This document shows positions 1-64,000 of a stretch of 64,000 nt of DNA, one piece after another. This stretch comes from Gemmata massiliana. GTDB taxonomy: Bacteria; Planctomycetota; Planctomycetia; Gemmatales; Gemmataceae. The position numbers and the translations under genes are program-made. Each line of letters begins with the position of its first letter. Position 1 is the first letter of the stretch. Where the stretch lies: positions 868,001-932,000 of the forward strand of contig NZ_LR593886.1 of the NCBI RefSeq assembly GCF_901538265.1, read 5' to 3'. The notes under the pieces were generated by a model. The model did not search any database. It was not told where the DNA came from and saw only the letters and a list, made by a program, of their open reading frames with translations.

Positions 1-27
1 ACGGAGCGCCAAACCACGGGTTCTGTC

Positions 28-2730
28 ATGCTCTCTTCCAGCGAAATCCGCCAGCAGTTCATCGACTTCTTTTGCAAGAAGCACGGGCACACGAACATCG
101 CGTCGTCCCCGGTGGTACCGCACGACGACCCCACGCTGCTGTTCGCCAACGCGGGCATGAACCAGTTCAAGCCGTACTTCCTCGGCACCGAGAAACCGCC
201 CCACGTTCGGGTCGCGAACACGCAGAAGTGCATCCGCGCGGGCGGGAAGCACAACGACCTCGACGACGTGGGTAAGGACACGTACCACCACACGTTCTTC
301 GAGATGCTCGGGAACTGGAGCTTCGGGGACTACTTCAAGAAGGAAGCGATCGCGTGGGCGTGGGAGCTGCTCACGCAGGTGTGGAAGCTCGACCCGACGC
401 GGCTACACGTCACCGTGTTCGAGGGCGACCCGGGCGCGAACATCCCGCGCGACGACGAGGCCGCGGGGTACTGGAAAGAGGTCGGCGTGCCCGAGTCGCA
501 CATCCACCTCGGTAACAAGAAGGACAACTTCTGGGAGATGGGCAACACCGGGCCGTGCGGTCCCTGCACCGAGGTGCACTACGACCACACGCCGGACAAG
601 AGCGGCGGGCCGCTCGTAAACGGAGGAACGGACAAGGTCATCGAGATCTGGAACCTCGTGTTCATCCAGTTCAACCGGAACGAGGACCAGAGCCTCACGC
701 CGCTGCCGGCGCAGCACGTCGATACGGGCATGGGCTTCGAGCGGATCACGAAGGTGATCCAGGGGAAGAACAGCAACTACGACACCGATGTGTTCATGCC
801 GCTGTTCGCGGCGATTCACAAGGTCACGAAGAGCGACAAGCCCTACGGGGGCGTGCTCGAAGACCTGAAGGACACCGCGTACCGCGTGATCGCGGACCAC
901 ATCCGGACGCTTACGTTCGCGCTCACGGACGGCGCGACCATCGGCAACGTCGGCCGCGATTATGTGCTGAAGCGCATCCTACGCCGGGCCGAGCGCTACG
1001 GCTACCAGGTGCTCGGCACGACCGAACCGTTCCTGTACCAGCTCGTGCCAACGGTGGTGGAGCACTTCGGCGATGCGTTCCCGGAACTGAAGAAGAACCC
1101 GCACAAGGTCATCGATCAGATCCGCGACGAGGAGCTGGCGTTCCTGCGCACGCTGCGCCGCGGGATCACGCTGTTCGACCGCATCGCGGGGGAGATGAAG
1201 AAGACCGGCCGCACGCAGGTGAGCGGCGAGGAGGCGTTCAAGCTCCACGACACCTACGGCGTACTCATCGACATCACGCAGCAGATGGCCCAGGAGCAGG
1301 GGCTGACGGTGGACGTGCCCGGGTTTGAAGAGGCCATGAAGCGCGCCCAAGATCTGGCGCGTGGGGGCGGGAAGAAATTCGTGGTGACGGCCGTGAAGGG
1401 CGACTTGCCCGCAACGGACGATCTGCCCAAGTTCGGTAGCGCCCCCGTAAGCGCGAAGGTGCTCGGCTGGGTGAAGGACAACGCGGTCGTGACGTCCGGT
1501 AAACTCGCGGCGGGCGAAAACGTCGCGCTGCTACTCGACCGGACATGTTTCTACGGCGAGCAAGGCGGGCAGGTCGGCGATACGGGTACGATCCGCTCGG
1601 CGGGTGCCGATTTCGAGGTGGAAGAGACGCAGCGGCTCGGCGAAACGGTACTCCACGTCGGCACGCTGCACGAGGGCGAGCTGTCCGTCGGGGACACGGT
1701 CGAAGCGATCCAGACGACCTCGCGCCGCATCGACATCATGCGGAACCACACCGCCACGCACTTGCTGAACCTCGCTCTGCGCGAGGTTCTGGGCAGCCAC
1801 GTCGAGCAGAAGGGCTCGCTCGTGGACGAAACCAAGACGCGCTTCGATTTCAGCCACGACAAGCCGGTCACGGCGGAACAGCTCCAGGAGATCGAGCGCC
1901 GGGTGAACCGGCAGGTCGTGCTCGATCAGCCCGTTGCTGCCGTCGTGCTGCCGCTCGCACAGGCTCAGAAGTTGCCCGGCGTGCGCGCGGTGTTCGGCGA
2001 GAAGTACCCGGACCCGGTCCGCGTGGTGATGGTCGGGGCCGAATCGCCGGACAAACTGACGCACGACAACTCGGTGGAGTTCTGCGGCGGCACGCACCTG
2101 CCGCGAACGGGCCTCATCGGGTACTTCAAGATCTCGTCGCAGGAGGGGGTCGCGAAGGGCATCCGGCGCATCACCGCGGCGACGGGTAAGCCGGCCTACG
2201 ACGACGTCCAGACCCGCAGCGCGATCGTGGACGAACTCGCGGCGACGTTCCAGTGCCGGCCCGACGAACTCCAGACGCGCGTGGGCGTTCTTCAGGATCA
2301 GGTGAAGGCGCTTCAGACGCAACTCAAGAAGGCCGTCGGCGCGGCCCTGACGGGCGTGGTGGACGAACTGATCGCGTCCGCGCCGGAGGTAGGCGGCGCG
2401 AAGGTCGTGGTCGCGAAACTGCCCGACGGCGCGAGCAACGAAACCGTGCGCACGCAGATCGACCGCGTGAAGCAGAAGTGCGGGTCGGCGTTCGTGGTGT
2501 TCGGTTGGTCGGAGGGCGAGGGGAACGCTTCGCTCATCGCCGCGGTCACGCCTGACCTGGTCAAGAAGGGGCTGAAGGCCGGTGACGTCGTGAAGCAGAT
2601 TGCCCCGGTCATCGGCGGGGGCGGCGGCGGTAAGCCCGACATGGCGCAAGCCGGCGGGAAGGAACCGGCGAAGCTGTCCGAAGCGCTCCAGAAGGCCGAC
2701 CGCTTGGGTCGCGACCTGCTGGCGAAGTAA
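28..2730 (+). CDS. alaS: Alanyl-tRNA synthetase
   Basis: Cytoplasmic class II synthetase that charges tRNA-Ala with alanine and edits mischarged Ser and Gly. The 900-residue product is a normal full length for the family. The catalytic domain opens with SSEIRQQFIDFF. The editing domain carries zinc-ligand signatures HTATHLLN and CGGTHLPRTG. A coiled-coil linker and C-Ala domain follow, ending in the glycine-rich GGGGGGKPDMAQAGG block typical of AlaS. The ATG at 28 gives the conserved N-terminus. It is the first gene in the window, so its upstream context is not visible. The downstream gap holds a large foldback repeat that may end its transcript. Identity is secure. Confidence 0.98.
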   Translation: MLSSSEIRQQFIDFFCKKHGHTNIASSPVVPHDDPTLLFANAGMNQFKPYFLGTEKPPHVRVANTQKCIRAGGKHNDLDDVGKDTYHHTFFEMLGNWSFGDYFKKEAIAWAWELLTQVWKLDPTRLHVTVFEGDPGANIPRDDEAAGYWKEVGVPESHIHLGNKKDNFWEMGNTGPCGPCTEVHYDHTPDKSGGPLVNGGTDKVIEIWNLVFIQFNRNEDQSLTPLPAQHVDTGMGFERITKVIQGKNSNYDTDVFMPLFAAIHKVTKSDKPYGGVLEDLKDTAYRVIADHIRTLTFALTDGATIGNVGRDYVLKRILRRAERYGYQVLGTTEPFLYQLVPTVVEHFGDAFPELKKNPHKVIDQIRDEELAFLRTLRRGITLFDRIAGEMKKTGRTQVSGEEAFKLHDTYGVLIDITQQMAQEQGLTVDVPGFEEAMKRAQDLARGGGKKFVVTAVKGDLPATDDLPKFGSAPVSAKVLGWVKDNAVVTSGKLAAGENVALLLDRTCFYGEQGGQVGDTGTIRSAGADFEVEETQRLGETVLHVGTLHEGELSVGDTVEAIQTTSRRIDIMRNHTATHLLNLALREVLGSHVEQKGSLVDETKTRFDFSHDKPVTAEQLQEIERRVNRQVVLDQPVAAVVLPLAQAQKLPGVRAVFGEKYPDPVRVVMVGAESPDKLTHDNSVEFCGGTHLPRTGLIGYFKISSQEGVAKGIRRITAATGKPAYDDVQTRSAIVDELAATFQCRPDELQTRVGVLQDQVKALQTQLKKAVGAALTGVVDELIASAPEVGGAKVVVAKLPDGASNETVRTQIDRVKQKCGSAFVVFGWSEGEGNASLIAAVTPDLVKKGLKAGDVVKQIAPVIGGGGGGKPDMAQAGGKEPAKLSEALQKADRLGRDLLAK

Positions 2731-2752
2731 GGTTAGTCGCCCGGAGTGTCTT

Positions 2753-2982
2753 GGCGAACGGCCGGTGTAAGCCGGCCGGTGAGAGGCCCGAAGCCAACCA
2801 CAGAACCCACCGGGTGAACCCCGCCCGCAAGGGCGGTGGGTGGAAGCATCGGGCAGAACGGGCGATCACCGAGTACGGGGATCGGACAACCCACCGCCCT
2901 TGCGGGCGGGGTTCACGGTCGCCTCAATTCGCGGCAATCGGCCACTGCGGGTCCACCAGCCGGCTCACACCGGCCGTTCGCC
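2753..2982. repeat. Nested foldback repeat, family A
   Basis: This fills most of the gap between alaS and the convergent DedA gene. The outer arms (2753-2781 and 2954-2982, 29 nt each) are inverted copies with 2 mismatches and are rich in GGCCGG. A second, perfect 27-nt inverted pair lies inside (2814-2840 and 2890-2916). The same outer arm recurs at 12752-12780, 12848-12876 and singly at 26827-26855. It could act as a bidirectional terminator or be a REP/MITE-like element; the function is inferred. Confidence 0.85.
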
Positions 2983-3028
2983 TTCCTTGGCGAGCCGTAC
3001 CCACGAGCGGGTGGAGTACGGGGTGAGG

Positions 3029-3853
3029 CTACTTGGTCGACGCTGCGCTCGCGGCCGGGGCAACGGGGGCCGGCGATTCGACCGCGGGTGCTCCCGTCGG
3101 CGGAACGGCCGTGACTGCCGCGACCGCGGCGTCGGGGGCTTTCCGCCCGTCGCGCCAGTGCTTGAAGCCCTTCCACAGGATGGGCAGGATCGACAGGAAC
3201 ACGACCACCACCACCACCTTGTCGATGTGCTTCGCCCAGGTGAAGGTCGGGTCGCCGAGCAGCGCCCGCATCGGCGGGTTGGCGATCGGGATCAGGTAGT
3301 AGCCGAACAGGATCATGCTCACGATCCAGCCGATGCCGCCGAACACGTTGTAGGACAGGAACGTGCGGAACTCCATTCGCGCGGCCCCGGCCACCACGGG
3401 CACGAACGTCCGCACGATGGGGATGAACCGCGCGATGATGATCGTCTTCCCGCCGTGCTTCTCGTAGAAGGCCCTCGCGCGCTGCAGGTACTCTTGCTTG
3501 AAGAACCGGCTCGACGGGCGGTTGAAGATCGCCGGACCCGCCTTCCACCCGATCCAGTAGCCCACCGCGTCGCCGATGATCGCCGCGGCGCACAGGCAGA
3601 CCAGGAACGGAACCAGGTTCCAGTCACCGATCTGGGCGACGATCCCCAGCACCACCAGGAGCGAATCGCCGGGCAACAGGAACCCGATCAAGAGCCCGGT
3701 CTCGGTGAACACGATCAGCGTCACCGCGACCAGCGCGGCCCAGTACACGCCCTGCGGCGCGAGTGCTTCCTGGAACTTCTCGGGGTGGCTCAGGTTCCGT
3801 GGGTCGACGAGTGTGGTGACGATGTTCCAGACCTGCGAGAAGAACTCTTCCAT
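3029..3853 (-). CDS. DedA family membrane protein
   Basis: Integral inner-membrane protein of the DedA/SNARE-associated (VTT) family, whose members are implicated in lipid carrier flipping and membrane homeostasis. The 274 residues include the DedA hallmarks ETGLLIGFLLPGDSLLVVLG (about residues 50-70), an amphipathic block FYEKHGGKTIIIARFIPIVR near residue 150 and G-A-A-R-M just after it. Several hydrophobic segments are visible. The C-terminal tail is a low-complexity Ala/Pro/Val stretch and probably cytoplasmic. It is monocistronic, convergent with alaS and separated from it by a foldback repeat. Family assignment is strong; the transported lipid is unknown. Confidence 0.93.
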   Translation of the reverse strand: MEEFFSQVWNIVTTLVDPRNLSHPEKFQEALAPQGVYWAALVAVTLIVFTETGLLIGFLLPGDSLLVVLGIVAQIGDWNLVPFLVCLCAAAIIGDAVGYWIGWKAGPAIFNRPSSRFFKQEYLQRARAFYEKHGGKTIIIARFIPIVRTFVPVVAGAARMEFRTFLSYNVFGGIGWIVSMILFGYYLIPIANPPMRALLGDPTFTWAKHIDKVVVVVVFLSILPILWKGFKHWRDGRKAPDAAVAAVTAVPPTGAPAVESPAPVAPAASAASTK

Positions 3854-3884
3854 GTCGCGCGGTACCCCGAATGGTGGATCACAG

Positions 3885-3944
3885 ACACGGGGTTCCGCCC
3901 CGTGTTAAAGGCTTGATTACGGGCACAGGGCACCGGCCCTGTGC
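3885..3944. repeat. Two short GC hairpins, family D-like
   Basis: Two short palindromes lie in the gap between the DedA gene and the TIGR03067 gene: ACACGGGG/CCCCGTGT (3885-3905) and GCACAGGGC/GCCCTGTGC (3923-3944). The second resembles the CACAGGGC...GCCCTGTG hairpins at 17756, 20435 and 35754. It stands just after the stop of the minus-strand gene at 3953 and could act as its terminator. No T-tract is visible. Confidence 0.55.
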
Positions 3945-3952
3945 GATAAGCG

Positions 3953-4378
3953 CTACTTCTTGCGGAACAACTTGATGACCGTGTCGCTTTCGCCCTGGCC
4001 CTTAAAGTCCTTCGGGCGCTCGCTCTTACCACCGTGCGCGAACGCGATCGTGAGTTCCAGCCCCTTGTCTGTCTCCTTCGCCTCGTAAATCCCCTCGATC
4101 TTCATGTCATTTTTAGACGTGAGATCGATGTGGCCCGGCTTCTTGGACGGGTCGAGCGTGAACTTCGCGGTCTCGTTGCGCTTGTCGAGTTTGATGATGA
4201 GCTCGCCGTCCTTGATCTCGAACGACTTCACTTCGTCCTTCTTCGCGTCGGGTTTCCCGGCGACGAGGACTTCCACCACCTCGTAGGTGCCTTCGAGCCT
4301 CTTGGCCGCGTCCTTCTCGTCCGCGCGGGCCGTGAAACCGGCGAGCGCGAGAACCGCAACTACCATGACTGGGCGCAT
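3953..4378 (-). CDS. TIGR03067 domain secreted protein
   Basis: Small (141 aa) exported protein of the TIGR03067 family, which is abundant in planctomycetes and of unknown biochemical role. A signal peptide (MRPVMVVAVLALAGFTARA) is followed by the lipocalin-like beta-rich core: LEGTYEVVEVLVAG, then FTLDPSKKPGHIDL and a C-terminal SERPKDFKG block. It lies upstream of no obvious partner but next to a paralogue at 4440-4868 on the same strand, separated by about 60 bp, so the two look like a tandem duplication. They diverge considerably in the signal peptide and loops. Function unknown. Confidence 0.85.
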   Translation of the reverse strand: MRPVMVVAVLALAGFTARADEKDAAKRLEGTYEVVEVLVAGKPDAKKDEVKSFEIKDGELIIKLDKRNETAKFTLDPSKKPGHIDLTSKNDMKIEGIYEAKETDKGLELTIAFAHGGKSERPKDFKGQGESDTVIKLFRKK

Positions 4379-4439
4379 CGGTTGGGTACTCCGGTTGGGG
4401 GGGGGGAGGCGGTCACGAATTCGTTCGTGACCGGGGCGA

Positions 4440-4868
4440 TTACTTCTCGGACTTCTTGAGCTTCAGCAGGATCACGTCCTCGTCCGACTTGAACTCCTTC
4501 GGGCGCTCGGTCTTCTCGGTAAACGCGAGCGTGAGTTCACCCTTCTCGAACTTGTAGATGCCGGGGAACGTCTTGCCCTTCTCGGCGCCCTCAGTGGGGC
4601 TGAGATCGATGGTCGCGGGCTTCGCGTCGGCGGTCACCTTGATCTTGGCCACCTTCTTTTCGTCCGGCCCGAAGGCGATGGTCAGTTCGTCGCCCTTGAT
4701 GGTGACAACGGCCACGTCGGTCAGTTCCTTCGGCGCCGCCTTGCCGCCCTTCTCGGCGGCGGCCATCTTGTACGTCCCTTCCAGCTCCTTGATGGCCTTT
4801 TCGTCGGCGAGAACCACGCCGCCGAGTGCGAGGATTAGGGCCGCGAAGGCGCCAGCGAATCGTTTCAT
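4440..4868 (-). CDS. TIGR03067 domain secreted protein
   Basis: Paralogue of the gene at 3953-4378. The 142 residues start with a signal peptide (MKRFAGAFAALILALGGVVL) followed by ADEKAIKELEGTYKMAAAEK, a typical TIGR03067 opening. The PATIDLSPTEG and TERPKEFKS motifs align with the DLTS and ERPKDFKG blocks of its neighbour. The ATG at 4868 is preceded by a purine-rich site (AAGAGAG). It is probably the first gene of a two-gene unit with 3953-4378. Envelope location is inferred from the signal peptide; the role is unknown. Confidence 0.85.
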   Translation of the reverse strand: MKRFAGAFAALILALGGVVLADEKAIKELEGTYKMAAAEKGGKAAPKELTDVAVVTIKGDELTIAFGPDEKKVAKIKVTADAKPATIDLSPTEGAEKGKTFPGIYKFEKGELTLAFTEKTERPKEFKSDEDVILLKLKKSEK

Positions 4869-5039
4869 GGCTAACCGCTCTCTTGAGTTGTGGTGGGTAC
4901 AACGCAGCAGACAGTCTACGCCGGCCCGCGGGCCGTGGAAACGGGAATCGGCGCCGGGGGAACGCTCGCCTTGACCGCGACCGTTGCCGGTGCCTAAAAC
5001 GAACGAATCGCCTTCGTGGAACCCCGGACGGGTGCAGCC

Positions 5040-6515
5040 ATGACGGACGAATTGGCCGAGGCGCTGGTCGCGGTGTTCGAGCGCCTCGGGCCGTATGTCT
5101 GTTCAGACCCGCACCTGCGCGACGCGGTCCACAATTTAGGTCGGGCCATATCGACCTGGACCGACCAGTTCTCGCCTTCGCCCGCCCCTCACGTTCCCGC
5201 GCGCACCGATCTCGCGCCCACGCACCCGCCGGTCGTGATCCCCGCGGACTTCTCGCTCGCCCGGCCACCGGACCCGGTTCGCCCGCTCGCGCTCGCCGAC
5301 GACGAGGTACACGGGATCGTGCCCGTCGACCTCGCCGTGATCGCGCGCCGGTGCCATTTGAAGGCCGAGGCCGCGCGCGTGATTGCGGCCCGGAAGCGCG
5401 GAGGCGCAGCCCCTGCTCCCAATGATCTCATTCAGCAGGCGAACGAGTTGCCTGATTGTGACTTGTGGATGCTGCACCCCGGCGACTACGTGGACGCGCC
5501 GAAGGCGTGGGAAGACCTGGGCGGGGCGTTCGCGGTCGGTGCGGAAGCGGCGACCCTGCTCGCGGCCCTCCGGGACTTGCCCGACGCGCTTGCCGAGCGG
5601 CACCGCGAGCGCGTCCTGTACGCGGGGGCCGAGGCTCAGGCTCTGATGTGGGCCGGGGTGCTCGACGTCCACCGGCGCGCGGACAACGACCAGGTCCACC
5701 TGTTCGTTCACATCCGCGAGTACGCCCGCAACGCCCACATCTACATCAACCGGTACCTGAAGAAAGAGGACCGTGTGTCCGCGGACCAGTGGCCCGCCCT
5801 GCTCAGCCGGCTCGCGGTGCTGCGCGACGAACTGGCCGAGGCCCGCGGAAAGGCCCGGCACCGCGAGAAGGGGCTGACGAACCTCAAGTACAAGTTGCGG
5901 AAGATGGCCGACGTCCCGCTGAATGCGGCTGGGGAATGGCCCCGCGTGCTGGAGTTGCTGGAAGAGGTCGTCAGCTCTGGTGTACCCGCGAGCAACGCCG
6001 ACATCCGCGAACTGCTCCTTCCGGTTCTCGACACGCTTCCCGAAGACCAAGAACCGGGACCGAACGCGGAGCGCGTGTTCAGCGCGGTCAACGAGTACCT
6101 CGCGACGCGGCCTGCACCGGCGCCCGGCGCGGACAGTGAGGAGCCGGCCGTCGAGATCCGGTCCGTGGCCGAGTTGCTCCGCGGGCGGCAGGTGGTGCTG
6201 ATCGGCGGGGTCGAGCGGAACGTGGCGCGGCGCTCCATCGAGCACGCCTTCGGGCTGAGCGGGCTGAACTGGGTGTCCACGCGCCCGCACGAATCTGTCA
6301 CCGTCTTCGAGCCCGCAGTCGCGCGCGCGGACGTGGCCGTGGTGCTGCTCGCGATCCGCTGGGCGAGCCACAGTTACGGGGACGTGAAGGGCTACTGCGA
6401 AAAGTACGGCAAACCGATGGTGTACCTCACTGGGGGCTACAACCCGAACCAGATCGCCCACCAGATTCTGACGCAGGTCGGCGACCGGCTGCGGTCCCTG
6501 GAACGCGCGGGGTGA
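5040..6515 (+). CDS. Protein with C-terminal DUF2325-like domain
   Basis: Unrecognised 491-residue soluble protein. The last 110 residues resemble the DUF2325 family: a Rossmann-like VVLIGGVERN strand and turn, a middle stretch HESVTVFEPAVARADVAVVL, then WASHSYGDVKGYCEKYGKPM and a terminal amphipathic helix. The N-terminal half is alpha-helical and has no domain I can name; residues around 270-300 look like a coiled coil. I chose the ATG at 5040 over an in-frame ATG at 5016 because MTDELAEALVAVFERL starts a clean amphipathic helix. It is divergent from the TIGR03067 pair and convergent with kbl. Function unknown; the DUF2325 call is moderate. Confidence 0.75.
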   Translation: MTDELAEALVAVFERLGPYVCSDPHLRDAVHNLGRAISTWTDQFSPSPAPHVPARTDLAPTHPPVVIPADFSLARPPDPVRPLALADDEVHGIVPVDLAVIARRCHLKAEAARVIAARKRGGAAPAPNDLIQQANELPDCDLWMLHPGDYVDAPKAWEDLGGAFAVGAEAATLLAALRDLPDALAERHRERVLYAGAEAQALMWAGVLDVHRRADNDQVHLFVHIREYARNAHIYINRYLKKEDRVSADQWPALLSRLAVLRDELAEARGKARHREKGLTNLKYKLRKMADVPLNAAGEWPRVLELLEEVVSSGVPASNADIRELLLPVLDTLPEDQEPGPNAERVFSAVNEYLATRPAPAPGADSEEPAVEIRSVAELLRGRQVVLIGGVERNVARRSIEHAFGLSGLNWVSTRPHESVTVFEPAVARADVAVVLLAIRWASHSYGDVKGYCEKYGKPMVYLTGGYNPNQIAHQILTQVGDRLRSLERAG

Positions 6516-6531
6516 TTGGCGGTGGAGAGAA

Positions 6532-6803
6532 GACGGATTGGCCACAAAAAGGCACAAAGGGCACAAAAGAAAGCAGAAGACAGAGAGCAGGAAAAGAGCC
6601 GCGGATCACGCAGATAACGCGGATCAGACAATACGAAGAGCGCGTACTCAGTTAGCCCTCACCGCGCTTCAAACAAACTCGGTTCTTCGCCTTCTGATCT
6701 CGGTCCTTTGCTCTCCGCTTTCTTTTGTGCCCTTTGTGCCTTTTTGTGGCCAATCTGCTTTGGTTTTGATCCGCGTTATCTGCGTGATCCGCGGCTCATT
6801 CCC
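6532..6803. repeat. Interspersed foldback element, copy 1 (family C)
   Basis: About 270 bp filling the gap between two convergent genes. Arm A (6538-6573) is perfectly inverted at 6718-6753 (36 nt). Arm B (6596-6626) is perfectly inverted at 6767-6797 (31 nt). The arm order is A-B-core-A'-B', so the two stems interleave rather than nest. The core (about 6627-6717) and arms match, in opposite orientation, the element at 28486-28751. No coding potential is seen. Confidence 0.9.
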
Positions 6804-6828
6804 CGCCCCCCTTGGGGCCAATGCTCAT

Positions 6829-8019
6829 TTACTTCAGCACGCCGAGTTGCTTGCCGACTTCCGTAAATGCAGCGATCGCGCGGTCGATCTGTTCAGGCGT
6901 GTGCGCCGCGGACACTTGCATCCGGATGCGTGCCTGGCCGTGTGGCACCACCGGGTAGCTGAACCCGATCACGTAAATGCCGCGCTTCAGCAGTTCGTTC
7001 GCCATGTTCGTTGCGACGGCCGCGTCGCCGAGCATGACGGGGAGGATCGGGGTCGGGCCGGGCTTGATCGTGAACCCGGCCGCTTCGAGCGCGCCGCGGA
7101 GGCGCGCCGTGTTCGCTTTGAGCTTCGCACGCAGTTCGGTCGCGTTCTCGGCGAGTTCCAGCGCCTTCATTCCGGCCGCGACCAGTGACGGCGGCACGCT
7201 GTTCGAGAACAGGTACGGCCGCGACCGGTTCCGCAGCCAGTCCACGATCTCAGCGCTCGCCGCGGTGAACCCACCGCTCGCACCGCCGAGCGTCTTACCG
7301 AGCGTACCCGTGATGACGTCGATGCGGTCCAGAACTCCGAGTTCCTCCGCGCCCCCGCGCCCGGTAGCGCCCAGGTGCCCGGTCGCGTGGCAGTCGTCGA
7401 TCCCCACCGCGGCCTTGTACTGGTCGGCGAGTTGACAGATGTCGGGCAGTTTGGCGAGGTCGCCGTCCATGCTGAACACGCTGTCGGTGAAGATCATCTT
7501 GAACCGGCAGTTCTTCGCCTCTTCCAGCTTCGACTTCAGGTCCGCCATGTCGTTGTGCTTGTAGCGGAAGCGCTGGGCCTTGCAGAGCCGGACGCCGTCG
7601 ATGATTGAGGCGTGGTTGAGTTCGTCGGACAGGATCGCGTCCTGTTCCGTGAGGAGCGGCTCGAACAGCCCGCCGTTGGAGTCGAAGCACGAAATGTAGA
7701 GGATGCTGTCGCCCTTACCGAAGAACCGGGCGATCTGCTGCTCGCAGCGCTTGTGGATGTCCTGCGTGCCGCAAATGAACCGCACGCTGGAAAGCCCATA
7801 ACCCCATTCTTTGAGCCCGTCCTGTGCCGCGCTCACGATCTCGGGGTGGTTCGCGAGACCGAGGTAGTTGTTCGCGCAGAAGTTCACGACCTCGGCGCCG
7901 TTCACCGTGATGCCCGACATTTGCGGCGAGGAAATCCGGCGCTCGGCCTTGTACAAACCTTTGGTTTTGAGGTCGTCGAGTTGGGTGCGAAGGAACGCAT
8001 TGATGTCGTCGGCCGGCAT
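6829..8019 (-). CDS. kbl: Glycine C-acetyltransferase (2-amino-3-ketobutyrate CoA ligase)
   Basis: PLP enzyme of the alpha-oxoamine synthase family that, with threonine dehydrogenase, converts threonine to glycine and acetyl-CoA. Starting at [18 protein letters not shown] gives 396 residues, matching the usual 395-400. Signatures include [15 protein letters not shown], the [16 protein letters not shown] region around the PLP-contacting Asp/His, and the Schiff-base lysine in [13 protein letters not shown]. The C-terminus has the usual [17 protein letters not shown]. An upstream in-frame ATG at 8097 would add 26 residues without homology, so I rejected it. No tdh gene is visible nearby. Identity is firm at the family level. 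Confidence 0.93.
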
Positions 8020-8434
8020 ATCCGAACTCCTCGTGTGGAATGCCGGAATTGTATCGACGGACCCACCGAAGGGCGTGTGGACGAACGGCGGGAACAATCA
8101 ACAAAATCCAGTCAATCCTGCTAATGCTGCCAGATTTATTCTCGGACCGCGAAATGATGCCTCTCCCGGCTTGAGTGAAACCCCCGACCCGTCTCAAAAT
8201 TGTTCGTGGGGCCGCCCACAGAAATGACTCAAGCGGGACACGTTGTACTCCGCAGGGCCGTACATTTCGACGTTCTTCCGGACGCGCCTGATAAGTTGCG
8301 CAACTGGTTCCGGCTGCCGCGCCTGAAACGGCCCATTTTGCGTCGTTGGAGCGAACCAGCGTCAACCGCGTCCGCGCTTCGGGCCGATGTGGGGGGTGCC
8401 TCTTGGTTATCACGCACTGTCAGGATCGCTTACC
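8020..8434. other. Intergenic region upstream of two divergent genes
   Basis: A 415-bp gap between kbl (minus) and the small gene at 8435 (plus), so it should contain both promoters. About 8100-8130 resembles a decayed copy of the ATCCTG-type dispersed repeat (CCAGTCAATCCTGCTAATG). I see no convincing open reading frame, RNA gene or terminator in the rest. Confidence 0.5.
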
Positions 8435-8983
8435 GTGACACAACAGGCCGCACCACCTAAACCGCCCGGTTCACTGGCACTCGGCTTCCTCGCGGTGTTC
8501 CAGGACCAAACCGGCTGGCTCGGCGGGTATCTGGTCACCAACGGCTGGGGGCGCCCGCTCGAATTTCGCCTCACGACGGCCGTGCAGCCGAACCGGGTCC
8601 AAACCGCGCTCTACGGCCCCACTTTAACGGAATACCTCCATGCCGATGTGATCGGGAAGACGCTAGTGGAGAAGACCGGCACAAAACCCGATCTAATCGT
8701 TACAGATTCACCGGCGGCGCTCGCGCTGCGTGCGCGGATCGAGATTCCGGTGATCGCACTATCGACCCCGGGCGCCCCGCCCGCGCCGGAAACTGTTGCA
8801 CGTTCGCACACACGCACCCCGGGCGGGGTTCTGCTCTCGGCGCGGTTCGCTTCGGACGGCGATCTCGTGGCGCAGTTGCTGGAGCGCGTGGACCCGGCGG
8901 TCGATCTGGCGGAGCCGTTCGCGCGCATTCGCGAGGCCGTGAGCGAAGCCCGGAAGATGGGAGTAACGAACCGTGCGGCTTGA
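8435..8983 (+). CDS. Conserved hypothetical protein upstream of SNF2 helicase
   Basis: 182-residue protein I do not recognise. The GTG at 8435 has an AGGA site about 9 bp upstream and starts VTQQAAPPKPPGSLALGFLA. The core (LGFLAVFQDQTGWLGGYLVT and RLTTAVQPNRVQTALYGP) suggests an alpha/beta fold, followed by KPDLIVTDSPAALALRARI. A C-terminal helix ends EAVSEARKMG. Its stop overlaps the helicase start by 11 bp, so the two are probably translationally coupled and may act together. No membrane or signal segment is seen. Function unknown. Confidence 0.75.
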   Translation: MTQQAAPPKPPGSLALGFLAVFQDQTGWLGGYLVTNGWGRPLEFRLTTAVQPNRVQTALYGPTLTEYLHADVIGKTLVEKTGTKPDLIVTDSPAALALRARIEIPVIALSTPGAPPAPETVARSHTRTPGGVLLSARFASDGDLVAQLLERVDPAVDLAEPFARIREAVSEARKMGVTNRAA

Positions 8984-10892
8984 TGTGTCAGGCGCAGAAC
9001 CTAACCCCCCAACCCCCTTCCCTAAGAAGGAAGGGGGAACAGAACCAAATGCACATACTGCCTCGCCGCAAGCACCGGTTTTAAGCCCCTCTCCCCTTGG
9101 GGGAGGGGTTGGGGAGGGGTTTCAGACAGAGCCCGCTTCAGGGAGAGGGGACTCAGCCGTCGGTCTTCTGGACCTGCCTATCACCTTCGACCTGGAAACG
9201 CGCGACCTGCCGAAGTTCGACCACGCGATCGAGCCGAACGTGCGCGAGGCGCGCCTGCTCACCGAATCGCCGTGGGTGCGCTCGCTCGGGCGGCTCGACC
9301 TGAGCGTGACGACCGAGGGCTGGAAGTTCCCGGCCCCGCCCGTGGAGTACGAACCGCCCCCGCGGTTGGCGACCGAACCGAAGGTGGGGCGCCATTCGGT
9401 CAACCTTCCCACGCTGCCCGACAACCCGGACAGCGCGAAGGCGCGCATCCGCCCGAAGCCCACGGCGGACACGGTCCTGTTCAAGGACCGCTTGCTCTAC
9501 CTCCTGCAACCGCCGCTCGACGGGCTGTTCGACGGGCGCCAACTTGAGGTGCCGTTCGCGCCGTTCCCGTACCAGCTCGAGGGCATCGCGTTCCTGATGC
9601 CCCGGCACCACGCCATGCTCGCGGACGAGATGGGCCTCGGCAAAACGGCCCAGGCGATCCTCACGCTGCGCCTGCTGTTCCACTCGGGCGAAATCAAACA
9701 GGCGCTGGTGGTGTGCCCGAAGCCGCTCGTACACAACTGGGCGCGCGAACTCAAGATGTGGGCGCCGGACGTGCCGTTCGAGACGTTCGAGGGCGACCCG
9801 GACCAGCGCCGCAGCACGTGGCTCGTTTCTAACTGCCCGCTGAAGCTCATCAACTACGAAACTCTCACGCGCGACTGCGACCTCGCGGCCGACAAGCGCG
9901 TTTATTTCGACGCGGTGGTGCTGGACGAGGCCCAGCGCATCAAGAACAAGGGATCGAAGACGGCACAGGCGGTGTGCTCGCTGAACCGCGGTCGCAGTTG
10001 GGCATTGACAGGTACGCCGATCGAGAACCACCCCGACGACCTGGTGAACATCTTCAGCTTCGTCGACGCGAACCGCATCCCGGCGGACACGCCGCCGCGC
10101 CGCATCCCGCAGTACACGTCCGACTCGATCCTGCGGCGCACAAAGGACGACGTGCTCACGGACATGCCGCCCAAGGTGATCCGCGACCTCGAAGTGGAAC
10201 TCACACCGGCCCAGCGCGCCGCGTATGCACGCGCCGAGGACAACGGCGTCATCCACCTGAACGAACTCGGCGACACGATCACCGTGCAGCACGTGTTCCA
10301 GCTCGTGATGCGGCTGAAGCAGATTTGCAACTTCGACCCGCTCACCGGTGAGAGCGCGAAGCTGGAACAACTGCTCACGGACATGGAAGAGGTGGCGGAG
10401 AGCGGACGGAAGGCGATCATCTTCTCGCAGTGGGTTGAGCCGCTCGAAGTGCTGGCGCAAGCGCTCGCCCGGTACGGCCCGCTCCAGTACCACGGGAAGA
10501 TCCCGCAGCAGCAGCGGACGCCGATCCTGGACCGCTTCAAGGCCGATCCGGACGCGCACGTGCTCCTCATGAGCTACGGCACCGGGAGCGTGGGGCTGAA
10601 CCTCCAGTTCACGAACTACGTGTTCCTGTTCGACCGCTGGTGGAACCCCGCGGTCGAGGACCAGGCGATCAACCGCGCCCACCGGCTCGGCCAGAAGCAC
10701 CCGGTCACGGTGACGCGGTTCCTTAGCGGCGGCACCATCGAGCAGCGCATCGCGGACATCCTCGACGCGAAGCGCCAGGTGTTCAACGACCTGCTCTCGC
10801 AGGCCGAGAAGCCGGCTTCGCTCGGACTCAATGAGGACGAGATCTTCGGCCTCTTCGACATCAAAGCTCGCCCAAAGCGCGACAAACACTGA
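8973..10892 (+). CDS. SNF2-family DEAD/DEAH-box helicase
   Basis: ATP-dependent DNA translocase/helicase of superfamily 2, SNF2 type. All core motifs are present: I DEMGLGKTAQ, Ia VVCPKPLVHNW, II LDEAQRIKNKGSK (DEAQ variant), III LTGTPIENH, IV IIFSQWVEPLEVL, V YGTGSVGLNLQ and VI QAINRAHRLGQ. Start is GTG 8973, overlapping the preceding gene by 11 bp. Residues about 14-50 are encoded by two GC-rich hairpin repeats (see separate entry) and are low-complexity Pro/Gly, unlike the rest. The conserved part begins around residue 65 (LDLPITFDLETRDLP). The biological role (remodelling, repair or defence) cannot be told from this locus. Confidence 0.93.
   Translation: MRLDVSGAEPNPPTPFPKKEGGTEPNAHTASPQAPVLSPSPLGGGVGEGFQTEPASGRGDSAVGLLDLPITFDLETRDLPKFDHAIEPNVREARLLTESPWVRSLGRLDLSVTTEGWKFPAPPVEYEPPPRLATEPKVGRHSVNLPTLPDNPDSAKARIRPKPTADTVLFKDRLLYLLQPPLDGLFDGRQLEVPFAPFPYQLEGIAFLMPRHHAMLADEMGLGKTAQAILTLRLLFHSGEIKQALVVCPKPLVHNWARELKMWAPDVPFETFEGDPDQRRSTWLVSNCPLKLINYETLTRDCDLAADKRVYFDAVVLDEAQRIKNKGSKTAQAVCSLNRGRSWALTGTPIENHPDDLVNIFSFVDANRIPADTPPRRIPQYTSDSILRRTKDDVLTDMPPKVIRDLEVELTPAQRAAYARAEDNGVIHLNELGDTITVQHVFQLVMRLKQICNFDPLTGESAKLEQLLTDMEEVAESGRKAIIFSQWVEPLEVLAQALARYGPLQYHGKIPQQQRTPILDRFKADPDAHVLLMSYGTGSVGLNLQFTNYVFLFDRWWNPAVEDQAINRAHRLGQKHPVTVTRFLSGGTIEQRIADILDAKRQVFNDLLSQAEKPASLGLNEDEIFGLFDIKARPKRDKH
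9003..9124. repeat. Two hairpin repeats inside a coding sequence (family F)
   Basis: Two palindromic blocks sit in the 5' part of the helicase gene: CCCCCTTCC/GGAAGGGGG around 9013-9037 and CCCCTCTCCCCTTGGGGGAG plus GGGTTGGGGAGGGG at 9085-9121. Their makeup is that of dispersed intergenic repeats, not of the surrounding codons. They keep the reading frame open and encode about 37 Pro/Gly-rich residues. Confidence 0.75.
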
Positions 10893-10911
10893 TCGGGTGA
10901 AGTAAGAATTC

Positions 10912-10950
10912 GCCACGGATAAACACAGAGAACACGGATCAGAACAGAAG
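10912..10950. repeat. Dispersed repeat of GCCACGGAT type (family C, B-arm)
   Basis: GCCACGGATAAACACAGAGA and the following ACACGGATCAGAACAGAAG match, in inverted orientation, the sequence at about 12937-12986. The two copies flank the sigma-factor gene. This copy lies just after the stop of the helicase gene. It is related to the B-arms of the elements at 6532 and 28486. Confidence 0.7.
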
Positions 10951-10985
10951 AAGAGTTTGGGACGGGATTAACACCGGATCGAAGC

Positions 10986-11017
10986 GACGCGGCCCCGTTC
11001 ACCGACGGGGCCGCGTC
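10986..11017. terminator. Bidirectional terminator hairpin
   Basis: A perfect 12-bp stem (GACGCGGCCCCG at 10986-10997 with CGGGGCCGCGTC at 11006-11017) around an 8-nt loop, placed between the convergent helicase and sigma-factor genes. Only a weak T-rich tail follows. Confidence 0.7.
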
Positions 11018-11052
11018 ACTTGTTATGTTCAAACCACGTATAATAGTTCCGG

Positions 11053-12624
11053 TTACTCGCCGCTCAAGTCGGCCATCGACTCCTCGGACGTCGGGTTGGC
11101 CCTGAGTAGGTCCGCGGTCGGTAGCGGCTTACCGACCAGCGCTTCCCACCGCTTCCGCTGGTCGGCGGTGAGTACCTTCAATGCGGTCTCTAAAACGGCA
11201 TCCTGTTCCTGTGCCGTCCGCTCCAGTCGCGCGTTCTGGATCACGTTCAGTGGCGATCGGACGGGGCCGAGGGCCGCGACGATCCGGTCTTCCTGTTCGG
11301 CGGTTAGTTGCAGTTCGCGGATGGCGACCCGGTCCAAAAGCCCGCGCGGGCCGGCCGCCTGAAGGACCGCTTGTTTCAGTCGCTTCACCCCGGCCGGGGA
11401 GAGGACTTCGGCGGCTTTTTTCGCCACTTCTACTTCCAGTTCGCGCTGGCCCTTCAGGTATTGATCGAGCGCTTCGGCCGCGGCCAGGTCGCCCGGCCCT
11501 CCGCCGTTCTGCTGGCCCCGAGCCTTTTGGACGCCCCCGCCATTCTGCTGACCACCGGCCTGGAAGCCGGCCTCCAACCGCTTCTTTAAGGCGACCCGGC
11601 GCTCTTTGCGGAACTCCACCAGGGTCTTGTAGTCGTCAGGACTCAGCCCGATCTCCTTTCGCACCGACGCTTGACGCAATAGACCGGCCACCATGTTCCA
11701 TTCCACGCGGTCGAGGGCCGGCTTGGTGTCGCCCGGAGTCGGTTTGGCGTCGGGGATTGGGGCGTTTGGCACCGGGGCCGCAATTCCGTTCGAGATAATC
11801 GCGCCACCGGCCAGTGCCACCGCCGACGCGACCAGCAGGCCGAGGCCCAACTGCCGCAAGGGAGCCCACGTCATGGCGTTCACCACTTCCGAAGTGAGGG
11901 CGGTTACCGCCGGGGGAACGCTGCCCCCGGTGGCCGTCGCCACGGTCTGTTCGATCAATCGCAGCGGAACACCCGCTACGAGTTCGGACCACCCACCAAC
12001 GGCGGCTATTGCAGCGAGGGTGATTCCTCGCCTCGCCAGTCGCTTCGCCAACTCTGCCCGACCACGGCTCAGCCTCGTGGCCACCGTTCCCACCGGCCAA
12101 CCGAGTTCGGCCGCGGCCTGGGCAATGGTCAGTCCTCGCAGCCCGCACAGCACGATCGGCAGGCGGAAGTTGTCCGGCAGCCGGCCGAGTTCCTCGTCCA
12201 CCGCGGGCCGCAACTCGGTGTCCATCTCTCCCTCCGGTGCGGGGCGGTCGGGCGGGTGAGGCACAGCTACTTCGCGGAGCTGTCGTCGCTGCCGGGTTTG
12301 TCGCAATTTGCGCGCGGCGAGGCAAGCGACCCCGTACACCCACGCGGCCACCCGACCGGGCGGGCGGACCGTCCCGGCTTTGCGAGCGAGCACGAGAAAG
12401 GTGGTCTGGAAGGCGTCGTCGGCATCGGCGCTGTTGCCCAGGTAGCGACAACAGACCCCGAACACCGTTGGTCCGAGCCGGCGGACGAGTTCACGGAACG
12501 CGGCCTCGTCCCGCGTGCGGACGAACCGGCCGAGCAGGTCGGCGTCGGGTTCCGCCCGCTCGCGAGCGGCCGTGAACGCGCCCCACAGCCGGCCGGTCCC
12601 CCCGCGGTTCACCGAGTCCACCAC
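11053..12624 (-). CDS. ECF sigma factor with membrane segment and LTxxQ-like tail
   Basis: 523-residue planctomycete-type ECF sigma factor. Region 2 spans about residues 28-95 (DLLGRFVRTRDEAAFRELV, then DADDAFQTTFLVLARK). Region 4 spans about 140-200 (LPDNFRLPIVLCGLRGLTIA; GWPVGTVATRLSRGR). A predicted membrane helix at about 257-279 separates these from a roughly 240-residue C-terminal part that would be outside the cytoplasm. That part is helical and Gln/Gly-rich and has LTAEQEDRI and LTADQRKRWEALVGKPL, reminiscent of LTxxQ motifs of CpxP/Spy proteins. Start is GTG 12624 with AGGAG 6 bp upstream. No separate anti-sigma gene is adjacent. Sigma identity is strong; the sensor idea is inference. 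Confidence 0.9.
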   Translation of the reverse strand: MVDSVNRGGTGRLWGAFTAARERAEPDADLLGRFVRTRDEAAFRELVRRLGPTVFGVCCRYLGNSADADDAFQTTFLVLARKAGTVRPPGRVAAWVYGVACLAARKLRQTRQRRQLREVAVPHPPDRPAPEGEMDTELRPAVDEELGRLPDNFRLPIVLCGLRGLTIAQAAAELGWPVGTVATRLSRGRAELAKRLARRGITLAAIAAVGGWSELVAGVPLRLIEQTVATATGGSVPPAVTALTSEVVNAMTWAPLRQLGLGLLVASAVALAGGAIISNGIAAPVPNAPIPDAKPTPGDTKPALDRVEWNMVAGLLRQASVRKEIGLSPDDYKTLVEFRKERRVALKKRLEAGFQAGGQQNGGGVQKARGQQNGGGPGDLAAAEALDQYLKGQRELEVEVAKKAAEVLSPAGVKRLKQAVLQAAGPRGLLDRVAIRELQLTAEQEDRIVAALGPVRSPLNVIQNARLERTAQEQDAVLETALKVLTADQRKRWEALVGKPLPTADLLRANPTSEESMADLSGE

Positions 12625-12983
12625 GGCCTTCTCCTGGCAGGTTGCCCGAACACCCTGATTCTCCCGCTGCGGGGGGAATTTATTCAGCAGAGTGGAAAAT
12701 AACGAGTGGCCTCAGAAGTGGTGCGAACGGCCTACGCCGGTGTAGCTTTCAGGCGAACGGCCGGTGTGAGCCGGCCGGTGCGTTTTCAAGCAAGAGGCGT
12801 GGGTACACAGGACACAAGGGTTTCCGCTCTGTGACCCAAGAAACGCATACCGGCCGGCTCACACCGGCCGTTCGCCTGCGAACCATATCGACTGGTGCGT
12901 TTTCAATCCGGTTGATCCTGTTAATCCTGTCCAAAACTCTTCTGTCTTCTGCTCTGATCTGTGTTTTCTGTGTTCATCCGTGG
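12625..12983. repeat. Repeat-filled intergenic region (families A, B and C)
   Basis: This is the gap between the sigma-factor gene and the phosphodiesterase gene, both on the minus strand. A foldback with family A arms spans 12752-12780 and 12848-12876 and encloses a shorter imperfect stem (GGGTACACAGG with CTCTGTGACCC). Then comes a family B block around 12909-12931 (GGTTGATCCTGTTAATCCTG) and, from about 12937 to beyond 12984, the inverted partner of the 10912 repeat. A partial family A arm is also seen at about 12722. No gene is apparent here. Confidence 0.8.
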
Positions 12984-13802
12984 CTAATTCTTCTGTTTTT
13001 CCTCTTCCCTCAAGAATTTCTCCAGGTCCGCGAGCTTGTCGGTGTTCAGAAAGTCCACTCCCGCGTCGAGCAGTTCCTTCCACACCTCGACCTTATCGGG
13101 CGTGGCCCAGAACCGGACCTTGCGCCCCTGTTTGTGGGCCTTCGCGACGAGTTCGCGGAGCTTCTTGCGCTCGGCGTCCGGGATCGGGCCGGTTCCGTCC
13201 CACTTGAACAGTGTGCGCCACGACTCGCTGACCCACGGAACGAGCGCAGCAGACGTGGTGCCGTCCAGGTCGGCCGGGCGCCCGTCGAGCGCCGCGAACC
13301 GCGTCTTCTGTTCGGCGACCGCCTTCGCGTCGCGGTTCCCGCTGATGACGATCGTGACGGCCTTCACCTCGGTTTTGCCGTCGCGCGTGACGGTGAGCAG
13401 GTCCGCGTAGTTCTCCAGCACCTTTGTGAGCGCGGCGAAGGTCTCTTTCGCGTCCGTTTTGACGTCGATCATGAGGTGGAACGCGGGGCCTTTGGGGTAC
13501 ACGGTGCCGCCGTTGGCCTTCGCGAGTTCCCGGAGCGGGTCGAGGTACAGCTTCTCCAGCGTGCGCCCCGCCTTGAGTTGGAGCGGCGTGTGCCCGACGA
13601 GCAGTTCCCCCTTCACGAGCCAGATGTCGGCTTCCACGCTGCAAAAGCCGCAATCGAGCGCGTCGAACAGCGGGCGCGCGTGTTCGTAGTCGTTGTGCGC
13701 GTGTGCCCGGGGTAGGGGAGCGGCCATTTTCTTCGGCGGCTCGGCGCCGGCGCCCGGTGCGGCGAGCAGGCACGCGCCGAGCGCAACGTAGAACGAGGTC
13801 AT
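12984..13802 (-). CDS. Secreted glycerophosphodiester phosphodiesterase-like protein
   Basis: 272-residue exported protein of the PLC-like phosphodiesterase TIM-barrel superfamily, in the AIM6/GDPD-like group. A signal peptide (MTSFYVALGACLLAAPGAGA) precedes the HAHNDYEHARPLFDALDCG motif, which supplies catalytic His and Asn, then VEADIWLVKGELLVGH with acidic metal ligands. Downstream strands include FHLMIDVKTDAKETF and VTIVISGNRD. The product ends in a charged EEEKQKN tail. The stop codon lies inside a dispersed repeat (family C), so the C-terminus was probably fixed by repeat insertion. Substrate unknown; enzymatic activity is inferred from retained motifs. Confidence 0.85.
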   Translation of the reverse strand: MTSFYVALGACLLAAPGAGAEPPKKMAAPLPRAHAHNDYEHARPLFDALDCGFCSVEADIWLVKGELLVGHTPLQLKAGRTLEKLYLDPLRELAKANGGTVYPKGPAFHLMIDVKTDAKETFAALTKVLENYADLLTVTRDGKTEVKAVTIVISGNRDAKAVAEQKTRFAALDGRPADLDGTTSAALVPWVSESWRTLFKWDGTGPIPDAERKKLRELVAKAHKQGRKVRFWATPDKVEVWKELLDAGVDFLNTDKLADLEKFLREEEKQKN

Positions 13803-13870
13803 GCGGAACTCACGGTTGAGAAGGTGCGGTTTCGTACAATCCTATCGCCCGACGCACCACGAGACACGCC

Positions 13871-15949
13871 ATGTCAGCCGCGCGCACGCCGAACCGCCTC
13901 GCCGCCGAGACGAGCCTCTACCTGAAGCAGCACGCCAACAACCCGGTGGACTGGTACCCCTGGGGGCCGGAGGCGCTGGCCCGCGCGAAGGAGCTGGACC
14001 GCCCCATCTTCCTGTCGGTCGGCTACTCGGCGTGCCACTGGTGCCACGTCATGGAGCACGAGAGCTTCGAGGACGAGTCCACCGCGGCCGTCATGAACGA
14101 GCACTTCGTGTGCATCAAAGTGGACCGCGAGGAGCGCCCGGACCTCGACACGATCTACATGAACGCGCTCCACGTGCTCACGCGCGAGGGGGGCGGCTGG
14201 CCGCTGTCGGTGTTCCTGTCCCCGGACCTCAAGCCGTTCTTCGCGGGCACGTACTACCCGCCCGATAACCGGTACGCGGCCCAGGGCCGGCCGAGCTTCA
14301 AGCAACTGCTCGCGGGGATTCACAACGCCTGGCTCACGCAGCGCGACCGCGTTCACGAGATCGGGGCCAGCGTCGTCACGGACCTGCAACAGATGGGCGC
14401 CCTCGAGGTGAGCGATACGACCGTGTCGCCGGACCTGCTCTCCGGTGCGCTGACTGTGCTGCGCCGGAACTATGACCCGCGATACGGTGGGTTCGGCGCG
14501 CAGCCCAAGTTCCCGCACGCTCTAGAGCTGAAACTACTCCTGCGGCTCTCCGCGCGCTTCAACGATCCCGTCGCGCTGGAGATGGTGACGCACACGCTCA
14601 CGATGATGGCCCGCGGCGGGATGTACGACCAGATTGGGGGTGGGTTCGCGCGCTACAGCGTGGACGCGAAGTGGCTCGTGCCGCACTTCGAGAAAATGCT
14701 CTACGACAACGCGCTACTCGCCTCCGCGTACACCGAGGCGTTCCAGAAGACCCGCGACCCGTTCTTCGAGCAGATCGCGCGCGAAACGCTCGACTACGTT
14801 CACCGCGAAATGACCAGCGCGCCGGGCGCGTTCTTCAGCACGCAGGACGCCGACAGCGAGGGCGAAGAGGGGAAGTTCTACGTCTGGAGCACGGACGAAC
14901 TGCGCGAGGCGCTCGGCATCGAGGACGCGGAGTTCGCGTGCAAGGTGTGGGGCGCGACCCGACAGGGAAACTTCGAGGGCCACAACATTCTGTCCCGCAC
15001 GCTGTCCGACGAGGACGAAGCGAAGTCGCACGGTCTGGCGCTCGCGGATTTTCAGGTAAAACTCGCGCGCGTGAAGCGGGCGCTCTACGACACGCGGGCG
15101 AAGCGCGTGTGGCCCGGGCGCGACGAGAAAATTCTGACCGCGTGGAACGGGCTGCTGATCGCGGCGCTCGCGCGGGCCGGGGCCGCGCTGAACGCTCCCG
15201 AATACACGCGGTCCGCAACGCGCGCTGCGGACTTCGTCCTGGACACCATGCGTACCCCCGACGGCCGGCTCTACCGCACGACCGGCGTGGGACAGTCACC
15301 GAAATTGACCGGCTACCTCGAAGATTACGCGCTCCTCGCGGATGCGCTCGTAGCGGTTTACGAAGCGACGTTCGACCCGAAGTACCTCCGGTCGGCGCTC
15401 GAACTCGCGGAGGCGATGCTGAAGCACTTCGCCGACCCCAACGGGCCGGGGTTCTTCTTCACCGCGGACGATCACGAGGAACTCATCGCCCGCACGAAAG
15501 ACCTGCACGACGGCTCGACGCCGAGCGGCAACGCGATGGCCGTCACGGTGCTCCTGCGCCTCGCGGCCCTCACCGGCCGGCGCGACCTCGCGAACCCGGC
15601 CGAGCGCGCGCTGCGCGGGTACCGCGAGACGATGGCCGAGCACCCGGCCGCGTCCGGGCAGATGCTCGCCGCGCTCGACTTCTACCTGGGGCCGGTCCAA
15701 CAGATCGCGCTCGTCGGCCCGGCGCAGGGCGCGGAAACCCAGCGCGCGCTCGCCGCGGTCCGCGGGCGGTTCGGGCCGAACCGCGTGGTCGCGTTCCACG
15801 ACCCGGCGACCGGCGCGCCGCCCGCGGAACTGGCCCCGTTGTTCGAGGGCAAGGAGGCCGTGAACGGTGCGGTCACGGTGTTCGTGTGTGAGAACTTCGC
15901 CTGTCGGTCCCCGCTCGTGGGGGCCGCCGCGGTCGCCCGACTGGGCTGA
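13871..15949 (+). CDS. YyaL/DUF255 thioredoxin-domain protein (spermatogenesis-associated protein 20 family)
   Basis: 692-residue protein with an N-terminal thioredoxin-like DUF255 domain and a C-terminal alpha/alpha six-barrel. The start reads [20 protein letters not shown], followed by [19 protein letters not shown], where CHWC is the redox-like motif, and [12 protein letters not shown]. The second half has [17 protein letters not shown] and [18 protein letters not shown], typical of the glycoside-hydrolase-like barrel. ATG 13871 is the only sensible start. It stands alone between a divergent secreted protein and a DUF1559 gene. The family is widely conserved but its reaction is unsettled. 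Cytoplasmic location is likely since no signal is seen. Confidence 0.93.
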
Positions 15950-16288
15950 TCCTCGTCCCGGTCGAGCGCCGAATCTCGCCGGTAAGTTATCCCAATTTCA
16001 CCACTTGCGGCGCCCGCGGCGCGGGCCGGGGCACGCCAACGCCCGGTCCGCGCCGCGGGCGCCGCGCCATTGATGTTCTCATAATATTCGGTCAATACCA
16101 AAAGTAGCTCGGTATTTATTAGATTCAATTAATATTCGTGCCTGATCATTTCCGGCAAATTTAAGGTAGAACTGACACATTCGATCGTGTAAATACGATG
16201 TGGGCTGAGTGTGCATCTCCTGTTTTAATTGCCACACTCTGTTCAGCCGAGGATTCATTCGTCGGTTCCCTCCTGCTAAGGATCGGTC
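15950..16288. other. Intergenic region with GC hairpin then AT-rich promoter region
   Basis: A 339-bp gap. A strong hairpin (16007-16065, see its entry) probably ends the upstream transcript. From about 16070 to 16250 the sequence turns AT-rich, unusual for this genome, and should hold the promoter of the DUF1559 gene. I see no gene in it. Confidence 0.6.
16007..16065 (+). terminator. Strong GC hairpin
   Basis: A perfect 18-bp inverted repeat: GCGGCGCCCGCGGCGCGG (16007-16024) pairs with 16048-16065 around a 23-nt loop. It lies 57 bp after the stop of the YyaL-like gene. There is no T-tract, so intrinsic termination is likely but unproven; it may also be a dispersed repeat. Confidence 0.6.
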
Positions 16289-17320
16289 ATGTATCTCTCC
16301 CTCCGTCTCACCCGCGCGCGGCGCGGGTTCACGCTGATTGAGTTGTTGGTGGTGATCGCGATCATCGCGATCCTGATCGGGCTCCTGCTCCCCGCGGTCC
16401 AGAAGGTGCGCGAGGCCGCGGCCCGCATGAAGTGCCAGAACAACCTGAAGCAGCTCGGCATCGCGATGCACACGTACCACGACGCCAACGGCAAGTTCCC
16501 GCGGAACTACCGCCAGGTCGGGGGCAACGCGTGGGAGGCGACCAGTGCCCACGTCGAGATCCTGCCCTACGTGGAGCAGGACAACCTGTACAAACTGTTC
16601 GAGGCGGCCCGGGCGGACTGGGGCACCACGTACAACACGCTCATGAACACCAAGCTGTCGGTGTTCCTGTGCCCGTCGTCGCCGCAGGCGCCGGCGCGGG
16701 GCAGCAACCCCGCGGGGTGGGACGGCCCCGGGTCCAACTACGGCTGGTCCACCGGCAGCTCGGTCGAGACGGTGTGGGGCGGGGCCCGGTTCAATGGCAT
16801 GGTCGCCTACCAGAACGACCGGAAGTTCGGGGACGTGACCGACGGGCTGTCGAACACGCTGCTCGCCTCGGAACTGCTGTCCGGCTCGAACGCGAGCGGC
16901 TCGACCGGTAAGTACCCCTACGACTTCTTCTACACCAATAACGGCGTGTTCGACTCGGTCGCGGACAAGAACTTCCCCACGGCCGCGGAGCTGACCGCGA
17001 TCGGGACCGTGGCCCAGTCGTCCCCGAGCGGCATGCGCTCCAACAACGGCACCATGTGGGCCTGGTACGCGGCCGGTCAGTCCACCCTCACCACCGCCGC
17101 GCCCCCGAACTGGCAGTACCCGACCACCGGCGCGGACTGCTGCCCGGGCGGCGCGCACGACTGGGGGTACGGCATCGTCCCGCCCCGCAGCATGCACACC
17201 GGCGGGGTGAACGGGCTCCTCGGCGACGGGTCCGTCCGGTTCCTCAACAACAGCATCGACCTCCCCACGTTCCAGCGCCTCGGCAACCGGGCCGACGGTC
17301 TGGTGCTGGGTAACTTCTAA
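16289..17320 (+). CDS. DUF1559 protein with prepilin-type N-terminus
   Basis: 343-residue member of the DUF1559 (SBP_bac_10-like) family, massively expanded in planctomycetes. The N-terminus has a short basic leader, then [19 protein letters not shown], the prepilin peptidase site and hydrophobic helix of type II secretion or type IV pilus pseudopilins, followed by [20 protein letters not shown]. The C-terminus has the HTGGVNGLLGDGSVRFL motif of the family. AAGGA lies just before ATG 16289. A small lipoprotein gene follows 14 bp after the stop, an arrangement repeated for other copies in this window. Likely envelope-associated; exact role unknown. Confidence 0.93.
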   Translation: MYLSLRLTRARRGFTLIELLVVIAIIAILIGLLLPAVQKVREAAARMKCQNNLKQLGIAMHTYHDANGKFPRNYRQVGGNAWEATSAHVEILPYVEQDNLYKLFEAARADWGTTYNTLMNTKLSVFLCPSSPQAPARGSNPAGWDGPGSNYGWSTGSSVETVWGGARFNGMVAYQNDRKFGDVTDGLSNTLLASELLSGSNASGSTGKYPYDFFYTNNGVFDSVADKNFPTAAELTAIGTVAQSSPSGMRSNNGTMWAWYAAGQSTLTTAAPPNWQYPTTGADCCPGGAHDWGYGIVPPRSMHTGGVNGLLGDGSVRFLNNSIDLPTFQRLGNRADGLVLGNF

Positions 17321-17334
17321 CTTGGAGGGAACAC

Positions 17335-17676
17335 ATGGTGCGCTACCGCTACACCGTGGCCGCCCTCCTCGCGGCGGCCTGCGCCCCGATCGGGTGCGGG
17401 CCGTCCGGCCGGGTGCAAGAGCAGTCCATTGAGGTCAAGGAAAACAGTGCCCTGGACCAGGCCAAGCAGTACCTCAACAACTACTCCAAGGGGCAAGCGC
17501 TGGGCAGCGAGGTGACCTCGTTCACCTACATCGTCGAAGAGGTCCGCAAGACCGACCCGGCGCGGGCCAAGATCCTGGAGCAGGGGTTCGCCGAGTTGCA
17601 GAAGCCGAAGGCGAAAACGGCGGCCAAGGCGAAGGAGATGCTCAAACAGTTGGAACCGAAGCAAACGGCCGGCTAA
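17335..17676 (+). CDS. Small lipoprotein-like protein downstream of DUF1559
   Basis: 113 residues with a signal sequence ending in a lipobox-like CAPIGCGPSG, so probably lipid-anchored. The mature part is charged and helical (NSALDQAKQYLNNYSKGQAL; KTDPARAKILEQGFAELQKP) and ends Lys/Gln-rich. ATG 17335 is preceded by a GGAGGGA site at 17325. Being 14 bp from the DUF1559 stop and followed by a strong terminator, it forms a two-gene operon with 16289-17320. I cannot name a domain. Confidence 0.82.
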   Translation: MVRYRYTVAALLAAACAPIGCGPSGRVQEQSIEVKENSALDQAKQYLNNYSKGQALGSEVTSFTYIVEEVRKTDPARAKILEQGFAELQKPKAKTAAKAKEMLKQLEPKQTAG

Positions 17677-17700
17677 CGGCACGAGCACAGAAAATCTCAG

Positions 17701-17737
17701 CGGGCGCGGCGCTACCAAGTGCCGCGCCCGTTTTTTT
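17701..17737 (+). terminator. Rho-independent terminator
   Basis: CGGGCGCGGC (17701-17710) pairs perfectly with GCCGCGCCCG (17721-17730) and is followed directly by seven T residues. It ends the DUF1559/lipoprotein operon. Confidence 0.93.
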
Positions 17738-17755
17738 GTCGGCGACCTGACGTAA

Positions 17756-17775
17756 CACAGGGCGGGAGCCCTGTG
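17756..17775. repeat. CACAGGGC hairpin (family D)
   Basis: CACAGGGCGGGAGCCCTGTG is a single short palindrome preceded by GTAA. It matches the outer arms of the larger foldbacks at 20435-20610 and 35754-35923. It lies just after the terminator at 17701. Confidence 0.7.
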
Positions 17776-17787
17776 AACCGATGTGTG

Positions 17788-17807
17788 CTGATGATCGTCG
17801 TCATCAG
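17788..17807. promoter_or_regulatory. Imperfect dyad upstream of cysI-like gene
   Basis: CTGATGA (17788-17794) and TCATCAG (17801-17807) form a 7-bp inverted pair separated by 6 bp, about 105 bp before the start of the hemoprotein gene. It could be an operator, but only its symmetry supports this. Confidence 0.3.
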
Positions 17808-17911
17808 TCAGTTCGCGAATGAACATTATGCGGCAAAGTGGCCTTCCGAATCGGCCGAAGAGAAGTAAAACAAAAGTATAGAGAGCCGCAATCACCCGCA
17901 CGGGTTCCGAG

Positions 17912-19624
17912 ATGTCTGACGAAACTGCACCGAAACTGTCCCCGGTTGAAGGGCACAAGGTCGAGGGGCGCTACCTCCGCGGGACGCTCCCGGAGGAGCT
18001 CGCTGATGACTCCATCGACCACTTGAGCGACGCCAACAAGAGCCTCATCAAGTTCCACGGCAGCTACGAGCAAGAGGACCGGGACGCTCGGAAGAACCGC
18101 GCCAAGGCCGGCGTGGGCAAGGCGTACATGTTCATGATCCGCCTCAAGCTCCCGGGCGGGAAGCTCACCGCGGACCAGTACCTCGCGCTCGACGACATCG
18201 CGGGCGAGTTCGCCAACGGCACGCTCCGGCTCACGACGCGGCAGAGCATCCAGTTCCACGGGGTGCTGAAGGGCAACCTCAAGGCGACGATGGCGGCGAT
18301 CAACGCGACGCTCGTGACCACGCTCGGCGGGTGCGGCGACGTGAACCGCAACGTGCTCTCGTGCCCGGCCCCGCTCCCGGACCCGACCCGCGCCCGGATG
18401 ATGCTCGACTGCGCCGCGGTCGCCGAGCACCTCGCGCCGAAGGCCGGGAAGCAGTCGTACCACGAGGTCTGGCTGAACGGCGAGCCGGCGCAGTTCTCCG
18501 ACGACGCGAGTGTCGCGGAACCGATCTACGGCAAAACGTACCTGCCGCGCAAGTTCAAGGTGGCGTTCGCGCTGCCGCACGACAACTGCACCGACCTCCT
18601 CGCGCAGTGCCTCGGGTTCCTCGCGATCACCGAGAACGGGAACCCGGTCGGCTACAACGTGTTCGCGGGCGGCGGCCAGGGCCAGAGCAACGCCAAGCCG
18701 GACACGTATCCGCTGCTGGCCCAGCCGGTGGGCTTCATCGAGCCGACCGAAGTGCTCGGGGCGGCCGAGGGCATCATTAAGCTGTTCCGCGACCACGGGA
18801 ACCGCTCCGATCGCAAGCGCGCGCGGCTCAAGTACGTGATGAAGGATTGGGGGCTGGAGAAGTTCCGCGAGGTGTTCTACCGCGACTACTTTACAGGCCC
18901 GCGCCGCGCTCCCCGCGTAGCGGAGATCACCGGGCTGGACCTGCACCACGGCTGGCAGAGCATGGGCGGCGGGAAATACTTCCTGGGCCTGTCCGTCGAG
19001 AACGGCCGCATCAAGGACGAGGGCTCGGTCCGGCTGCGCTCGGGGCTGCGTGCGATCGTCGCGAAGTACCGCGCGGACGTCCGCCTCACGGCGCAGCAGG
19101 ACATCATGCTGTGCGGGCTGACGATGGACGACCGGGCCGGCGTCGACTCGATGCTGAACGAGTACGGCATTCCGCGGCCCGAAACGCTCTCGCAGGTGCG
19201 GCGCTGGAGCATGGCGTGCCCCGCGGTGCCGACGTGCCCGCTGGCGATCACCGAGAGCGAGCGGGCGCTACCGGGGCTGGTCGGGCAGCTCTCGGGCGTG
19301 CTCGCGGACCTGGGCCTGGCCGATGAACAGATCAGCGTGCGCATGACCGGCTGCCCGAACGGGTGCGCCCGGCCGTACCAGAGCGAGGTCGGGATCGTCG
19401 GGCGCGGCGGCACGAAGTACACGCTGTACATCGGCGGCGACAGCTACGGCCGGCGCCTGAACGCCGAGATCCAGGACGGGGTGCCGATCGACCAGATCGC
19501 GCCGAAGTTGGGCAAGGTGTTCGCCGCGTTCGCCGCGGAGCGCACGAAGGGCGAACTGTTCGGCGATTACTGCTCGCGCGTGGGCCTGCCGAAGCTCAAG
19601 GAACTGCTCGGCGCGCCGGCGTAA
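17912..19624 (+). CDS. cysI: Assimilatory sulfite (or nitrite) reductase hemoprotein
   Basis: 570-residue siroheme/[4Fe-4S] reductase that carries out a six-electron reduction, most likely sulfite to sulfide in sulfate assimilation. The cluster/siroheme ligands are clear: Cys436 and Cys442 in ACPAVPTCP, and Cys481 and Cys485 in GCPNGC. The N-terminal half has LRLTTRQSIQFHGVLKGNL and CGDVNRNVLSCPAPLPDP, typical of CysI. No flavoprotein (cysJ) gene is adjacent, so ferredoxin may be the electron donor, as in NirA/Sir enzymes. Nitrite reduction cannot be excluded from sequence alone. It sits far from cysH (44354), so the pathway is scattered here. Confidence 0.9.
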   Translation: MSDETAPKLSPVEGHKVEGRYLRGTLPEELADDSIDHLSDANKSLIKFHGSYEQEDRDARKNRAKAGVGKAYMFMIRLKLPGGKLTADQYLALDDIAGEFANGTLRLTTRQSIQFHGVLKGNLKATMAAINATLVTTLGGCGDVNRNVLSCPAPLPDPTRARMMLDCAAVAEHLAPKAGKQSYHEVWLNGEPAQFSDDASVAEPIYGKTYLPRKFKVAFALPHDNCTDLLAQCLGFLAITENGNPVGYNVFAGGGQGQSNAKPDTYPLLAQPVGFIEPTEVLGAAEGIIKLFRDHGNRSDRKRARLKYVMKDWGLEKFREVFYRDYFTGPRRAPRVAEITGLDLHHGWQSMGGGKYFLGLSVENGRIKDEGSVRLRSGLRAIVAKYRADVRLTAQQDIMLCGLTMDDRAGVDSMLNEYGIPRPETLSQVRRWSMACPAVPTCPLAITESERALPGLVGQLSGVLADLGLADEQISVRMTGCPNGCARPYQSEVGIVGRGGTKYTLYIGGDSYGRRLNAEIQDGVPIDQIAPKLGKVFAAFAAERTKGELFGDYCSRVGLPKLKELLGAPA

Positions 19625-19640
19625 CCCGGAGGAATCGCCT

Positions 19641-20423
19641 GTGGCAGAAGCGGAGAAGCCGTGGGACGCAGTATTCAATCAGGTGCGGGTGACCCGTTGG
19701 CCGGGGTGTGTCTACCCGCACCCTCCGCAAGTCTCCGAAAGCTCATTAGATGCGGCTGAAAAACAACTCGGTACCCGGTTTCCCGAAAGCTACCGCGCGT
19801 TTATGACGCGCTTCGGTCCGGGTGAGATTGAAGGCAGGATCTCTCTGCGCCGCCCGACGGCCGAAGAGATTGGTGACGAGACGGGCGGCTACTACGATTT
19901 CTTGGAATACGTGGCTGAGCGTTTCGCAATCGATCTTGCGTGGATTCACCAGCTCGTACTTTTCGCATCGGATGGTTTGGGAGATGCTTACGGTTGGCAC
20001 CCGGCTGAGATCACGTCTTCCGCCCCACACGAGTGCCGCTTCTACCACATACAAAGAGCACCGCTGTACCCTCCGCACGTGGTGGGCAATACGTTTGCCG
20101 ATCTTCTCCATTGGGCTGCGATGGAAGCCATAGAAGGACCGACGGAGGATATTCAAGAATTCCAATTCACGCCGCGGGCGTTGCGTCTGAGAACGACGCC
20201 GAAGCACTCTGACGTGCAGAACTGGCTCTTCTTCAACAACCGCACGGCCCGACTCATTGCACGCTCGATTCGCGACCAGGGCCGCGTGGAGGCGTTCCCC
20301 ATTTTGGCCGACGCACTTCAAGACGCGGGCTGCACGAACGCGGACTTGCTCGACTCGTGCCGCACCGGTAACCCCGACATTGATGGCGCTTGGGTACTTC
20401 AGGTGCTCTTGGGTAAAGGGTGA
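19641..20423 (+). CDS. SMI1/KNR4 family protein
   Basis: 260-residue protein with an N-terminal SUKH/SMI1-KNR4 domain: SSLDAAEKQLGTRFPESYRA followed by MTRFGPGEI, then LVLFASDGLGDAYGWHPAEI. GTG 19641 is preceded by GGAGG. It starts 16 bp after the hemoprotein stop, so it may be co-transcribed, but no functional link is evident. SUKH proteins are often immunity proteins for contact-dependent toxins, yet many are stand-alone housekeeping or uncharacterised; no toxin gene is near. The C-terminal 80 residues are helical and not assigned. Confidence 0.82.
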   Translation: MAEAEKPWDAVFNQVRVTRWPGCVYPHPPQVSESSLDAAEKQLGTRFPESYRAFMTRFGPGEIEGRISLRRPTAEEIGDETGGYYDFLEYVAERFAIDLAWIHQLVLFASDGLGDAYGWHPAEITSSAPHECRFYHIQRAPLYPPHVVGNTFADLLHWAAMEAIEGPTEDIQEFQFTPRALRLRTTPKHSDVQNWLFFNNRTARLIARSIRDQGRVEAFPILADALQDAGCTNADLLDSCRTGNPDIDGAWVLQVLLGKG

Positions 20424-20434
20424 GTCGATGGGTA

Positions 20435-20610
20435 CACAGGGCTCCCGCCCTGTGTTACGGAGATCGGCCCCTCCGGGGCGAAAAACAACGAACCACCGAC
20501 CGCCGCGACCACTCCGGCCAATCGCGCATCACGTTCTCGGCTCGCGTCGAAAACCAATGCCTTCCACCCCGAACGGGCCGGCGTTCGTAGCGCGGGGCTC
20601 CCGCCTTGCG
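20435..20610. repeat. Foldback element, family D
   Basis: The left arm is CACAGGGCTCCCGCCCTGTG then TTACG (20435-20459). The right, more degenerate arm is CGTAGCGCGGGGCTCCCGCC (20586-20605) and a few bases more. Inside, CCCCTCCGGGGCG on the left is partnered by CCCCGAACGGGCCGGCG on the right. The layout parallels 35754-35923, where the arms are perfect. It stands directly after the SMI1/KNR4 stop. Confidence 0.7.
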
Positions 20611-20785
20611 TTCTCATTGTGCGCACGGATTAGTTCGACGTGAGTACGGATCGGCAAGTCTCATCTTTCACAATTTTAAAACTTGCCTCTTGCCTGATTA
20701 ACCACCACTCGGGTAACGTCTGGTTGTCTGTCATTTCGTTGGTTACTCGCACCGATCATTCGCCCACTCTCCCGGGGGTTTTGTC
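20611..20785. other. AT-richer region upstream of DUF1559 gene
   Basis: This stretch is less GC-rich than the surroundings (for example TTTCACAATTTTAAAACTTG near 20665) and probably contains the DUF1559 promoter. I see no coding sequence or RNA gene in it. Confidence 0.4.
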
Positions 20786-21700
20786 ATGAGTCGTTTGACT
20801 CGCCACGGTCGCGCGTTCACGCTGATCGAACTGCTGGTCGTAATTGCCATCATCGCCATCCTGATCGGTCTGCTACTGCCCGCGGTGCAAAAGGTGCGCG
20901 AGGCCGCGGCCCGCATGAAGTGCTCGAACAATTTGAAGCAGTGGGGCCTGTCGATGCACGGGTACCACGACGCGGTGGGCCAGTTCCCGATGGGCGCGCG
21001 CAACAACCCGCGCCAGTCCTGGGTTATGTACCTGTGGCCCTATGTCGAGCAAACCGCGCTCTCGAGCAAGGTGAACTACCCAACCCAGCAGTTCTACGAG
21101 CCCCCGACCACGATCGGGAACACGATGACCGGGCTGTGCGGCGCGCGGGTCGCGATCTACTACTGCCCGACCGACAACGGCTCGGACCTGAACTCCCCGA
21201 GCGCGTACTACCAGCGCGCCCGCGGGAACTACGTGGTGAACTGGGGCAACGCCCTGTACGACACCGCGCCCCCCGCGGGGCAGGCCCCGTTCTACCACGT
21301 CGGCGGGAACCGGAGCACGCCGGGCAAAGTGGTCATGACCTCGATCACCGACGGGACCAGCAACACGCTGATGATGTCCGAGACGCTGATGGCCAAGAGC
21401 CCGGACGACAACGACTGGCGCGGGGACATCCACAACGACGACGGGGTGTTCAAGTTCATGACGCTGACGACCCCGAACTCGTCGGTCCCGGACGTGGTGA
21501 ACTGGGCCGTGGGGACCGACCCGTACATGCCGTACTCGACCGCCGGCTCGCAGTTCAGCGCGGCCCGGAGCCGGCACACGGGCGGGGTTAACGCGGCCCT
21601 GTGTGACGGGAGCATCCGGTTCTTCACCAACAGCGTCAACGCGACCGCGTGGTCGTACATGGGCACCATGAACGGCGGCGAAGTCGTTCCCAACCAGTAA
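20786..21700 (+). CDS. DUF1559 protein with prepilin-type N-terminus
   Basis: 304-residue DUF1559 paralogue. The leader [20 protein letters not shown] is followed by the pseudopilin helix and [20 protein letters not shown]. The remaining family blocks are [38 protein letters not shown] and the terminal [20 protein letters not shown]. It is shorter than the other four copies here, mostly in the variable middle. A lipoprotein gene follows after 13 bp. Probably processed by prepilin peptidase and envelope-exposed; partner machinery is not in the window. Confidence 0.92.
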
Positions 21701-21713
21701 CCGGAGGCGACCC

Positions 21714-22127
21714 ATGCGCGGATTCCGATGGGCCGGTGGGGTCGCGGTGCTCGCGGGCGCGGCCACACTGGTCGGGTGCTCCAATGAACCGGACCTGGTC
21801 GAGGTGACCGGGGCCGTGAGCTTCGACGGCGCGCCGGTCGAGGACGGGGCGATCCGGTTCTACCCGGCCGACGGGAAGAACCCGGCCGGGGGCACCATCA
21901 AGGACGGGAGGTACACGGCCACCAAGGTTCCGGTCGGGACGTCCAAAGTGGTGATCTCGGGGGCCAAGGTGGTGAAGATGAAGAAGATCTACAACACCGC
22001 CAACAGTCCGGAGATGCCGGTCACCGCGGAGTTGCTCCCGGACAAGTACAGCAAACCCGATAAGACCACGCTCACATTCGAGGCCAAGCGCGGCAGCAAC
22101 GAGAAGAACTGGGAACTGACGAAGTGA
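21714..22127 (+). CDS. Lipoprotein with carboxypeptidase-regulatory-like domain
   Basis: 137-residue probable lipoprotein: signal peptide ending VLAGAATLVGCSNEP. The mature part reads LVEVTGAVSFDGAPVEDGAI followed by RFYPADGKNPAGGTIKDGRYT, the beta-sandwich pattern of planctomycete carboxypeptidase-regulatory-like proteins. GGAGG precedes ATG 21714. It is the second gene of a DUF1559/lipoprotein pair; the same kind of partner follows the DUF1559 gene at 32637. A small hairpin and a strong terminator follow. Function unknown, envelope location likely. Confidence 0.85.
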   Translation: MRGFRWAGGVAVLAGAATLVGCSNEPDLVEVTGAVSFDGAPVEDGAIRFYPADGKNPAGGTIKDGRYTATKVPVGTSKVVISGAKVVKMKKIYNTANSPEMPVTAELLPDKYSKPDKTTLTFEAKRGSNEKNWELTK

Positions 22128-22187
22128 GGTTTGCCCGGTAAGCCCCGTCTGCAAGGGCGGGGTACCAACAGATCAGTTCAAAAACGA

Positions 22188-22218
22188 AGAAGCCCGATCC
22201 ACATTGGATCGGGCTTCT
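22188..22218. terminator. Bidirectional terminator
   Basis: AGAAGCCCGATCC (22188-22200) pairs perfectly with GGATCGGGCTTCT (22206-22218). It sits between two converging transcription units (21714 plus, 22264 minus). A-rich bases on the left and T-containing bases on the right suit both directions. A further hairpin of the type CCCCGTCTGCAAGGGCGGGG lies at about 22144-22163. Confidence 0.85.
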
Positions 22219-22263
22219 CGCATTGACGCGGGCCGGGCGACGGCCCGCGGTTTTGATCGCAAA

Positions 22264-23298
22264 TTATTCCGGATCGAGCGGGTTCCCGTCCGCACGCGAC
22301 GCGAGCTTGAACATGGCGCCCAGGCTGATGCTGTCGCGCAGGGACCGGACGGACCCGTCGCCCATCGCGATGTTGCACACCCCGGTGTGGAAGGCGTACA
22401 GCTCGCCCTGGTTCCAGGCGTTGATGGCCTGAGCGCCGGTCGCGTCCGAGGCGCCGTTGGCGACCTTGGCCGGCTTCACGCCGGGCGTCACCGGGCCCTT
22501 GGTTCCCGCGCAGACGATGTTGTTGCTCTCGCTCGCCCACGCCCCGCCGGTGAACCCTAGGGTGGCGGAGGTCGCGTACTGCTTGCCCTTCGCCCAGCCC
22601 TCCTGCCGCGCGCCCGATTCGCCGAGCATCATGGTGTTGCTCAGCCCGTCGGTGATGGCCATGAAGTTGGTGCGCTGGTTGGCGGTCAGCACCGCGTTGC
22701 ACACGTCGGTGCTCCCGGGGGCCGCCAGCCCGGCGCCGATCCAGGCGTTCGCGTTGGTGTTCGCGCGGCTCACGGGCCAGTAGTCGGACGTGGCCGGGAA
22801 GAACGTCGAGCTCGACGGGTTCGGGTTGATGACGTGCTGGGCGGGGGACGAGGGGCACTCGTAGGTCGGGATGCGGACGCTCGCCGCGGGCTGGTTCGCC
22901 GGGTCGTTCCAGTCCTTGGTGTAGTTGTACCCGCCGGCCGCGGCCGTCAGCACGTTCCCCTGCTCGATGTAGGGCAGCATCACCGACAGGAACCCGTGCT
23001 TGGCGTAGATCCCGCCGCTCGCCGGCGTCGGCGAGTAGAGGTACTCGTTCAGGCCGGGAATGGTGCTCCGCGTGGTCGTGTTCACGACGGCCGGTGGGAG
23101 CGACCCGTAAGCGCTCTCGTAGTTGTGGACCGCGAGCGCGAGTTGCTTGAGATTGTTCGAGCACTTCATCCGGGCCGCGGCCTCGCGGACCTTCTGCACC
23201 GCGGGCAACAGCAGCCCAATAAGAATAGCAATGATGGCGATGACGACGAGGAGTTCGATCAGCGTGAATGCGCGACGAGAACCGGGGTGAAAACGCAT
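22264..23298 (-). CDS. DUF1559 protein with prepilin-type N-terminus
   Basis: 344-residue DUF1559 paralogue. I start it at ATG 23298 ([20 protein letters not shown]), behind a GAGGGA site; a reading frame open further upstream to 23451 has no homology. The pseudopilin helix and [20 protein letters not shown] follow. Later blocks are [20 protein letters not shown] and [17 protein letters not shown]; note that the usual HTGG is HTGV here. It has no small lipoprotein partner downstream, unlike the other copies. It converges on the 20786-22127 operon. Confidence 0.92.
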
Positions 23299-23631
23299 CG
23301 CGTTCCCTCGGGAGGATAAGGTGACGAATCCCGGCGCGCGTGCTCCGCACCTTGCGGAGGGCCGGGCCGATCGATCACGTTTCCCCGTCGGGGGTCGGCA
23401 CCTGGTATGGGTGTCCGACGGCTTTGCGCTAGATTCTCGAACCGATCCCACACGCGAACGGGTCGGGTGCGGGTGTCTAAATTGGGGCAGGAGAGGCGTG
23501 GGCGTATGAGAATAGTAGACGAGCGCGGAAATCTTTCAAACGAAGAAATAATGAAGATGTGTAGGAATGATGAAGTGCGCGAACGGAAATTCGCCCGGCG
23601 CCTGAAATGACACCGGGCGCATCGTGTGGTC
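23299..23631. other. Intergenic region with weak hairpin
   Basis: A 333-bp gap between two minus-strand genes. It should carry the promoter of the DUF1559 gene. CGCCCGG (23592-23598) and CCGGGCG (23613-23619) form a 7-bp stem just past the stop of the TIGR03000 gene, a possible weak terminator. A 34-codon frame at 23506-23610 on the plus strand has no support. Confidence 0.45.
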
Positions 23632-24849
23632 TTACTTGCTGCCGAGCGAGGTGAAGTCCACCGTGATCCGCTCGCCGGCGCGGAACGGAACCTTCTGGCT
23701 CAGCGTTTCGGGCTGGCCGTCGCGAACGACTTCGGCCTTCAGCAGGTAGGCGAACTCGCGGTTCGCGGGCAGCGGCGGGGTCGCGAACTGGCGGACCGCG
23801 TCCTTCGAGGGGCTCTTGCGGTCGTCGACGTAGAGGGTCGCGCCCGGCGGGAGCTTCACGGTGATCGTCGCGCGGTCACCGGGGGCGGTCGGCGCGTCGC
23901 GGAGCGGCGGTTCAGCCTTTGTCGGCTCTTTCGATGCGGGAGTGACGGGCGCCGCGGGGGGAGCCGAGGTCGTTTTGCCAGCGCCCGACGCGGTCGGGGC
24001 GGCCGCATTCAGGGTCGCAAACTCGACCGTGAACGTCGCACCGGCCCGCACAGTGACCTTCTGCGTCCTGCTCACGGTCTCGCCGTTGAGGTCGTATTCC
24101 GCCTTAAATTCGTACACAAAATCTTGGTTCAACGGCAGTTCCGGGGAGACGAACTGGCGCTCCGCGCCGGTCAGGTTCAGTTGCCGACCGCCTGCGAAGA
24201 GCCGGGCTTCTGCGGGCAACTTCACGTTGACCGAAGCGCGGCCGGTCTGGGCGTTCGCGACGGTCGTCGTCGGGGACGAAGTCATCCCGGGGTGCAGCCC
24301 GAATTCGCCCGGCGCGGGGTTCGGGGAAGCGTAGGGGATCATCGGTTGACCCGGGTACGGGGGGAACGAGTCGCCTCCCGACGGCGGGTACACCATGTAT
24401 CCGCCCTGGCACGAGAGGCTGCTCCCGAAGCACGAGTACGCGGAGCCGGAGCAGGAGTACCCGGAGCACGAGTAGCCCGAACCCGAGCAGGACGAGCCGT
24501 AGCACGAGTGCCCCGAGCAGTTGTAGCTGCGTGACCCACAGCACCCCGACGGCTCGAACCAGCTCCGCACGCGGGCGCCGAAGCCGAGCCCGAAGACCCC
24601 ACCGCAGCACGACGAACTGTAGCAGGACGATCCGCTGCAAGACGAGCCGTAGCAGGATGATCCGCTGCACCCGTTGCACGAGGCCGGGTACGCGACCGCC
24701 CCGGAGCACCCGCCGCCGTAGCAACTATACCGCACCCCGCCGGAGCACCCGTAGCAACTGCTGCCGTGGAAGAGGTCACGGAAGTAGCCGTTAAATTGTG
24801 GGGTATCTGGGGATGCCGTTAGTGCGGTCATCAGCACGATGCTATACAT
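23632..24849 (-). CDS. Cys/Ser/Gly-rich protein with two TIGR03000 domains
   Basis: 405-residue protein. Residues about 31-147 are a low-complexity Cys/Ser/Gly/Tyr region with 20 cysteines, built from irregular units such as SCYGSSCSGSSCYSSSCC. A Pro-rich linker follows. Two TIGR03000 domains (planctomycete-specific, about 70 aa) lie at 206-277 (VNVKLPAEARLFAGGRQL) and 328-399 (ITVKLPPGATLYVDDRKS). ATG 24849 gives a short hydrophobic start (MYSIVLMTALTA), so export is possible but the signal is weak. The upstream frame continues opposite ctpA without homology and was trimmed. A structural, disulfide-linked envelope protein is plausible; function unknown. Confidence 0.85.
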   Translation of the reverse strand: MYSIVLMTALTASPDTPQFNGYFRDLFHGSSCYGCSGGVRYSCYGGGCSGAVAYPASCNGCSGSSCYGSSCSGSSCYSSSCCGGVFGLGFGARVRSWFEPSGCCGSRSYNCSGHSCYGSSCSGSGYSCSGYSCSGSAYSCFGSSLSCQGGYMVYPPSGGDSFPPYPGQPMIPYASPNPAPGEFGLHPGMTSSPTTTVANAQTGRASVNVKLPAEARLFAGGRQLNLTGAERQFVSPELPLNQDFVYEFKAEYDLNGETVSRTQKVTVRAGATFTVEFATLNAAAPTASGAGKTTSAPPAAPVTPASKEPTKAEPPLRDAPTAPGDRATITVKLPPGATLYVDDRKSPSKDAVRQFATPPLPANREFAYLLKAEVVRDGQPETLSQKVPFRAGERITVDFTSLGSK

Positions 24850-25086
24850 TGCGGTACCCGCCCAATGGCCTGTTAAATTGGGGGCTTTGAAAAGCCTACA
24901 GCGCGAGGATAACCGGCGGGGGTTGAGTGGGCAAATCGACTTGAAGTAATTTTTACATCGGGATATGCGGGCGAGGTTCAACTCCCGCGCGACACGCCCG
25001 TCACGTATAATCGGCACAACCCGATACGTTTGGCGTTTTGGTGTTCGGCGGGGCGCGTAACTGGCGCCGGTCACCGAGGAGACGAC

Positions 25087-26532
25087 ATGCCGCTTCGCAA
25101 TCTGGCCTGGTTCCTGGTGGTGCCGGCGATGGTCGGGCTGGCGCTCGCGATCTGCTTCAGCGCGCCCCCGCCGGACCGGGACTACGATCGCGTGCGCCAG
25201 CTCGTGAACGTGCTCGCGGAGGTGGACGCCAATTTCTACCGCGAGCTGACCGAGAAGGAGAAGCAGCAACTCGTCGAGAGCATGATTAACGGCGGGCTGC
25301 AGAAGCTCGACCAGCACTCCGAGTACTTCAACGCGGAGCAACTGAAGCGGTTCGAGTCCGACGCGCAGGGGAGCTTCGGCGGGGTCGGCATCTTGCTCAC
25401 CATCGACCCGCCGACAAAGTTCCTCAAAGTCAACCACCCCACCCCGGGCACACCCGCCTACGACGCGGGGATCATTGCCGACGACCTCATCGTGAAGATC
25501 GACGGCAAGTCCACCGAGGGGCTCACGGTACCCGACGCGCGGAAGCTCGTCGTCGGCGAGCCGGGCACGCCGGTCAAGCTCACCATCCGCCGGGCCGGGC
25601 GCAACCCCGCCGACGAAGAGGTGACGCTGACGCGCGCCCAGATCGCGCAGCACCCGGTTTCCGGCGTTCGGCGCCGGACCGACGACCCGAGCAAGTGGGA
25701 GTGGTTCCTCGATAAGGCCAACGGCATCGGGTACGTCCGGCTCAGCGCGTTCAACGAACTCACCGCGAAAGAATTGAAGGCCGCGGTCGAGGAGATCGAG
25801 CGCGACGGCGGGAAGGCGCTCGTGCTCGACCTGCGCGACAACCCCGGTGGGCTGTTGACTCAAGCGGTCGAGGTCGTGGACCTGTTCCTTACTGAAGGGA
25901 AGATCGTCAGCACGCGGAACCGGAACAACAAGGAGCGCGTGTTCGAGGCCAAGAAGGACGGCACGATCTTCCTACCGGCCGAGCAGAGGCCGATCGCGGT
26001 GCTGGTGAACGACGGCAGCGCGAGCGCCAGCGAGATCGTGGCGGCCGCGCTCCAGGACCACAAGCGGGCCGTCGTCATCGGCGAGCGTAGTTACGGTAAG
26101 GGGAGCGTGCAGAAGCTCCTGCGCCTGGGCGGTCAGGGCGACCAGCAGGCCGCGGTGAAGCTGACGACCGAGACGTACTGGCGCCCGAGCGGGGTGAACA
26201 TCGATCGCGTTCGTGCCCCAGAGGACGCACCGGACCAGTGGGGCGTGAAGCCCGACATCAACGTGCCGATGACGAAGGACGAGAAGATCCGCGCGGACGT
26301 GGAGCAGCTGCGGATTCATTGGGTCGCGGGCAAGCCGGACGTCGTCGGTCCCAAGCCGCCGCCCGCTCCCAACCCGCGCGGGCTGGACGGTAAGCCGCTC
26401 GTGGACGACTCGAAGCCGTTCGTGGACCAACCGTTGAATAAAGCCGTCGAGGTGCTCAAGAAGAGTATCGGTGGCGTGGGGCTCGCGCCCCCCGCACCCG
26501 CTCGCCGGCTGCCGGAGATGATCCTCGGGTGA
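25087..26532 (+). CDS. Carboxyl-terminal processing protease (S41 family)
   Basis: 481-residue periplasmic protease of the CtpA/Tsp type. An N-terminal hydrophobic anchor (NLAWFLVVPAMVGLALAICF) precedes a PDZ domain (about 90-185; GSFGGVGILL to VKLTIRRAG). The peptidase domain contains LDLRDNPGGLL, the nucleophile Ser313 in GSASASEI and the general base Lys338 in SYGKGSVQ, 25 residues apart as in Tsp. ATG 25087 has GAGGAGACG upstream; an earlier in-frame start at 25030 lacks support. The C-terminus is Pro-rich. The substrate is unknown. It is divergent from the Cys-rich TIGR03000 gene. Confidence 0.95.
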   Translation: MPLRNLAWFLVVPAMVGLALAICFSAPPPDRDYDRVRQLVNVLAEVDANFYRELTEKEKQQLVESMINGGLQKLDQHSEYFNAEQLKRFESDAQGSFGGVGILLTIDPPTKFLKVNHPTPGTPAYDAGIIADDLIVKIDGKSTEGLTVPDARKLVVGEPGTPVKLTIRRAGRNPADEEVTLTRAQIAQHPVSGVRRRTDDPSKWEWFLDKANGIGYVRLSAFNELTAKELKAAVEEIERDGGKALVLDLRDNPGGLLTQAVEVVDLFLTEGKIVSTRNRNNKERVFEAKKDGTIFLPAEQRPIAVLVNDGSASASEIVAAALQDHKRAVVIGERSYGKGSVQKLLRLGGQGDQQAAVKLTTETYWRPSGVNIDRVRAPEDAPDQWGVKPDINVPMTKDEKIRADVEQLRIHWVAGKPDVVGPKPPPAPNPRGLDGKPLVDDSKPFVDQPLNKAVEVLKKSIGGVGLAPPAPARRLPEMILG

Positions 26533-26607
26533 GCGCTTTTGGAAGGGAAGGGGGGCTTGGAAGGGAAGGGGCGAAAGTGTGAGCGGGTGAGGGGGTGAGA
26601 AATACCC

Positions 26608-26677
26608 CCCCCCGCTCGTTAGCACTCGCGGTTCGCCTGAGTCTCTTGGCGAACCGCGAGTGCTAACGAGCGGGGGG
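26608..26677. repeat. 30-bp perfect inverted repeat
   Basis: Arms 26608-26637 and 26648-26677 are exact reverse complements over 30 nt, with a 10-nt loop. The arm starts CCCCCCGCTCGTTAGCACTC. It is 75 bp after the ctpA stop. It may act as a terminator or be a mobile-type repeat unit. Its stem is the longest uninterrupted one after the 36- and 31-nt arms at 6532-6803. Confidence 0.9.
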
Positions 26678-26726
26678 AGCGACAACAAGGCGTGAGGGCC
26701 GGTGAAACGCAAACGCAAGAAGTGTT

Positions 26727-26803
26727 TTTGACAGGATTAACAGGATCGACCGGATTCAGAAAATAACTGCGCGGGCGGTCTTGATCCTGTCGATCCTGTC
26801 AAA
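26727..26803. repeat. Foldback of GACAGGATTAACAGGATC type (family B)
   Basis: TTTGACAGGATTAACAGGAT begins the left arm (26727-26751). GGTCTTGATCCTGTCGATCC begins the right arm (26777-26803). The arms are imperfect inverted copies around a 25-nt middle. Related single arms occur near 12909 and, degraded, near 8102. Confidence 0.8.
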
Positions 26804-26881
26804 TTGTTTCTGCATTTGGAGAGCACCACCGGCCGGCTCACACCGACCGTTCGCCGGTGGGCACGGCGAAAGGGTGCGCGG

Positions 26882-27658
26882 GTGACAGAGCCGAACGAAC
26901 GAAGTGAGCAGAGTGACGAGGCCGTAATCGGTGCCGGTGTGGGTTCGTCTCACCCCTTCGCCGCCCACGTGCTGTACGAAGACCACCACCTGCTCATCGT
27001 GAACAAGCCGGCGCCGCTACTCACGCAAGCGCCGCCCGGTGTGCCGAATCTCGAAGAGGTGGTCAAGTCTTACATCAAAGAGAAGTACGCGAAGCCGGCC
27101 GGGGTGTACCTCGGCGTTCCGCATCGGTTGGACCGGCCGGTGAGCGGGGTCGTGTGCTTCGCGCGCAACACCAAGGCCGCGCAGCGGGTTCACGCACAAT
27201 TCGCCGAGCGCAGCGTGCGCAAGGTGTACTGGGCGCTCGTCGAAGGCGTCGTGGATTCCGATGCGGGCGCGTGGGACGACTGGATTCGCAAGATCGCGGA
27301 CGAGGCTCGAGTTGAGCGCGCGGAGGCGGAAGCACCGGGCGCGAAGCTCGCGACGCTCGAATACCGCGTGCTCCAGCGCCTCGATTCGGTCACGCACATC
27401 GAACTCGAACCGCTCACGGGCCGGATGCACCAGCTCCGGGTTCAGACCGCGTGGCGCGGGCACCCGGTGCTGGGCGACACCATGTACGGCGGCACGCGCG
27501 CGTTCGGGCCGGCTGCGGAATTGCCGCGCGACCACGTTGTTGCACTTCACGCGCGCCGGTTGACCATCACGCACCCGTTCACGAAGCAAGAACTGACCGT
27601 CGAGGCCCCGCTGCCGGCCTACTGGTCCCCGCTCCTCGGTGCATCACTCGCACAATAG
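26882..27658 (+). CDS. RluA-family pseudouridine synthase
   Basis: 258-residue enzyme that isomerises uridine to pseudouridine in RNA. Family blocks: VLYEDHHLLIVNKPAPLLTQ, the catalytic motif PHRLDRPVSGVVCFARN with the nucleophilic Asp in HRLDRP, and TGRMHQLRVQTAWRGHPVLG (usual TGRTHQIR, here Met instead of Thr). I prefer GTG 26882 (VTEPNERSEQ) to an earlier ATG at 26804, because the latter would translate a dispersed repeat (26827-26855). No S4 domain is present. The target position (rRNA or tRNA) cannot be told. The 3' neighbour is the sod gene on the same strand, 115 bp on. Confidence 0.92.
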   Translation: MTEPNERSEQSDEAVIGAGVGSSHPFAAHVLYEDHHLLIVNKPAPLLTQAPPGVPNLEEVVKSYIKEKYAKPAGVYLGVPHRLDRPVSGVVCFARNTKAAQRVHAQFAERSVRKVYWALVEGVVDSDAGAWDDWIRKIADEARVERAEAEAPGAKLATLEYRVLQRLDSVTHIELEPLTGRMHQLRVQTAWRGHPVLGDTMYGGTRAFGPAAELPRDHVVALHARRLTITHPFTKQELTVEAPLPAYWSPLLGASLAQ

Positions 27659-27772
27659 TCGGCACACGGAGTGCATCCGCAACTTCGGCACGAGCCGGTG
27701 GCGTCGGTCGGGGCGCGTCGCTACGATGCCCCTGCCCACTCGTCGCCCCACACTCCGTAGGAGCCTTCCCAC

Positions 27773-28462
27773 ATGATTTCCCGTCGCGAACTGTTGCGTT
27801 CCGCTACCGCCGGCGCCGCGGCGCTGGCCCTCCCCTCGTTCGGCCGTGCGGACGACGCGAAGGGGTACACGCTGCCCAAGCTGCCCTACGCGACCGACGC
27901 CCTCGAGCCGAGCATCGACGCGAAGACGATGGAGATCCACCACGGAAAGCACCACCAGACTTACGTGGACAACCTGAACAAGGCGCTCGCCAAGACCGAG
28001 TGGCTGGGCAAGCCGATCGAGGAACTGGTGCGCGACTACAAGAAACTCCCGACGGAGCTGCAAGCGCCGGTGCGCAACAACGGCGGCGGGCACCTGAACC
28101 ACTCGTGGTTCTGGCAGATGATGACGAAGGGCGGCACCCCGCTGAAGGGCGAACTGCTGAAGGCCGTCGAAGCGAGCTTCGGCGGCGTCGACGGCTTCAA
28201 GAAGGAGTTCGCGACCGCCGCAACGACGCAGTTCGGCAGCGGATGGGCGTGGTTGGTGAAGGGCAAGGACAAACCGTTGGCCCTGGTGAAGACCGCGAAC
28301 CAGGACAACCCGATCACCGACGGCCACACCGTGCTGCTCGGGTGCGACGTGTGGGAGCACGCCTACTACCTGAAGTACCAAAACAAGCGCGCGGACTACG
28401 TGAATGCGTGGTTCAGCGTCGTGAACTGGGACTTCGTCGCCGCGCTGTTCGAGAAGAAGTGA
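27773..28462 (+). CDS. Tat-exported Fe/Mn superoxide dismutase
   Basis: 229-residue superoxide dismutase converting superoxide to O2 and H2O2. Metal ligands are His56 (MEIHHGKHH), His110 (GGGHLNHSWFW), Asp192 and His196 (DVWEHAYYLKYQ), as in the MnSOD/FeSOD family. The first 26 residues, SRRELLRSATAGAAALALPS, are a twin-arginine signal, so the enzyme should be exported already folded, unlike the typical cytoplasmic SodA/SodB. ATG 27773 follows a GTAGGAG site at 27759-27765. Downstream lies foldback element copy 2. Fe versus Mn preference is not settled from sequence. Confidence 0.94.
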   Translation: MISRRELLRSATAGAAALALPSFGRADDAKGYTLPKLPYATDALEPSIDAKTMEIHHGKHHQTYVDNLNKALAKTEWLGKPIEELVRDYKKLPTELQAPVRNNGGGHLNHSWFWQMMTKGGTPLKGELLKAVEASFGGVDGFKKEFATAATTQFGSGWAWLVKGKDKPLALVKTANQDNPITDGHTVLLGCDVWEHAYYLKYQNKRADYVNAWFSVVNWDFVAALFEKK

Positions 28463-28485
28463 GCGAGTGGGGAAGGAGAACAGAA

Positions 28486-28751
28486 AGAGCCGCGGATAAC
28501 ACGGATCACGCGGATCAAGACAGAAGACGGATTGGCCACAAAAAGGCACAAAGGGCACAAAAAAGAGAACAGAAGGCAGAGTTCAGAAATCAGAAATCAG
28601 CAGGCGAAGAGCCGAGTTCGTTTGAAGCCGTTAGGGACTAACCGAATACGCGCTCTTCGTATTATCTGATCTGCGTGATCTGCGTTATCCGCGGTTCTTT
28701 TTTCTACTCTCGGCCTTCTGTCTTCTTTTGTGCCCTTTTGTGGCCAATCTG
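28486..28751. repeat. Interspersed foldback element, copy 2 (family C)
   Basis: This matches 6532-6803 along its whole length, in opposite orientation. It shares the GGCCACAAAAAGGCACAAAG arms, the CCGCGGATAACAC/GTTATCCGCGG arms, and a core containing CGAAGAGCCGAGTTCGTTTG and TACGCGCTCTTCGTATTATC. By eye I estimate about 80 percent identity. Like copy 1 it sits between two convergent genes (sod and the DUF4337 gene). Confidence 0.9.
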
Positions 28752-28767
28752 CCTTTCCGGACTGCTC

Positions 28768-29355
28768 TCACCCCAGCCCCGGTAGTTTCACGAACAAGCC
28801 GTAGCCGTTGGTGCATAGCAGCACGCCGAGGCCGGCGAGGGCCAAGCTGCCGTAGAACGCCCAGCGCTTGCCCGAGAGCATCGCGACGGACGCGAGCACG
28901 ATCGCGATCTGGAGCAGCACTTCTGCGTAGTCGAAGTACGGGTCGCGCCGGGCGGCCACGTCGCGCTCGGCTTCGAGCTTCTTCGCGTCCTCCAGGATGT
29001 CCTTCTTTTCCTTCGCGTACTCTTCGGCCTTTGCCAAATACTTGTTCCGTGACTGTTCCATCCGGGTGCGCTGGGCGGGCTTCAGCTCGGTGCCGAGCAG
29101 GTCCATGTCCAGTTGCAGCTTTTCGGCCTCCAGGATGTACATGTTCTCGCGCATCACCTTCGCCTGGTAATACGCCCACTGGTTGCTGGCCTGTTGTTGG
29201 GCCATCACCATGTCTTTGCCGGCGTTGCTGCCGCCCAGCGCGGTGACCGCCAGCGCGACCGCGTACACGGCCACGCACAGCGCGATCTTCTTGGTGAACG
29301 GGTCGCCGGCCTTCTCTTCGGCTTCGTTCGGGTCGGGTACTTCGATATCGGCCAT
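28768..29355 (-). CDS. DUF4337 membrane protein
   Basis: 195-residue membrane protein of the DUF4337 family, function unknown. An acidic N-terminus (MADIEVPDPNEAEEKAGDPF) precedes one transmembrane helix (IALCVAVYAVALAVTALGG). Then comes a long charged coiled-coil-like segment with QQQASNQWAYYQAKVMRENM, and two C-terminal membrane helices (LLQIAIVLASVAMLSGKRWA and FYGSLALAGLGVLLCTNGYG). The QASN-W-YYQAK signature is typical of the family. It is convergent with sod across a repeat and divergent from the ECF/kinase locus. Confidence 0.88.
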   Translation of the reverse strand: MADIEVPDPNEAEEKAGDPFTKKIALCVAVYAVALAVTALGGSNAGKDMVMAQQQASNQWAYYQAKVMRENMYILEAEKLQLDMDLLGTELKPAQRTRMEQSRNKYLAKAEEYAKEKKDILEDAKKLEAERDVAARRDPYFDYAEVLLQIAIVLASVAMLSGKRWAFYGSLALAGLGVLLCTNGYGLFVKLPGLG

Positions 29356-29881
29356 GAATCACCGCGGGGGTTGGAGCGACGTCGGGGCGCAGCGGGTCAC
29401 GGGTGGGCCACCGTCGCTAAGCGCTCAGAATTAGAAGCGGTTTCGCGCGCCGTCGGTCTTCCTGACCGAGCGATAAGCGCCGCGCGTTTGCACTTGTAAA
29501 TATAAATGTAACGCCGTGCTGTAGGATCGAAGTTCGCAACGGAAGGAAGTCGGTGGGCGCTCGCCGGGCCTCACGGATTTTACCCGAACACCGCGAAGGT
29601 ACCGCACACGATAAATCGGTGTAAAGAGACCGAGCATTCGTTCGGCCGTTCGACTGCTTTCACAGCTTCTTCACCGTGCCGCGACTGGATGGCGATCTAC
29701 GATTTGGTAAGCTGCGTGTGGCCCTTCCCGCCGCGAAGCAATTTGACATTCCGGGTCCCGGCGGAACCGCTTTTCAGATGAGTGGGAGGGTGGTCCGCCC
29801 GTCACGGGCTCCAAATGAGCGGAAAGGCTGTTCGACCTAGCGGGTCCGGGGAACACGTTCGGCTGCTGCGGCGACTTCTTG
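29356..29881. other. Intergenic region upstream of ECF/kinase locus
   Basis: A 526-bp gap between divergent genes. It includes a short AT-rich patch (TTGCACTTGTAAATATAAAT at 29488-29507), possibly promoter-related. I see no confident promoter, RNA or repeat here and no credible coding frame. Confidence 0.4.
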
Positions 29882-30442
29882 ATGCAGACCACTTCGCTTA
29901 CCCTGCTGATGCGGCTGTGTCGGCCCGACGAGCCCGACGCCTGGGACCGATTCGTCCGCCTCTACTCTACCGGCATCTATTCCTGGGTGCGGCAACTGGG
30001 CCTGCGGCACGACGTCGCCGCCGACATCGTCCAGGACGTTTTCGTCGCGCTCGTTCAGAAACTACCCGAGTTCCGCCACCAGGGGGGCCGCAGTTTTCGC
30101 GGTTGGCTTTGGGCGATCACCCGTAACAAGTGTCGCGAGTGGGCGCGCCGGCGCGAGTTCGTCTCGGTCCCGGCCGCTTCGCTCGATGAATTCGAGGGGA
30201 AAGTCGACGAGCCGTTCTGGGAGGACGAGTTCCGCCGCCATCTGGTCGGCCAGATCGCGTCCGTCATCGAAGCCGACTACCCGCCCGAGGTGTGGCGCGC
30301 GTTCTGGGAGCACGTCGTCGAGGGCAAGCCCGCGTCGCGGGTCGCGGGCGAGCTCGGGATCAATCTTTGGGCGGTCTACACCGCCAAGGCCCGGATCGTC
30401 GCCCGCTTACACGAGGAGTTCGCCGACCTTGTCGCCGACTGA
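29882..30442 (+). CDS. ECF RNA polymerase sigma factor
   Basis: 186-residue ECF sigma factor of the planctomycete type. Region 2 is visible as SLTLLMRLCRPDEPDAWDRF and VAADIVQDVFVALVQKLPEF; the recognition helix of region 4 includes GKPASRVAGELGINLWAVYT. ATG 29882 is chosen; a TTG immediately before it is also in frame. Its stop overlaps the start of a Ser/Thr kinase gene by 14 bp, so sigma and kinase are translationally coupled. In planctomycetes ECF factors paired with Ser/Thr kinases are a known arrangement in which the kinase is thought to control sigma activity. The promoter it recognises is unknown. Confidence 0.92.
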   Translation: MQTTSLTLLMRLCRPDEPDAWDRFVRLYSTGIYSWVRQLGLRHDVAADIVQDVFVALVQKLPEFRHQGGRSFRGWLWAITRNKCREWARRREFVSVPAASLDEFEGKVDEPFWEDEFRRHLVGQIASVIEADYPPEVWRAFWEHVVEGKPASRVAGELGINLWAVYTAKARIVARLHEEFADLVAD

Positions 30443-32482
30443 TCCACCAGGGGCCGGGGCCTGTTTCCCGGCCGACGAGGTTCGGGCGCTGTTGCTCGGG
30501 CGGGCGAGCGAGATCGCCGACCGGCTCGCCCGCCACATCTCTGGTTGCGCCAGTTGCGCCGCGGTGGCCGAGGCCATCAGCCTCGACCCGGGCGTCGCGT
30601 CCGGCCTCCGCCGCGAGCACCTTCCCCCGCCGCCGTCCGACCACGAGCTCGCCGACGTGGTCGCTCGCGTTAGCCGGATCAGTTGTCCCCCGTGGTCCAG
30701 GCGCGGGAGCGGGGCGCCCGCGCCGGTCGAGGTGCCCGGGCGGCTCGGTCCCTACCGCCTCGTCGAACGGCTCGGGGCCGGGGGCATGGGCGTCGTGTAC
30801 CGCGCCGAGGACACCACGCTCCACCGGTTCGTGGCCGTGAAGGTGGTCAAAGGGGGCGTGGACGCCGACACGCGGGCGCGTTTCCTGAGTGAAGCCCGCG
30901 CCCTCGCGGCGGTCCGCCACGACAACGTTGTGACCGTCCACTATGTCGGCGAGGAACCGACCCCGAACGGGGCGCTCCCGTATCTGGCAATGGAACTCCT
31001 TGAGGGGCAGACGCTGCGCGACTGGGTGGCCGCTGCGCCTCCGCTCGCCATCGAATGGGTGGTGCGGGCGGGGCGCCAGATCGCCGCCGGGCTCGCGTTC
31101 GCGCACGACGCCGGGCTCGTTCACCGCGACGTGAAACCGGCCAACTTGTGGCTGGAAGCCCCCCAGGGGTGGGTGGAGCAAGCGCCGGGTCTCCGGCCCC
31201 CGCTCGCGGACGTCGGCCGGGTGAAGCTCCTCGATTTCGGACTGGCTCACCCGCCGGGGCTCTGGCCGAGGCCGCCGTCGGCACGCCCGCGTACATGGCC
31301 CCGGAGCAGGCCCGCGGCGAGGCCGTCGACGCCCGGACGGATCTGTTCGGGCTCGGCTGTGTGCTCTACGAACTGTGTACGGGCCGACTGCCCTTTTCCG
31401 AGCGGCGCCGGCACTGGATCGGTGGCCGAGAGGCCGCGCCGGCGCCGGTTCGTTCGCTCAATTCCGCCGTCCCGGAGCAGCTCGGCGATTTGATCGGGCG
31501 GTTGTTGGCCGCGAACCGCGCCGACCGGCCGGCATCAGCTCGGGCGGTCGAGCTCGAACTCGCCGGCATTGGCGCTCACCTTACCAGCGCGCCCACGCTG
31601 TCGGGGCACGCGGACCCAACCGTTGCCGTTCGACCGGACCGGCGCCCCAAGCGGCGCCTTCTGATAACGGCTGCCGCGCTACTGGCGGCGGGCGCTGTTG
31701 CGGCCGTCGTCCAAATGAACCGTACCAACGGCCCCCGGTCGACAGTTGCTGTCGACAAGACGGAGCCGCCGACCGCCGACCCGCAGAACGCACTCGCCTC
31801 TTCGGACGCGATCGACGACGAGTGGTGCCGCGCGCTTTCGACGCGCCCCCCTCAAGAGCAGCTCCACGTGGTTCTGCGTGCGCTGGGCAAGTCGAACCCC
31901 GGGTCCGATTGGGCTCAGGGGAGCGGGTGGGTCGAATCGTATGGGGTCATTCGCCTGACCGTGAACGCCGACACGGTGTCCGATCTCCGCCCGGTCCGGG
32001 CGCTGACTGCACTAAACGTGATACGGTGCAGGGGCTCCGCCCGCGGGCTCGGGGTTCTCACGGATCTGTCGCCGCTGTCCGGACTGAAATTGAAGGAACT
32101 TCACTGCCGGAACAACCCCGGTCTCCGGGACTTGTCCCCCATTCGGCTCGACGGCCTCGAGTTTCTGGACGCATCGTGCACGGGCTTGGAGACCCTGGCC
32201 GGGCTGACAAAGGCCCCTCTCGTGACGATCAAGATCGCTGGGACGCCGATCCGCGACCTCGGTCCGGTTCGGCAGTTGTCGAAGCTGCGTACCCTCGACT
32301 GTACCGGTTGCCCGGTCACCGACTTCGGGCCGTTGACCGCCACACCCCTCCGAGAACTTTCCGCGAACGTGCAGGCGGAACGTGATGCGGCCGTGCTGAA
32401 CCGCATTAAGACTTTGGAGAAGATTAACGGCAAGCCCGTCAAGGAGTTCTGGAAAAGCGCTTCAACCACTCGCCCAAAATAG
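30429..32482 (+). CDS. Receptor-like Ser/Thr protein kinase, frameshifted
   Basis: Start is TTG 30429, with GAGGAG at 30413-30418, overlapping the sigma gene. The N-terminus carries H36-x3-C40-x2-C43 (HISGCASC), like zinc-binding anti-sigma domains. The kinase domain follows: G-loop [14 protein letters not shown], Lys138 in [18 protein letters not shown] at 232-240 and DFG at 269-271. The frame breaks at the GGGG at 31256-31259. One extra G, or a -1 slip, restores [20 protein letters not shown] and the remaining kinase lobe. A membrane helix ([20 protein letters not shown]) and an outer leucine-rich-repeat-like domain follow ([33 protein letters not shown]). With the base restored the product is 684 residues. 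A sequencing error, a pseudogene or programmed frameshifting are all possible. Confidence 0.85.
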
Positions 32483-32636
32483 GGTCGTTCGGTTCGAGCC
32501 GTCAGTGTGATGATCTGGTGAAGTTGGGCGCCGTTTCCCAAATCCGGTCACGAGGCGCATTCATTCGGGTAGTGACCTTTTCGACGGTCGGGTGCGGCCC
32601 CTCCGCCACCCGTGCCGTCCACACTGAGGGCTACCC

Positions 32637-33809
32637 TTGTCTCGAACCGCACCGACCACCCGCGCCGCGTTCACGCTGATCGAGTTGCTGGTGGTCATCG
32701 CCATCATCGCCGTTTTAATCGGGCTCCTGTTGCCGGCCGTACAGAAAGTGCGCGAGGCCGCCGCGCGCATGAAGTGCCAGAACAACCTCAAGCAAATCGG
32801 GCTCGCGTGCCACGCCTATCACGACGCGAACCAGGTGCTCCCGCCGGCCATGCAGGCGCACCCCAAACTGGCTTTTACGAGCGGCACGCCGAACAGTAAT
32901 CGCACGGGTCAAATGCCCAGCCCGGGCGACATCGACGCGCGTTGGGGGCCGAACTGGGCCGTTCTGATCCTGCCGTACTTGGAACAGAGCGCCCTCTACT
33001 CGCAGGCGGCCGCGCAGATCGACGGGTACATGACGGGCTCCGCGCCCACCACGGACTGGGCGAGCGCGACCGGGATCTACCAGCAGGTCGTGAACGTGTA
33101 CCTGTGCCCGTCGGACACCGGGTCCGCGGCGCCGTTCAGCACCACCACCGCCTACAAGACGCTGGGCGGTGCGAACTTGGTGAACTGGGCGCGGGGGAAC
33201 TACGCCGCCAACATGGGGCCGGCCATCGCTTACAACAGTTCCCGGGGCACCTCCGGGGACTGGATGATCACCTATCAGGCGACCGCCCCGTTCCCCTACG
33301 CCGAGCGCCAGACCACGTTCGGCAAGAGCAGCGTCTGTTGCTACACCACGCTCGGTGCGGACTACTCCGGTGGGTGGGTACTGGGCATCAATCGGTCCCC
33401 GTCCCTGACCGCCCTGTCGGGGCTTGATGGGACGAGCAACACGATCATGCTCGACGAGGTGCGGATCGGGGGAGCGGCCAACGACGCCCGCGGCGCGTGG
33501 GCGCTGCCGGGGATCGGTTCGAGTCTCACGAACGGGGCCGGGCGGTCGCAGAACCCGGGTCCGAACTACGGGAACCTGACGAACAGCGACCAACTCAACG
33601 ATTGCGTCAGCGACCCGGCCCGCGGAATGGGCTGCACCCCGCACGTGCCGGCAGTGCTGGCCGGCTCCAAGAGCCGTCACACCGGCGGCGTAAATGCCTG
33701 CTTCGCCGACGGCAGCGTCCACTTCGTGTCCAACAACGTGACGACACTGGCGTGGTTTTTTCTGCACAATCGGCTGGACGGGCAGCCCGTCAACGGCAGC
33801 GACTATTGA
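32637..33809 (+). CDS. DUF1559 protein with prepilin-type N-terminus
   Basis: 390-residue DUF1559 paralogue starting at TTG 32637 behind TGAGGG ([20 protein letters not shown]). The pseudopilin helix is followed by [20 protein letters not shown], then WGPNWAVLILPYLEQSALYS, LSGLDGTSNTIMLDEVRIGG and the C-terminal HTGGVNACFADGSVHFVSNN. It is the longest copy in the window. A lipoprotein gene follows 40 bp downstream. It lies 154 bp after the kinase gene in the same direction, so a link with the ECF/kinase locus is possible but not shown. Confidence 0.92.
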   Translation: MSRTAPTTRAAFTLIELLVVIAIIAVLIGLLLPAVQKVREAAARMKCQNNLKQIGLACHAYHDANQVLPPAMQAHPKLAFTSGTPNSNRTGQMPSPGDIDARWGPNWAVLILPYLEQSALYSQAAAQIDGYMTGSAPTTDWASATGIYQQVVNVYLCPSDTGSAAPFSTTTAYKTLGGANLVNWARGNYAANMGPAIAYNSSRGTSGDWMITYQATAPFPYAERQTTFGKSSVCCYTTLGADYSGGWVLGINRSPSLTALSGLDGTSNTIMLDEVRIGGAANDARGAWALPGIGSSLTNGAGRSQNPGPNYGNLTNSDQLNDCVSDPARGMGCTPHVPAVLAGSKSRHTGGVNACFADGSVHFVSNNVTTLAWFFLHNRLDGQPVNGSDY

Positions 33810-33849
33810 CCCGCTCACCGGCCCCTTCCCTATTACTGGAGGACGAAGC

Positions 33850-34212
33850 TTGGCGACGTTCCATCGCGTCTGGTTGCTCGCGACCGCGGTACTCGTTGCG
33901 GCCGCGTCCGGGTGCGGGGCCCCGACCGCCGCGGTCAGCGGGACCGTGACGGGCAAGGACGGGAAGCCGGTGACGGGCGTTGTCGCGTTCATCCCGCAAG
34001 ACGGGGCGAAGTACCGCGAGGCGGCCGAGGCGCGGATCGTTGACGGCCGCTACGACCTGCCGGCCGTCTCCGTCGGCCCGAAGCGGATCGAGGTGATCGT
34101 GACCCGCGACGGCGTCGGCGACCCGTCGCTCGAAGTGACCCCGCAGCCCCGGGACGTGGACCTGAAACCGGGGCCGCAGGTGATCGACGTCGCACTGCCG
34201 AAATCGCGGTAA
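33850..34212 (+). CDS. Small lipoprotein, carboxypeptidase-regulatory-like
   Basis: 120-residue probable lipoprotein starting at TTG 33850 behind GGAGGACG. The signal peptide ends in a lipobox-type VLVAAASGCGAP. The mature part is AVSGTVTGKDGKPVTGVVAF, then GRYDLPAVSVGPKRIEVIVT, the beta-sandwich pattern also seen at 21714-22127. It is the second gene of a DUF1559/lipoprotein pair. Function unknown, envelope location likely. Confidence 0.85.
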   Translation: MATFHRVWLLATAVLVAAASGCGAPTAAVSGTVTGKDGKPVTGVVAFIPQDGAKYREAAEARIVDGRYDLPAVSVGPKRIEVIVTRDGVGDPSLEVTPQPRDVDLKPGPQVIDVALPKSR

Positions 34213-34362
34213 CGATCCTCCTCATTCGCGCTTCCCCGGTGCCGCCACTGACGGGGCGCGAGTTCTCTTCGCGCGGGCGGCAGATAGACTGTTGGGAGCG
34301 ACGGGAACGGGAGCCAGATCCCTTCGCGCTCCGAAATCAATTCACCCGCGCGTTCTTGCTCT

Positions 34363-35733
34363 ATGTCCACCCCTCCGTCACCGTCCGGTAAGGGCCGCCC
34401 GGCTAATTCGAGCGGGTTCGCGTGGCGGGCCTTCTTCCACCAGTCCGAGACGCCCGTGTTCGTGCTCGGAAAGAGTCGGCGGTTGCGGTACGCGAACCCC
34501 GCCTGGGAGAAGCTCGCGGGCGTGAAGCTCGCGGAGGCGCTCGGAATGGTGTGCTCCCAGCGCCGGCACAGTACCCCGCTCGCCTCCGTACTCGCGCCGA
34601 CCCCGGAAGCCCTTGCGGGGCGCCCGGACCGCGCGCGCCGACCGGCTCCACCCGGGCGTAACGGTCCGCCGTGGTGGGACGTGACCTTCGTTCCCCTTGC
34701 TGGCGACGGCAGCCCGCGCGAAGCGCCGGCGAAAGCGAGCGAAGCTCTGTTCGGGTTCGTGGGATTTATTGCGGTGGTCGGGGAACCGGTGCCCGCTGCC
34801 GCGCGAAAAATTCCGCCGAGCGTGGCCGCGCTCCGCGACCGGCGCGCGACGCACTTCAGCCCGGAACTGCTCGCGGGGGAGTCGCTCGCGTCCGCGCGAT
34901 TGGTGGCCCAAACGCGACTCGCCGCTCAAATCGCGGCGCCGGTGTGGATCGTGGGGGAAGCCGGGAGCGGAAAAGAAACGGTCGCGCGCGTCATTCACCA
35001 CACGAGCGCGGTCCGGGACCGCGCGTTCGTCGCGATCGATTGCGTCGGGCTTCAACCGTACCTGATCGAGAGCCTGCTGTTCGGTCACGGCGGGTTGAGT
35101 GCGTCGGACCGCATCGGGACAGTGTACCTGAAGGAACCGGGGGCACTCCCACGCGACATGCAGCAGCGGCTCGCCGACCACTTCACCGAACCCGCTTCCG
35201 CGCGGCTCATCTGCGGGTCCGATCGCACCGCTCAGGACGCGGTCGCAAGCGGTCGACTCGTTCCCGTGTTTCAGACCGCACTTTCCGCTTTTGAAGCGCG
35301 AATTCCGCCGCTCCGCGAGCGCCTCGACGACATTCCGCGACTCGCCACACGGCTCGTGAACCGCGCGATCGATCCGGCCGCCCTCACTGTGTTGCGTGGG
35401 TACTCGTGGCCCGCGAACTTGCGCGAGTTCGTGGAGGTGCTACACGAATCCACCGGAGAGGGGAGAACCGGACCGATTCTGCGCGAGCACCTGCCGCACG
35501 AACTTCGCGTGAAGGCCGGACTCATGCGCTCCGGGCCGCCGAAATCACTGAACCTAGACGCGATCCTCGAAGCGGTCGAGAAACGAATCATTCAGCTCGC
35601 GCTGCGAAAAACAAACAACCACCAAACGGAAGCCGCGGAACTGCTCGGCGTGTTCCGCGCCAAGTTGGGGCGCAGGCTCGACGCGCTCGGCATCCCGGTT
35701 TCGCCGCCTCCACCGAAACCGCGGAAGGAGTGA
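34363..35733 (+). CDS. NtrC-like AAA+ regulator lacking GAFTGA
   Basis: 456 residues: a PAS-like N-terminal domain (SETPVFVLGKSRRLRYANPA and WEKLAGVKL), then an AAA+ domain with Walker A GEAGSGKE (198-205), then PPLRERLDDIPRLATRL and YSWPANLREFVEVL (sensor II-like), and a Fis-type helix-turn-helix near the C-terminus (TNNHQTEAAELLGVFRAKLG). The loop that should contain GAFTGA, which contacts sigma-54, reads FGHGGLSASDRIGTVYLKEP instead, and the Walker B region is also weak (TVYLKEPGAL). It therefore probably does not activate sigma-54 in the classical way; it may repress, or act on sigma-70 promoters like TyrR. Start ATG 34363. Confidence 0.87.
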   Translation: MSTPPSPSGKGRPANSSGFAWRAFFHQSETPVFVLGKSRRLRYANPAWEKLAGVKLAEALGMVCSQRRHSTPLASVLAPTPEALAGRPDRARRPAPPGRNGPPWWDVTFVPLAGDGSPREAPAKASEALFGFVGFIAVVGEPVPAAARKIPPSVAALRDRRATHFSPELLAGESLASARLVAQTRLAAQIAAPVWIVGEAGSGKETVARVIHHTSAVRDRAFVAIDCVGLQPYLIESLLFGHGGLSASDRIGTVYLKEPGALPRDMQQRLADHFTEPASARLICGSDRTAQDAVASGRLVPVFQTALSAFEARIPPLRERLDDIPRLATRLVNRAIDPAALTVLRGYSWPANLREFVEVLHESTGEGRTGPILREHLPHELRVKAGLMRSGPPKSLNLDAILEAVEKRIIQLALRKTNNHQTEAAELLGVFRAKLGRRLDALGIPVSPPPPKPRKE

Positions 35734-35753
35734 GGGTGTCTCGGGTGAGAGCA

Positions 35754-35923
35754 CACAGGGCTTCCGCCCTGTGCTACGTCCGCCGGCCCCTCCGGGGCGG
35801 AAAGGCATTGATTTTCGACATCGTACCGAGAACAGATGCGCATAATTGGTGCAGGGGGCATCCTGGTTCTCGGTCTTCGCCCCGGAGGGACCGGCGTTCG
35901 TAGCACAGGGCGGAAGCCCTGTG
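35754..35923. repeat. Nested foldback element, family D
   Basis: Outer arms 35754-35778 and 35899-35923 are perfect 25-nt inverted copies (CACAGGGCTTCCGCCCTGTG plus CTACG), each itself a palindrome. Inside lie CCGCCGGCCCCTCCGGGGCG (35780-35799) with its imperfect complement at 35878-35896, then CCGAGAAC with GTTCTCGG. It follows the NtrC-like gene by 20 bp. It is related to 20435-20610. Confidence 0.88.
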
Positions 35924-36259
35924 GATTCTCAATGTGATCTTGTGTTCACATTGGTCGATGTGGTAATATCTGGATTGCAATAGTCGGTCAATTGGGCGTT
36001 GAATCGGTCGGCGAAAAATGGAGTTTTTGGGGCCATTATTGGCGGAATGTTAGCCGGAAAGTGTGTGGTTTTGGAGGATTGTTAGCAAATTCGGCTAACT
36101 GATCGAGACGATCGGTGGGGGCAGTTCGATTGAGATTTGAGGTGCAGAGTGGCTCGCTCGCGATCAGGCGCGGCTAACATGAGGTTCCGAGGTCGTTGTT
36201 CGTAACTATAATGTGTCGCGAATCTTGTGGTAAAATGGGTGCAACCGGTCGTTCCGGAA
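35924..36259. other. Upstream region with repeated GTTAGC motifs
   Basis: The 336 bp before the receiver-like gene are AT-richer than average. GTTAGC or its complement GCTAAC occurs at 36050-36055, 36081-36086, 36094-36099 and 36173-36178, and again over the start codon (36262-36267). The pair at 36081/36094 is an inverted repeat with a 7-bp spacer. TATAAT is at 36207-36212, a possible -10 box; no good -35 is seen. Confidence 0.5.
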
Positions 36260-36808
36260 ATGTTAGCCATCGGACCCCCGAGTGGAATTGCTGTGCGTGC
36301 GCCGCAACTGGTGATTGTCGAGACGGATGGCTGGATCGGCCGATTGTTGGGCGATCTCGCCGCCGACAGTTCGTGGCTGGTCCGTGGAACGCGGTCCGCC
36401 GACAGTGCGATTGCGCTCGTGCGTACCCGGCGGCCGTCGGTGTTGGTGGTCCAGGTGGACCCGGCCGACGACAAATCGCCCGCGCTCGAATTGATTTCCG
36501 ACGCGAACCGGTTGTGTCCCGATGTGCCGGTGATCGCGATCAGCGACGTGAAATTCAACGACGCGGACCGCGTCGCGTGGACCTCGGCTCTGTTCGACCT
36601 CGGTGTGCGCTACGCGCTGTTCCCGCCACTCACCCGGCCCGTACTCGAAGACGTGGTGAGCGGACTCATGGGGGCCGCAACGGTCAGGGCGGGGATCGTC
36701 ATCGAACCCGTGCCGCAGGCCGATAAGCCGAAGCCCAAACCGCGTTTGCGCCGCGCGGAACCGGTGGACGACGTGATCGACCTCGCGGACGAAGAGGCCC
36801 ACGAATGA
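36260..36808 (+). CDS. Degenerate response-regulator receiver domain protein
   Basis: 182 residues. The first 125 resemble a CheY-like receiver: strand QLVIVETDGWIGRLL, the beta-3 region PSVLVVQVDPADD, a beta-4 stretch VPVIAISDVKFND and a final ALFPPLTRPVLEDVV. The conserved Lys of beta-5 (KP) is replaced by TRP, and the acidic pocket is incomplete, so phosphorylation as in canonical receivers is doubtful. The C-terminal tail is charged (DKPKPKPRLRRAEPVDD). ATG 36260 is preferred; a GTG at 36293 and an ATG at 36227 are alternatives. Its stop overlaps the ferredoxin start (ATGA), so the two are coupled. Confidence 0.78.
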   Translation: MLAIGPPSGIAVRAPQLVIVETDGWIGRLLGDLAADSSWLVRGTRSADSAIALVRTRRPSVLVVQVDPADDKSPALELISDANRLCPDVPVIAISDVKFNDADRVAWTSALFDLGVRYALFPPLTRPVLEDVVSGLMGAATVRAGIVIEPVPQADKPKPKPRLRRAEPVDDVIDLADEEAHE

Positions 36809-37008
36809 ACCCGCTGGGCGAGTTGCCGGTCCTGGATGTGGCCCGCTGTACGGGGTGCGGGGAGTGTGTGTCCGCGTGCCCGGCGGACTGCCTCGCGATG
36901 GGCGGCACGCGCCCGTGGCTCCCGCGGCCACGCGACTGCGTTTCGTGCTCGGTGTGCGAACTCGTGTGCCCGACGGACGCGATCCGTCTAAAATCGATTG
37001 GAGGGTGA
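36805..37008 (+). CDS. 2x[4Fe-4S] ferredoxin-like protein
   Basis: 67-residue ferredoxin with two complete cluster motifs: CTGCGECVSACP and CVSCSVCELVCP. The first motif lies at about residues 15-26 and the second at about 47-58. The spacing between motifs carries a short insertion (ADCLAMGGTRPWLPRPRD) compared with minimal clostridial ferredoxins. It is an electron carrier in the cytoplasm; the partner is unknown. The 4-bp ATGA overlap with the receiver-like gene suggests coupled translation. ilvB follows 117 bp later. Confidence 0.92.
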   Translation: MNPLGELPVLDVARCTGCGECVSACPADCLAMGGTRPWLPRPRDCVSCSVCELVCPTDAIRLKSIGG

Positions 37009-37125
37009 TGCCGGGCGACTCTCACATCTTCGCCCGAATCCGTTCCCGGACCCGCGGCCGATCGGTATACTAATCTCTCGATGTCGAGAGAGTTTGCGAT
37101 CTCCCCACTAACCAGGCGACCAGAA

Positions 37126-38895
37126 ATGGCCGATCCGAACACGACCCCGACCCCAGCCAACACCCCCATGAGCGGGGCCGACATCCTTGTTCACAGCCTC
37201 ATCCGGCACGGGGTCGACACGGTATTCGCGTACCCCGGCGGCGCGAGCATGCCGATCCACCAGGCGCTCACCCGCGTCCCGAACAAGCTCCGCACGATCC
37301 TCCCGCGCCACGAGCAGGGCGGCGGGTTCATGGCCCACGGATACAGCCGCACCACCGGCAAGGCCAGCGTGTGCATGTCCACGAGCGGCCCCGGCGCCAC
37401 GAACTTCGTGACGTGCATCGCCGACGCGAAGATGGACTCGATCCCGGCCATCTTCATCACCGGGCAGGTGAGCACCAACGTTCTCGGCAACGACGCGTTC
37501 CAAGAAACGCCGATGGTCGAGATCTGCCGCGGCATCACCAAACACCACTACCTGCTCACCCGCACCGAGGACATCACGCGCGTGGTGAAGGAGGCGTTCC
37601 ACATCGCCACCACCGGGCGCCCCGGCCCGGTGCTCATCGACGTGTGCAAGGACGTGCAGACGCGCTCCATCGTGCCGGACTGGGACCCGCCGATGGACCT
37701 GCCCGGCTACCGGCCGGTGCGCAAGGCCCCGCGCCCGGAACTGGAAGCCGTGATTGCGGCGATCCGCGCGAGCAAGAAGCCGTTCATCTACGCCGGCGGC
37801 GGGGTGACGCACAGCGACGCCGCGGCGGAACTGCGGGAGTTCGCGGAACTGGTCGGGGCGCCGGTCGGCCTCACCGTCCACGGCCTCGGTAACTTCCCGT
37901 CCGAGCACTACTTGTGTCTGCAGATGCTCGGCATGCACGGCACGGTGTACTCCAACTACGCGATCAACGAAGCGGACCTGCTCATCGCGCTGGGCGTGCG
38001 GTTCGACGACCGCGTGACGGGCAAGCTCACGGAATTCGCTAAACACGGCAAGATTGTTCACGTTGATATCGATAAGAGTGAAATTCATAAGAACAAGCTC
38101 GCGCACGTGCCGGTCCACAGCGACGTGAAGCACGCGCTGACGGAACTCAACGCGCTGCTGAAGGAACCGAAGAACGCGGACCTCACCGCCGGCGGGCGCT
38201 ACCCGGACTGGTGGCGGCAGGTCGACGCCTGGCGCGCGGCCGAGCCGCTCAAGTTCACGGAGCCGGAGGGCTTCATCATCCCGCAGTACGCCATCCGGCG
38301 CTTGTGGGAGATCCTCCGCGACCGCAACCAGCTCAACGACACGATCATCACGACCGGCGTGGGCCAGCACCAGATGTGGGCGGCCCAGTTCTTCCCGTTC
38401 AACACGCCGCGCAAGTGGATCACCAGCGGCGGGTTGGGCACGATGGGCTTCGGCCTGCCCGCCGCGCTGGGCGCGAAGGTCGCGTTCCCGAACAACCTCG
38501 TCATCGACATCGACGGCGACGGCAGCTTCCTGATGAACGTGCAGGAGCTCGCGACCGCCTACGCGGAGAAGATCCCGGCCAAGGTGCTGCTGCTCAACAA
38601 CCAGCACCTCGGGATGGTGATGCAGTGGGAGGACCGGTTCTTCGGCTCGAACCGCGGGCACACCTACCTGGGCGCGGGCGACGACCACCCGCCGTACCCC
38701 GACTTCTGCAAGATCGCCGAGGGCTTCGGGGTCGCGTCGAAGGGCGTCGTGGACAAGGCCGACCTGGACGCGGCCCTCGTGGAGATGATCGAGTCGCCCG
38801 GGCCGTTCCTGCTGAACGTCCACGTGCCGCACCAGGAGCACGTACTCCCGATGATCCCCGCTGGGGCGACCGTGAAGGACATCATCCGAGCGTAA
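37126..38895 (+). CDS. ilvB: Acetolactate synthase large subunit
   Basis: 589-residue ThDP enzyme that condenses two pyruvates to acetolactate (valine/leucine) or pyruvate with 2-oxobutyrate (isoleucine). Features: [20 protein letters not shown], the catalytic Glu in [17 protein letters not shown], the FAD/middle domain, and the ThDP motif [20 protein letters not shown] ending in [14 protein letters not shown] follows, as in biosynthetic enzymes. I use ATG 37126; an upstream in-frame ATG at 37081 adds 15 unrelated residues. No ilvN (regulatory subunit) or ilvC follows. A terminator ends the unit at 38945. Confidence 0.95.
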
Positions 38896-38921
38896 CCGGT
38901 CGCGTTGCGACCCCGAAAGAG

Positions 38922-38945
38922 GCCCGGCCCGTGCCGGGCTTTTTT
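38922..38945 (+). terminator. Rho-independent terminator after ilvB
   Basis: GCCCGGC (38922-38928) and GCCGGGC (38933-38939) pair around a 4-nt loop and are followed by six T residues (38940-38945). It lies 27 bp after the ilvB stop codon. Confidence 0.93.
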
Positions 38946-39019
38946 CGTTTCACTGTGCGAACGGGCGTATACACTCGACGGCACGCAATCCGCGTTCCGC
39001 ATTTTTGGGGGAGGGGCCG

Positions 39020-40609
39020 ATGCCGGTGCGTTTGGTGTGCCCGTCGTGTTCGGCGACGCTGTCGGTGAAGGACGAGTTCGCCGGGCGCGCGGTGCGGTGC
39101 CCGAAGTGCGGGGGCGTGATCCCCGCGGCGCCATCGGGGGCGTCCGCGCCCCCGCCCTCGCGTGCGGTCATGCCGCCCATTCCGCTCCCCGAACCGCCCC
39201 CGGCCCCACCTCCCGCGCCGTTCGACGTGCCCGACGAACCCGCGCCTCCCAAGGGCGGGAAGATCGTCGGGCGTCCGACCGGTCGGCCCGTGGCTCCGGT
39301 GCCCGCGGGCGAAGAACGCGACGCAGACGCGGCCCGGCCCGCACGCCGACGAGACCCGCGCGACGAGGGCCGCAATGATGCGGACCCAGGCGATGACGAT
39401 CGCCCGGTTCGGCGCCGGCGCCCGCGGGATGATGAGTACGATCAGCCGGAGGGCAAAAAGGGCGGAAAAGGGCCGGTGATTATCATCGCGATCCTGTGCG
39501 GCACTCTGCTCACGTGCTGCGGCGGGGTCGGGTACGGCGGGTGGTGGCTGTACTCCAAGGCGAAGAAGGCCAAAGACGACTTCGTCGAAGCAGTCGACAA
39601 GTTCAACCCCCGGGTCAGTTCGTTCAGCTACGCCGATCTGGAAGTCGGAACTACCACACGAACCGAGACCGACGCGAAGTTGGGCGGTGGGCGGATCGCG
39701 ACTGACGCCGATTTGCCGAAGGTGTTCGCGACCGATCCCGCGCGGGCCGATGTCTGGGCGGACAAGGTCCGCCAAAAGCGGGCTGTTCTGTGGCAGAACA
39801 GCGACGACTACATCATCGCCGCGTTCCACCCGACGGCCGACGGGAACGCGCGCCTTCAGGCGAAGGAGTGGCGCCCCAAGAGCGGGGCGGCGCTGCGCGA
39901 GGGCGAGCTGAACGACGTTAAGTTCGCGCAGCAGTACCCACCGGGCGGCGGCCCGGGCATCCCGGTGAAGGCCGCGGAACTGGCCAGAGCTTACAAGGAC
40001 AACGCGACCGCCGCGAACGAGAAGTACAAGAACAAGAACGTCCTCGTCGAGGGCAAGTTGGACGACCTCAGTTTCGGGTTCGACGGGGAGGTGCAGGCGC
40101 TGCTGGAGGGCGTCCCTCCGGCCCCGGGTAAGGCCCTTGGTACACTGGTTCGCGTTGTCATCTCCAAGTCCGATGTGAACAAGGTGCTGAACGTTTCGCG
40201 CGGTCAAACCCTAACGCTCAAGGGCAAGTGTTCTGGGCTAACGGGGGATCTGTTCGTGGACGTCCTGAGCGCGACCTTTGACAGCGCCGGTACCGATCCC
40301 GCACCGACTGTGACCGCGTCGCTCCTGCTTGCGGAATACGGTCGGGGGAGCGAGGCAACTGACGAGAAATACAAGGATAAGCCGATCACCATCACCAATG
40401 CGGTGGTCGAGAGCAAGGACGGCGAGCAATCGGTTTACGTTGTCGGTAACCTGAAGAAGAGTACGGTTCGGATCAAGGTGACGCTCCCGTTCGATACCAA
40501 AAAGCAGACCGCCACACTGAAGGCGGGCGACCGGCTCAAGATCAAGGGTGAATACTCCAGTTCGTCTGACAATGTGATTTACATCAACCGCGCCTGGATC
40601 GTGCCGTAG
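39020..40609 (+). CDS. Zinc-ribbon membrane protein with OB-fold repeats
   Basis: 529 residues. The N-terminus is a zinc-ribbon: CPSC...CPKC (VCPSCSATLSVKDEFAG followed by RAVRCPKCGG). A long Pro/Asp-rich disordered linker follows, then a transmembrane helix (GPVIIIAILCGTLLTCCGGV) at about residues 152-172. Outside the membrane are two copies of a tRNA_anti-like OB-fold: AYKDNATAANEKYKNKNVLV to KGKCSGLTGD and AEYGRGSEATDEKYKDKPIT to KGEYSSSSD. ATG 39020 has GGGGGAGGGG upstream. The architecture fits a planctomycete signalling or envelope-sensing protein, but no function is known. Confidence 0.82.
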   Translation: MPVRLVCPSCSATLSVKDEFAGRAVRCPKCGGVIPAAPSGASAPPPSRAVMPPIPLPEPPPAPPPAPFDVPDEPAPPKGGKIVGRPTGRPVAPVPAGEERDADAARPARRRDPRDEGRNDADPGDDDRPVRRRRPRDDEYDQPEGKKGGKGPVIIIAILCGTLLTCCGGVGYGGWWLYSKAKKAKDDFVEAVDKFNPRVSSFSYADLEVGTTTRTETDAKLGGGRIATDADLPKVFATDPARADVWADKVRQKRAVLWQNSDDYIIAAFHPTADGNARLQAKEWRPKSGAALREGELNDVKFAQQYPPGGGPGIPVKAAELARAYKDNATAANEKYKNKNVLVEGKLDDLSFGFDGEVQALLEGVPPAPGKALGTLVRVVISKSDVNKVLNVSRGQTLTLKGKCSGLTGDLFVDVLSATFDSAGTDPAPTVTASLLLAEYGRGSEATDEKYKDKPITITNAVVESKDGEQSVYVVGNLKKSTVRIKVTLPFDTKKQTATLKAGDRLKIKGEYSSSSDNVIYINRAWIVP

Positions 40610-40639
40610 GCATTCGCATTTCAAATCAAATGCTGTTTC

Positions 40640-40671
40640 GAGCCGCTCCGCGAATGGGCGGCTCTTTTTTT
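40640..40671 (+). terminator. Rho-independent terminator
   Basis: GAGCCGC (40640-40646) and GCGGCTC (40658-40664) form a 7-bp stem followed by seven T residues. It ends the gene at 39020-40609. Confidence 0.92.
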
Positions 40672-40770
40672 CATTTCGCGCACTTTTTGGGGATCAATTC
40701 ACCCCGGGGCGCGGGAAAGAATGGCAGAACCGCGGGTCGGCCGCTCGCGGGGCTCCGGCGAGTGTGACGT

Positions 40771-42228
40771 ATGCGTTCCCTGATTCACCGATTGCAATCC
40801 CGGCTTTCAAAGCACGAGGGCGAGGCGACCGACGAGCGCTTGCTCGGCGACTTCCTCGCTCACCGTGAAGGCAGCCGCGGCGCGCCACAAATCGCGGACG
40901 AGGCGTTCGCGGCAATCGTTCGGCGCCACGGGCCGATGGTCCGCGGGGTGTGCCGCCGGGTGCTCCGCAACGACACCGACGCGGACGATGCGTTCCAGGC
41001 CGTGTTTATTGTGCTGATCCGAAAGGCGGAAGCCGTTCGGCCGCGGAACAGGCTCGGGAACTGGCTCTACGGCGTCGCGGTGAACGTGGCCCGGCGCGGG
41101 CGCGATGCGAATTCGCGCCGCCGGGTGCAAGAATTAAACACCGAAGTCCCCGGGCCGGAACCAGTGAGTAACGATTTGCGGGAAGTAATCGATCAGGAAC
41201 TCAGCGGATTGCCGGACGCATACCGCGCAGCGGTCGTGGCCTGTGATCTGGAAGGGCACACCCGGTCAGAAGCGGCCGGGCGCCTCGGTTGGTCCGAGGG
41301 GACCGTAGCGAGTCGGCTCGCTCGCGGGCGTGCTCTGCTCGCCGATCGCCTCACGCGGCGCGGGCTCGCGCTTCCGGCCACGGGGTTGATTGCCGTGCTC
41401 GGAGCGAATCACGCATCCGCGGTTCCGGCATTCTCTTATTCCACCTTGTTACGCGCCCCCTCGCCCAGCGCGGAGGCGCTGGCGCAGGAGGTCATACGAG
41501 CCATGATGTCGAGCAAACTTCGGACTATAGCGGTGGCGTTACTCACCGTGGTCGGCATTGCCGGGACCGGCACGGCCACCGTATGGGCGTGCGGTGGGTT
41601 CGGCCCGCGAATTGTGCCCCCAGTTTCGGGTGCGAAATCGTTCCCGTTCGAGTCAGTCGAGACGCGCTCGGCGCAACCAAACGACGCCACACCGTCCTGG
41701 GAGCGATCCGTGCCCGTTTCCACTGCGATCGTGGGAACCGACAAGCCCGCCGGTGAGAACGCGGGCGTTGCGAAAGGCGCACGGTTCGTACTAACGAACC
41801 CGGCCGGCGATATTACCGTTGTGTCCGATCGGCACGAGACGTTCGTGGAATTCTTCCGCCGGCAACCGGTGGTGGTCGCGGTCGTGTCCGATTCGTTGCG
41901 GAAGAAACTGATTTACGGTGAGAAGGGGCCGCTCGAAATCGTGACCGTGGACCAGGCATCGTTCAATACGGGCGGTCCGCGTGTCGCGGCCTACGGCGCG
42001 AGTCTGAAACTGGTACCGGTTTCGCCCAATACCCCGGTGGCCCGTTTTCTCGAGATGACGAGCGCGAACGAACCGGTGGTTTTCGTGCAGGACAGCAGCG
42101 ACAAGAGCCTGTGGCAAGCGGTCGGGTTCACGCGCCGCTCGTTGGTCGGGTTCTTCGCATCCACCGCGCGCATCAAGCCGGATGATTTTGCTCCCGCCGA
42201 TTTACTCCACGCGACCGAGAAAAAGTAA
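40771..42228 (+). CDS. ECF sigma factor with membrane segment and C-terminal extension
   Basis: 485-residue ECF sigma factor. Region 2 spans about 20-100 (DERLLGDFLAHREGSRGAPQ; DADDAFQAVFIVLIRK) and region 4 about 138-195 (LSGLPDAYRAAVVACDLEGH; SEAAGRLGWSEGTVASRLAR). A membrane helix lies at about 249-272 (KLRTIAVALLTVVGIAGTGT). The following 200 residues are beta-rich and probably outside the cytoplasm (ARFVLTNPAGDITVVSDRHE; LYHATEKK-type tail); no domain is recognised. No anti-sigma gene is adjacent. A cytochrome-like gene starts 26 bp after the stop, so the two may be one operon. The domain plan parallels the sigma factor at 11053-12624, but the extensions differ. Confidence 0.9.
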   Translation: MRSLIHRLQSRLSKHEGEATDERLLGDFLAHREGSRGAPQIADEAFAAIVRRHGPMVRGVCRRVLRNDTDADDAFQAVFIVLIRKAEAVRPRNRLGNWLYGVAVNVARRGRDANSRRRVQELNTEVPGPEPVSNDLREVIDQELSGLPDAYRAAVVACDLEGHTRSEAAGRLGWSEGTVASRLARGRALLADRLTRRGLALPATGLIAVLGANHASAVPAFSYSTLLRAPSPSAEALAQEVIRAMMSSKLRTIAVALLTVVGIAGTGTATVWACGGFGPRIVPPVSGAKSFPFESVETRSAQPNDATPSWERSVPVSTAIVGTDKPAGENAGVAKGARFVLTNPAGDITVVSDRHETFVEFFRRQPVVVAVVSDSLRKKLIYGEKGPLEIVTVDQASFNTGGPRVAAYGASLKLVPVSPNTPVARFLEMTSANEPVVFVQDSSDKSLWQAVGFTRRSLVGFFASTARIKPDDFAPADLLHATEKK

Positions 42229-42254
42229 CCCCCTTCAATTCCAGGAGAAGAGCC

Positions 42255-42677
42255 ATGCGACAAGTCGTATTCGCGCTGACGCTGTTCGGTGCGGCGGTAC
42301 TAGCCACGAGCGGTCTGACCGCCGACGAACCCAAAAAGGACGAAGCGAAACTTACGAAGAAGGAAATCGCCAAGATGATGAAGGACGCGCACGACGGCGC
42401 GAAATCGCCACACGCGCGCACGCGCGCGGAATTGAAGAAGGACACACCCAACTGGGAGGAAGTCACCAAGGACGCGAAGGCGTTCACCGCGATGAGCGAG
42501 GCGTTCAAGAAGGTAAACCTCAACTACAAATCGCCCGACAAGTACATCGAGAGCGCTACCGCTCTGAGCAAGGCCGCTGGCAACAAGGACAAGAAGGCGG
42601 CAAACGAGGCGTTCACCGGGTTAACGAAGTCGTGTGCCTCGTGCCATTCCTATGGTAGCGCTCCGGGCGAGCGGTAA
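42255..42677 (+). CDS. Cytochrome c'-like heme protein
   Basis: 140-residue exported protein. After a signal peptide (MRQVVFALTLFGAAVLATSG) comes a Lys/Glu-rich helical region and a single CASCH heme-binding motif at residues 127-131, only 9 residues from the C-terminus. A C-terminal CxxCH following a helical bundle is the layout of class II cytochromes c (cytochrome c'/c-556). It begins 26 bp after the ECF sigma factor. It likely carries electrons or senses a gas ligand in the periplasm; the coupling to the sigma gene is suggestive only. Confidence 0.85.
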   Translation: MRQVVFALTLFGAAVLATSGLTADEPKKDEAKLTKKEIAKMMKDAHDGAKSPHARTRAELKKDTPNWEEVTKDAKAFTAMSEAFKKVNLNYKSPDKYIESATALSKAAGNKDKKAANEAFTGLTKSCASCHSYGSAPGER

Positions 42678-42679
42678 CG

Positions 42680-42792
42680 AAGAACCGCGGATTACGCGGA
42701 TAGACGCCGATCGAATCAGAAAAGAACGTTCAGATTCGTTCTCTGGTGTTATCTGCGTTCATCCGCGTGATCTGCGGTTCTGTTCTTTCGCA
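42680..42792. repeat. Foldback of CCGCGGAT type (family C, B-arms only)
   Basis: AGAACCGCGGATTACGCGGA begins the left arm and the right arm ends GTGATCTGCGGTTCT, with a second pair GAACGTTCAGATTCG/GTTC-like bases inside. It resembles the B-arms of the 6532 and 28486 elements but lacks the A-arms. It lies between convergent genes (42677 plus, 42817 minus), starting 3 bp after the stop of the first. Confidence 0.75.
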
Positions 42793-42816
42793 TCTGCGAT
42801 TTCTCTCTTGCGCACC

Positions 42817-43392
42817 TCACCCCTCGCGGCTCGCGCCCGGAACCCACAACACGTCTCCCTTTCCGCCATCGTTCGCAACGCGGGCGAGCACGAACAGGAA
42901 ATCACTGAGCCGGTTGAGGTAGATCAGTGCGTGCGGGTTCACTGGTTCTGTGCGCTGGAGCGTAACCACCGTGCGCTCGGCACGTCGGCACACGGTACGC
43001 GCCAGGTGCAACCACGCCGCGGCCTGCGTCCCGCCCGGCAGAATAAAGCTCCGCAGCGGTTGCAGGTCTTCGTTCAGCCGGTCGATGGCCCACTCCAATC
43101 GCTCGTACTGTGCGGGCACCACGCGAAGCGCTTTTCCCGATTCCTCATGATCGGTCAGTGGCACGCACAGGTCCGCCCCCACGTCGAAGAGGTCGTTCTG
43201 GATGACCCGGAGCAACTTGCTTTCGGGACCGTCGGGGCAGTTCGCGGTGACGAGTCCCAGGACGGCGTTCAGCTCGTCCACTTCGCCGTAAGCCTCAACG
43301 CGAATGGCATCTTTGGGCACGCGGGAGCCGTCCCCGAGGCCGGTTTCGCCCGTGTCGCCGGACTTCGTGTAAATGCGAGAGAGAAACACCAT
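42817..43392 (-). CDS. PduO-type cob(I)alamin adenosyltransferase
   Basis: 191-residue ATP:cob(I)alamin adenosyltransferase, which makes adenosylcobalamin. The N-terminus has the ATP-binding signature RIYTKSGDTGETGLGDGSRV. Downstream are VEAYGEVDELNAVLGLVTA, and VCRRAERTVVTL with Arg and Glu active-site residues. The ATG at 43392 gives MVFLSRIYTKSGDTGETG, the usual start; an upstream ATG at 43467 adds 25 unrelated residues. No cobalamin-synthesis or B12-dependent gene is close. Convergent with the cytochrome-like gene across a repeat. Confidence 0.93.
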   Translation of the reverse strand: MVFLSRIYTKSGDTGETGLGDGSRVPKDAIRVEAYGEVDELNAVLGLVTANCPDGPESKLLRVIQNDLFDVGADLCVPLTDHEESGKALRVVPAQYERLEWAIDRLNEDLQPLRSFILPGGTQAAAWLHLARTVCRRAERTVVTLQRTEPVNPHALIYLNRLSDFLFVLARVANDGGKGDVLWVPGASREG

Positions 43393-43583
43393 AGTTCCGG
43401 CTTCCCGTTCGGGTTCGGGCGACGCTCCCACGTCGTATTTTGCGCCGTTTGCCCCGGCAGCCAACACGGTTTTGAAATCTTCGATACGGAACCGAGAACT
43501 TAGAACTTCGGTTTAAACTCTCCGCTCCGCACGGACGATACATCTGGCACACGTAGCTGAACCGTCATGGCTCGGAGGGGAGT

Positions 43584-44147
43584 ATGTCCTGGATTCGTCG
43601 TAAACTCTGGGTGTTGGCGGTAAGCGTCCTCGCGGGCGCATCCGGCTGCAACCCGTTCACGCTCGGTCTGCTCACGCCGGTCCCGGTGCAACCGTGGACC
43701 GCGGAGCGGATGGAGCAAAAGCTCAACCACAAGAACGACGGCCGCGTGCCGATCATGCCGCCGCTCCGTGCCGGGTTCCCTGACCCGATCTGTGAAGACG
43801 CGCCGAGCGACCAGGAAGTGCTCCGCGCGATGCCGCGGGTGCCGCGCGGGGTGCCGTACTTCTACGAGACGTTCCGCGACGACATTGTGATCGTCAAGAA
43901 CCGGCTCGTGGATAAGATCGATCCGCCGCGCTTCTTCCCGCTCGTCGGCCAGGCCCAACTGCACCACTGCCACTGGGAATGTGTGATTTATTACACCGAA
44001 CTGGTGCAGTCGGACTACCCGTTCCCGGTGTACGTCAAGAAGCAGCGGGTCCAGGTCATCTACATCGACAAGGACCACCTGCACCTGTACGTCGGGCCGG
44101 ACGCGGAAACGCAGCGTCAGATCACGCAGGACTTGACCCGGTATTGA
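43584..44147 (+). CDS. Hypothetical exported protein
   Basis: 187-residue protein with an N-terminal signal ending in a lipobox-like SVLAGASGCNP, so likely lipid-anchored. The mature part starts PFTLGLLTPVPVQPWTAERM and contains HHCHWECVIYYTELVQSDYP and YVKKQRVQVIYIDKDHLHLY near the C-terminus. I recognise no domain. GGAGGGGAGT precedes ATG 43584. It is monocistronic, divergent from the adenosyltransferase gene. The rich His/Cys stretch might bind metal; that is a guess. Confidence 0.78.
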   Translation: MSWIRRKLWVLAVSVLAGASGCNPFTLGLLTPVPVQPWTAERMEQKLNHKNDGRVPIMPPLRAGFPDPICEDAPSDQEVLRAMPRVPRGVPYFYETFRDDIVIVKNRLVDKIDPPRFFPLVGQAQLHHCHWECVIYYTELVQSDYPFPVYVKKQRVQVIYIDKDHLHLYVGPDAETQRQITQDLTRY

Positions 44148-44353
44148 TCTAAGAGTCCGGACAAACGGCTAATCTCAATAGCCCGGTGGAGTGTAGACGC
44201 GAGGGATTCGCGTTACTCTCACCGGGTTATTGGCCATTTTTAGAGGCGTTCGCCCAATATTGGCACCTCACACAAACCGTTCGCCTTTTCTTTGAGGTAT
44301 ACAATCCTTACGATACTAATGCAGGTTCTGTTAGAATCGCCCAGGAGCGCGGG

Positions 44354-45085
44354 ATGTCGGTGCAACAGGCGACGACAGAGGAGATCGCGGAAGCCAACGA
44401 ACGTCTCCGGACCGCGTCTCCGCAGACCGTGTTGCAGTGGGCCGCTGAGCGATTTCACCCGCGCCTGTTGATGGCGACGGCGTTTGGCGCGGAAGGCTGC
44501 TGCATCATTCACATGCTCGCCGAGATTCAACCCGCCACAACGGTCATTAATCTCGACACGGGGTACCAGTTTCCGGAAACGCTCGAACTCCGCGAACGGA
44601 TCAAAGACAAGTACGGGATCGAGGTGGAGTACATCCGCCCGGAGCTGACGGTCACGGAGTACGAGGCCGAGCACGGCGGTCCGCTGTATTCGCACCGCCC
44701 CGATCAGTGCTGCTATGATCGGAAGATTCTTCCTTTGCGCCTTGCGGTAGAACGCATCGCCCCGCTCGCGTGGATCTCTGCTATCCGCAAAGACCAAACC
44801 ACCGATCGCGGAAAAGCCGAAGTTGTGCAGTGGGACACGAAATTCAACCTTGTGAAGGTGAACCCGCTGCTGAACTGGACGAAGAAAGACGTGTGGGGAT
44901 TCATCCACAAAAACGACGTGCCGTACAACCCGCTCCACGATCGTGATTACCCGAGCATCGGTTGCTGGCCCTGCACGCGCCCGGTAGCCGCGGGCGAGGA
45001 CGACCGGGCTGGGCGCTGGGCCGGGAAGGTCAAAAAGGAGTGCGGGCTGCACGTGATCGAGGTCAAGGACGGGGAAGGTATCTGA
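44354..45085 (+). CDS. cysH: Adenylylsulfate (APS) reductase, assimilatory
   Basis: 243-residue PAPS/APS reductase family enzyme that reduces adenylylsulfate to sulfite. Cys119-Cys120 (DQCCYDRK) and Cys204-x2-Cys207 (GCWPC) are the CC...CxxC ligands of a [4Fe-4S] cluster, marking the APS-using type. FGAEGCCIIHMLAE and INLDTGYQFPETLELRERIK are PP-loop-type nucleotide-binding blocks. ATG 44354 is used; an open frame upstream to 44186 has no homology. The catalytic C-terminal Cys lies in KKECGLHVIEVKDGEGI. An Rrf2-type regulator gene follows 80 bp downstream. The next step, sulfite reduction, is probably done by the hemoprotein at 17912. Confidence 0.95.
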   Translation: MSVQQATTEEIAEANERLRTASPQTVLQWAAERFHPRLLMATAFGAEGCCIIHMLAEIQPATTVINLDTGYQFPETLELRERIKDKYGIEVEYIRPELTVTEYEAEHGGPLYSHRPDQCCYDRKILPLRLAVERIAPLAWISAIRKDQTTDRGKAEVVQWDTKFNLVKVNPLLNWTKKDVWGFIHKNDVPYNPLHDRDYPSIGCWPCTRPVAAGEDDRAGRWAGKVKKECGLHVIEVKDGEGI

Positions 45086-45165
45086 CGAAAGTCGAACGGC
45101 GTAAGGCCCTGATCTTGTGGCTCTCGACTTTGCGGCGTTCGACTTTACGACTTGGGACTTTCACA

Positions 45166-45615
45166 ATGCTTTTTTCCGCTCGCGCCGAGTACGCGTGTCT
45201 CGCGATGCTGGAACTGGCCGCGCAGTATGGCGACCCGAAACCGGTGCGCCTGACGGAAATCGCCAACAAGCACGGGATCTCGTCACCGCGGTTCCTGGTG
45301 CAGATCCTGATTCAACTGAATAAGGCCGGACTCGTGACGAGCACACGCGGGGCGGCCGGCGGGTATCACATCGCGAAGCGCCCGGCGGACATCACTTTAG
45401 CCGACGTGGTCGCCGCGGTAGAGGGAACCGAACAGGCTGGCACGCGAACGAAATCGCGTAAACCCGCGTCGCCGCTGGCCGCCGCGCTCGACGACGTGTG
45501 GGACCGCGTTCGGAACGCGCACGACGAGTTCCTTAAGGCTCAAGCCGATATCCTCAAACATACTACACTGGCCCAACTCGTCGATTCGGGCCAGCCGTTG
45601 CAGTACGTAATTTAA
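45166..45615 (+). CDS. Rrf2 family transcriptional regulator
   Basis: 149-residue Rrf2-type winged-helix regulator. MLFSARAEYACLAMLELAAQ is the typical opening; the HTH (VRLTEIANKHGISSPRFLVQ, ILIQLNKAGLV) is followed by STRGAAGGYHIAKRPADITL and the AVEGTE block. The cluster-binding cysteines of IscR/NsrR are absent after this (no Cys in the dimerisation region), so it is more like CymR or a cluster-free Rrf2 member. Adjacent to cysH it may respond to cysteine or O-acetylserine supply; this is inference. A strong terminator follows at 45741. Confidence 0.92.
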   Translation: MLFSARAEYACLAMLELAAQYGDPKPVRLTEIANKHGISSPRFLVQILIQLNKAGLVTSTRGAAGGYHIAKRPADITLADVVAAVEGTEQAGTRTKSRKPASPLAAALDDVWDRVRNAHDEFLKAQADILKHTTLAQLVDSGQPLQYVI

Positions 45616-45740
45616 TGCCGGGTTTCAGACGCCAACCACTTCGCGTTTTCTTGCCTCGCTGACGACGATTTTCACCGCTTGTCGAGGGGCACAAATCAAA
45701 AGATTAAGATGGATAGACTGGAACAGCCGTTTGTGTCATA

Positions 45741-45768
45741 ACAGGCCCGCCGAACGTGGCGGGCCTGT
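45741..45768. terminator. Strong hairpin terminator
   Basis: ACAGGCCCGCC (45741-45751) pairs perfectly with GGCGGGCCTGT (45758-45768) around a 6-nt loop, followed by a T-containing tail (TGTTCGTT). It probably ends the cysH/Rrf2 unit. Confidence 0.85.
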
Positions 45769-45850
45769 TGTTCGTTACAGCCTCTCACCGGCAGAACTCG
45801 CTTAAATTTCAATACATTCCGGCGCACCGCCGGCTGGCAGGACTCGCCGG

Positions 45851-47137
45851 ATGCATACGGGATACGAGCGCGCGTGGCGGCGGTGGGATGTCGTTGCCGT
45901 TGCGGGGTTGATCGGTTGGCTTTTGTTCGATCTCACCGCGCGCACGCTGTTCGGGGCGGCCCCGTGGCCGCGGTCAGCAGTCGATTATTGCATCCTGTAC
46001 AATTCGAGCCGCTACGTCGTCGAAACGCACCAGTATACCCCCAATTACCCGTACCCGCCGTCGGCCGTCGCGATCCACGCCGCGAGCGCCGCGTTTCCGT
46101 TCGTCGTTTCTGCTTCGCTCTGGCTCGCGCTGACGGGACTTGCGGCTGTGGGTAGTTACGCCGTTCTCGCACGCATTCTGGGCTTGCACCAGCGGCCCGG
46201 GCTCCTCTGTTTGCTACCGCTCGCACACGTCGTCGTTGCGTACTACTTCCAGTGGGACATGCGGTCGATCAACTGCAATCTGGTCGTGCTCGCAACGATC
46301 CTGTTCGGGTGCGCGGCGCTCATGCGCCAACGCGAAGCGGCAGCCGGCTTCTGGTTCGCGCTGGCGGTTGCGCTGAAGGTGCTGCCTGTTTTAGTGTTGC
46401 CATATTTGGTCTGGACGCGGCGCTGGCGGGCTTTTGTTGTCGCTGTGATGTGTTCGCTCGTATTCTGGGGCGCGCTGCCCGTGGTCGCGTTTGGTACGAC
46501 TGGTTTTCAGGAGGTGTATAGCGGGTGGTTCGGGGAGTTGACGCGCGCGACCGATCCGGCCCTGAAGAACATGCACCCGATTCTGATTTCGCTCGATAAG
46601 GCCGCGGCGCACGTGGCACGAGGCGATGTGAGCTTGGCAAAGGGTATTGTGCTTTTAGTGCGCGCGGTGTGGGTGACAGTGGGATTGGCTGGGGCCGTCG
46701 CATGTTGGGGACGGAGCGAACGCGACGGTCGGCGCATTCTGACGCACGTGTCCCTGCTCGTCCTCGGACCGGTTGCGGTGAACCCGTACTTAGAGGCGTA
46801 CCACTTGGTGCCGCTTGCGGTTCCCGCGTTGATCCTGCTCGTTACGGCTGCTGATCGATTTCGGTCGGCGCGTGAGCGGATTGTTGCGGCTATTGGGTTC
46901 GTTGTGGGGCTGGCGATTCTGAAGGTATCTGGCCCATGGCCGGTGCGCGGGCTGCTCGTCAATCTGCAAGCTTTAACGTTGTGTGCGACGGCAGTGTGGG
47001 TGACGTGGGACCGGCGCCGAGATGTATCGAGCCCGCGTCTCTTGTGGAAAGTGCGGTGCGTTGTTGACTCGCACCGCGAGCGAATTGCGGCTCGGCTGCT
47101 CAGGCCGGGCGCTCGTGTGTCTTCTCGTAGGCCGTAA
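45851..47137 (+). CDS. DUF2029/GT87 family glycosyltransferase
   Basis: 428-residue polytopic membrane protein of the GT87 (DUF2029) mannosyltransferase-like family. About ten hydrophobic helices are visible, including VVAVAGLIGWLLFDLTAR, AASAAFPFVVSASLWLALTG and LLVLGPVAVNPYLEAYHLVP. The loop YNSSRYVVETHQYTPNYPYP after TM1 and WFALAVALKVLPVLVLPYLV fit polyprenyl-phosphate-mannose dependent transferases. The donor and acceptor are unknown. Its 3' end overlaps the convergent rpiB gene by 38 bp (47100-47137). Confidence 0.85.
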   Translation: MHTGYERAWRRWDVVAVAGLIGWLLFDLTARTLFGAAPWPRSAVDYCILYNSSRYVVETHQYTPNYPYPPSAVAIHAASAAFPFVVSASLWLALTGLAAVGSYAVLARILGLHQRPGLLCLLPLAHVVVAYYFQWDMRSINCNLVVLATILFGCAALMRQREAAAGFWFALAVALKVLPVLVLPYLVWTRRWRAFVVAVMCSLVFWGALPVVAFGTTGFQEVYSGWFGELTRATDPALKNMHPILISLDKAAAHVARGDVSLAKGIVLLVRAVWVTVGLAGAVACWGRSERDGRRILTHVSLLVLGPVAVNPYLEAYHLVPLAVPALILLVTAADRFRSARERIVAAIGFVVGLAILKVSGPWPVRGLLVNLQALTLCATAVWVTWDRRRDVSSPRLLWKVRCVVDSHRERIAARLLRPGARVSSRRP

Positions 47138-47555
47138 CCTTTTCCCGGCGCCGGGTGTGACGTCCGCCCTCGAATTCGGTGACGAGCCAGGCTCGGATCA
47201 TCCGCTCGATCTGGTCCTCGCCGAGCAGGTCGGCCGCGACGCACACGATGTTCGAGTCGTTGTGCCGCCGACTCAGTTCGGCGTCGATCACGTCGCGGCA
47301 GTTTACGGCCCGGATGCCGCACACCTTGTTCGCGGCGATGCACATGCCGTGGCCGGTGGCACAGATCAGGACGCCCCGGTCCGCTTTGCCGGTGCTCACC
47401 TCTTCGGCCACCGGGATCGCGTAATCGGGGTAGTCCACGCCCGTGGGTCCGGTCGCCCCGAGGTCGTGAACTTCGTGACCGAGTTCGGTCAGTAAGCCGA
47501 CCACGCGCAGTTTGACGCTCAACCCGCGGTGGTCGTTGCCCACGGCGACCTTCAT
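47100..47555 (-). CDS. rpiB: Ribose-5-phosphate isomerase B
   Basis: 151-residue RpiB/LacA-type sugar-phosphate isomerase that interconverts ribose 5-phosphate and ribulose 5-phosphate. The start is MKVAVGNDHRGLSVKLRVVG. The active-site loop is CATGHGMCIAANKVCGIRAV, usually CGTGIGMSIAANK; the catalytic Cys is present but the Gly and Ile/Ser positions are altered. HNDSNIVCVAADLLGEDQIE follows. ATG 47555 overlaps the stop of the upstream gene (ATGA at 47552), so translation is coupled. The last 38 bp overlap the convergent glycosyltransferase gene. Confidence 0.93.
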   Translation of the reverse strand: MKVAVGNDHRGLSVKLRVVGLLTELGHEVHDLGATGPTGVDYPDYAIPVAEEVSTGKADRGVLICATGHGMCIAANKVCGIRAVNCRDVIDAELSRRHNDSNIVCVAADLLGEDQIERMIRAWLVTEFEGGRHTRRREKVTAYEKTHERPA

Positions 47556-48586
47556 AACACCACCCATTCTGGAAGAATCCGCTCTAGGTGCCGGAAAATG
47601 GTCTCGGCACACGCCCGGTACACGGCCGGTCCCGCCCCAATCGGGTCGTCCAAGTCTTCGGTGCCGCACAGGAGCCGCGGGACCGGACCGGCATCGGGGT
47701 ACCGCGCCCGGATCGCGTGCAAGTGACCTTGTGTCATCGCGATCACATCGTCTGCGGCGAGCAACAGTTGGGCGTTTACTGGGCGGCTCGTATGGGTATT
47801 CAGGTCCGCGCCGTACTCGGCCGCAATCTCGCACGCTTCGGGGGCCGCGCGGCTACCGCCGTAGGTCGCGACCCCTGCGGACAGCACCCAGAAACCGCGC
47901 GCGGGTAATTCACTTACGGTACACCCGAGTCGGTCCGCGAGCAACTTCTTCGCTAACCCCTCGGCCAACGGGCTGCGGCACGTGTTCCCGGTGCACACGA
48001 AGAGAATGATTCGCGCTGCGAGCCGCTCGATCTCCTCGGTTGGGAATGCGCCAGGCTCAGTGATCGCGTAACCCGTGCCGGTGACGCGAACTACGGTCGG
48101 TCTCGTATCCGCTTTGCAAACGCCGGCATCCACGACCAATCCGACCACCTGTCCCGATCGCTCCACTGCCGCACTTGCGGTCGCGGCACCAGTGTCTGCC
48201 ACCAGAATCGGCCCGAGTTCCGCAACTGTTGGGATCACCAGGTCGAACAGCGGGTGCTCGGGGTAGCGGAATCGCACGAAACTGCTTGTATTCGTGGGGA
48301 ATTCCGCTGTGGTGGGCACCTCGATGATGAGCGGCGCGGACCATGCGCGGAACATCAAGCGCCGGGCCACTGTTGGGATGCTCGCACCCAGAGCTGCAGC
48401 CTCGTCCGGTCCCCACGCGAGCAGAGCCGGAGCGGGTAGGTCGATGGCCGTACCCTGGCGCCACAGGGCCACGTACCCACAGTCGCCCGGCAGCACGACA
48501 GCCGAGCCGGAAGCGAGTGTATCTCGCGTTTGACGCACCAGTTCCGACGGATCGACGATCGGACTCCAGTCGATTACCGTCGGCAT
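47552..48586 (-). CDS. YrdC/Sua5-like and low-molecular-weight phosphatase fusion
   Basis: 344 residues. Residues about 14-180 resemble a YrdC/Sua5 domain (SGSAVVLPGDCGYVALW, AWSAPLIIEVPTTAEFPTNT). The conserved KxR and PT-D motifs for threonine/ATP binding are degenerate, so threonylcarbamoyl-AMP synthesis is doubtful. Residues about 192-340 are a low-molecular-weight protein-tyrosine or arginine phosphatase: LFVCTGNTCRSPLAEGLAKK, nucleophile Cys198 with Arg204, and LDDPIG with the catalytic Asp. Start ATG 48586 is preferred. It is coupled to rpiB by a 4-bp overlap. In many Firmicutes sua5, ywlE and rpiB are adjacent separate genes in this order. Confidence 0.85.
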   Translation of the reverse strand: MPTVIDWSPIVDPSELVRQTRDTLASGSAVVLPGDCGYVALWRQGTAIDLPAPALLAWGPDEAAALGASIPTVARRLMFRAWSAPLIIEVPTTAEFPTNTSSFVRFRYPEHPLFDLVIPTVAELGPILVADTGAATASAAVERSGQVVGLVVDAGVCKADTRPTVVRVTGTGYAITEPGAFPTEEIERLAARIILFVCTGNTCRSPLAEGLAKKLLADRLGCTVSELPARGFWVLSAGVATYGGSRAAPEACEIAAEYGADLNTHTSRPVNAQLLLAADDVIAMTQGHLHAIRARYPDAGPVPRLLCGTEDLDDPIGAGPAVYRACAETIFRHLERILPEWVVL

Positions 48587-49108
48587 GGTGCGCGGGTCTC
48601 CGGAACCGGGGTAGACAGTACACAATATTAGAGGAGACGGGGGGAAAGGGCGAGAGTAGGGTGCGAGGAGAGGAAGGAGAGTTGCTTGATTGTATTTTAG
48701 TTAATCTTGCGATTGATAGCTTTTTGTGTCAATCGTGTTTTCTGTTTGGTCGCGTGTTTTTTGTCAGTTTTTAGCTTTGGAAGCCTGTCCATCACGACAT
48801 TATCGGCAAAGAAATGCCGGAATCGCCAGTGATTCAGCCATTCGCACCGGTTTGGTGGCTAACAATTGCTAACATTCTGGGACACCCGGTGCCTCGCTCC
48901 CCCGGAGCGGCTTTCACTGCACACGCTCAGAATTCGTAATCGGTTGGCCACGATTGAATAATGATACCGCGTGCGGGGTAGGGATGCAATGTTTTATTGC
49001 GCCTGAAATTCATGCGACGCCGTACCGATGGTACTTCCGCGCAAGTCTCGCAATCGGAAACGTTCTCCCATTTGAGCCTCAAAATTTCCACGCGCCAGGG
49101 AGCCGGTC
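48587..49108. other. Intergenic region upstream of small lipoprotein gene
   Basis: A 522-bp gap. It is AT-rich between about 48680 and 48780 (for example TTGTATTTTAGTTAATCTTG). GCTAAC occurs twice 10 bp apart (48858-48863, 48868-48873), the same hexamer as at 36050-36178. I see no RNA gene or credible coding sequence. Confidence 0.5.
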
Positions 49109-49366
49109 ATGGATTCGACCCTACCCCGACGTCTGTTCGCGCTCGTGCTTGTGTGTGCCCCGTTCGTGAGCGGGTGCGCGTGTTCGCGGGGCGTTTCAAC
49201 GGACGATCTCCGAGAGCGGGGGCACGAGTGGGATCGCGCCACCTCGTTCGGTACCGCGCCGGTGAGTTCGCGCCCACCCGATCAGGACGCCCAGTACTAC
49301 CAGGAACAGCAGGAGCAGCGGGCGAAGAACGAGGCCGATTTCCGCTCGCGGAATCCCGGTCGGTAA
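49109..49366 (+). CDS. Small lipoprotein
   Basis: 85-residue protein with signal peptide RRLFALVLVCAPFVSGCACS containing a lipobox (VSGC) and a hydrophilic, Gln/Glu/Arg-rich mature part (PDQDAQYYQEQQEQRAKNEA). No domain recognised. Start ATG 49109 is preceded by GGGAGCC, a modest site. Convergent with the LRR gene, 10 bp apart. Small size and low complexity limit confidence. Confidence 0.65.
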   Translation: MDSTLPRRLFALVLVCAPFVSGCACSRGVSTDDLRERGHEWDRATSFGTAPVSSRPPDQDAQYYQEQQEQRAKNEADFRSRNPGR

Positions 49367-49376
49367 GTTCGCACCA

Positions 49377-50624
49377 CTAAGCCCGGAGCGGGCGGTTGTA
49401 CTTGTGGTTGAGCCGCTTGCGCATATCGAGCGAGACGTTGACCGCGGAGAAAAGCAACTGGTGCAGGGCGCGCCAGTAGACCGTGTTGTGCAGTGCCCGA
49501 AACCCCGTGTCCGTAATCGGGTTGTTACTGAGATCGAGTGCCGTTACTCGATTCAGATACGGGCTGTTGGCGAGCGCCCGCATCCCGCCATCCTTAATGT
49601 TGCAGTTCGAGAGCGCGAGGACGGTGAGGTCCATCAGGTTCGCGCTTTGGGCGAGTGCTTCTGCACCTGCGTCGTCGAGCGGATTGGAGCCGAGATCGAG
49701 TTCTCTGAGACGCACGGCGTTTGAGTCCGCGCTCACGGGGCGGGCGAAGATGGTTTGTGCGCCGGCAACGGTCAGATCGTTCATCGCCAGATCCAACACC
49801 GGCACGCGGAGTAGGTCGTGTGCGCGCGCGAGCGAGTGCAATCGCGGCGCACCGATCCCGTTATCGCTCAGGCCCAACCGGTGGAGTGCGGGCAGGCGGT
49901 CGGTTCCCGCGAGCGCTTCCGCGCCGGCCGGGCCGAGTCGGTTCTCGCGCAATTCGAGGTAGGTCAACCGGGACAGGTGGGGAGACGCGGCGACCGCACG
50001 GGCGCCCGTTTCGCCGATCTCGTTCTCACTCAAATCGAGTTCTTCCAACCCCGCGAGTGTGGGCGCGCTGGCGAGCTGTTCGGCCGCATCGTCGGCGAGC
50101 CGATTACGGCCCAAATGAAGCACTTTAAGGCCCGCGAGGTGCGGCGAACGGGCGATCGCCCGCGCCAGGGGTTCGCCCGCGTGCTGCGCGTACACGGTCA
50201 GGGCCGACAGCCGGCTCAGGTACGGACACTGCATGACGGCCGGCAAGCTTCCGCCGACGTCGAGTAGGTGAACGTGCCGCACCGGGGCCGTGGCGAAGAT
50301 TTCGTGGGCGTAACGCAGAAACTGCCGCGCTTCGACCTTCACTTCGTCCATGAACCCGCGCCGGAACACCGGGCCACTCACCAAACCGCGGAGCGGAGCT
50401 TCCCATTCTTCGCGGTGGGTGGCGAGTAAGTGTCGTTCCTCGACACGCAACCCGCTGACGGCGCGATCGTGTTCGGGCAAGTGTGCGAGTGCGAGCTGGA
50501 CGCGGATGAACCGCCCGCGCGGGTCGCCCTCTTCGTCGAGCCAGTCGGCGAAGATGAGACGCTGCGCGTCGTCGTCCGGGTACGCCCGGATTCGTTGAAG
50601 AAACGCTTCCGCTTCAGTTTGCAT
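49377..50624 (-). CDS. TIGR02996 domain protein with leucine-rich repeats
   Basis: 415-residue cytoplasmic-looking protein. The N-terminal 45 residues (AEAFLQRIRAYPDDDAQRLI, FADWLDEEGDPRG) are the TIGR02996 domain found almost only in planctomycetes. Residues about 145-400 are ribonuclease-inhibitor-type leucine-rich repeats: LAGLKVLHLGRNRLADDAAE, LAGLEELDLSENEIGETGAR and similar units of about 28 aa. ATG 50624 is chosen over an upstream frame to 50711. The repeats end RVTALDLSNNPITDTGFRAL. Likely a protein-interaction scaffold; role unknown. Confidence 0.87.
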   Translation of the reverse strand: MQTEAEAFLQRIRAYPDDDAQRLIFADWLDEEGDPRGRFIRVQLALAHLPEHDRAVSGLRVEERHLLATHREEWEAPLRGLVSGPVFRRGFMDEVKVEARQFLRYAHEIFATAPVRHVHLLDVGGSLPAVMQCPYLSRLSALTVYAQHAGEPLARAIARSPHLAGLKVLHLGRNRLADDAAEQLASAPTLAGLEELDLSENEIGETGARAVAASPHLSRLTYLELRENRLGPAGAEALAGTDRLPALHRLGLSDNGIGAPRLHSLARAHDLLRVPVLDLAMNDLTVAGAQTIFARPVSADSNAVRLRELDLGSNPLDDAGAEALAQSANLMDLTVLALSNCNIKDGGMRALANSPYLNRVTALDLSNNPITDTGFRALHNTVYWRALHQLLFSAVNVSLDMRKRLNHKYNRPLRA

Positions 50625-50745
50625 GTCGAGTTCCGTCTGAGCCGCATCGCCCAAGTGTAGCACGACGCGCTTTCCCAACCGTTGCACCTTATCGCGGATT
50701 CGCGGAAGCAAAATTTGTAGCAGTGGCTAGACGAATCATGAAATT

Positions 50746-50772
50746 AGGTTAAGCTAATTATCGATTTAACCT
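50746..50772. promoter_or_regulatory. Dyad-symmetric site upstream of DUF1559 gene
   Basis: AGGTTAA (50746-50752) and TTAACCT (50766-50772) form a perfect 7-bp inverted pair separated by 13 bp, in an AT-rich stretch just before the DUF1559 start (50797). It could be an operator or a promoter element. Confidence 0.35.
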
Positions 50773-50796
50773 GACCTACTTTTACTCGGAGGCTTC

Positions 50797-51864
50797 ATGA
50801 AACGCGCACAGCACCGAGGGTTTACCTTGATCGAGCTGTTGGTGGTGATCGCCATCATCTCCGTTCTTGTTGGGCTGTTGTTGCCTGCGGTTCAAAAGGT
50901 CCGTGAGGCCGCTTCGCGGCTGAAATGCACAAACAACCTGAAACAAATCGGGCTGGCGCTGCACAACTACGAGAGCACTTACAAGGTGTTCCCGTCCGCA
51001 TACGTGACCGCGAACACGTCTGTTGATGGCTCGTCGTTCGGGATCAGTTACGGCGACGAGTATCGGAACGGCCCCCCGGGATGGGCGTGGGGGATGCTCA
51101 TCCTCCCGTATTTGGAGCAGGACAACTTGTACCGCCAGTTCGACATGGCGCAGCCGTGCTGGGCGCCCGTGAACGCGAACGCGGCCCGAACGAAAGTCGC
51201 GATGTTCCTGTGCCCCTCCGCGACCGGCGGCAGTGATGGTTTTGATGTGCAGCGGGCGGGGGCGGACATGGAGCACGGCGTTCCGATCACGCGCGCGGAC
51301 GGGAGCCGCGTGTTCTTCGCCCACAGTCACTACGCCACGAACGCGGGCATTCACCAGCCGTGGGGTCGCGACACCGCGTACTGCTACGACTACGACGTTC
51401 CCGAACCGGTCGCGGCCAACGGCGGCACGCGCGCCCGGATCGACGGGCCGTTCTACCGCAACTCGCGAGTCAGCGTCGCGATGGTGAGCGACGGGCTCTC
51501 GAACACGGTCTTCATTGGCGAACACAGTTCGATCCTGAGCAACAAGACGTGGGTGGGGGTGGTGCCCGGTGCGGTGACGCCCCCGCGCCTCGATTTGCGC
51601 CCGTGGCCGTCGGAGAACAACGGGGCCGGGTGCCTAGTCGGGGTTCACAGCGGGCCGGACACGCACGACCACCCGGAAGTCATCATCCACGCCCCGAACG
51701 ACCCGTTCGGCCACACGGACGAGATGTGGGGCGAGCACGGGAACGGTTGCAACGTGCTGTTCGGTGACGGCTCGGTTCGGTTCATCACCACGTTCATTCG
51801 GCCGAACACCTGGGTCGCGCTCTCGACGCGGGACGGCGGGGAGGTGGTCGATGGCAACTACTGA
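50797..51864 (+). CDS. DUF1559 protein with prepilin-type N-terminus
   Basis: 355-residue DUF1559 paralogue. [20 protein letters not shown] starts it, with [19 protein letters not shown] and SRLKCTNNLKQ after it (the usual ARMKC is SRLKC here). GWAWGMLILPYLEQDNLYRQ, SDGLSNTVFIGEHSSILSN and HGNGCNVLFGDGSVRFI complete the pattern; the HTGG motif is HGNG. CGGAGGC precedes ATG 50797. A small membrane protein gene overlaps its 3' end by 14 bp, so the pair is coupled. Confidence 0.92.
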   Translation: MKRAQHRGFTLIELLVVIAIISVLVGLLLPAVQKVREAASRLKCTNNLKQIGLALHNYESTYKVFPSAYVTANTSVDGSSFGISYGDEYRNGPPGWAWGMLILPYLEQDNLYRQFDMAQPCWAPVNANAARTKVAMFLCPSATGGSDGFDVQRAGADMEHGVPITRADGSRVFFAHSHYATNAGIHQPWGRDTAYCYDYDVPEPVAANGGTRARIDGPFYRNSRVSVAMVSDGLSNTVFIGEHSSILSNKTWVGVVPGAVTPPRLDLRPWPSENNGAGCLVGVHSGPDTHDHPEVIIHAPNDPFGHTDEMWGEHGNGCNVLFGDGSVRFITTFIRPNTWVALSTRDGGEVVDGNY

Positions 51865-52258
51865 GCGCGCGGAGGGAACGAGCCGCAACACGATCGCGGT
51901 GTACGTGCTGTTGGGTCTGGTCGCGGTCGCTGTGTTGGCGGCTGTAATCGCCTACTTCAATCGCCCGGCCCAAATCGGGACGAGTGAAGAGGTCTTCAAC
52001 ACCGTGGACGCGCTGTACACGGCCGTTCGGAACCGCGACGAAAAGCGCCTGACGGAGTGCGAGCAGCGGCTCACGGGCTACCGCGACGCGGGCAAACTCC
52101 CCACGGACGCGGCCGACGAGCTTTCGAGCATCATCACGAAGGCACGCGGCGGTTCGTGGGATTCGGCGGCCGAGCGCTTGTACGACTTCATGAGGGCACA
52201 GAGACGCGAGGGCGGCACGCCACACCCACCCAAGCAACAGGGCAAGGCCAAGAAGTGA
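51851..52258 (+). CDS. Small single-pass membrane protein downstream of DUF1559
   Basis: 135-residue protein with one N-terminal transmembrane helix (TIAVYVLLGLVAVAVLAAVI) and a mainly helical outer part (EEVFNTVDALYTAVRNRDEK; SGSWDSAAERLYDFMRAQRR-like). It starts at ATG 51851, 14 bp inside the DUF1559 gene, so translation is coupled. It resembles the lipoprotein partners of other DUF1559 genes in position, not in sequence. Lys/Gln-rich C-terminus. Function unknown. Confidence 0.8.
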   Translation: MATTERAEGTSRNTIAVYVLLGLVAVAVLAAVIAYFNRPAQIGTSEEVFNTVDALYTAVRNRDEKRLTECEQRLTGYRDAGKLPTDAADELSSIITKARGGSWDSAAERLYDFMRAQRREGGTPHPPKQQGKAKK

Positions 52259-52552
52259 TGGGAGGATCGCAGATCCGGAGCGTTGAGTTCGTGCAATTAC
52301 TCCCTGTGAGCGTCCGCACAGGGGGCGATTATCATGTCGGATCGCTCAATACATTAAATGATCCTGAACGATTTCGGTCGCGCCTTGTGTTGGCGCGCAA
52401 GTCGGGGTAGTTTGATTTTGCTCTCTGGTATCACTTCGTCTCGTTCCGCAACGTAAACGTTCCGCCATCCAAACACTCGCCGTGCCCCTTTGGGGTAGTG
52501 GGCTCGCGGCTATCGCGTTGGCTCGTTGGGCCACAATGTTGGGGTTGCGCAT

Positions 52553-52912
52553 ATGGTCGCCACTCGACGAAGGCGGATTGCTCGCTCAGCCTTTGTGATG
52601 TTTGCGATCGTTTTAATTCTGGTTGCTCTTGGGTTCGCATTCTGGCCCTCAAAGACGACCGCGCAACGGGCGCGTCTTGAGTCCGTTGCGGTCGGGATGA
52701 CACGAGCCCAAGTTTGGGAAGCCGTTGGTGTCCCTCCCGGTACTTACCCAGAAGATTTGGCCTATTTCGACCGAGTCGGCATTCGGTGCGGGGACGATCG
52801 GTGGACCAGCGCTGCGGGCACCTTGCACGTCTTCTATGACTCGGACGGTCGGGTGTCGGCCGCGATCGTGTACGAGACGCACGTGGTTCGTGAGGGCCGT
52901 TCGTGGTGGTAG
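52553..52912 (+). CDS. Small membrane protein with BamE/SmpA-like motif
   Basis: 119-residue protein. A transmembrane or signal-anchor helix (SAFVMFAIVLILVALGFAFW) follows a basic start (MVATRRRRIAR). The outer part begins RLESVAVGMTRAQVWEAVGV, matching the GMTRxEV motif of SmpA/OmlA/BamE-like domains, and ends in strands TLHVFYDSDGRVSAAIVYET. ATG 52553 is preferred over one at 52526. A short Gemmata-type family is likely; function unknown. Confidence 0.65.
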   Translation: MVATRRRRIARSAFVMFAIVLILVALGFAFWPSKTTAQRARLESVAVGMTRAQVWEAVGVPPGTYPEDLAYFDRVGIRCGDDRWTSAAGTLHVFYDSDGRVSAAIVYETHVVREGRSWW

Positions 52913-53037
52913 GAACTGCGATTCCAAACACGAGATGAACTGAGCGGGCACGTGCGGCGTTTCGTTGTTGTCGCGTTGCCAATTTGTTGTTGGACGAAGG
53001 CGCTTTTTGCACCCTCCCACAATTGAGGAGAGCGTTC

Positions 53038-53505
53038 ATGATTCGCGCTGTAACGGTGGCCCTTCTCACCCTATTCGCCTCGCACGGTACCGCGGTTCGT
53101 GCCGCAGATCCCGCGGCCGATGAGGTCAAGAAATTGCAGGGAGAATGGGCCGCGGTCGAGGTCGAGTTGAACGGCAAGAAAGTGGGTAAAGACGACGCCA
53201 AAAGCATGAGGTTCGTGTTCAAGGACAACGAGCTGGTGGCCCGAGACACCGACAAACCGGGGCGCGAGCGGAAGAAAACGTTTAAGCTGGACCCGAGCAA
53301 AACGCCCAAGGAGATCGACATCACCTCGCTCGACGGGCAGGAAAAAGACAAGACGGCGGCCTGCATTTACAAGCTCGATGTGGACCGGTTGACGATCTGC
53401 ATGCCGTACTTCGTGGAGGACGCTTCCGTCCGGCCCAAGGAGTTCAAAGTCGGGGCCAAGGACGGGCTTATGCTGCTCACGTTGGAACGGGTGAAAGCCA
53501 AGTAG
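53038..53505 (+). CDS. TIGR03067 domain secreted protein
   Basis: 155-residue exported protein of the TIGR03067 family. Signal peptide MIRAVTVALLTLFASHGTAV leads into DEVKKLQGEWAAVEVELNGK, the family opening. FKLDPSKTPKEIDITSLDGQ and TICMPYFVEDASVRPKEFKV are the later blocks. GAGGAGAGCG precedes ATG 53038. It is closer to the classic family (LQGEW) than the two copies at 3953 and 4440. Function unknown. Confidence 0.88.
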   Translation: MIRAVTVALLTLFASHGTAVRAADPAADEVKKLQGEWAAVEVELNGKKVGKDDAKSMRFVFKDNELVARDTDKPGRERKKTFKLDPSKTPKEIDITSLDGQEKDKTAACIYKLDVDRLTICMPYFVEDASVRPKEFKVGAKDGLMLLTLERVKAK

Positions 53506-53613
53506 CCGCGTGCGCCGAACGTCGAACTCAGGGCAGTAAAGTGCCTTGTTTTTGTGCCGTGTGGCGAGTGTTCGCGGCTGGTGCGTTTACTGTTGGGCCG
53601 CGGGAGGTGTGGA

Positions 53614-54153
53614 GTGGACGTGTCGCTCAGCCTGTGGTCCGACGCGGCAAGCCTGTGTATTTTCGATCCTGCCCTTTTCGAGGGTATGAAGCCCGCTGAT
53701 GCTTGGCCGTACCACACTAATCCCGGTATCCGAGACGGGTTGTTCGCCATCGTCGGGTTACAAGGCGGTGGCGGTTACATCTTGCGGTTGACGAGCGGCG
53801 ACCTCACGCCGGCGGAGCGCGAACTACTGAACGATACCGTCGGCCCGCTCGGTGTCGCGGTACATTCGGGACAGGTGTACGCAAGTGGAATGGACTGGCC
53901 GGGCGAGCAGGCGGTACACTACCACCAATGCGGTGCGGGTATGTTCGTTAGTGTCGTTGCCGGGGACTACGATGTCCTCGTTCATGAGTTGCGCTCGACC
54001 GCAGCGGAGCGCGGATTGCCGGACTACGTGGCCGTGTTTCGCCAACGCACCGGCTCCTTTCCTGGGGTCGTTGAGGAGCCGCGGTTTATCGGTGGACGGG
54101 AGATCGAGGAGTTAATCCAACGGCTCAACTCGGAGTCCCAACCGCAGGACTGA
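53614..54153 (+). CDS. Hypothetical protein
   Basis: 179-residue protein I do not recognise. GTG 53614 is preceded by a GGGAGGTGT site and starts VDVSLSLWSDAASLCIFDPA. No signal or membrane segment. The middle contains GDLTPAERELLNDTVGPLGV and VVAGDYDVLVHELRSTAAER, which suggest a compact alpha/beta fold. An ATG at 53554 would add a 20-residue basic, Cys-containing stretch; I consider it less likely. It lies between a TIGR03067 gene and an ATP-grasp gene on the same strand. Confidence 0.6.
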   Translation: MDVSLSLWSDAASLCIFDPALFEGMKPADAWPYHTNPGIRDGLFAIVGLQGGGGYILRLTSGDLTPAERELLNDTVGPLGVAVHSGQVYASGMDWPGEQAVHYHQCGAGMFVSVVAGDYDVLVHELRSTAAERGLPDYVAVFRQRTGSFPGVVEEPRFIGGREIEELIQRLNSESQPQD

Positions 54154-54248
54154 ACTGAGATCCGCTTCTGCCTTGCACATCTTTGATTTCGTTTCGCCCT
54201 CGTTAGACACTTCTCGCTGTTAATCCCTCATTTACTCTGGAGATTCTC

Positions 54249-55064
54249 ATGCCCACGTTAATCGTGTCGGCGCGGTCGTTTGTGTGTTCTGCTGGCGGTG
54301 GAGCGCCGCTTTCTGCGGTGTACGATCAGCGCGTGATTGCCGCGGCCGAAAGTATCGGCTGGTCCGTACTCGGTGCGGCCGATGACGGGATTTCGGATGA
54401 TGTGCCCGATCCTGTTGTGTACGTCACGACCGATCTCGCGCTGTCAACCGCTCGTTCACTCGATCTCGCACTGCTCGAACCGTCATTTGATCTGCTCACG
54501 CGCGTGCCGGAGCGCTTCCTGCGCCGGCAGGTCGAATCGGCGATGTTCGGCGATCTCGACCGGCTCGACGGCCGCACGTTTGTGAAACCGGCCGATCCCC
54601 TGGATAAGTGGTTCGACGCGGGGCTGTATTCGGACGTCCGCGACATCCGCACGTGCGGGCGCTCGCACCCCGAGGCGCCGGTGCTGCTCAGCGAGCCAGT
54701 TGAGTGGTCGTTGGAGCTTCGTTACTTCGTACTCGAAGGGAAAGCGGTTGCGGGTTCACCCTACCTCGCCTACGGGCGCCCGGCGTGGCGCTGGGGAACG
54801 ACCGCGTCCGCGCTCCCGACCGCGGGTTTGCGAGTTGTCGAAGGGCTTTGCGCCGCGATGGAGGGCGAACTGCCGCCGGCGTTCGTGGTGGACGTCGGGC
54901 AGATTGATGATCGCGGGTGGGCCGTCGTGGAGTTCAACCCGGTGTGGTCCGCGGGGCTATTGAACGCCGATGTGCCCGCCGTTCTACCCGTACTCCAGCG
55001 CGCGACGCGGCCGCGCACCCGGCTGACCCCGGACCAGCGCAGGTGGGACCTGCGAGGGGATTGA
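54249..55064 (+). CDS. R2K-type ATP-grasp domain protein
   Basis: 271-residue ATP-grasp enzyme resembling the R2K (DUF4343) clade. The N-terminal part contains VIAAAESIGWSVLGA and VYVTTDLALSTARSLDLALL. The ATP-grasp core has RTFVKPADPLDKWFDAGLYS, ELRYFVLEGKAVAGSPYLAY and FVVDVGQIDDRGWAVVEFNP, where the Asp/Glu/Asn set (D in FVVDV, E and N in VEFNP) would bind Mg-ATP. It presumably forms a carboxylate-amine bond; the substrate is unknown. R2K proteins occur in phage and biological-conflict loci as well as in ordinary genomes. Start ATG 54249. Confidence 0.8.
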   Translation: MPTLIVSARSFVCSAGGGAPLSAVYDQRVIAAAESIGWSVLGAADDGISDDVPDPVVYVTTDLALSTARSLDLALLEPSFDLLTRVPERFLRRQVESAMFGDLDRLDGRTFVKPADPLDKWFDAGLYSDVRDIRTCGRSHPEAPVLLSEPVEWSLELRYFVLEGKAVAGSPYLAYGRPAWRWGTTASALPTAGLRVVEGLCAAMEGELPPAFVVDVGQIDDRGWAVVEFNPVWSAGLLNADVPAVLPVLQRATRPRTRLTPDQRRWDLRGD

Positions 55065-55159
55065 AGCGACATTTCAGCAACCCGTTGCTTCCGCGCGCCG
55101 ATCACCGCATAATCCACATCTACTGCCCTCCTTCCTCCCCCATCAGGAACCTCTCAATC

Positions 55160-56452
55160 ATGCGTCGACTCGCACCCGCGTTACTCCTCGTTGCGTTCGG
55201 CTTGGCCGCCGCACTCGCGCCCGCAACGGGCGCCGCGCCCAAAGCCGAGGACACGAAGATCACCTGGAAGAAGACCGTACTGGACACGAAGTTCCGTTCG
55301 GAAGGCGTGGCCGTCGCGGACGTGAACAAGGACGGCAAAATTGACGTGCTCAACGGCGAATACTGGTACGAGGCGCCGGACTGGACCCCGCACGAACTGC
55401 AGCCCTACAAGGACCACGGCACCGGTCTGAGCAACTACAGCCGTGTGTTCGCGTGCTGGGCCGAGGACATCAACGGCGACGGGTGGCAGGATCTCATCGT
55501 GATCGATTTCCCCGGCGCGCCGTGCTACTGGATGGAGAACCCGAAGGGCAAGGCTACCGGCGATGACGGCAAGCCGCTGCACTGGAAAAAGCACGTCATC
55601 TGGCACTCCGCCTGCAACGAAACACCGCTCTACACCGACCTCGTCGAGAAGGGCAAGCGCGTCCTGGTCATGGGCTGGCAGCCGAAAGGCGAGGAAATCG
55701 TGGGGCAGATGGCGTACTTCACCCCGGACCCGAAAGACCCGACGGCGGTGTGGGTGATGCACCCGATCAGTGAGCCGAGCGTCGCGCAGGAAAAGAAGGA
55801 CGGTAAGCCCGTGCCGAACACCGGTAAGGAGATTCCCGGCACGCGGAAGTTCAGCCACGGTCTGGGCGTCGGCGACATCAACGGCGACAAGCGCGCGGAC
55901 GTGATCTGCACCGGCGGGTGGTGGGAGCAACCGGAAAAAGCCGACGGGAAGACCGCGTGGAAGTTCCACCCGGCCGACCTCGGCCCCGCGTGCGCGGACA
56001 TGTACACGTTCGACATGGACGGCGACGGCAAGGCCGACGTGATTAGCTCGTCCGCGCACCAGTTCGGGATCTGGTGGTACAAGCAGCGCCCCGCGAACTC
56101 GAGCGGGAACCCGGCGTTCCAGAAAATGGACCTGTTCCCGAAGGTCGTGAGCGAAACGCACGCGGCACACTTCAAGGACATCGACGGCGACGGGCGCCCG
56201 GACCTCATCACCGGCAAGCGCTGGTGGAGTCACGGCCGGGCCGAACCGGGGTCCGACGGCCCCGCCGCGATCTACTGGTTCAAGAACACGAAGGGCGCGG
56301 ACGGCCTGACGCAGTTCACCAAGATGACCATCGACGAGGACTCGGGCATTGGCACGCAGTTCGAGGTCGCGGACATCAACGGCGACGGCCTGCTCGACGT
56401 GATCTCGTCGAACAAGAAGGGTGTCCGGGTCATCGTGCAACAGCGGAAGTAA
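55160..56452 (+). CDS. Secreted FG-GAP/VCBS repeat protein
   Basis: 430-residue exported protein. A signal peptide (RLAPALLLVAFGLAAALAPA) is followed by FG-GAP/VCBS-type beta-propeller repeats with Ca-binding D-x-N/D-x-D-G loops: ADVNKDGKIDVL, AEDINGDGWQDLIV, GDINGDKRADVI, FDMDGDGKADVISS, KDIDGDGRPDLITG and ADINGDGLLDVISS. ATG 55160 is taken; an earlier open frame lacks support. Such planctomycete proteins are usually surface or periplasmic and bind calcium. Ligand unknown. A hairpin follows at 56498. Confidence 0.88.
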   Translation: MRRLAPALLLVAFGLAAALAPATGAAPKAEDTKITWKKTVLDTKFRSEGVAVADVNKDGKIDVLNGEYWYEAPDWTPHELQPYKDHGTGLSNYSRVFACWAEDINGDGWQDLIVIDFPGAPCYWMENPKGKATGDDGKPLHWKKHVIWHSACNETPLYTDLVEKGKRVLVMGWQPKGEEIVGQMAYFTPDPKDPTAVWVMHPISEPSVAQEKKDGKPVPNTGKEIPGTRKFSHGLGVGDINGDKRADVICTGGWWEQPEKADGKTAWKFHPADLGPACADMYTFDMDGDGKADVISSSAHQFGIWWYKQRPANSSGNPAFQKMDLFPKVVSETHAAHFKDIDGDGRPDLITGKRWWSHGRAEPGSDGPAAIYWFKNTKGADGLTQFTKMTIDEDSGIGTQFEVADINGDGLLDVISSNKKGVRVIVQQRK

Positions 56453-56812
56453 TCATCGCGGCGCCGGCGTAGTGCCGGCTCTGTGACAGGATTGGTTCAC
56501 GGCCCGCGGCACGTGTCGCGGGCCGTGCTGTTTAGACCGCTTCAGCACGTCGAACCGAATATTGAACACTTCATTGATCGGGTATCTGTGCAATCAGATG
56601 ACCATCAAGCCGCAACGGGGTAGGGCCTAATAATTAAATTCTGCCGGTGGCCGTAAACAGTGAGCAACGTTCGATTAAGTGCGGATTGTATCGCGCCTGT
56701 GCGCTTGTTCTGTGGGTTTTCTTCGCGCGGGCGCCTATAACTTTGCGCCACGGGTGGCGTACTCGCCGACCACCCCGTGCTCATCCCGTCTTGACCCGTC
56801 GGAGATTCACCC
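56453..56812. other. Intergenic region with terminator
   Basis: A 360-bp gap between same-strand genes. It begins with the hairpin listed at 56498-56527. From about 56590 on it is AT-richer and should hold the S46 peptidase promoter. I see no gene. Confidence 0.4.
56498..56527 (+). terminator. Hairpin terminator
   Basis: CACGGCCCGCG (56498-56508) pairs perfectly with CGCGGGCCGTG (56517-56527) around an 8-nt loop, with CTGTTT after it. It lies 46 bp after the VCBS-repeat gene. Confidence 0.8.
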
Positions 56813-58933
56813 GTGACTTCGCGTGTCCCCGCGCTGGCGGCCGTGGCCGCCTTGATAGGGTTGCTCATGATCCCCAATGTGATCCAAGCCGACGAGGGCA
56901 TGTGGTTGTTCAGCAACCCGCCCCGCGCCCAGCTCAAACAGTACAACTTCGAGCCGACCCAGGAGTGGCTCGACCACGTCCGGCTCTCCAGCGTGCGGTT
57001 CAACTCCGGCGGGTCCGGGAGCTTCGTCTCGCCCGACGGCCTCGTGATGACCAACCACCACGTCGGCGCCGGCGACCTGGAGAAGGTGTCCACGGCCGAA
57101 AAGAACTACCTCCGGGACGGGTTCCACGCCAAAACCCGGGCCGACGAGATCAAGTGCAAGGGGCTGGAACTGAACGTCCTCATCGGCATCAAGGACGTGA
57201 CGGCCGAGGTGGAGAAGGCGGTCCCCGCCGGCACCGCGCCGGCCGCGGCGTTCAAGCTCCGCACGTCCAAGATCGCCGAACTGGAACAGGCGGCCGCCAA
57301 CCCGGAGAAGAAGATCCGCGCCGACGTGGTCACGCTATATGCGGGCGGGCAGTACCACCTCTACACGTTCAAGAAGTACGAGGACATCCGCATCGTGTTC
57401 GCGCCGGAGAAGCAGGCCGCGTTCTACGGCGGCGACCCGGACAACTTCGAGTACCCGCGGTTCGACCTCGACGTGTGCTTCTTCCGCGTTTACGAGGACG
57501 ACAAGCCGATCAAGTGCGCGCACTACCTGAAGTGGAGCGCGGCCGGCAGCAAGGAGGACGAACTCGTGTTCGTGTCCGGGCACCCGGGGCGCACGAACCG
57601 CGCGAACACGGTCGACGAACTCAAGTACCTCCGCGACACCGGTTACCCGTACCTGCTCAACCGGCTCAACCGGCTCGAAGTGATGCTCCAGGCGTGGTCC
57701 GGGCGGAGCGAGCGCAACGCTCAGCGTGCGGAAGAGGAACTGTTCAGCATCCAGAACAGTCGCAAGGCCCGCATCGGCGGCCTCGCGGGTCTAATGGACC
57801 CGGCGCTGATGGGGCGCAAGGAATCGGAACAGGCGCGACTGAAGGCGTTCATCGGTGGCTGGAACGCGCCCGAGGCGAAGGTCGCAGCGGCCGCGTTCGA
57901 CTCGGTCGCGAAGGCCGAGAAGGTTCGCACCGAACTGATTAAGGAAATGACCGTACTGGAGAACGCGGGCGGGTTCAGCTCGTCCTCGTTCGGGATCGCC
58001 CGCACGCTCCTGCGCGCGTCCGAGGAGCTCCCCAAACCGGGCGGCGAGCGGCTCCGCGAGTTCGCCGACGCCCGGCTGCCCTCGCTCAAGTTCGGCCTGT
58101 TCTCGGACGAGCCGATCTTTGAAGACCTCGAAATCCTCAAGCTGGCCGACGGGCTCCAGTTCCTCGCGGTCACGCTCGGGCCGGACTCGGACCTCGTGAA
58201 GAAGGTGCTCGACGGCAAGTCGCCGCGCGAGCGCGCTTACGACCTCATCAGCGGCACGAAGGTCCGCGAGCCGGAAACGCGCAAGAAGATCTTCGCCGAG
58301 ATCGAGGCCGCGGCCAAGGGCGGCAAGGCGGCCGACCTCGCGGCGCTGAAAGACCCGATGATCGAACTCGCGCGCCTCGTCGACGGCCCGTCTCGCGCGC
58401 TCCGCAAGCGGTTCGAGAACGAGGTGGACGAGCCGAAGCGCCAAGCGCACGCGGCGCTGGCGAAGGCCAAGTTCGCGATGGACGGCGACAAGGTGTACCC
58501 GGACGCCACGTTCACGCTGCGGCTCGCGTTCGGCACCGTGAAGGGCTACAAGGAGGACGGCAAGGACGTGCCCGCGTTCACCACCTTCGAGGGCCTCTAC
58601 AAGCGCTCGGCCGAGCAGAGCAACAAGGGCGCGTTCGAGTTGCCCCAGCGGTGGGTGGCGAAGAAGGGCAAGCTCGATCTCTCGACGCCCTACAACTTCG
58701 TCTGCACCGCGGACATCATCGGCGGGAACAGCGGGTCGCCGGTGGTGAACCGCAATGCGGAAGTCGTCGGGCTGATCTTCGACGGCAACATCCAGTCGCT
58801 GGTGCTCGACTTCATCTTTGACCAGGAAACCGCCCGTGCGGTGTCCGTAGACAGCCGCGCGATCGTTGAGGCGCTGCGGAAGGTGTACGACGCCAACGAC
58901 CTCGCCGACGAGTTGACCGGGAAGGCCAAGTAG
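56813..58933 (+). CDS. S46 family serine peptidase (dipeptidyl-peptidase 7/11 type)
   Basis: 706-residue secreted dipeptidyl-peptidase. Signal peptide MTSRVPALAAVAALIGLLMI ends near residue 26; the mature protein starts DEGMWLFSNPP, typical of S46. The chymotrypsin-like triad is visible: His in LVMTNHHVG (residues 82-83), Asp218 in NFEYPRFDLD and Ser640 in GGNSGSPVVN. The helical insertion domain of the family lies between. It cleaves dipeptides from N-termini of oligopeptides in the periplasm. Start is GTG 56813. It is monocistronic. A GC hairpin follows at 58947. Confidence 0.94.
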   Translation: MTSRVPALAAVAALIGLLMIPNVIQADEGMWLFSNPPRAQLKQYNFEPTQEWLDHVRLSSVRFNSGGSGSFVSPDGLVMTNHHVGAGDLEKVSTAEKNYLRDGFHAKTRADEIKCKGLELNVLIGIKDVTAEVEKAVPAGTAPAAAFKLRTSKIAELEQAAANPEKKIRADVVTLYAGGQYHLYTFKKYEDIRIVFAPEKQAAFYGGDPDNFEYPRFDLDVCFFRVYEDDKPIKCAHYLKWSAAGSKEDELVFVSGHPGRTNRANTVDELKYLRDTGYPYLLNRLNRLEVMLQAWSGRSERNAQRAEEELFSIQNSRKARIGGLAGLMDPALMGRKESEQARLKAFIGGWNAPEAKVAAAAFDSVAKAEKVRTELIKEMTVLENAGGFSSSSFGIARTLLRASEELPKPGGERLREFADARLPSLKFGLFSDEPIFEDLEILKLADGLQFLAVTLGPDSDLVKKVLDGKSPRERAYDLISGTKVREPETRKKIFAEIEAAAKGGKAADLAALKDPMIELARLVDGPSRALRKRFENEVDEPKRQAHAALAKAKFAMDGDKVYPDATFTLRLAFGTVKGYKEDGKDVPAFTTFEGLYKRSAEQSNKGAFELPQRWVAKKGKLDLSTPYNFVCTADIIGGNSGSPVVNRNAEVVGLIFDGNIQSLVLDFIFDQETARAVSVDSRAIVEALRKVYDANDLADELTGKAK

Positions 58934-58946
58934 AGCTACCTCTGGG

Positions 58947-58972
58947 CCGCGGCGCGCCAAGACGCGCCGCGG
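58947..58972 (+). terminator. GC hairpin after S46 peptidase gene
   Basis: CCGCGGCGCG (58947-58956) pairs with CGCGCCGCGG (58963-58972) around a 6-nt loop, 13 bp past the stop codon. It is followed by the T-rich ATCATTTCTTGCTTTT. Confidence 0.75.
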
Positions 58973-59077
58973 TCGAATCATTTCTTGCTTTTGGGCACGC
59001 GCAATTCACCGACCCTGAAGTGTGTTCGGGCGGGGTAGATTCTTCCGACCCCTTCCGCGCGTCGGTATGATAGCGCT

Positions 59078-61579
59078 ATGGACGACTACTTCTTTTCGAC
59101 GCGGCCCGCGTACCCGTGGTCGATCTACCCGTTCGGGCTCCCGACACTCGCAGTTGTTGCGGCACTTCTCGTTATTTTCACCGTTTGGACGTACCTCGGG
59201 CACCCGCAAGCGACGCGCAAGCGCGTGCTCACCATCCTCACGCTGCGCCTGCTCGCGCTGCTGGTAACGCTCCTCACCGCGCTCCGCCCCAGCGTCGGCG
59301 TGAACGAGAACCCGAAACAGCCGTCGGCGCTACTCGTCGGGATCGATGTGTCCGAGAGCCTGACGATCAAGGATGAGATCGGCGGACAGTCGCGCGCCGA
59401 CGCGGTGCGCAAGATGATCGAGAAGTGCCAACCCCTGTTCGACGACTTATTCACCGAACAGGGGATCAGTGTCACGCTCTACAAGTTCGGCCCGCCCGAC
59501 TTCAACGAGGCCACCAGTCGATACGAGCCGACGGTCGTTTCCGATGCCAAACGTTCCGATTACGGAACTTACCTGAACAAGACGTTCGAGCGGTGGCAGG
59601 GCGAGCGCGTGCGCGGGCACATCGTGATCGGTGACGGCATCGATAACGGCGAGGCGTTCAACGCGGAGTCCGAAGCCGGGCGCTGGGCGCGCAGAGGCGT
59701 GCCGGTTCACTCGTTCATCGTTGGTAAAGAGAGTTCGGACACGCTCACAAAGGACATCGTGGTGACGAGCGTGGAGTGCAACCCGTCGCCCGCGTTCATC
59801 AAGAACGACGTCACCGTGACCGCGAAGGTGAACGCTTATAACTTCCCCGGGGCGCGCGTCACGGCCCGCGTATTTATTAACGACAATCCTCAAGCGGTGC
59901 AGAGCGAAGAATTTACCCTGGAGCGCGAAAAGGGTAACGAACTGAAGATGACCGCGAAGATGCCCGACACGAAGGGCGAATACAAGATCAAGGTCGAGGT
60001 GGGGATCGACAAGAACGGGAAGCTCGAACCGCTCCCGGGCGAATTGTCGCCACTCAACAACTGGTCCGAAACGTACCTCACGGTCCTCAAGGAGGGCGTC
60101 CGCGTGCTGATCGTGGACCAACTCCGCTGGGAGCAGACGTTCCTCCGCGACGCATTCCGCAGCGAGAAGCGGTTCGACGTGTACGAGGTGATTCTCCAGT
60201 CCGACCAGACCGTTTCGCAAGGCGCCCGCGACCTGTTGAACCTCGAAGCTCAGGCCTACGACGTGGTCATCATCGGGAACGTGGGGGCGCCCGTCCTGAA
60301 CCGCGCCGCACCGAACTTCCTGACCGACCTCACCAGGCTCGCGACGACGAAGGGCGTCGGGGTGATGTTCCTCGGCGGCGAGTACGCCTACACGGGTGAC
60401 ATCCCGAATGAACTGCTCCCGATTAAGGGCGGCTCGGTCGCGGACGTGCTCAACGACCGGGGCGACCCGGTCGTGCCCTTCCCCGTGATCCCGAACCCGA
60501 ACGGGCTGAACAAGATGTTCAAGGTCGTGCCCAAACCGGGGGCGCCCGCGCCGAAGGGCGATCCGTCCAAAGAAGCGTGGGACCGGATGAACAACTTCCG
60601 GAGGGGAATGTTGCTCAACGGCCACAACCGGTTCGTGCTCCGCCCCGGGCGCCTGGACACGGTGTTCGCGTGGACCCCGCGCCTCGACGCGGTCAACAAG
60701 GTGCTCACCCCGAGTGACCCGAAAGAACTAGCCGCGGGCACCGAGTTCGATCCGGCGATCCACGAGCCGCTCCTCGTCGGTTCCCAGCGCGGCGACGCGA
60801 ACAAGAGCCGGTGGCTCGCGTTCGGCGCGTTCGACACGTACCTCTGGCGCAGCCTCGGCCAACCCAAGGAAACGACCGGGCTCGACATGCACGATCGCTT
60901 CTGGCGCCAGTGCGTGCTGTGGCTCGCGTACCAGGACGAAGAAGAGAGCCAAGCTTACGCCCGCCCGCAGTTCCGCCAACTCAAGGTGACGGCCGAGCAG
61001 ACGATCCGCGTCGGTGTTAAGAAGCCCGACGGCACCGACGACCCAACGGCCCCGCTAACGGTTCACATTCTGCCGCTCGCACCGGGGCAGCAGGAGCCGA
61101 AGCCCGAGGACGAGAAAAAGGCGGTGCCATCGACCGTCCTGACGGACAAGGACGGCCGAAAGGTGCTGTTCCGCCCCACGACCCCGGGCGAATACTTCGT
61201 GTCGGTCACCAGTCCCGTCAAAAAGCCCGACGGCTCACCGGAGCTGAACGCGGACGGCTCGCCGAAACTCCATCGCGGCACGGCCAAGTTCATCGCGATC
61301 CCGGACATCTCGGATGAAATGCTCAAAGTGAGTGCGAACCAACCTTTCATGGAGCGCCTCGCAGTGTCGACCGGCGGAAAAGCGCTGCGCCTCGAAGACC
61401 TTCCCGGGTTCCTGAAGGAACTGAAGACGGAGTTGCCGCCCGATCTGGGTAAGAAACCGCGTTACTACCCCGACTGGCACCGGAACCGGTCGCGCGGGTT
61501 CCTCCCGTTGTGGCTGGTGGCCTTCACAATTCTCCTCGGAACGGAGTGGGGCCTCCGGCGGCTCTGGGGCCTGATTTGA
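59078..61579 (+). CDS. Large membrane protein with VWA-like and glutamine-amidotransferase-like regions
   Basis: 833 residues. Two N-terminal membrane helices (LPTLAVVAALLVIFTVWTYL and LTLRLLALLVTLLTALRPSV) precede a VWA-like domain (LLVGIDVSESLTIKDEIGGQ, with D-x-S-x-S), then a beta-rich segment and a region like class I glutamine amidotransferases (EGVRVLIVDQLRWEQTFLRD; GVGVMFLGGEYAYTGDIPNE). A C-terminal membrane helix (RGFLPLWLVAFTILLGTEWG) closes it. This is the layout of a planctomycete VWA/BatA-related membrane protein family. No MoxR AAA gene, usual partner of such proteins, is nearby. Function unknown. Confidence 0.85.
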   Translation: MDDYFFSTRPAYPWSIYPFGLPTLAVVAALLVIFTVWTYLGHPQATRKRVLTILTLRLLALLVTLLTALRPSVGVNENPKQPSALLVGIDVSESLTIKDEIGGQSRADAVRKMIEKCQPLFDDLFTEQGISVTLYKFGPPDFNEATSRYEPTVVSDAKRSDYGTYLNKTFERWQGERVRGHIVIGDGIDNGEAFNAESEAGRWARRGVPVHSFIVGKESSDTLTKDIVVTSVECNPSPAFIKNDVTVTAKVNAYNFPGARVTARVFINDNPQAVQSEEFTLEREKGNELKMTAKMPDTKGEYKIKVEVGIDKNGKLEPLPGELSPLNNWSETYLTVLKEGVRVLIVDQLRWEQTFLRDAFRSEKRFDVYEVILQSDQTVSQGARDLLNLEAQAYDVVIIGNVGAPVLNRAAPNFLTDLTRLATTKGVGVMFLGGEYAYTGDIPNELLPIKGGSVADVLNDRGDPVVPFPVIPNPNGLNKMFKVVPKPGAPAPKGDPSKEAWDRMNNFRRGMLLNGHNRFVLRPGRLDTVFAWTPRLDAVNKVLTPSDPKELAAGTEFDPAIHEPLLVGSQRGDANKSRWLAFGAFDTYLWRSLGQPKETTGLDMHDRFWRQCVLWLAYQDEEESQAYARPQFRQLKVTAEQTIRVGVKKPDGTDDPTAPLTVHILPLAPGQQEPKPEDEKKAVPSTVLTDKDGRKVLFRPTTPGEYFVSVTSPVKKPDGSPELNADGSPKLHRGTAKFIAIPDISDEMLKVSANQPFMERLAVSTGGKALRLEDLPGFLKELKTELPPDLGKKPRYYPDWHRNRSRGFLPLWLVAFTILLGTEWGLRRLWGLI

Positions 61580-61724
61580 TGGTATTTGGCGAGGCGGCCC
61601 GGTCTGGCAGTCCTTTTGGGGAGGGGACAAGAGGAGCGCGAACGGCTACGTTGTCACCACCCCTTCTGGGGCGGGCGCGGTTCACGAGTTCACAGCCGTT
61701 CGGCGAAACGTTGTAGGGTTCTTC

Positions 61725-62633
61725 ATGCCACGGACAGCCTTTCTGTTCCCCGGTCAGGGCGCACAAACGGTCGGTATGGCGGGCGCACTGTGTCAGGCGC
61801 TTCCCGCTGCTAACGACTTGTTTCAACGTGCGTCCGCGATCCTGGGTTACGACCTGCTCGACGTGTGCGTGAGCGGCCCCGCGGAGCGACTGAACGCGAC
61901 GGACGTGAGCCAGCCGGCCATTTTCGTGGCGAGCCTCGCGGCGCTCGAACAATTGAAGGCCACCGAACCGGACGCGGCTCAAGACGTGGTCGCCACGGCC
62001 GGGCTGAGCCTCGGCGAGTACACGGCGCTGGCGTTCGCGGGGGCACTGGGGTTCGAGGACGGCGTGAAACTGGTTCAGGCGCGCGGGCGGGCCATGCAGG
62101 ACGCCGCGGTCGCGACGCCCTCGGGCATGGTGAGCGTGCTCGGGCTGGAAGTGCCGGAGGTCGAGGCGCTGGTGCTCGAAGTGCGCGGAACCGACACACT
62201 TGAGGTCGCTAACCTGCTCTGCCCCGGGAACACAGTGGTGTCCGGCTCGGTTGCGGCGATCGACCGGTTCGAGCAACTGTGCGTGCAGAAGGGCGGTATC
62301 CGTACCGTGCGGCTCGCCGTTGCGGGCGCGTTCCACACCAAACTGATGAAGCCGGCCGACGAAAAACTCGCGGCGGCGCTCACGGGCGTGGCGCTGAGCG
62401 CCCCCCGGGTGCCCGTGTGGTCGAACGTGGACGCGCGCACGCACACGGACCCGGCCGAAATTCGCGGACTCTTGGTGCAGCAGGTGCTCTCGCCCGTGCG
62501 GTGGGAAGACACGCTCCGGGGGCTCCTGGCCGAGAACGTGGAGCGGTTCTACGAGATCGGGCCGGGCCGCGTGCTCGCGGGTCTGCTCAAGCGGGTTCAC
62601 CGAAAGGCCGATATCCGAAACGTGGCCGCGTGA
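61725..62633 (+). CDS. fabD: Malonyl-CoA:ACP transacylase
   Basis: 302-residue enzyme that moves the malonyl group from CoA to acyl carrier protein, starting fatty-acid elongation. FLFPGQGAQTVGMAGALCQA opens the fold; the nucleophile Ser95 is in GLSLGEYTALAFAG, the catalytic His in VAGAFHTKLM, and PVRWEDTLRGLLAEN is the late conserved block. Full length for the family. It starts the fab cluster; acpP and fabF follow. No fabG lies between fabD and acpP as it does in E. coli. Confidence 0.96.
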   Translation: MPRTAFLFPGQGAQTVGMAGALCQALPAANDLFQRASAILGYDLLDVCVSGPAERLNATDVSQPAIFVASLAALEQLKATEPDAAQDVVATAGLSLGEYTALAFAGALGFEDGVKLVQARGRAMQDAAVATPSGMVSVLGLEVPEVEALVLEVRGTDTLEVANLLCPGNTVVSGSVAAIDRFEQLCVQKGGIRTVRLAVAGAFHTKLMKPADEKLAAALTGVALSAPRVPVWSNVDARTHTDPAEIRGLLVQQVLSPVRWEDTLRGLLAENVERFYEIGPGRVLAGLLKRVHRKADIRNVAA

Positions 62634-62941
62634 TCGCCGAAGTCGCGGCGGAAGGAAAAAGGCAAAACAACTCGCGAGTCGCCGCTGGTGCGGATCTCGT
62701 CTTCGTTTTTCCTTCCTCCTTTTGCCTTTTAACTTCCCCGGGTAGGGGCGGCCTTTTCTTTTAGTGGTCGCGTCAGTAGAGTTTTGTTCGTAAGTCGCTG
62801 CACAGGCGCTGGGGAAGGCCACTCACCCTTCGCGAGCCGGGCGAGCGCCATACAAAAACCAGACGCAGTGTGCGGGGACCGGTTGGTGCCGGTCGGACCG
62901 CGGGGTTGCGGTGGCGCCACCACCGCCCGGAGGGTCGAACC
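62634..62941. other. Intergenic region with purine-rich repeat
   Basis: The 308-bp gap before acpP contains GGAAGGAAAAAGGCAAAAC (about 62650-62668) and a related inverted stretch CCTTCCTCCTTTTGCCTTTT (62711-62730), an imperfect foldback of the type seen elsewhere. I see no gene in the rest. A long gap inside the fab cluster suggests a separate acpP promoter. Confidence 0.55.
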
Positions 62942-63187
62942 GTGTCCGTTGAGCAACGTGTTATCGACATCGTGAGCGAGCACTTCGCCTACGATAAAGA
63001 AAAGATCACTCGCAACACCACGTTCATCGAAGAGATCGGCGCGGACTCGCTCGACATCGTCGAGTTCGTCATGGAACTGGAAGAAGAGTTCGACATCCAG
63101 ATCCCGGACGATCAGGCCGAAAAAATTAAGACCGTCGGCGAAGCCACCGACTACATCGACACCGCTATCAAGAACAAGCCACAGTGA
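62942..63187 (+). CDS. acpP: Acyl carrier protein
   Basis: 81-residue acyl carrier protein that holds growing fatty-acyl chains on a 4'-phosphopantetheine arm. The arm attaches to Ser36 in IGADSLDIVEFVMELEEEFD. The acidic helix II (DSLDIVEFVMELEEEF) is typical. GTG 62942 is preceded by GGAGGG at 62929-62934; the start VSVEQRVIDIVSEHF matches the family's length. Its stop overlaps the fabF start (GTGA at 63184-63187), so the two are coupled. Confidence 0.96.
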   Translation: MSVEQRVIDIVSEHFAYDKEKITRNTTFIEEIGADSLDIVEFVMELEEEFDIQIPDDQAEKIKTVGEATDYIDTAIKNKPQ

Positions 63188-64000
63188 CTTCTTCCTCTTC
63201 CGCGACCCGCCGCAGGGTGGTAATCACCGGCCTCGGCACGGTGAACCCGCTCGCGCTGAACGTGCCGGACTACTGGCGGGGCCTCCTCGCCGGGCAGAGC
63301 GGTATCGCGCCGATCACCCTCTTCAACACCGCCGCGCACAAACTGGTGAACGGTACCGACGTGCCGTTCAAGGTGACGTTCGCCGGCGAGGTGAAGGGCT
63401 TCAGCCCCGAACCCACCATCGACACGCGATCGGCCCGCCGACTCGACCGGTTCACGCAGTTCGCGATCGTCGCGGCTGCCGAAGCGGTGAAAGAGAGCGG
63501 CCTCGATTTCGCGAAGGAGAACCCGTTCCGCTGCGGGTGCATCCTCGGGAGCGGGATCGGCGGTATGGCCGAGTGGGAAGACGGGCACCGCACGCTGATG
63601 GAGCGTGGCCCCGACCGACTCGGGCCGTTCCTCATCGCGAAGATGATTGCCAACTCCGCGAGCGGCAACATCTCCATCCGGTTCGGGCTCCGCGGGCCGA
63701 ACACGACCGTTTCCACCGCGTGCTCGTCCGCCGCACACGCGATCGCGGACTCGGTGGCCGCAATTCGTAGCGGACTCGCCGACGTGATGGTGAGTGGAGG
63801 GAGCGAAGCCGCAGTGACGCCGCTTGGATTGGGCGGGTTCATTGCGTGCCGCGCGTTGTCCCAACGGAACGACGATCCGAAGGCCGCGAGCCGCCCCTGG
63901 GACAAGGACCGCGACGGCTTCGTGCTAAGCGAGGGCGCGGGGATTCTCGTCCTCGAAGAATACGAACGCGCCAAGGCTCGGAACGCCCCGATCTACGCCG
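63184..64000 (+). CDS. fabF: 3-oxoacyl-ACP synthase II (partial, runs off window)
   Basis: First 272 residues of a beta-ketoacyl-ACP synthase II, which condenses malonyl-ACP with acyl-ACP. RRRVVITGLGTVNPLALNVP opens the thiolase fold; the nucleophile is Cys180 in TTVSTACSSAAHAIADS. The catalytic histidines would lie downstream, outside the window. Start is GTG 63184, overlapping acpP by 4 bp (GTGA). The 3' end is missing because the sequence stops at 64000, not because of a defect. Confidence 0.95.
   Translation, partial: MTSSSSATRRRVVITGLGTVNPLALNVPDYWRGLLAGQSGIAPITLFNTAAHKLVNGTDVPFKVTFAGEVKGFSPEPTIDTRSARRLDRFTQFAIVAAAEAVKESGLDFAKENPFRCGCILGSGIGGMAEWEDGHRTLMERGPDRLGPFLIAKMIANSASGNISIRFGLRGPNTTVSTACSSAAHAIADSVAAIRSGLADVMVSGGSEAAVTPLGLGGFIACRALSQRNDDPKAASRPWDKDRDGFVLSEGAGILVLEEYERAKARNAPIYA

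Follow-up and report, generated by a model that had tools for sequence, protein, structure and literature searches.

The two related repeats at positions 6532-6803 and 28486-28751 of the window, by which we mean the whole 64-kb stretch of DNA analyzed here (positions 868001-932000 of the studied genome, G000, a single contig of 10.1 Mb), are probably gene-less, non-autonomous mobile palindromes of a family that is linked to the small protein GxxExxY and ends in inverted arms of tandem 9-10-nt units. Gene-bearing members of this family carry a single small gene, GxxExxY, which takes up most of the interval that the arms enclose. Neither window copy contains a gene, and the sole PF13366 match (TIGR04256, GxxExxY) of G000 lies elsewhere in the genome; the window copies are read as relatives of the gene-bearing form and not as examples of it.

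A first-pass annotation of the window had described the two repeats as one element in opposite orientation, and BLAST bears this out with 81% identity over query positions 25-270. The arm order in copy 1 is interleaved (A-B-A'-B') as claimed when the arm coordinates are mapped, and of the two arms that were called perfect, the 31-nt run is so, while the arm given as 36 nt is really a perfect run of 39 nt. A common core had also been proposed, and a 62-nt arm-free piece is identical in 54 of 64 alignment columns between the copies, above the approximately 65% that the annotation had named as the lowest identity outside the arms for a single element; the global alignment score of this piece is 40, against a maximum of 6.5 among 500 shuffles. 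The features of the window are as follows.

6536-6577, + strand: copy 1 arm A, 42 nt of tandem 9-nt units of the CACAAA.GG type
6578-6595, + strand: copy 1 spacer between A and B, short; longer copies have a run of 7-nt units here (CAGAGGA CAGAGAT CAGAAGG)
6596-6626, + strand: copy 1 arm B, tandem 9-nt units, CGCNGATNA
6629-6690, + strand: copy 1 core common to copy 2, 54 of 64 columns identical
6714-6755, + strand: copy 1 arm A', reverse complement of A with 1 mismatch in 42 nt
6767-6797, + strand: copy 1 arm B', perfect reverse complement of 6596-6626 (31 nt)
10904-10980, + strand: fourth member, left half, with outer arm CCACGGATAAACACAGAGAACACGGATCAGA and inner arm ACGGGATTAACACCGGATC
12914-12992, - strand: fourth member, right half of this split, nested palindrome
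28484-28517, - strand: copy 2 arm B', pairing with 28667-28700 at 88%
28524-28562, - strand: copy 2 arm A' in two pieces, of which 28524-28552 pairs with 28727-28755 at 90%
28567-28601, - strand: copy 2 run of 7-nt units, read by eye (GAACAGA AGGCAGA GTTCAGA AATCAGA AATCAGC)
28667-28700, - strand: copy 2 arm B, partner of 28484-28517
28727-28755, - strand: copy 2 arm A, partner of 28524-28552
42686-42776, no strand: third member, a palindrome of arm B only, between convergent called genes ending at 42677 and 42817

In its wider extent the B/B' pairing of copy 1 covers 6587-6626 and 6767-6806, with the perfect 31-nt run inside. Copy 1 lies between convergent gene ends, those of a DUF2325-like gene (under the family cut-off) and an aminotransferase gene, and the neighbors of copy 2, a superoxide dismutase gene and a DUF4337 gene, are also convergent. 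An open frame on the + strand (6538-7188; MATKRHKGHK... to ...LIRVICVIRG) crosses copy 1 and is probably spurious; periodic peptides of this sort are likely annotation artefacts produced by the arms.

The element belongs to a large family. At up to 2 mismatches, arm A was found at 51 sites and arm B at 98 sites in G000, with no site for the reversed-pattern control of either, and BLAST with the element returned 132 pieces at 40 places. A pattern of three 9-nt B units occurs exactly at 64 places, copies 1 and 2 included (reversed control, 0). Further copies of the core or element, which the annotation had expected, were thus found beyond the window in G000 and in genomes of the genus, with element matches in 15 of 19 of the latter, G000 counted. 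Both arms consist of tandem 9-nt units, and units of 7 nt make up the stretch between A and B in the longer copies (identity at lag 7 of 0.54-0.69 in four copies and of 0.48 in copy 1, values given without a shuffled control). Among 15 aligned copies, six have all four arms as A-B-A'-B', seven have three arms in a compatible order, and the remaining two read B-A-B-A' and, nested, A-B-B'-A'; further places in G000 show A alone or B alone at the threshold applied. A nested ancestor, B-A-B-B'-A'-B', which would have given rise to the interleaving by loss of arms, was considered but is not proved, as the aligned set of 15 holds a single nested copy (L031) and a single copy in which B lies outside as well as inside A (L039). 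The two B arms of one element resemble each other more than those of different elements, with a mean of 1.9 mismatches in 22 B/B' pairs versus 3.2 when partners were shuffled (lowest value 2.36 among 10000 shuffles). A simple codon-usage gene caller placed 36 of 42 hand-picked two-arm places between genes, and we take the six called over a gene to reflect over-long gene starts. With the same rough gene calling, divergent gaps hold 1 of 41 element places versus 43 of 239 background gaps in the window and at the same loci (Fisher p=0.009).

Rearrangements are seen around several members. The palindrome at 42686-42776 is also present in the relative G009 with few changes. In the fourth member, the loop holds ~1.9 kb of DNA, including a sigma-70-like gene (11053-12624), in both G000 and G009; in G011 the two halves adjoin each other. 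An inversion of ~8 kb distinguishes G000 from G009, its nearest relative, at window positions 20474-28768. Copy 2 lies at one of the G000 breakpoints and is absent at both junctions in G009, where no element was seen by eye. An apparent G009 inversion broken inside copy 1 was dropped, given a contig that ends 142 nt past the match and a run of N at the other junction. At this contig end (G009:C1, 1754939), less than 150 nt past the copy 1 match, the repeat probably broke the assembly.

The annotation had pointed out that interleaved arms give stems that cross, and this is correct: the A and B stems cannot both form in one nested single-strand fold, which therefore holds just one of them. In the minimum-energy RNA fold of copy 1 (-131.1 kcal/mol, z -11.4), the A-A' stem forms and the B-B' stem does not, both pairs being complementary. 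The suggestion of a structured RNA found no positive support, as no Rfam model matched in the 64-kb window at its gathering score. A plant microRNA hairpin model, matched at a loose threshold (E 1.7e-5, 29.8 bits against a gathering score of 64), was dismissed as the response of such a model to a long hairpin.

The link to GxxExxY comes from the gene-bearing members. The GxxExxY gene of G000 is flanked by inverted 50-nt arms, GCCACGGATTAACACAGAAAACACGGATCAGA and its near inverse (locus L011, 1397-1446 and 1905-1954), and by our own reading its frame, 1447-1881, fills the gap. To score such arms at other loci, the best inverted match between the 400 nt on each side of the gene was taken and arms were called at a score of at least 15. 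Inverted arms surround GxxExxY at 29 of 31 Gemmataceae loci; displaced windows (57) gave a median of 10, a 95th percentile of 13.2 and a maximum of 35.5, and mismatched partners (310) a median of 10.5, a 95th percentile of 22 and a maximum of 36, the high control scores in this set arising because arms are shared and dispersed copies lie nearby. The family loci are the best-scoring matches and not a random draw (31 for GxxExxY, 30 each for the Y1 and IVP genes discussed below), and one of them, L103, has just 161 nt on one side. In a second set of named loci from many phyla, the best 80 of 558 from one peptide pattern with 78 testable, arms were found at 60 of 78 and the other 18 scored below 15; in the controls, a score of 15 was reached with mismatched partners 20 times out of 234, once in 234 shuffles and in none of 138 displaced windows. 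The labels of these loci include Bacteroidota, Chloroflexota, Verrucomicrobiota, Planctomycetota, Acidobacteriota, Spirochaetota, Desulfobacteraceae and others, and one small MAG contig of 3.4 kb labelled Methanosarcinales. L155 and L162 come from one genome, and L118 and L152 are apparently the same contig, counted in both sets. The median arm-to-arm distance is 436 and 421 nt in the two sets, approximately the length of the gene. Arms and GxxExxY gene are therefore associated across many phyla.

The arms around GxxExxY are periodic. Identity at lag 9 is 0.44 versus 0.29 shuffled in the family set, and across all phyla lags 10 and 9 reach 0.44 and 0.35 versus 0.27 shuffled; in G000 the arms of the gene have a spacing of 9-10 nt and the dispersed B arms one of strictly 9. 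Pairs that resemble arm A bracket GxxExxY in L095 (G026) and L340 (G092). A locus's own arm recurs within its flanks at 10 of 88 loci, and the arm of another locus does so at 1 of 88. At L254 (G025:C53, ~5500-6500), three units follow one another with arms that are almost the same: a gene-less palindrome, a GxxExxY element and a second gene-less palindrome. Against the proposed link, repeat and gene also occur apart. Element matches number 11, 15 and 21 in G012, G020 and G024, which have no PF13366 match, and the gene is present in G014 and G018, where the window element has no match; the repeats persist without the gene and the gene without the repeats, so that neither needs the other. No dose relation was found for the B arm, with one GxxExxY gene and 64 exact B sites in G000 and eight genes and 2 B sites in G018.

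The protein itself has the features of a nuclease. In 47 sequences, G35, E38 and Y41 of the GxxExxY motif are invariant, as are D77, E87 and K89 (D-x9-ExK), and Q101 and Y105 are conserved in at least 90%, a QxxxY spacing that we take to be reminiscent of the RecB/Cas4 group. The predicted structure is confident (pLDDT 89.7), and the top match of a fold search with this model was SSO0001 (Z 9.5, rmsd 6.2, 110 residues aligned), presumably a Cas4-like protein; the other matches had Z of at most 8.2 and included many PD-(D/E)XK folds, Hjc resolvases and XisH among them. A sequence search of the PDB gave no clear relative (best E 0.7) and PADLOC gave weak matches at most (E 0.0014). A PD-(D/E)XK fold is thus supported by the model, with no closer family, and GxxExxY is likely to be a working nuclease.

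Arms of other kinds accompany other small proteins. Genes for Y1 (RAYT, PF01797) are present in 79 of 95 family genomes, and G000 has 0 matches at E<=0.001. The annotation's statement that no transposase is present accordingly holds for both copies and for RAYT genes in G000, but a candidate partner protein, GxxExxY, does exist. Inverted palindromes within 600-nt flanks were found at 24 of 30 Y1 loci; they are GC-rich, of different sequence and with no clear period, and the window arm motif occurs within 1.5 kb of 3 of 30 Y1 loci versus 22 of 31 GxxExxY loci. Genes for the 23S IVP four-helix bundle (PF05635) have arms at 27 of 30 loci (maximum of 13 in 27 displaced windows) with a period of 7 nt, identity being 0.67 at lag 7 and 0.68 at lag 14 versus 0.29 shuffled. 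As the arms of Y1, IVP and GxxExxY differ, arm type goes with protein family, and arm period varies likewise. The arms of an IVP gene in G011 (L322), GGACAGAGGACAGAGGACAGAAGCC, resemble the 7-nt units inside the window element. G000 has two PF05635 matches, and the one examined (7229775) has other, weaker arms (score 17.5). The IVP genes within arms of 7-nt period (L288-L317, L322) are possibly a second system of like sort.

Comparison of sites among relatives shows that presence of the elements varies and that gene-bearing and gene-less forms have arm types in common. The G000 GxxExxY site was sought in 16 genomes, and half of them (8) gave information; the remaining 8 had either a much longer gap or no right-hand neighbor found next to it. 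The gene is present in G009, in G011 (plus a further insertion) and in G025 (with extra palindromes of nearly the same arm). In G017 and G019 the gene is missing and the site is occupied by an arm-A palindrome. G020 carries a different, nested palindrome there, G012 has an unrelated repeat, and inspection by eye showed no palindrome in G024. The insertion inside the G011 element (L239, 4481-5720) is transposase-like by eye. The copy-1 site was sought in 13 genomes, and both neighbors were found together in G011, G010, G016, G017 and G020; an orthologous element lies there in G011 and palindromes of other kinds in G010 and G016, G017 shows a short palindrome together with a small reading frame, and in G020 the element is absent and a short hairpin is present.

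Similarity limited to the stretch from arm to arm is seen in one clear case. L329 and L330, on different contigs of G018, are 82% identical over 982-1475, with arms at 982-1037 and 1425-1480, and no BLAST match was found outside that stretch in 2.5-kb pieces. Of 50 locus pairs alike across the gene, 43 have arms in the first locus; similarity does not extend past the arms in 34, many of which stop inside the arms because the loci are distant, and runs beyond them in 9, which fits inheritance at one site. Arm similarity is correlated with protein similarity (Mantel r 0.38, n=88 loci with an arm score of at least 15, L152 left out; reached by 0 of 2000 permutations), a correlation that shared descent alone could also produce. 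Around 87 gene-bearing relatives there was no sign of target-site duplication, with at least 5 nt in 5 of 87 versus 6.9% of controls. The idea of a non-autonomous mobile element, raised in the annotation, is supported by the copy number, by the absence of copy 2 in G009, by the arms in common with gene-bearing elements and by L329/L330.

That GxxExxY is the mover of these palindromes is possible, at somewhat less than an even chance, as judged from comparison of genes and arms. The protein would recognize the arms, probably folded into hairpins in single-stranded or cruciform DNA, and would cut and free the unit, or copy it, to other places, mostly gaps that hold a gene end, a bias that may simply mirror what survives. 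Gene-less units with fitting arms would use GxxExxY in trans. The interleaved A-B-A'-B' order and the internal 7-nt units may mark a composite of several arm types that arose where different kinds of arm met and that would now be copied whole.

It is unlikely, in our estimate, that the palindromes are host elements, such as two-way terminators or sites of nucleoid proteins, selected at gene ends, with GxxExxY merely landing in or beside them. The avoidance of divergent gene pairs (1/41 vs 43/239, p=0.009) and the strong hairpin (z -11.4) are what such elements would show, and the copy-1 gap holds different palindromes across relatives (the orthologue in G011, others in G010 and G016) as if one were needed. 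The accessible parts of a Geobacter metallireducens study also describe paired sites, mostly opposite-strand tandem units of 7 to 9 nt, that are read as IHF/HU regulator sites, in three classes: octanucleotide GTTGCTYN, TCTCCGTS[Y] and heptanucleotide MTYCTGA (PMC2700814). By eye and from the consensus as given there, class 2 resembles the 9-nt arms of GxxExxY loci and class 3 the 7-nt units of the window; the same parts hold no link to GxxExxY or IVP, and a further Geobacter paper treats multicopy sequences in general terms in the portion available (PMC3543383). However, a role for the host leaves unexplained the tight bracketing of GxxExxY by arms with a period specific to the protein family, the duplication from arm to arm (L329/L330) and the interleaved arms, which are unable to pair together in one nested fold, and G020 does without the element in the copy-1 gap, though a short hairpin is present.

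Other movers may also be envisaged. The general form of the window repeats, an extragenic, gene-less inverted pair, is that of REP/REPIN elements moved by RAYT (Y1, HUH) transposases, whose genes are common in the family (79/95 genomes), but the lack of any PF01797 match in G000 and the different palindromes of the Y1 loci (24/30, GC-rich, without clear period, with the arm motif near 3/30 vs 22/31) make this very improbable. We regard as somewhat unlikely an explanation that concerns the mover alone and overlaps with our reading of the window copies as gene-less mobile palindromes, namely that the arms are moved by an unidentified or host factor, for instance by template switching on hairpins, with GxxExxY and IVP as passengers. 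Gene-less copies in genomes without a PF13366 match, the lack of any sign of target duplication at 87 gene-bearing elements and the sigma-factor gene segment in the loop of the fourth member all agree with it, as does the better match of B arms within an element (1.9 vs 3.2 mismatches), which copying inside a hairpin would give. However, one would not expect a passenger to come with an arm period of its own (9-10 for GxxExxY, 7 for IVP) or with arms that follow its protein sequence, as in the Mantel test.

Among known systems, RAYTs are thought to cut or copy REPINs into new places, and the pairing of GxxExxY with the palindromes is best read, by analogy, as working in the same way. Like REPINs, the window family consists of extragenic inverted pairs in many copies that are capable of forming hairpins. 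In the accessible parts of the literature on REPINs and RAYTs, high-copy extragenic inverted pairs are described whose gene-less copies are dispersed and whose gene-bearing copy lies beside or between repeats (PMC3116915, PMC3733652). The window family differs in its long arms of 9-10-nt units, in a G000 genome without RAYT match, in an associated protein that is a predicted PD-(D/E)XK nuclease and not an HUH enzyme, and in that its repeat does not flank RAYT genes in relatives, where the palindromes are different. Intervening sequences of 23S rRNA, in which a small S23/IVP gene lies within inverted arms, are termed a selfish element in the accessible part of one report (PMC4990558). The IVP genes examined here likewise have arms of 7-nt period, and such units occur inside the window element; unlike those intervening sequences, the window copies carry no gene and are located outside 23S rRNA, with protein genes on either side. 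MITEs of DDE insertion sequences are also gene-less and dispersed with terminal inverted repeats, but a target-site duplication, which they would lead one to expect, shows no sign around the 87 gene-bearing relatives.

In the open-access literature, with subscription journals and preprints outside the scope of the search, no tie of such arms to GxxExxY was found and none of six arm sequences occurred. Nothing on these arms was found in work on palindromic repeats, Planctomycetes, Gemmata, 23S intervening sequences or REP-like elements, and GxxExxY, TIGR04256 or PDDEXK_3 are named in 2 of 5.39 million open-access papers, in neither of them with a repeat context in the accessible part.

To our knowledge, no role has been assigned to GxxExxY (TIGR04256/PF13366) or to the IVP four-helix bundle, both of them common small proteins, and we know of no explanation for most periodic intergenic palindromes. 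A wider proposal, which we hold more tentatively than that of GxxExxY as the mover, is that GxxExxY is a lone RecB/Cas4-like nuclease that would read periodic inverted arms and move elements throughout the Bacteria (and on the one 3.4-kb MAG contig labelled Methanosarcinales), that many gene-less copies would live off it, that IVP would be a sister mover acting on arms of 7-nt period, and that arm period would serve as a recognition code. With each protein tied to a distinct arm period, GxxExxY and IVP both gain a testable role at once. The window repeats and their relatives point to a little-noticed type of mobile DNA which, if the proposal is true, would be a nuclease-based counterpart to the REPIN/RAYT pair.
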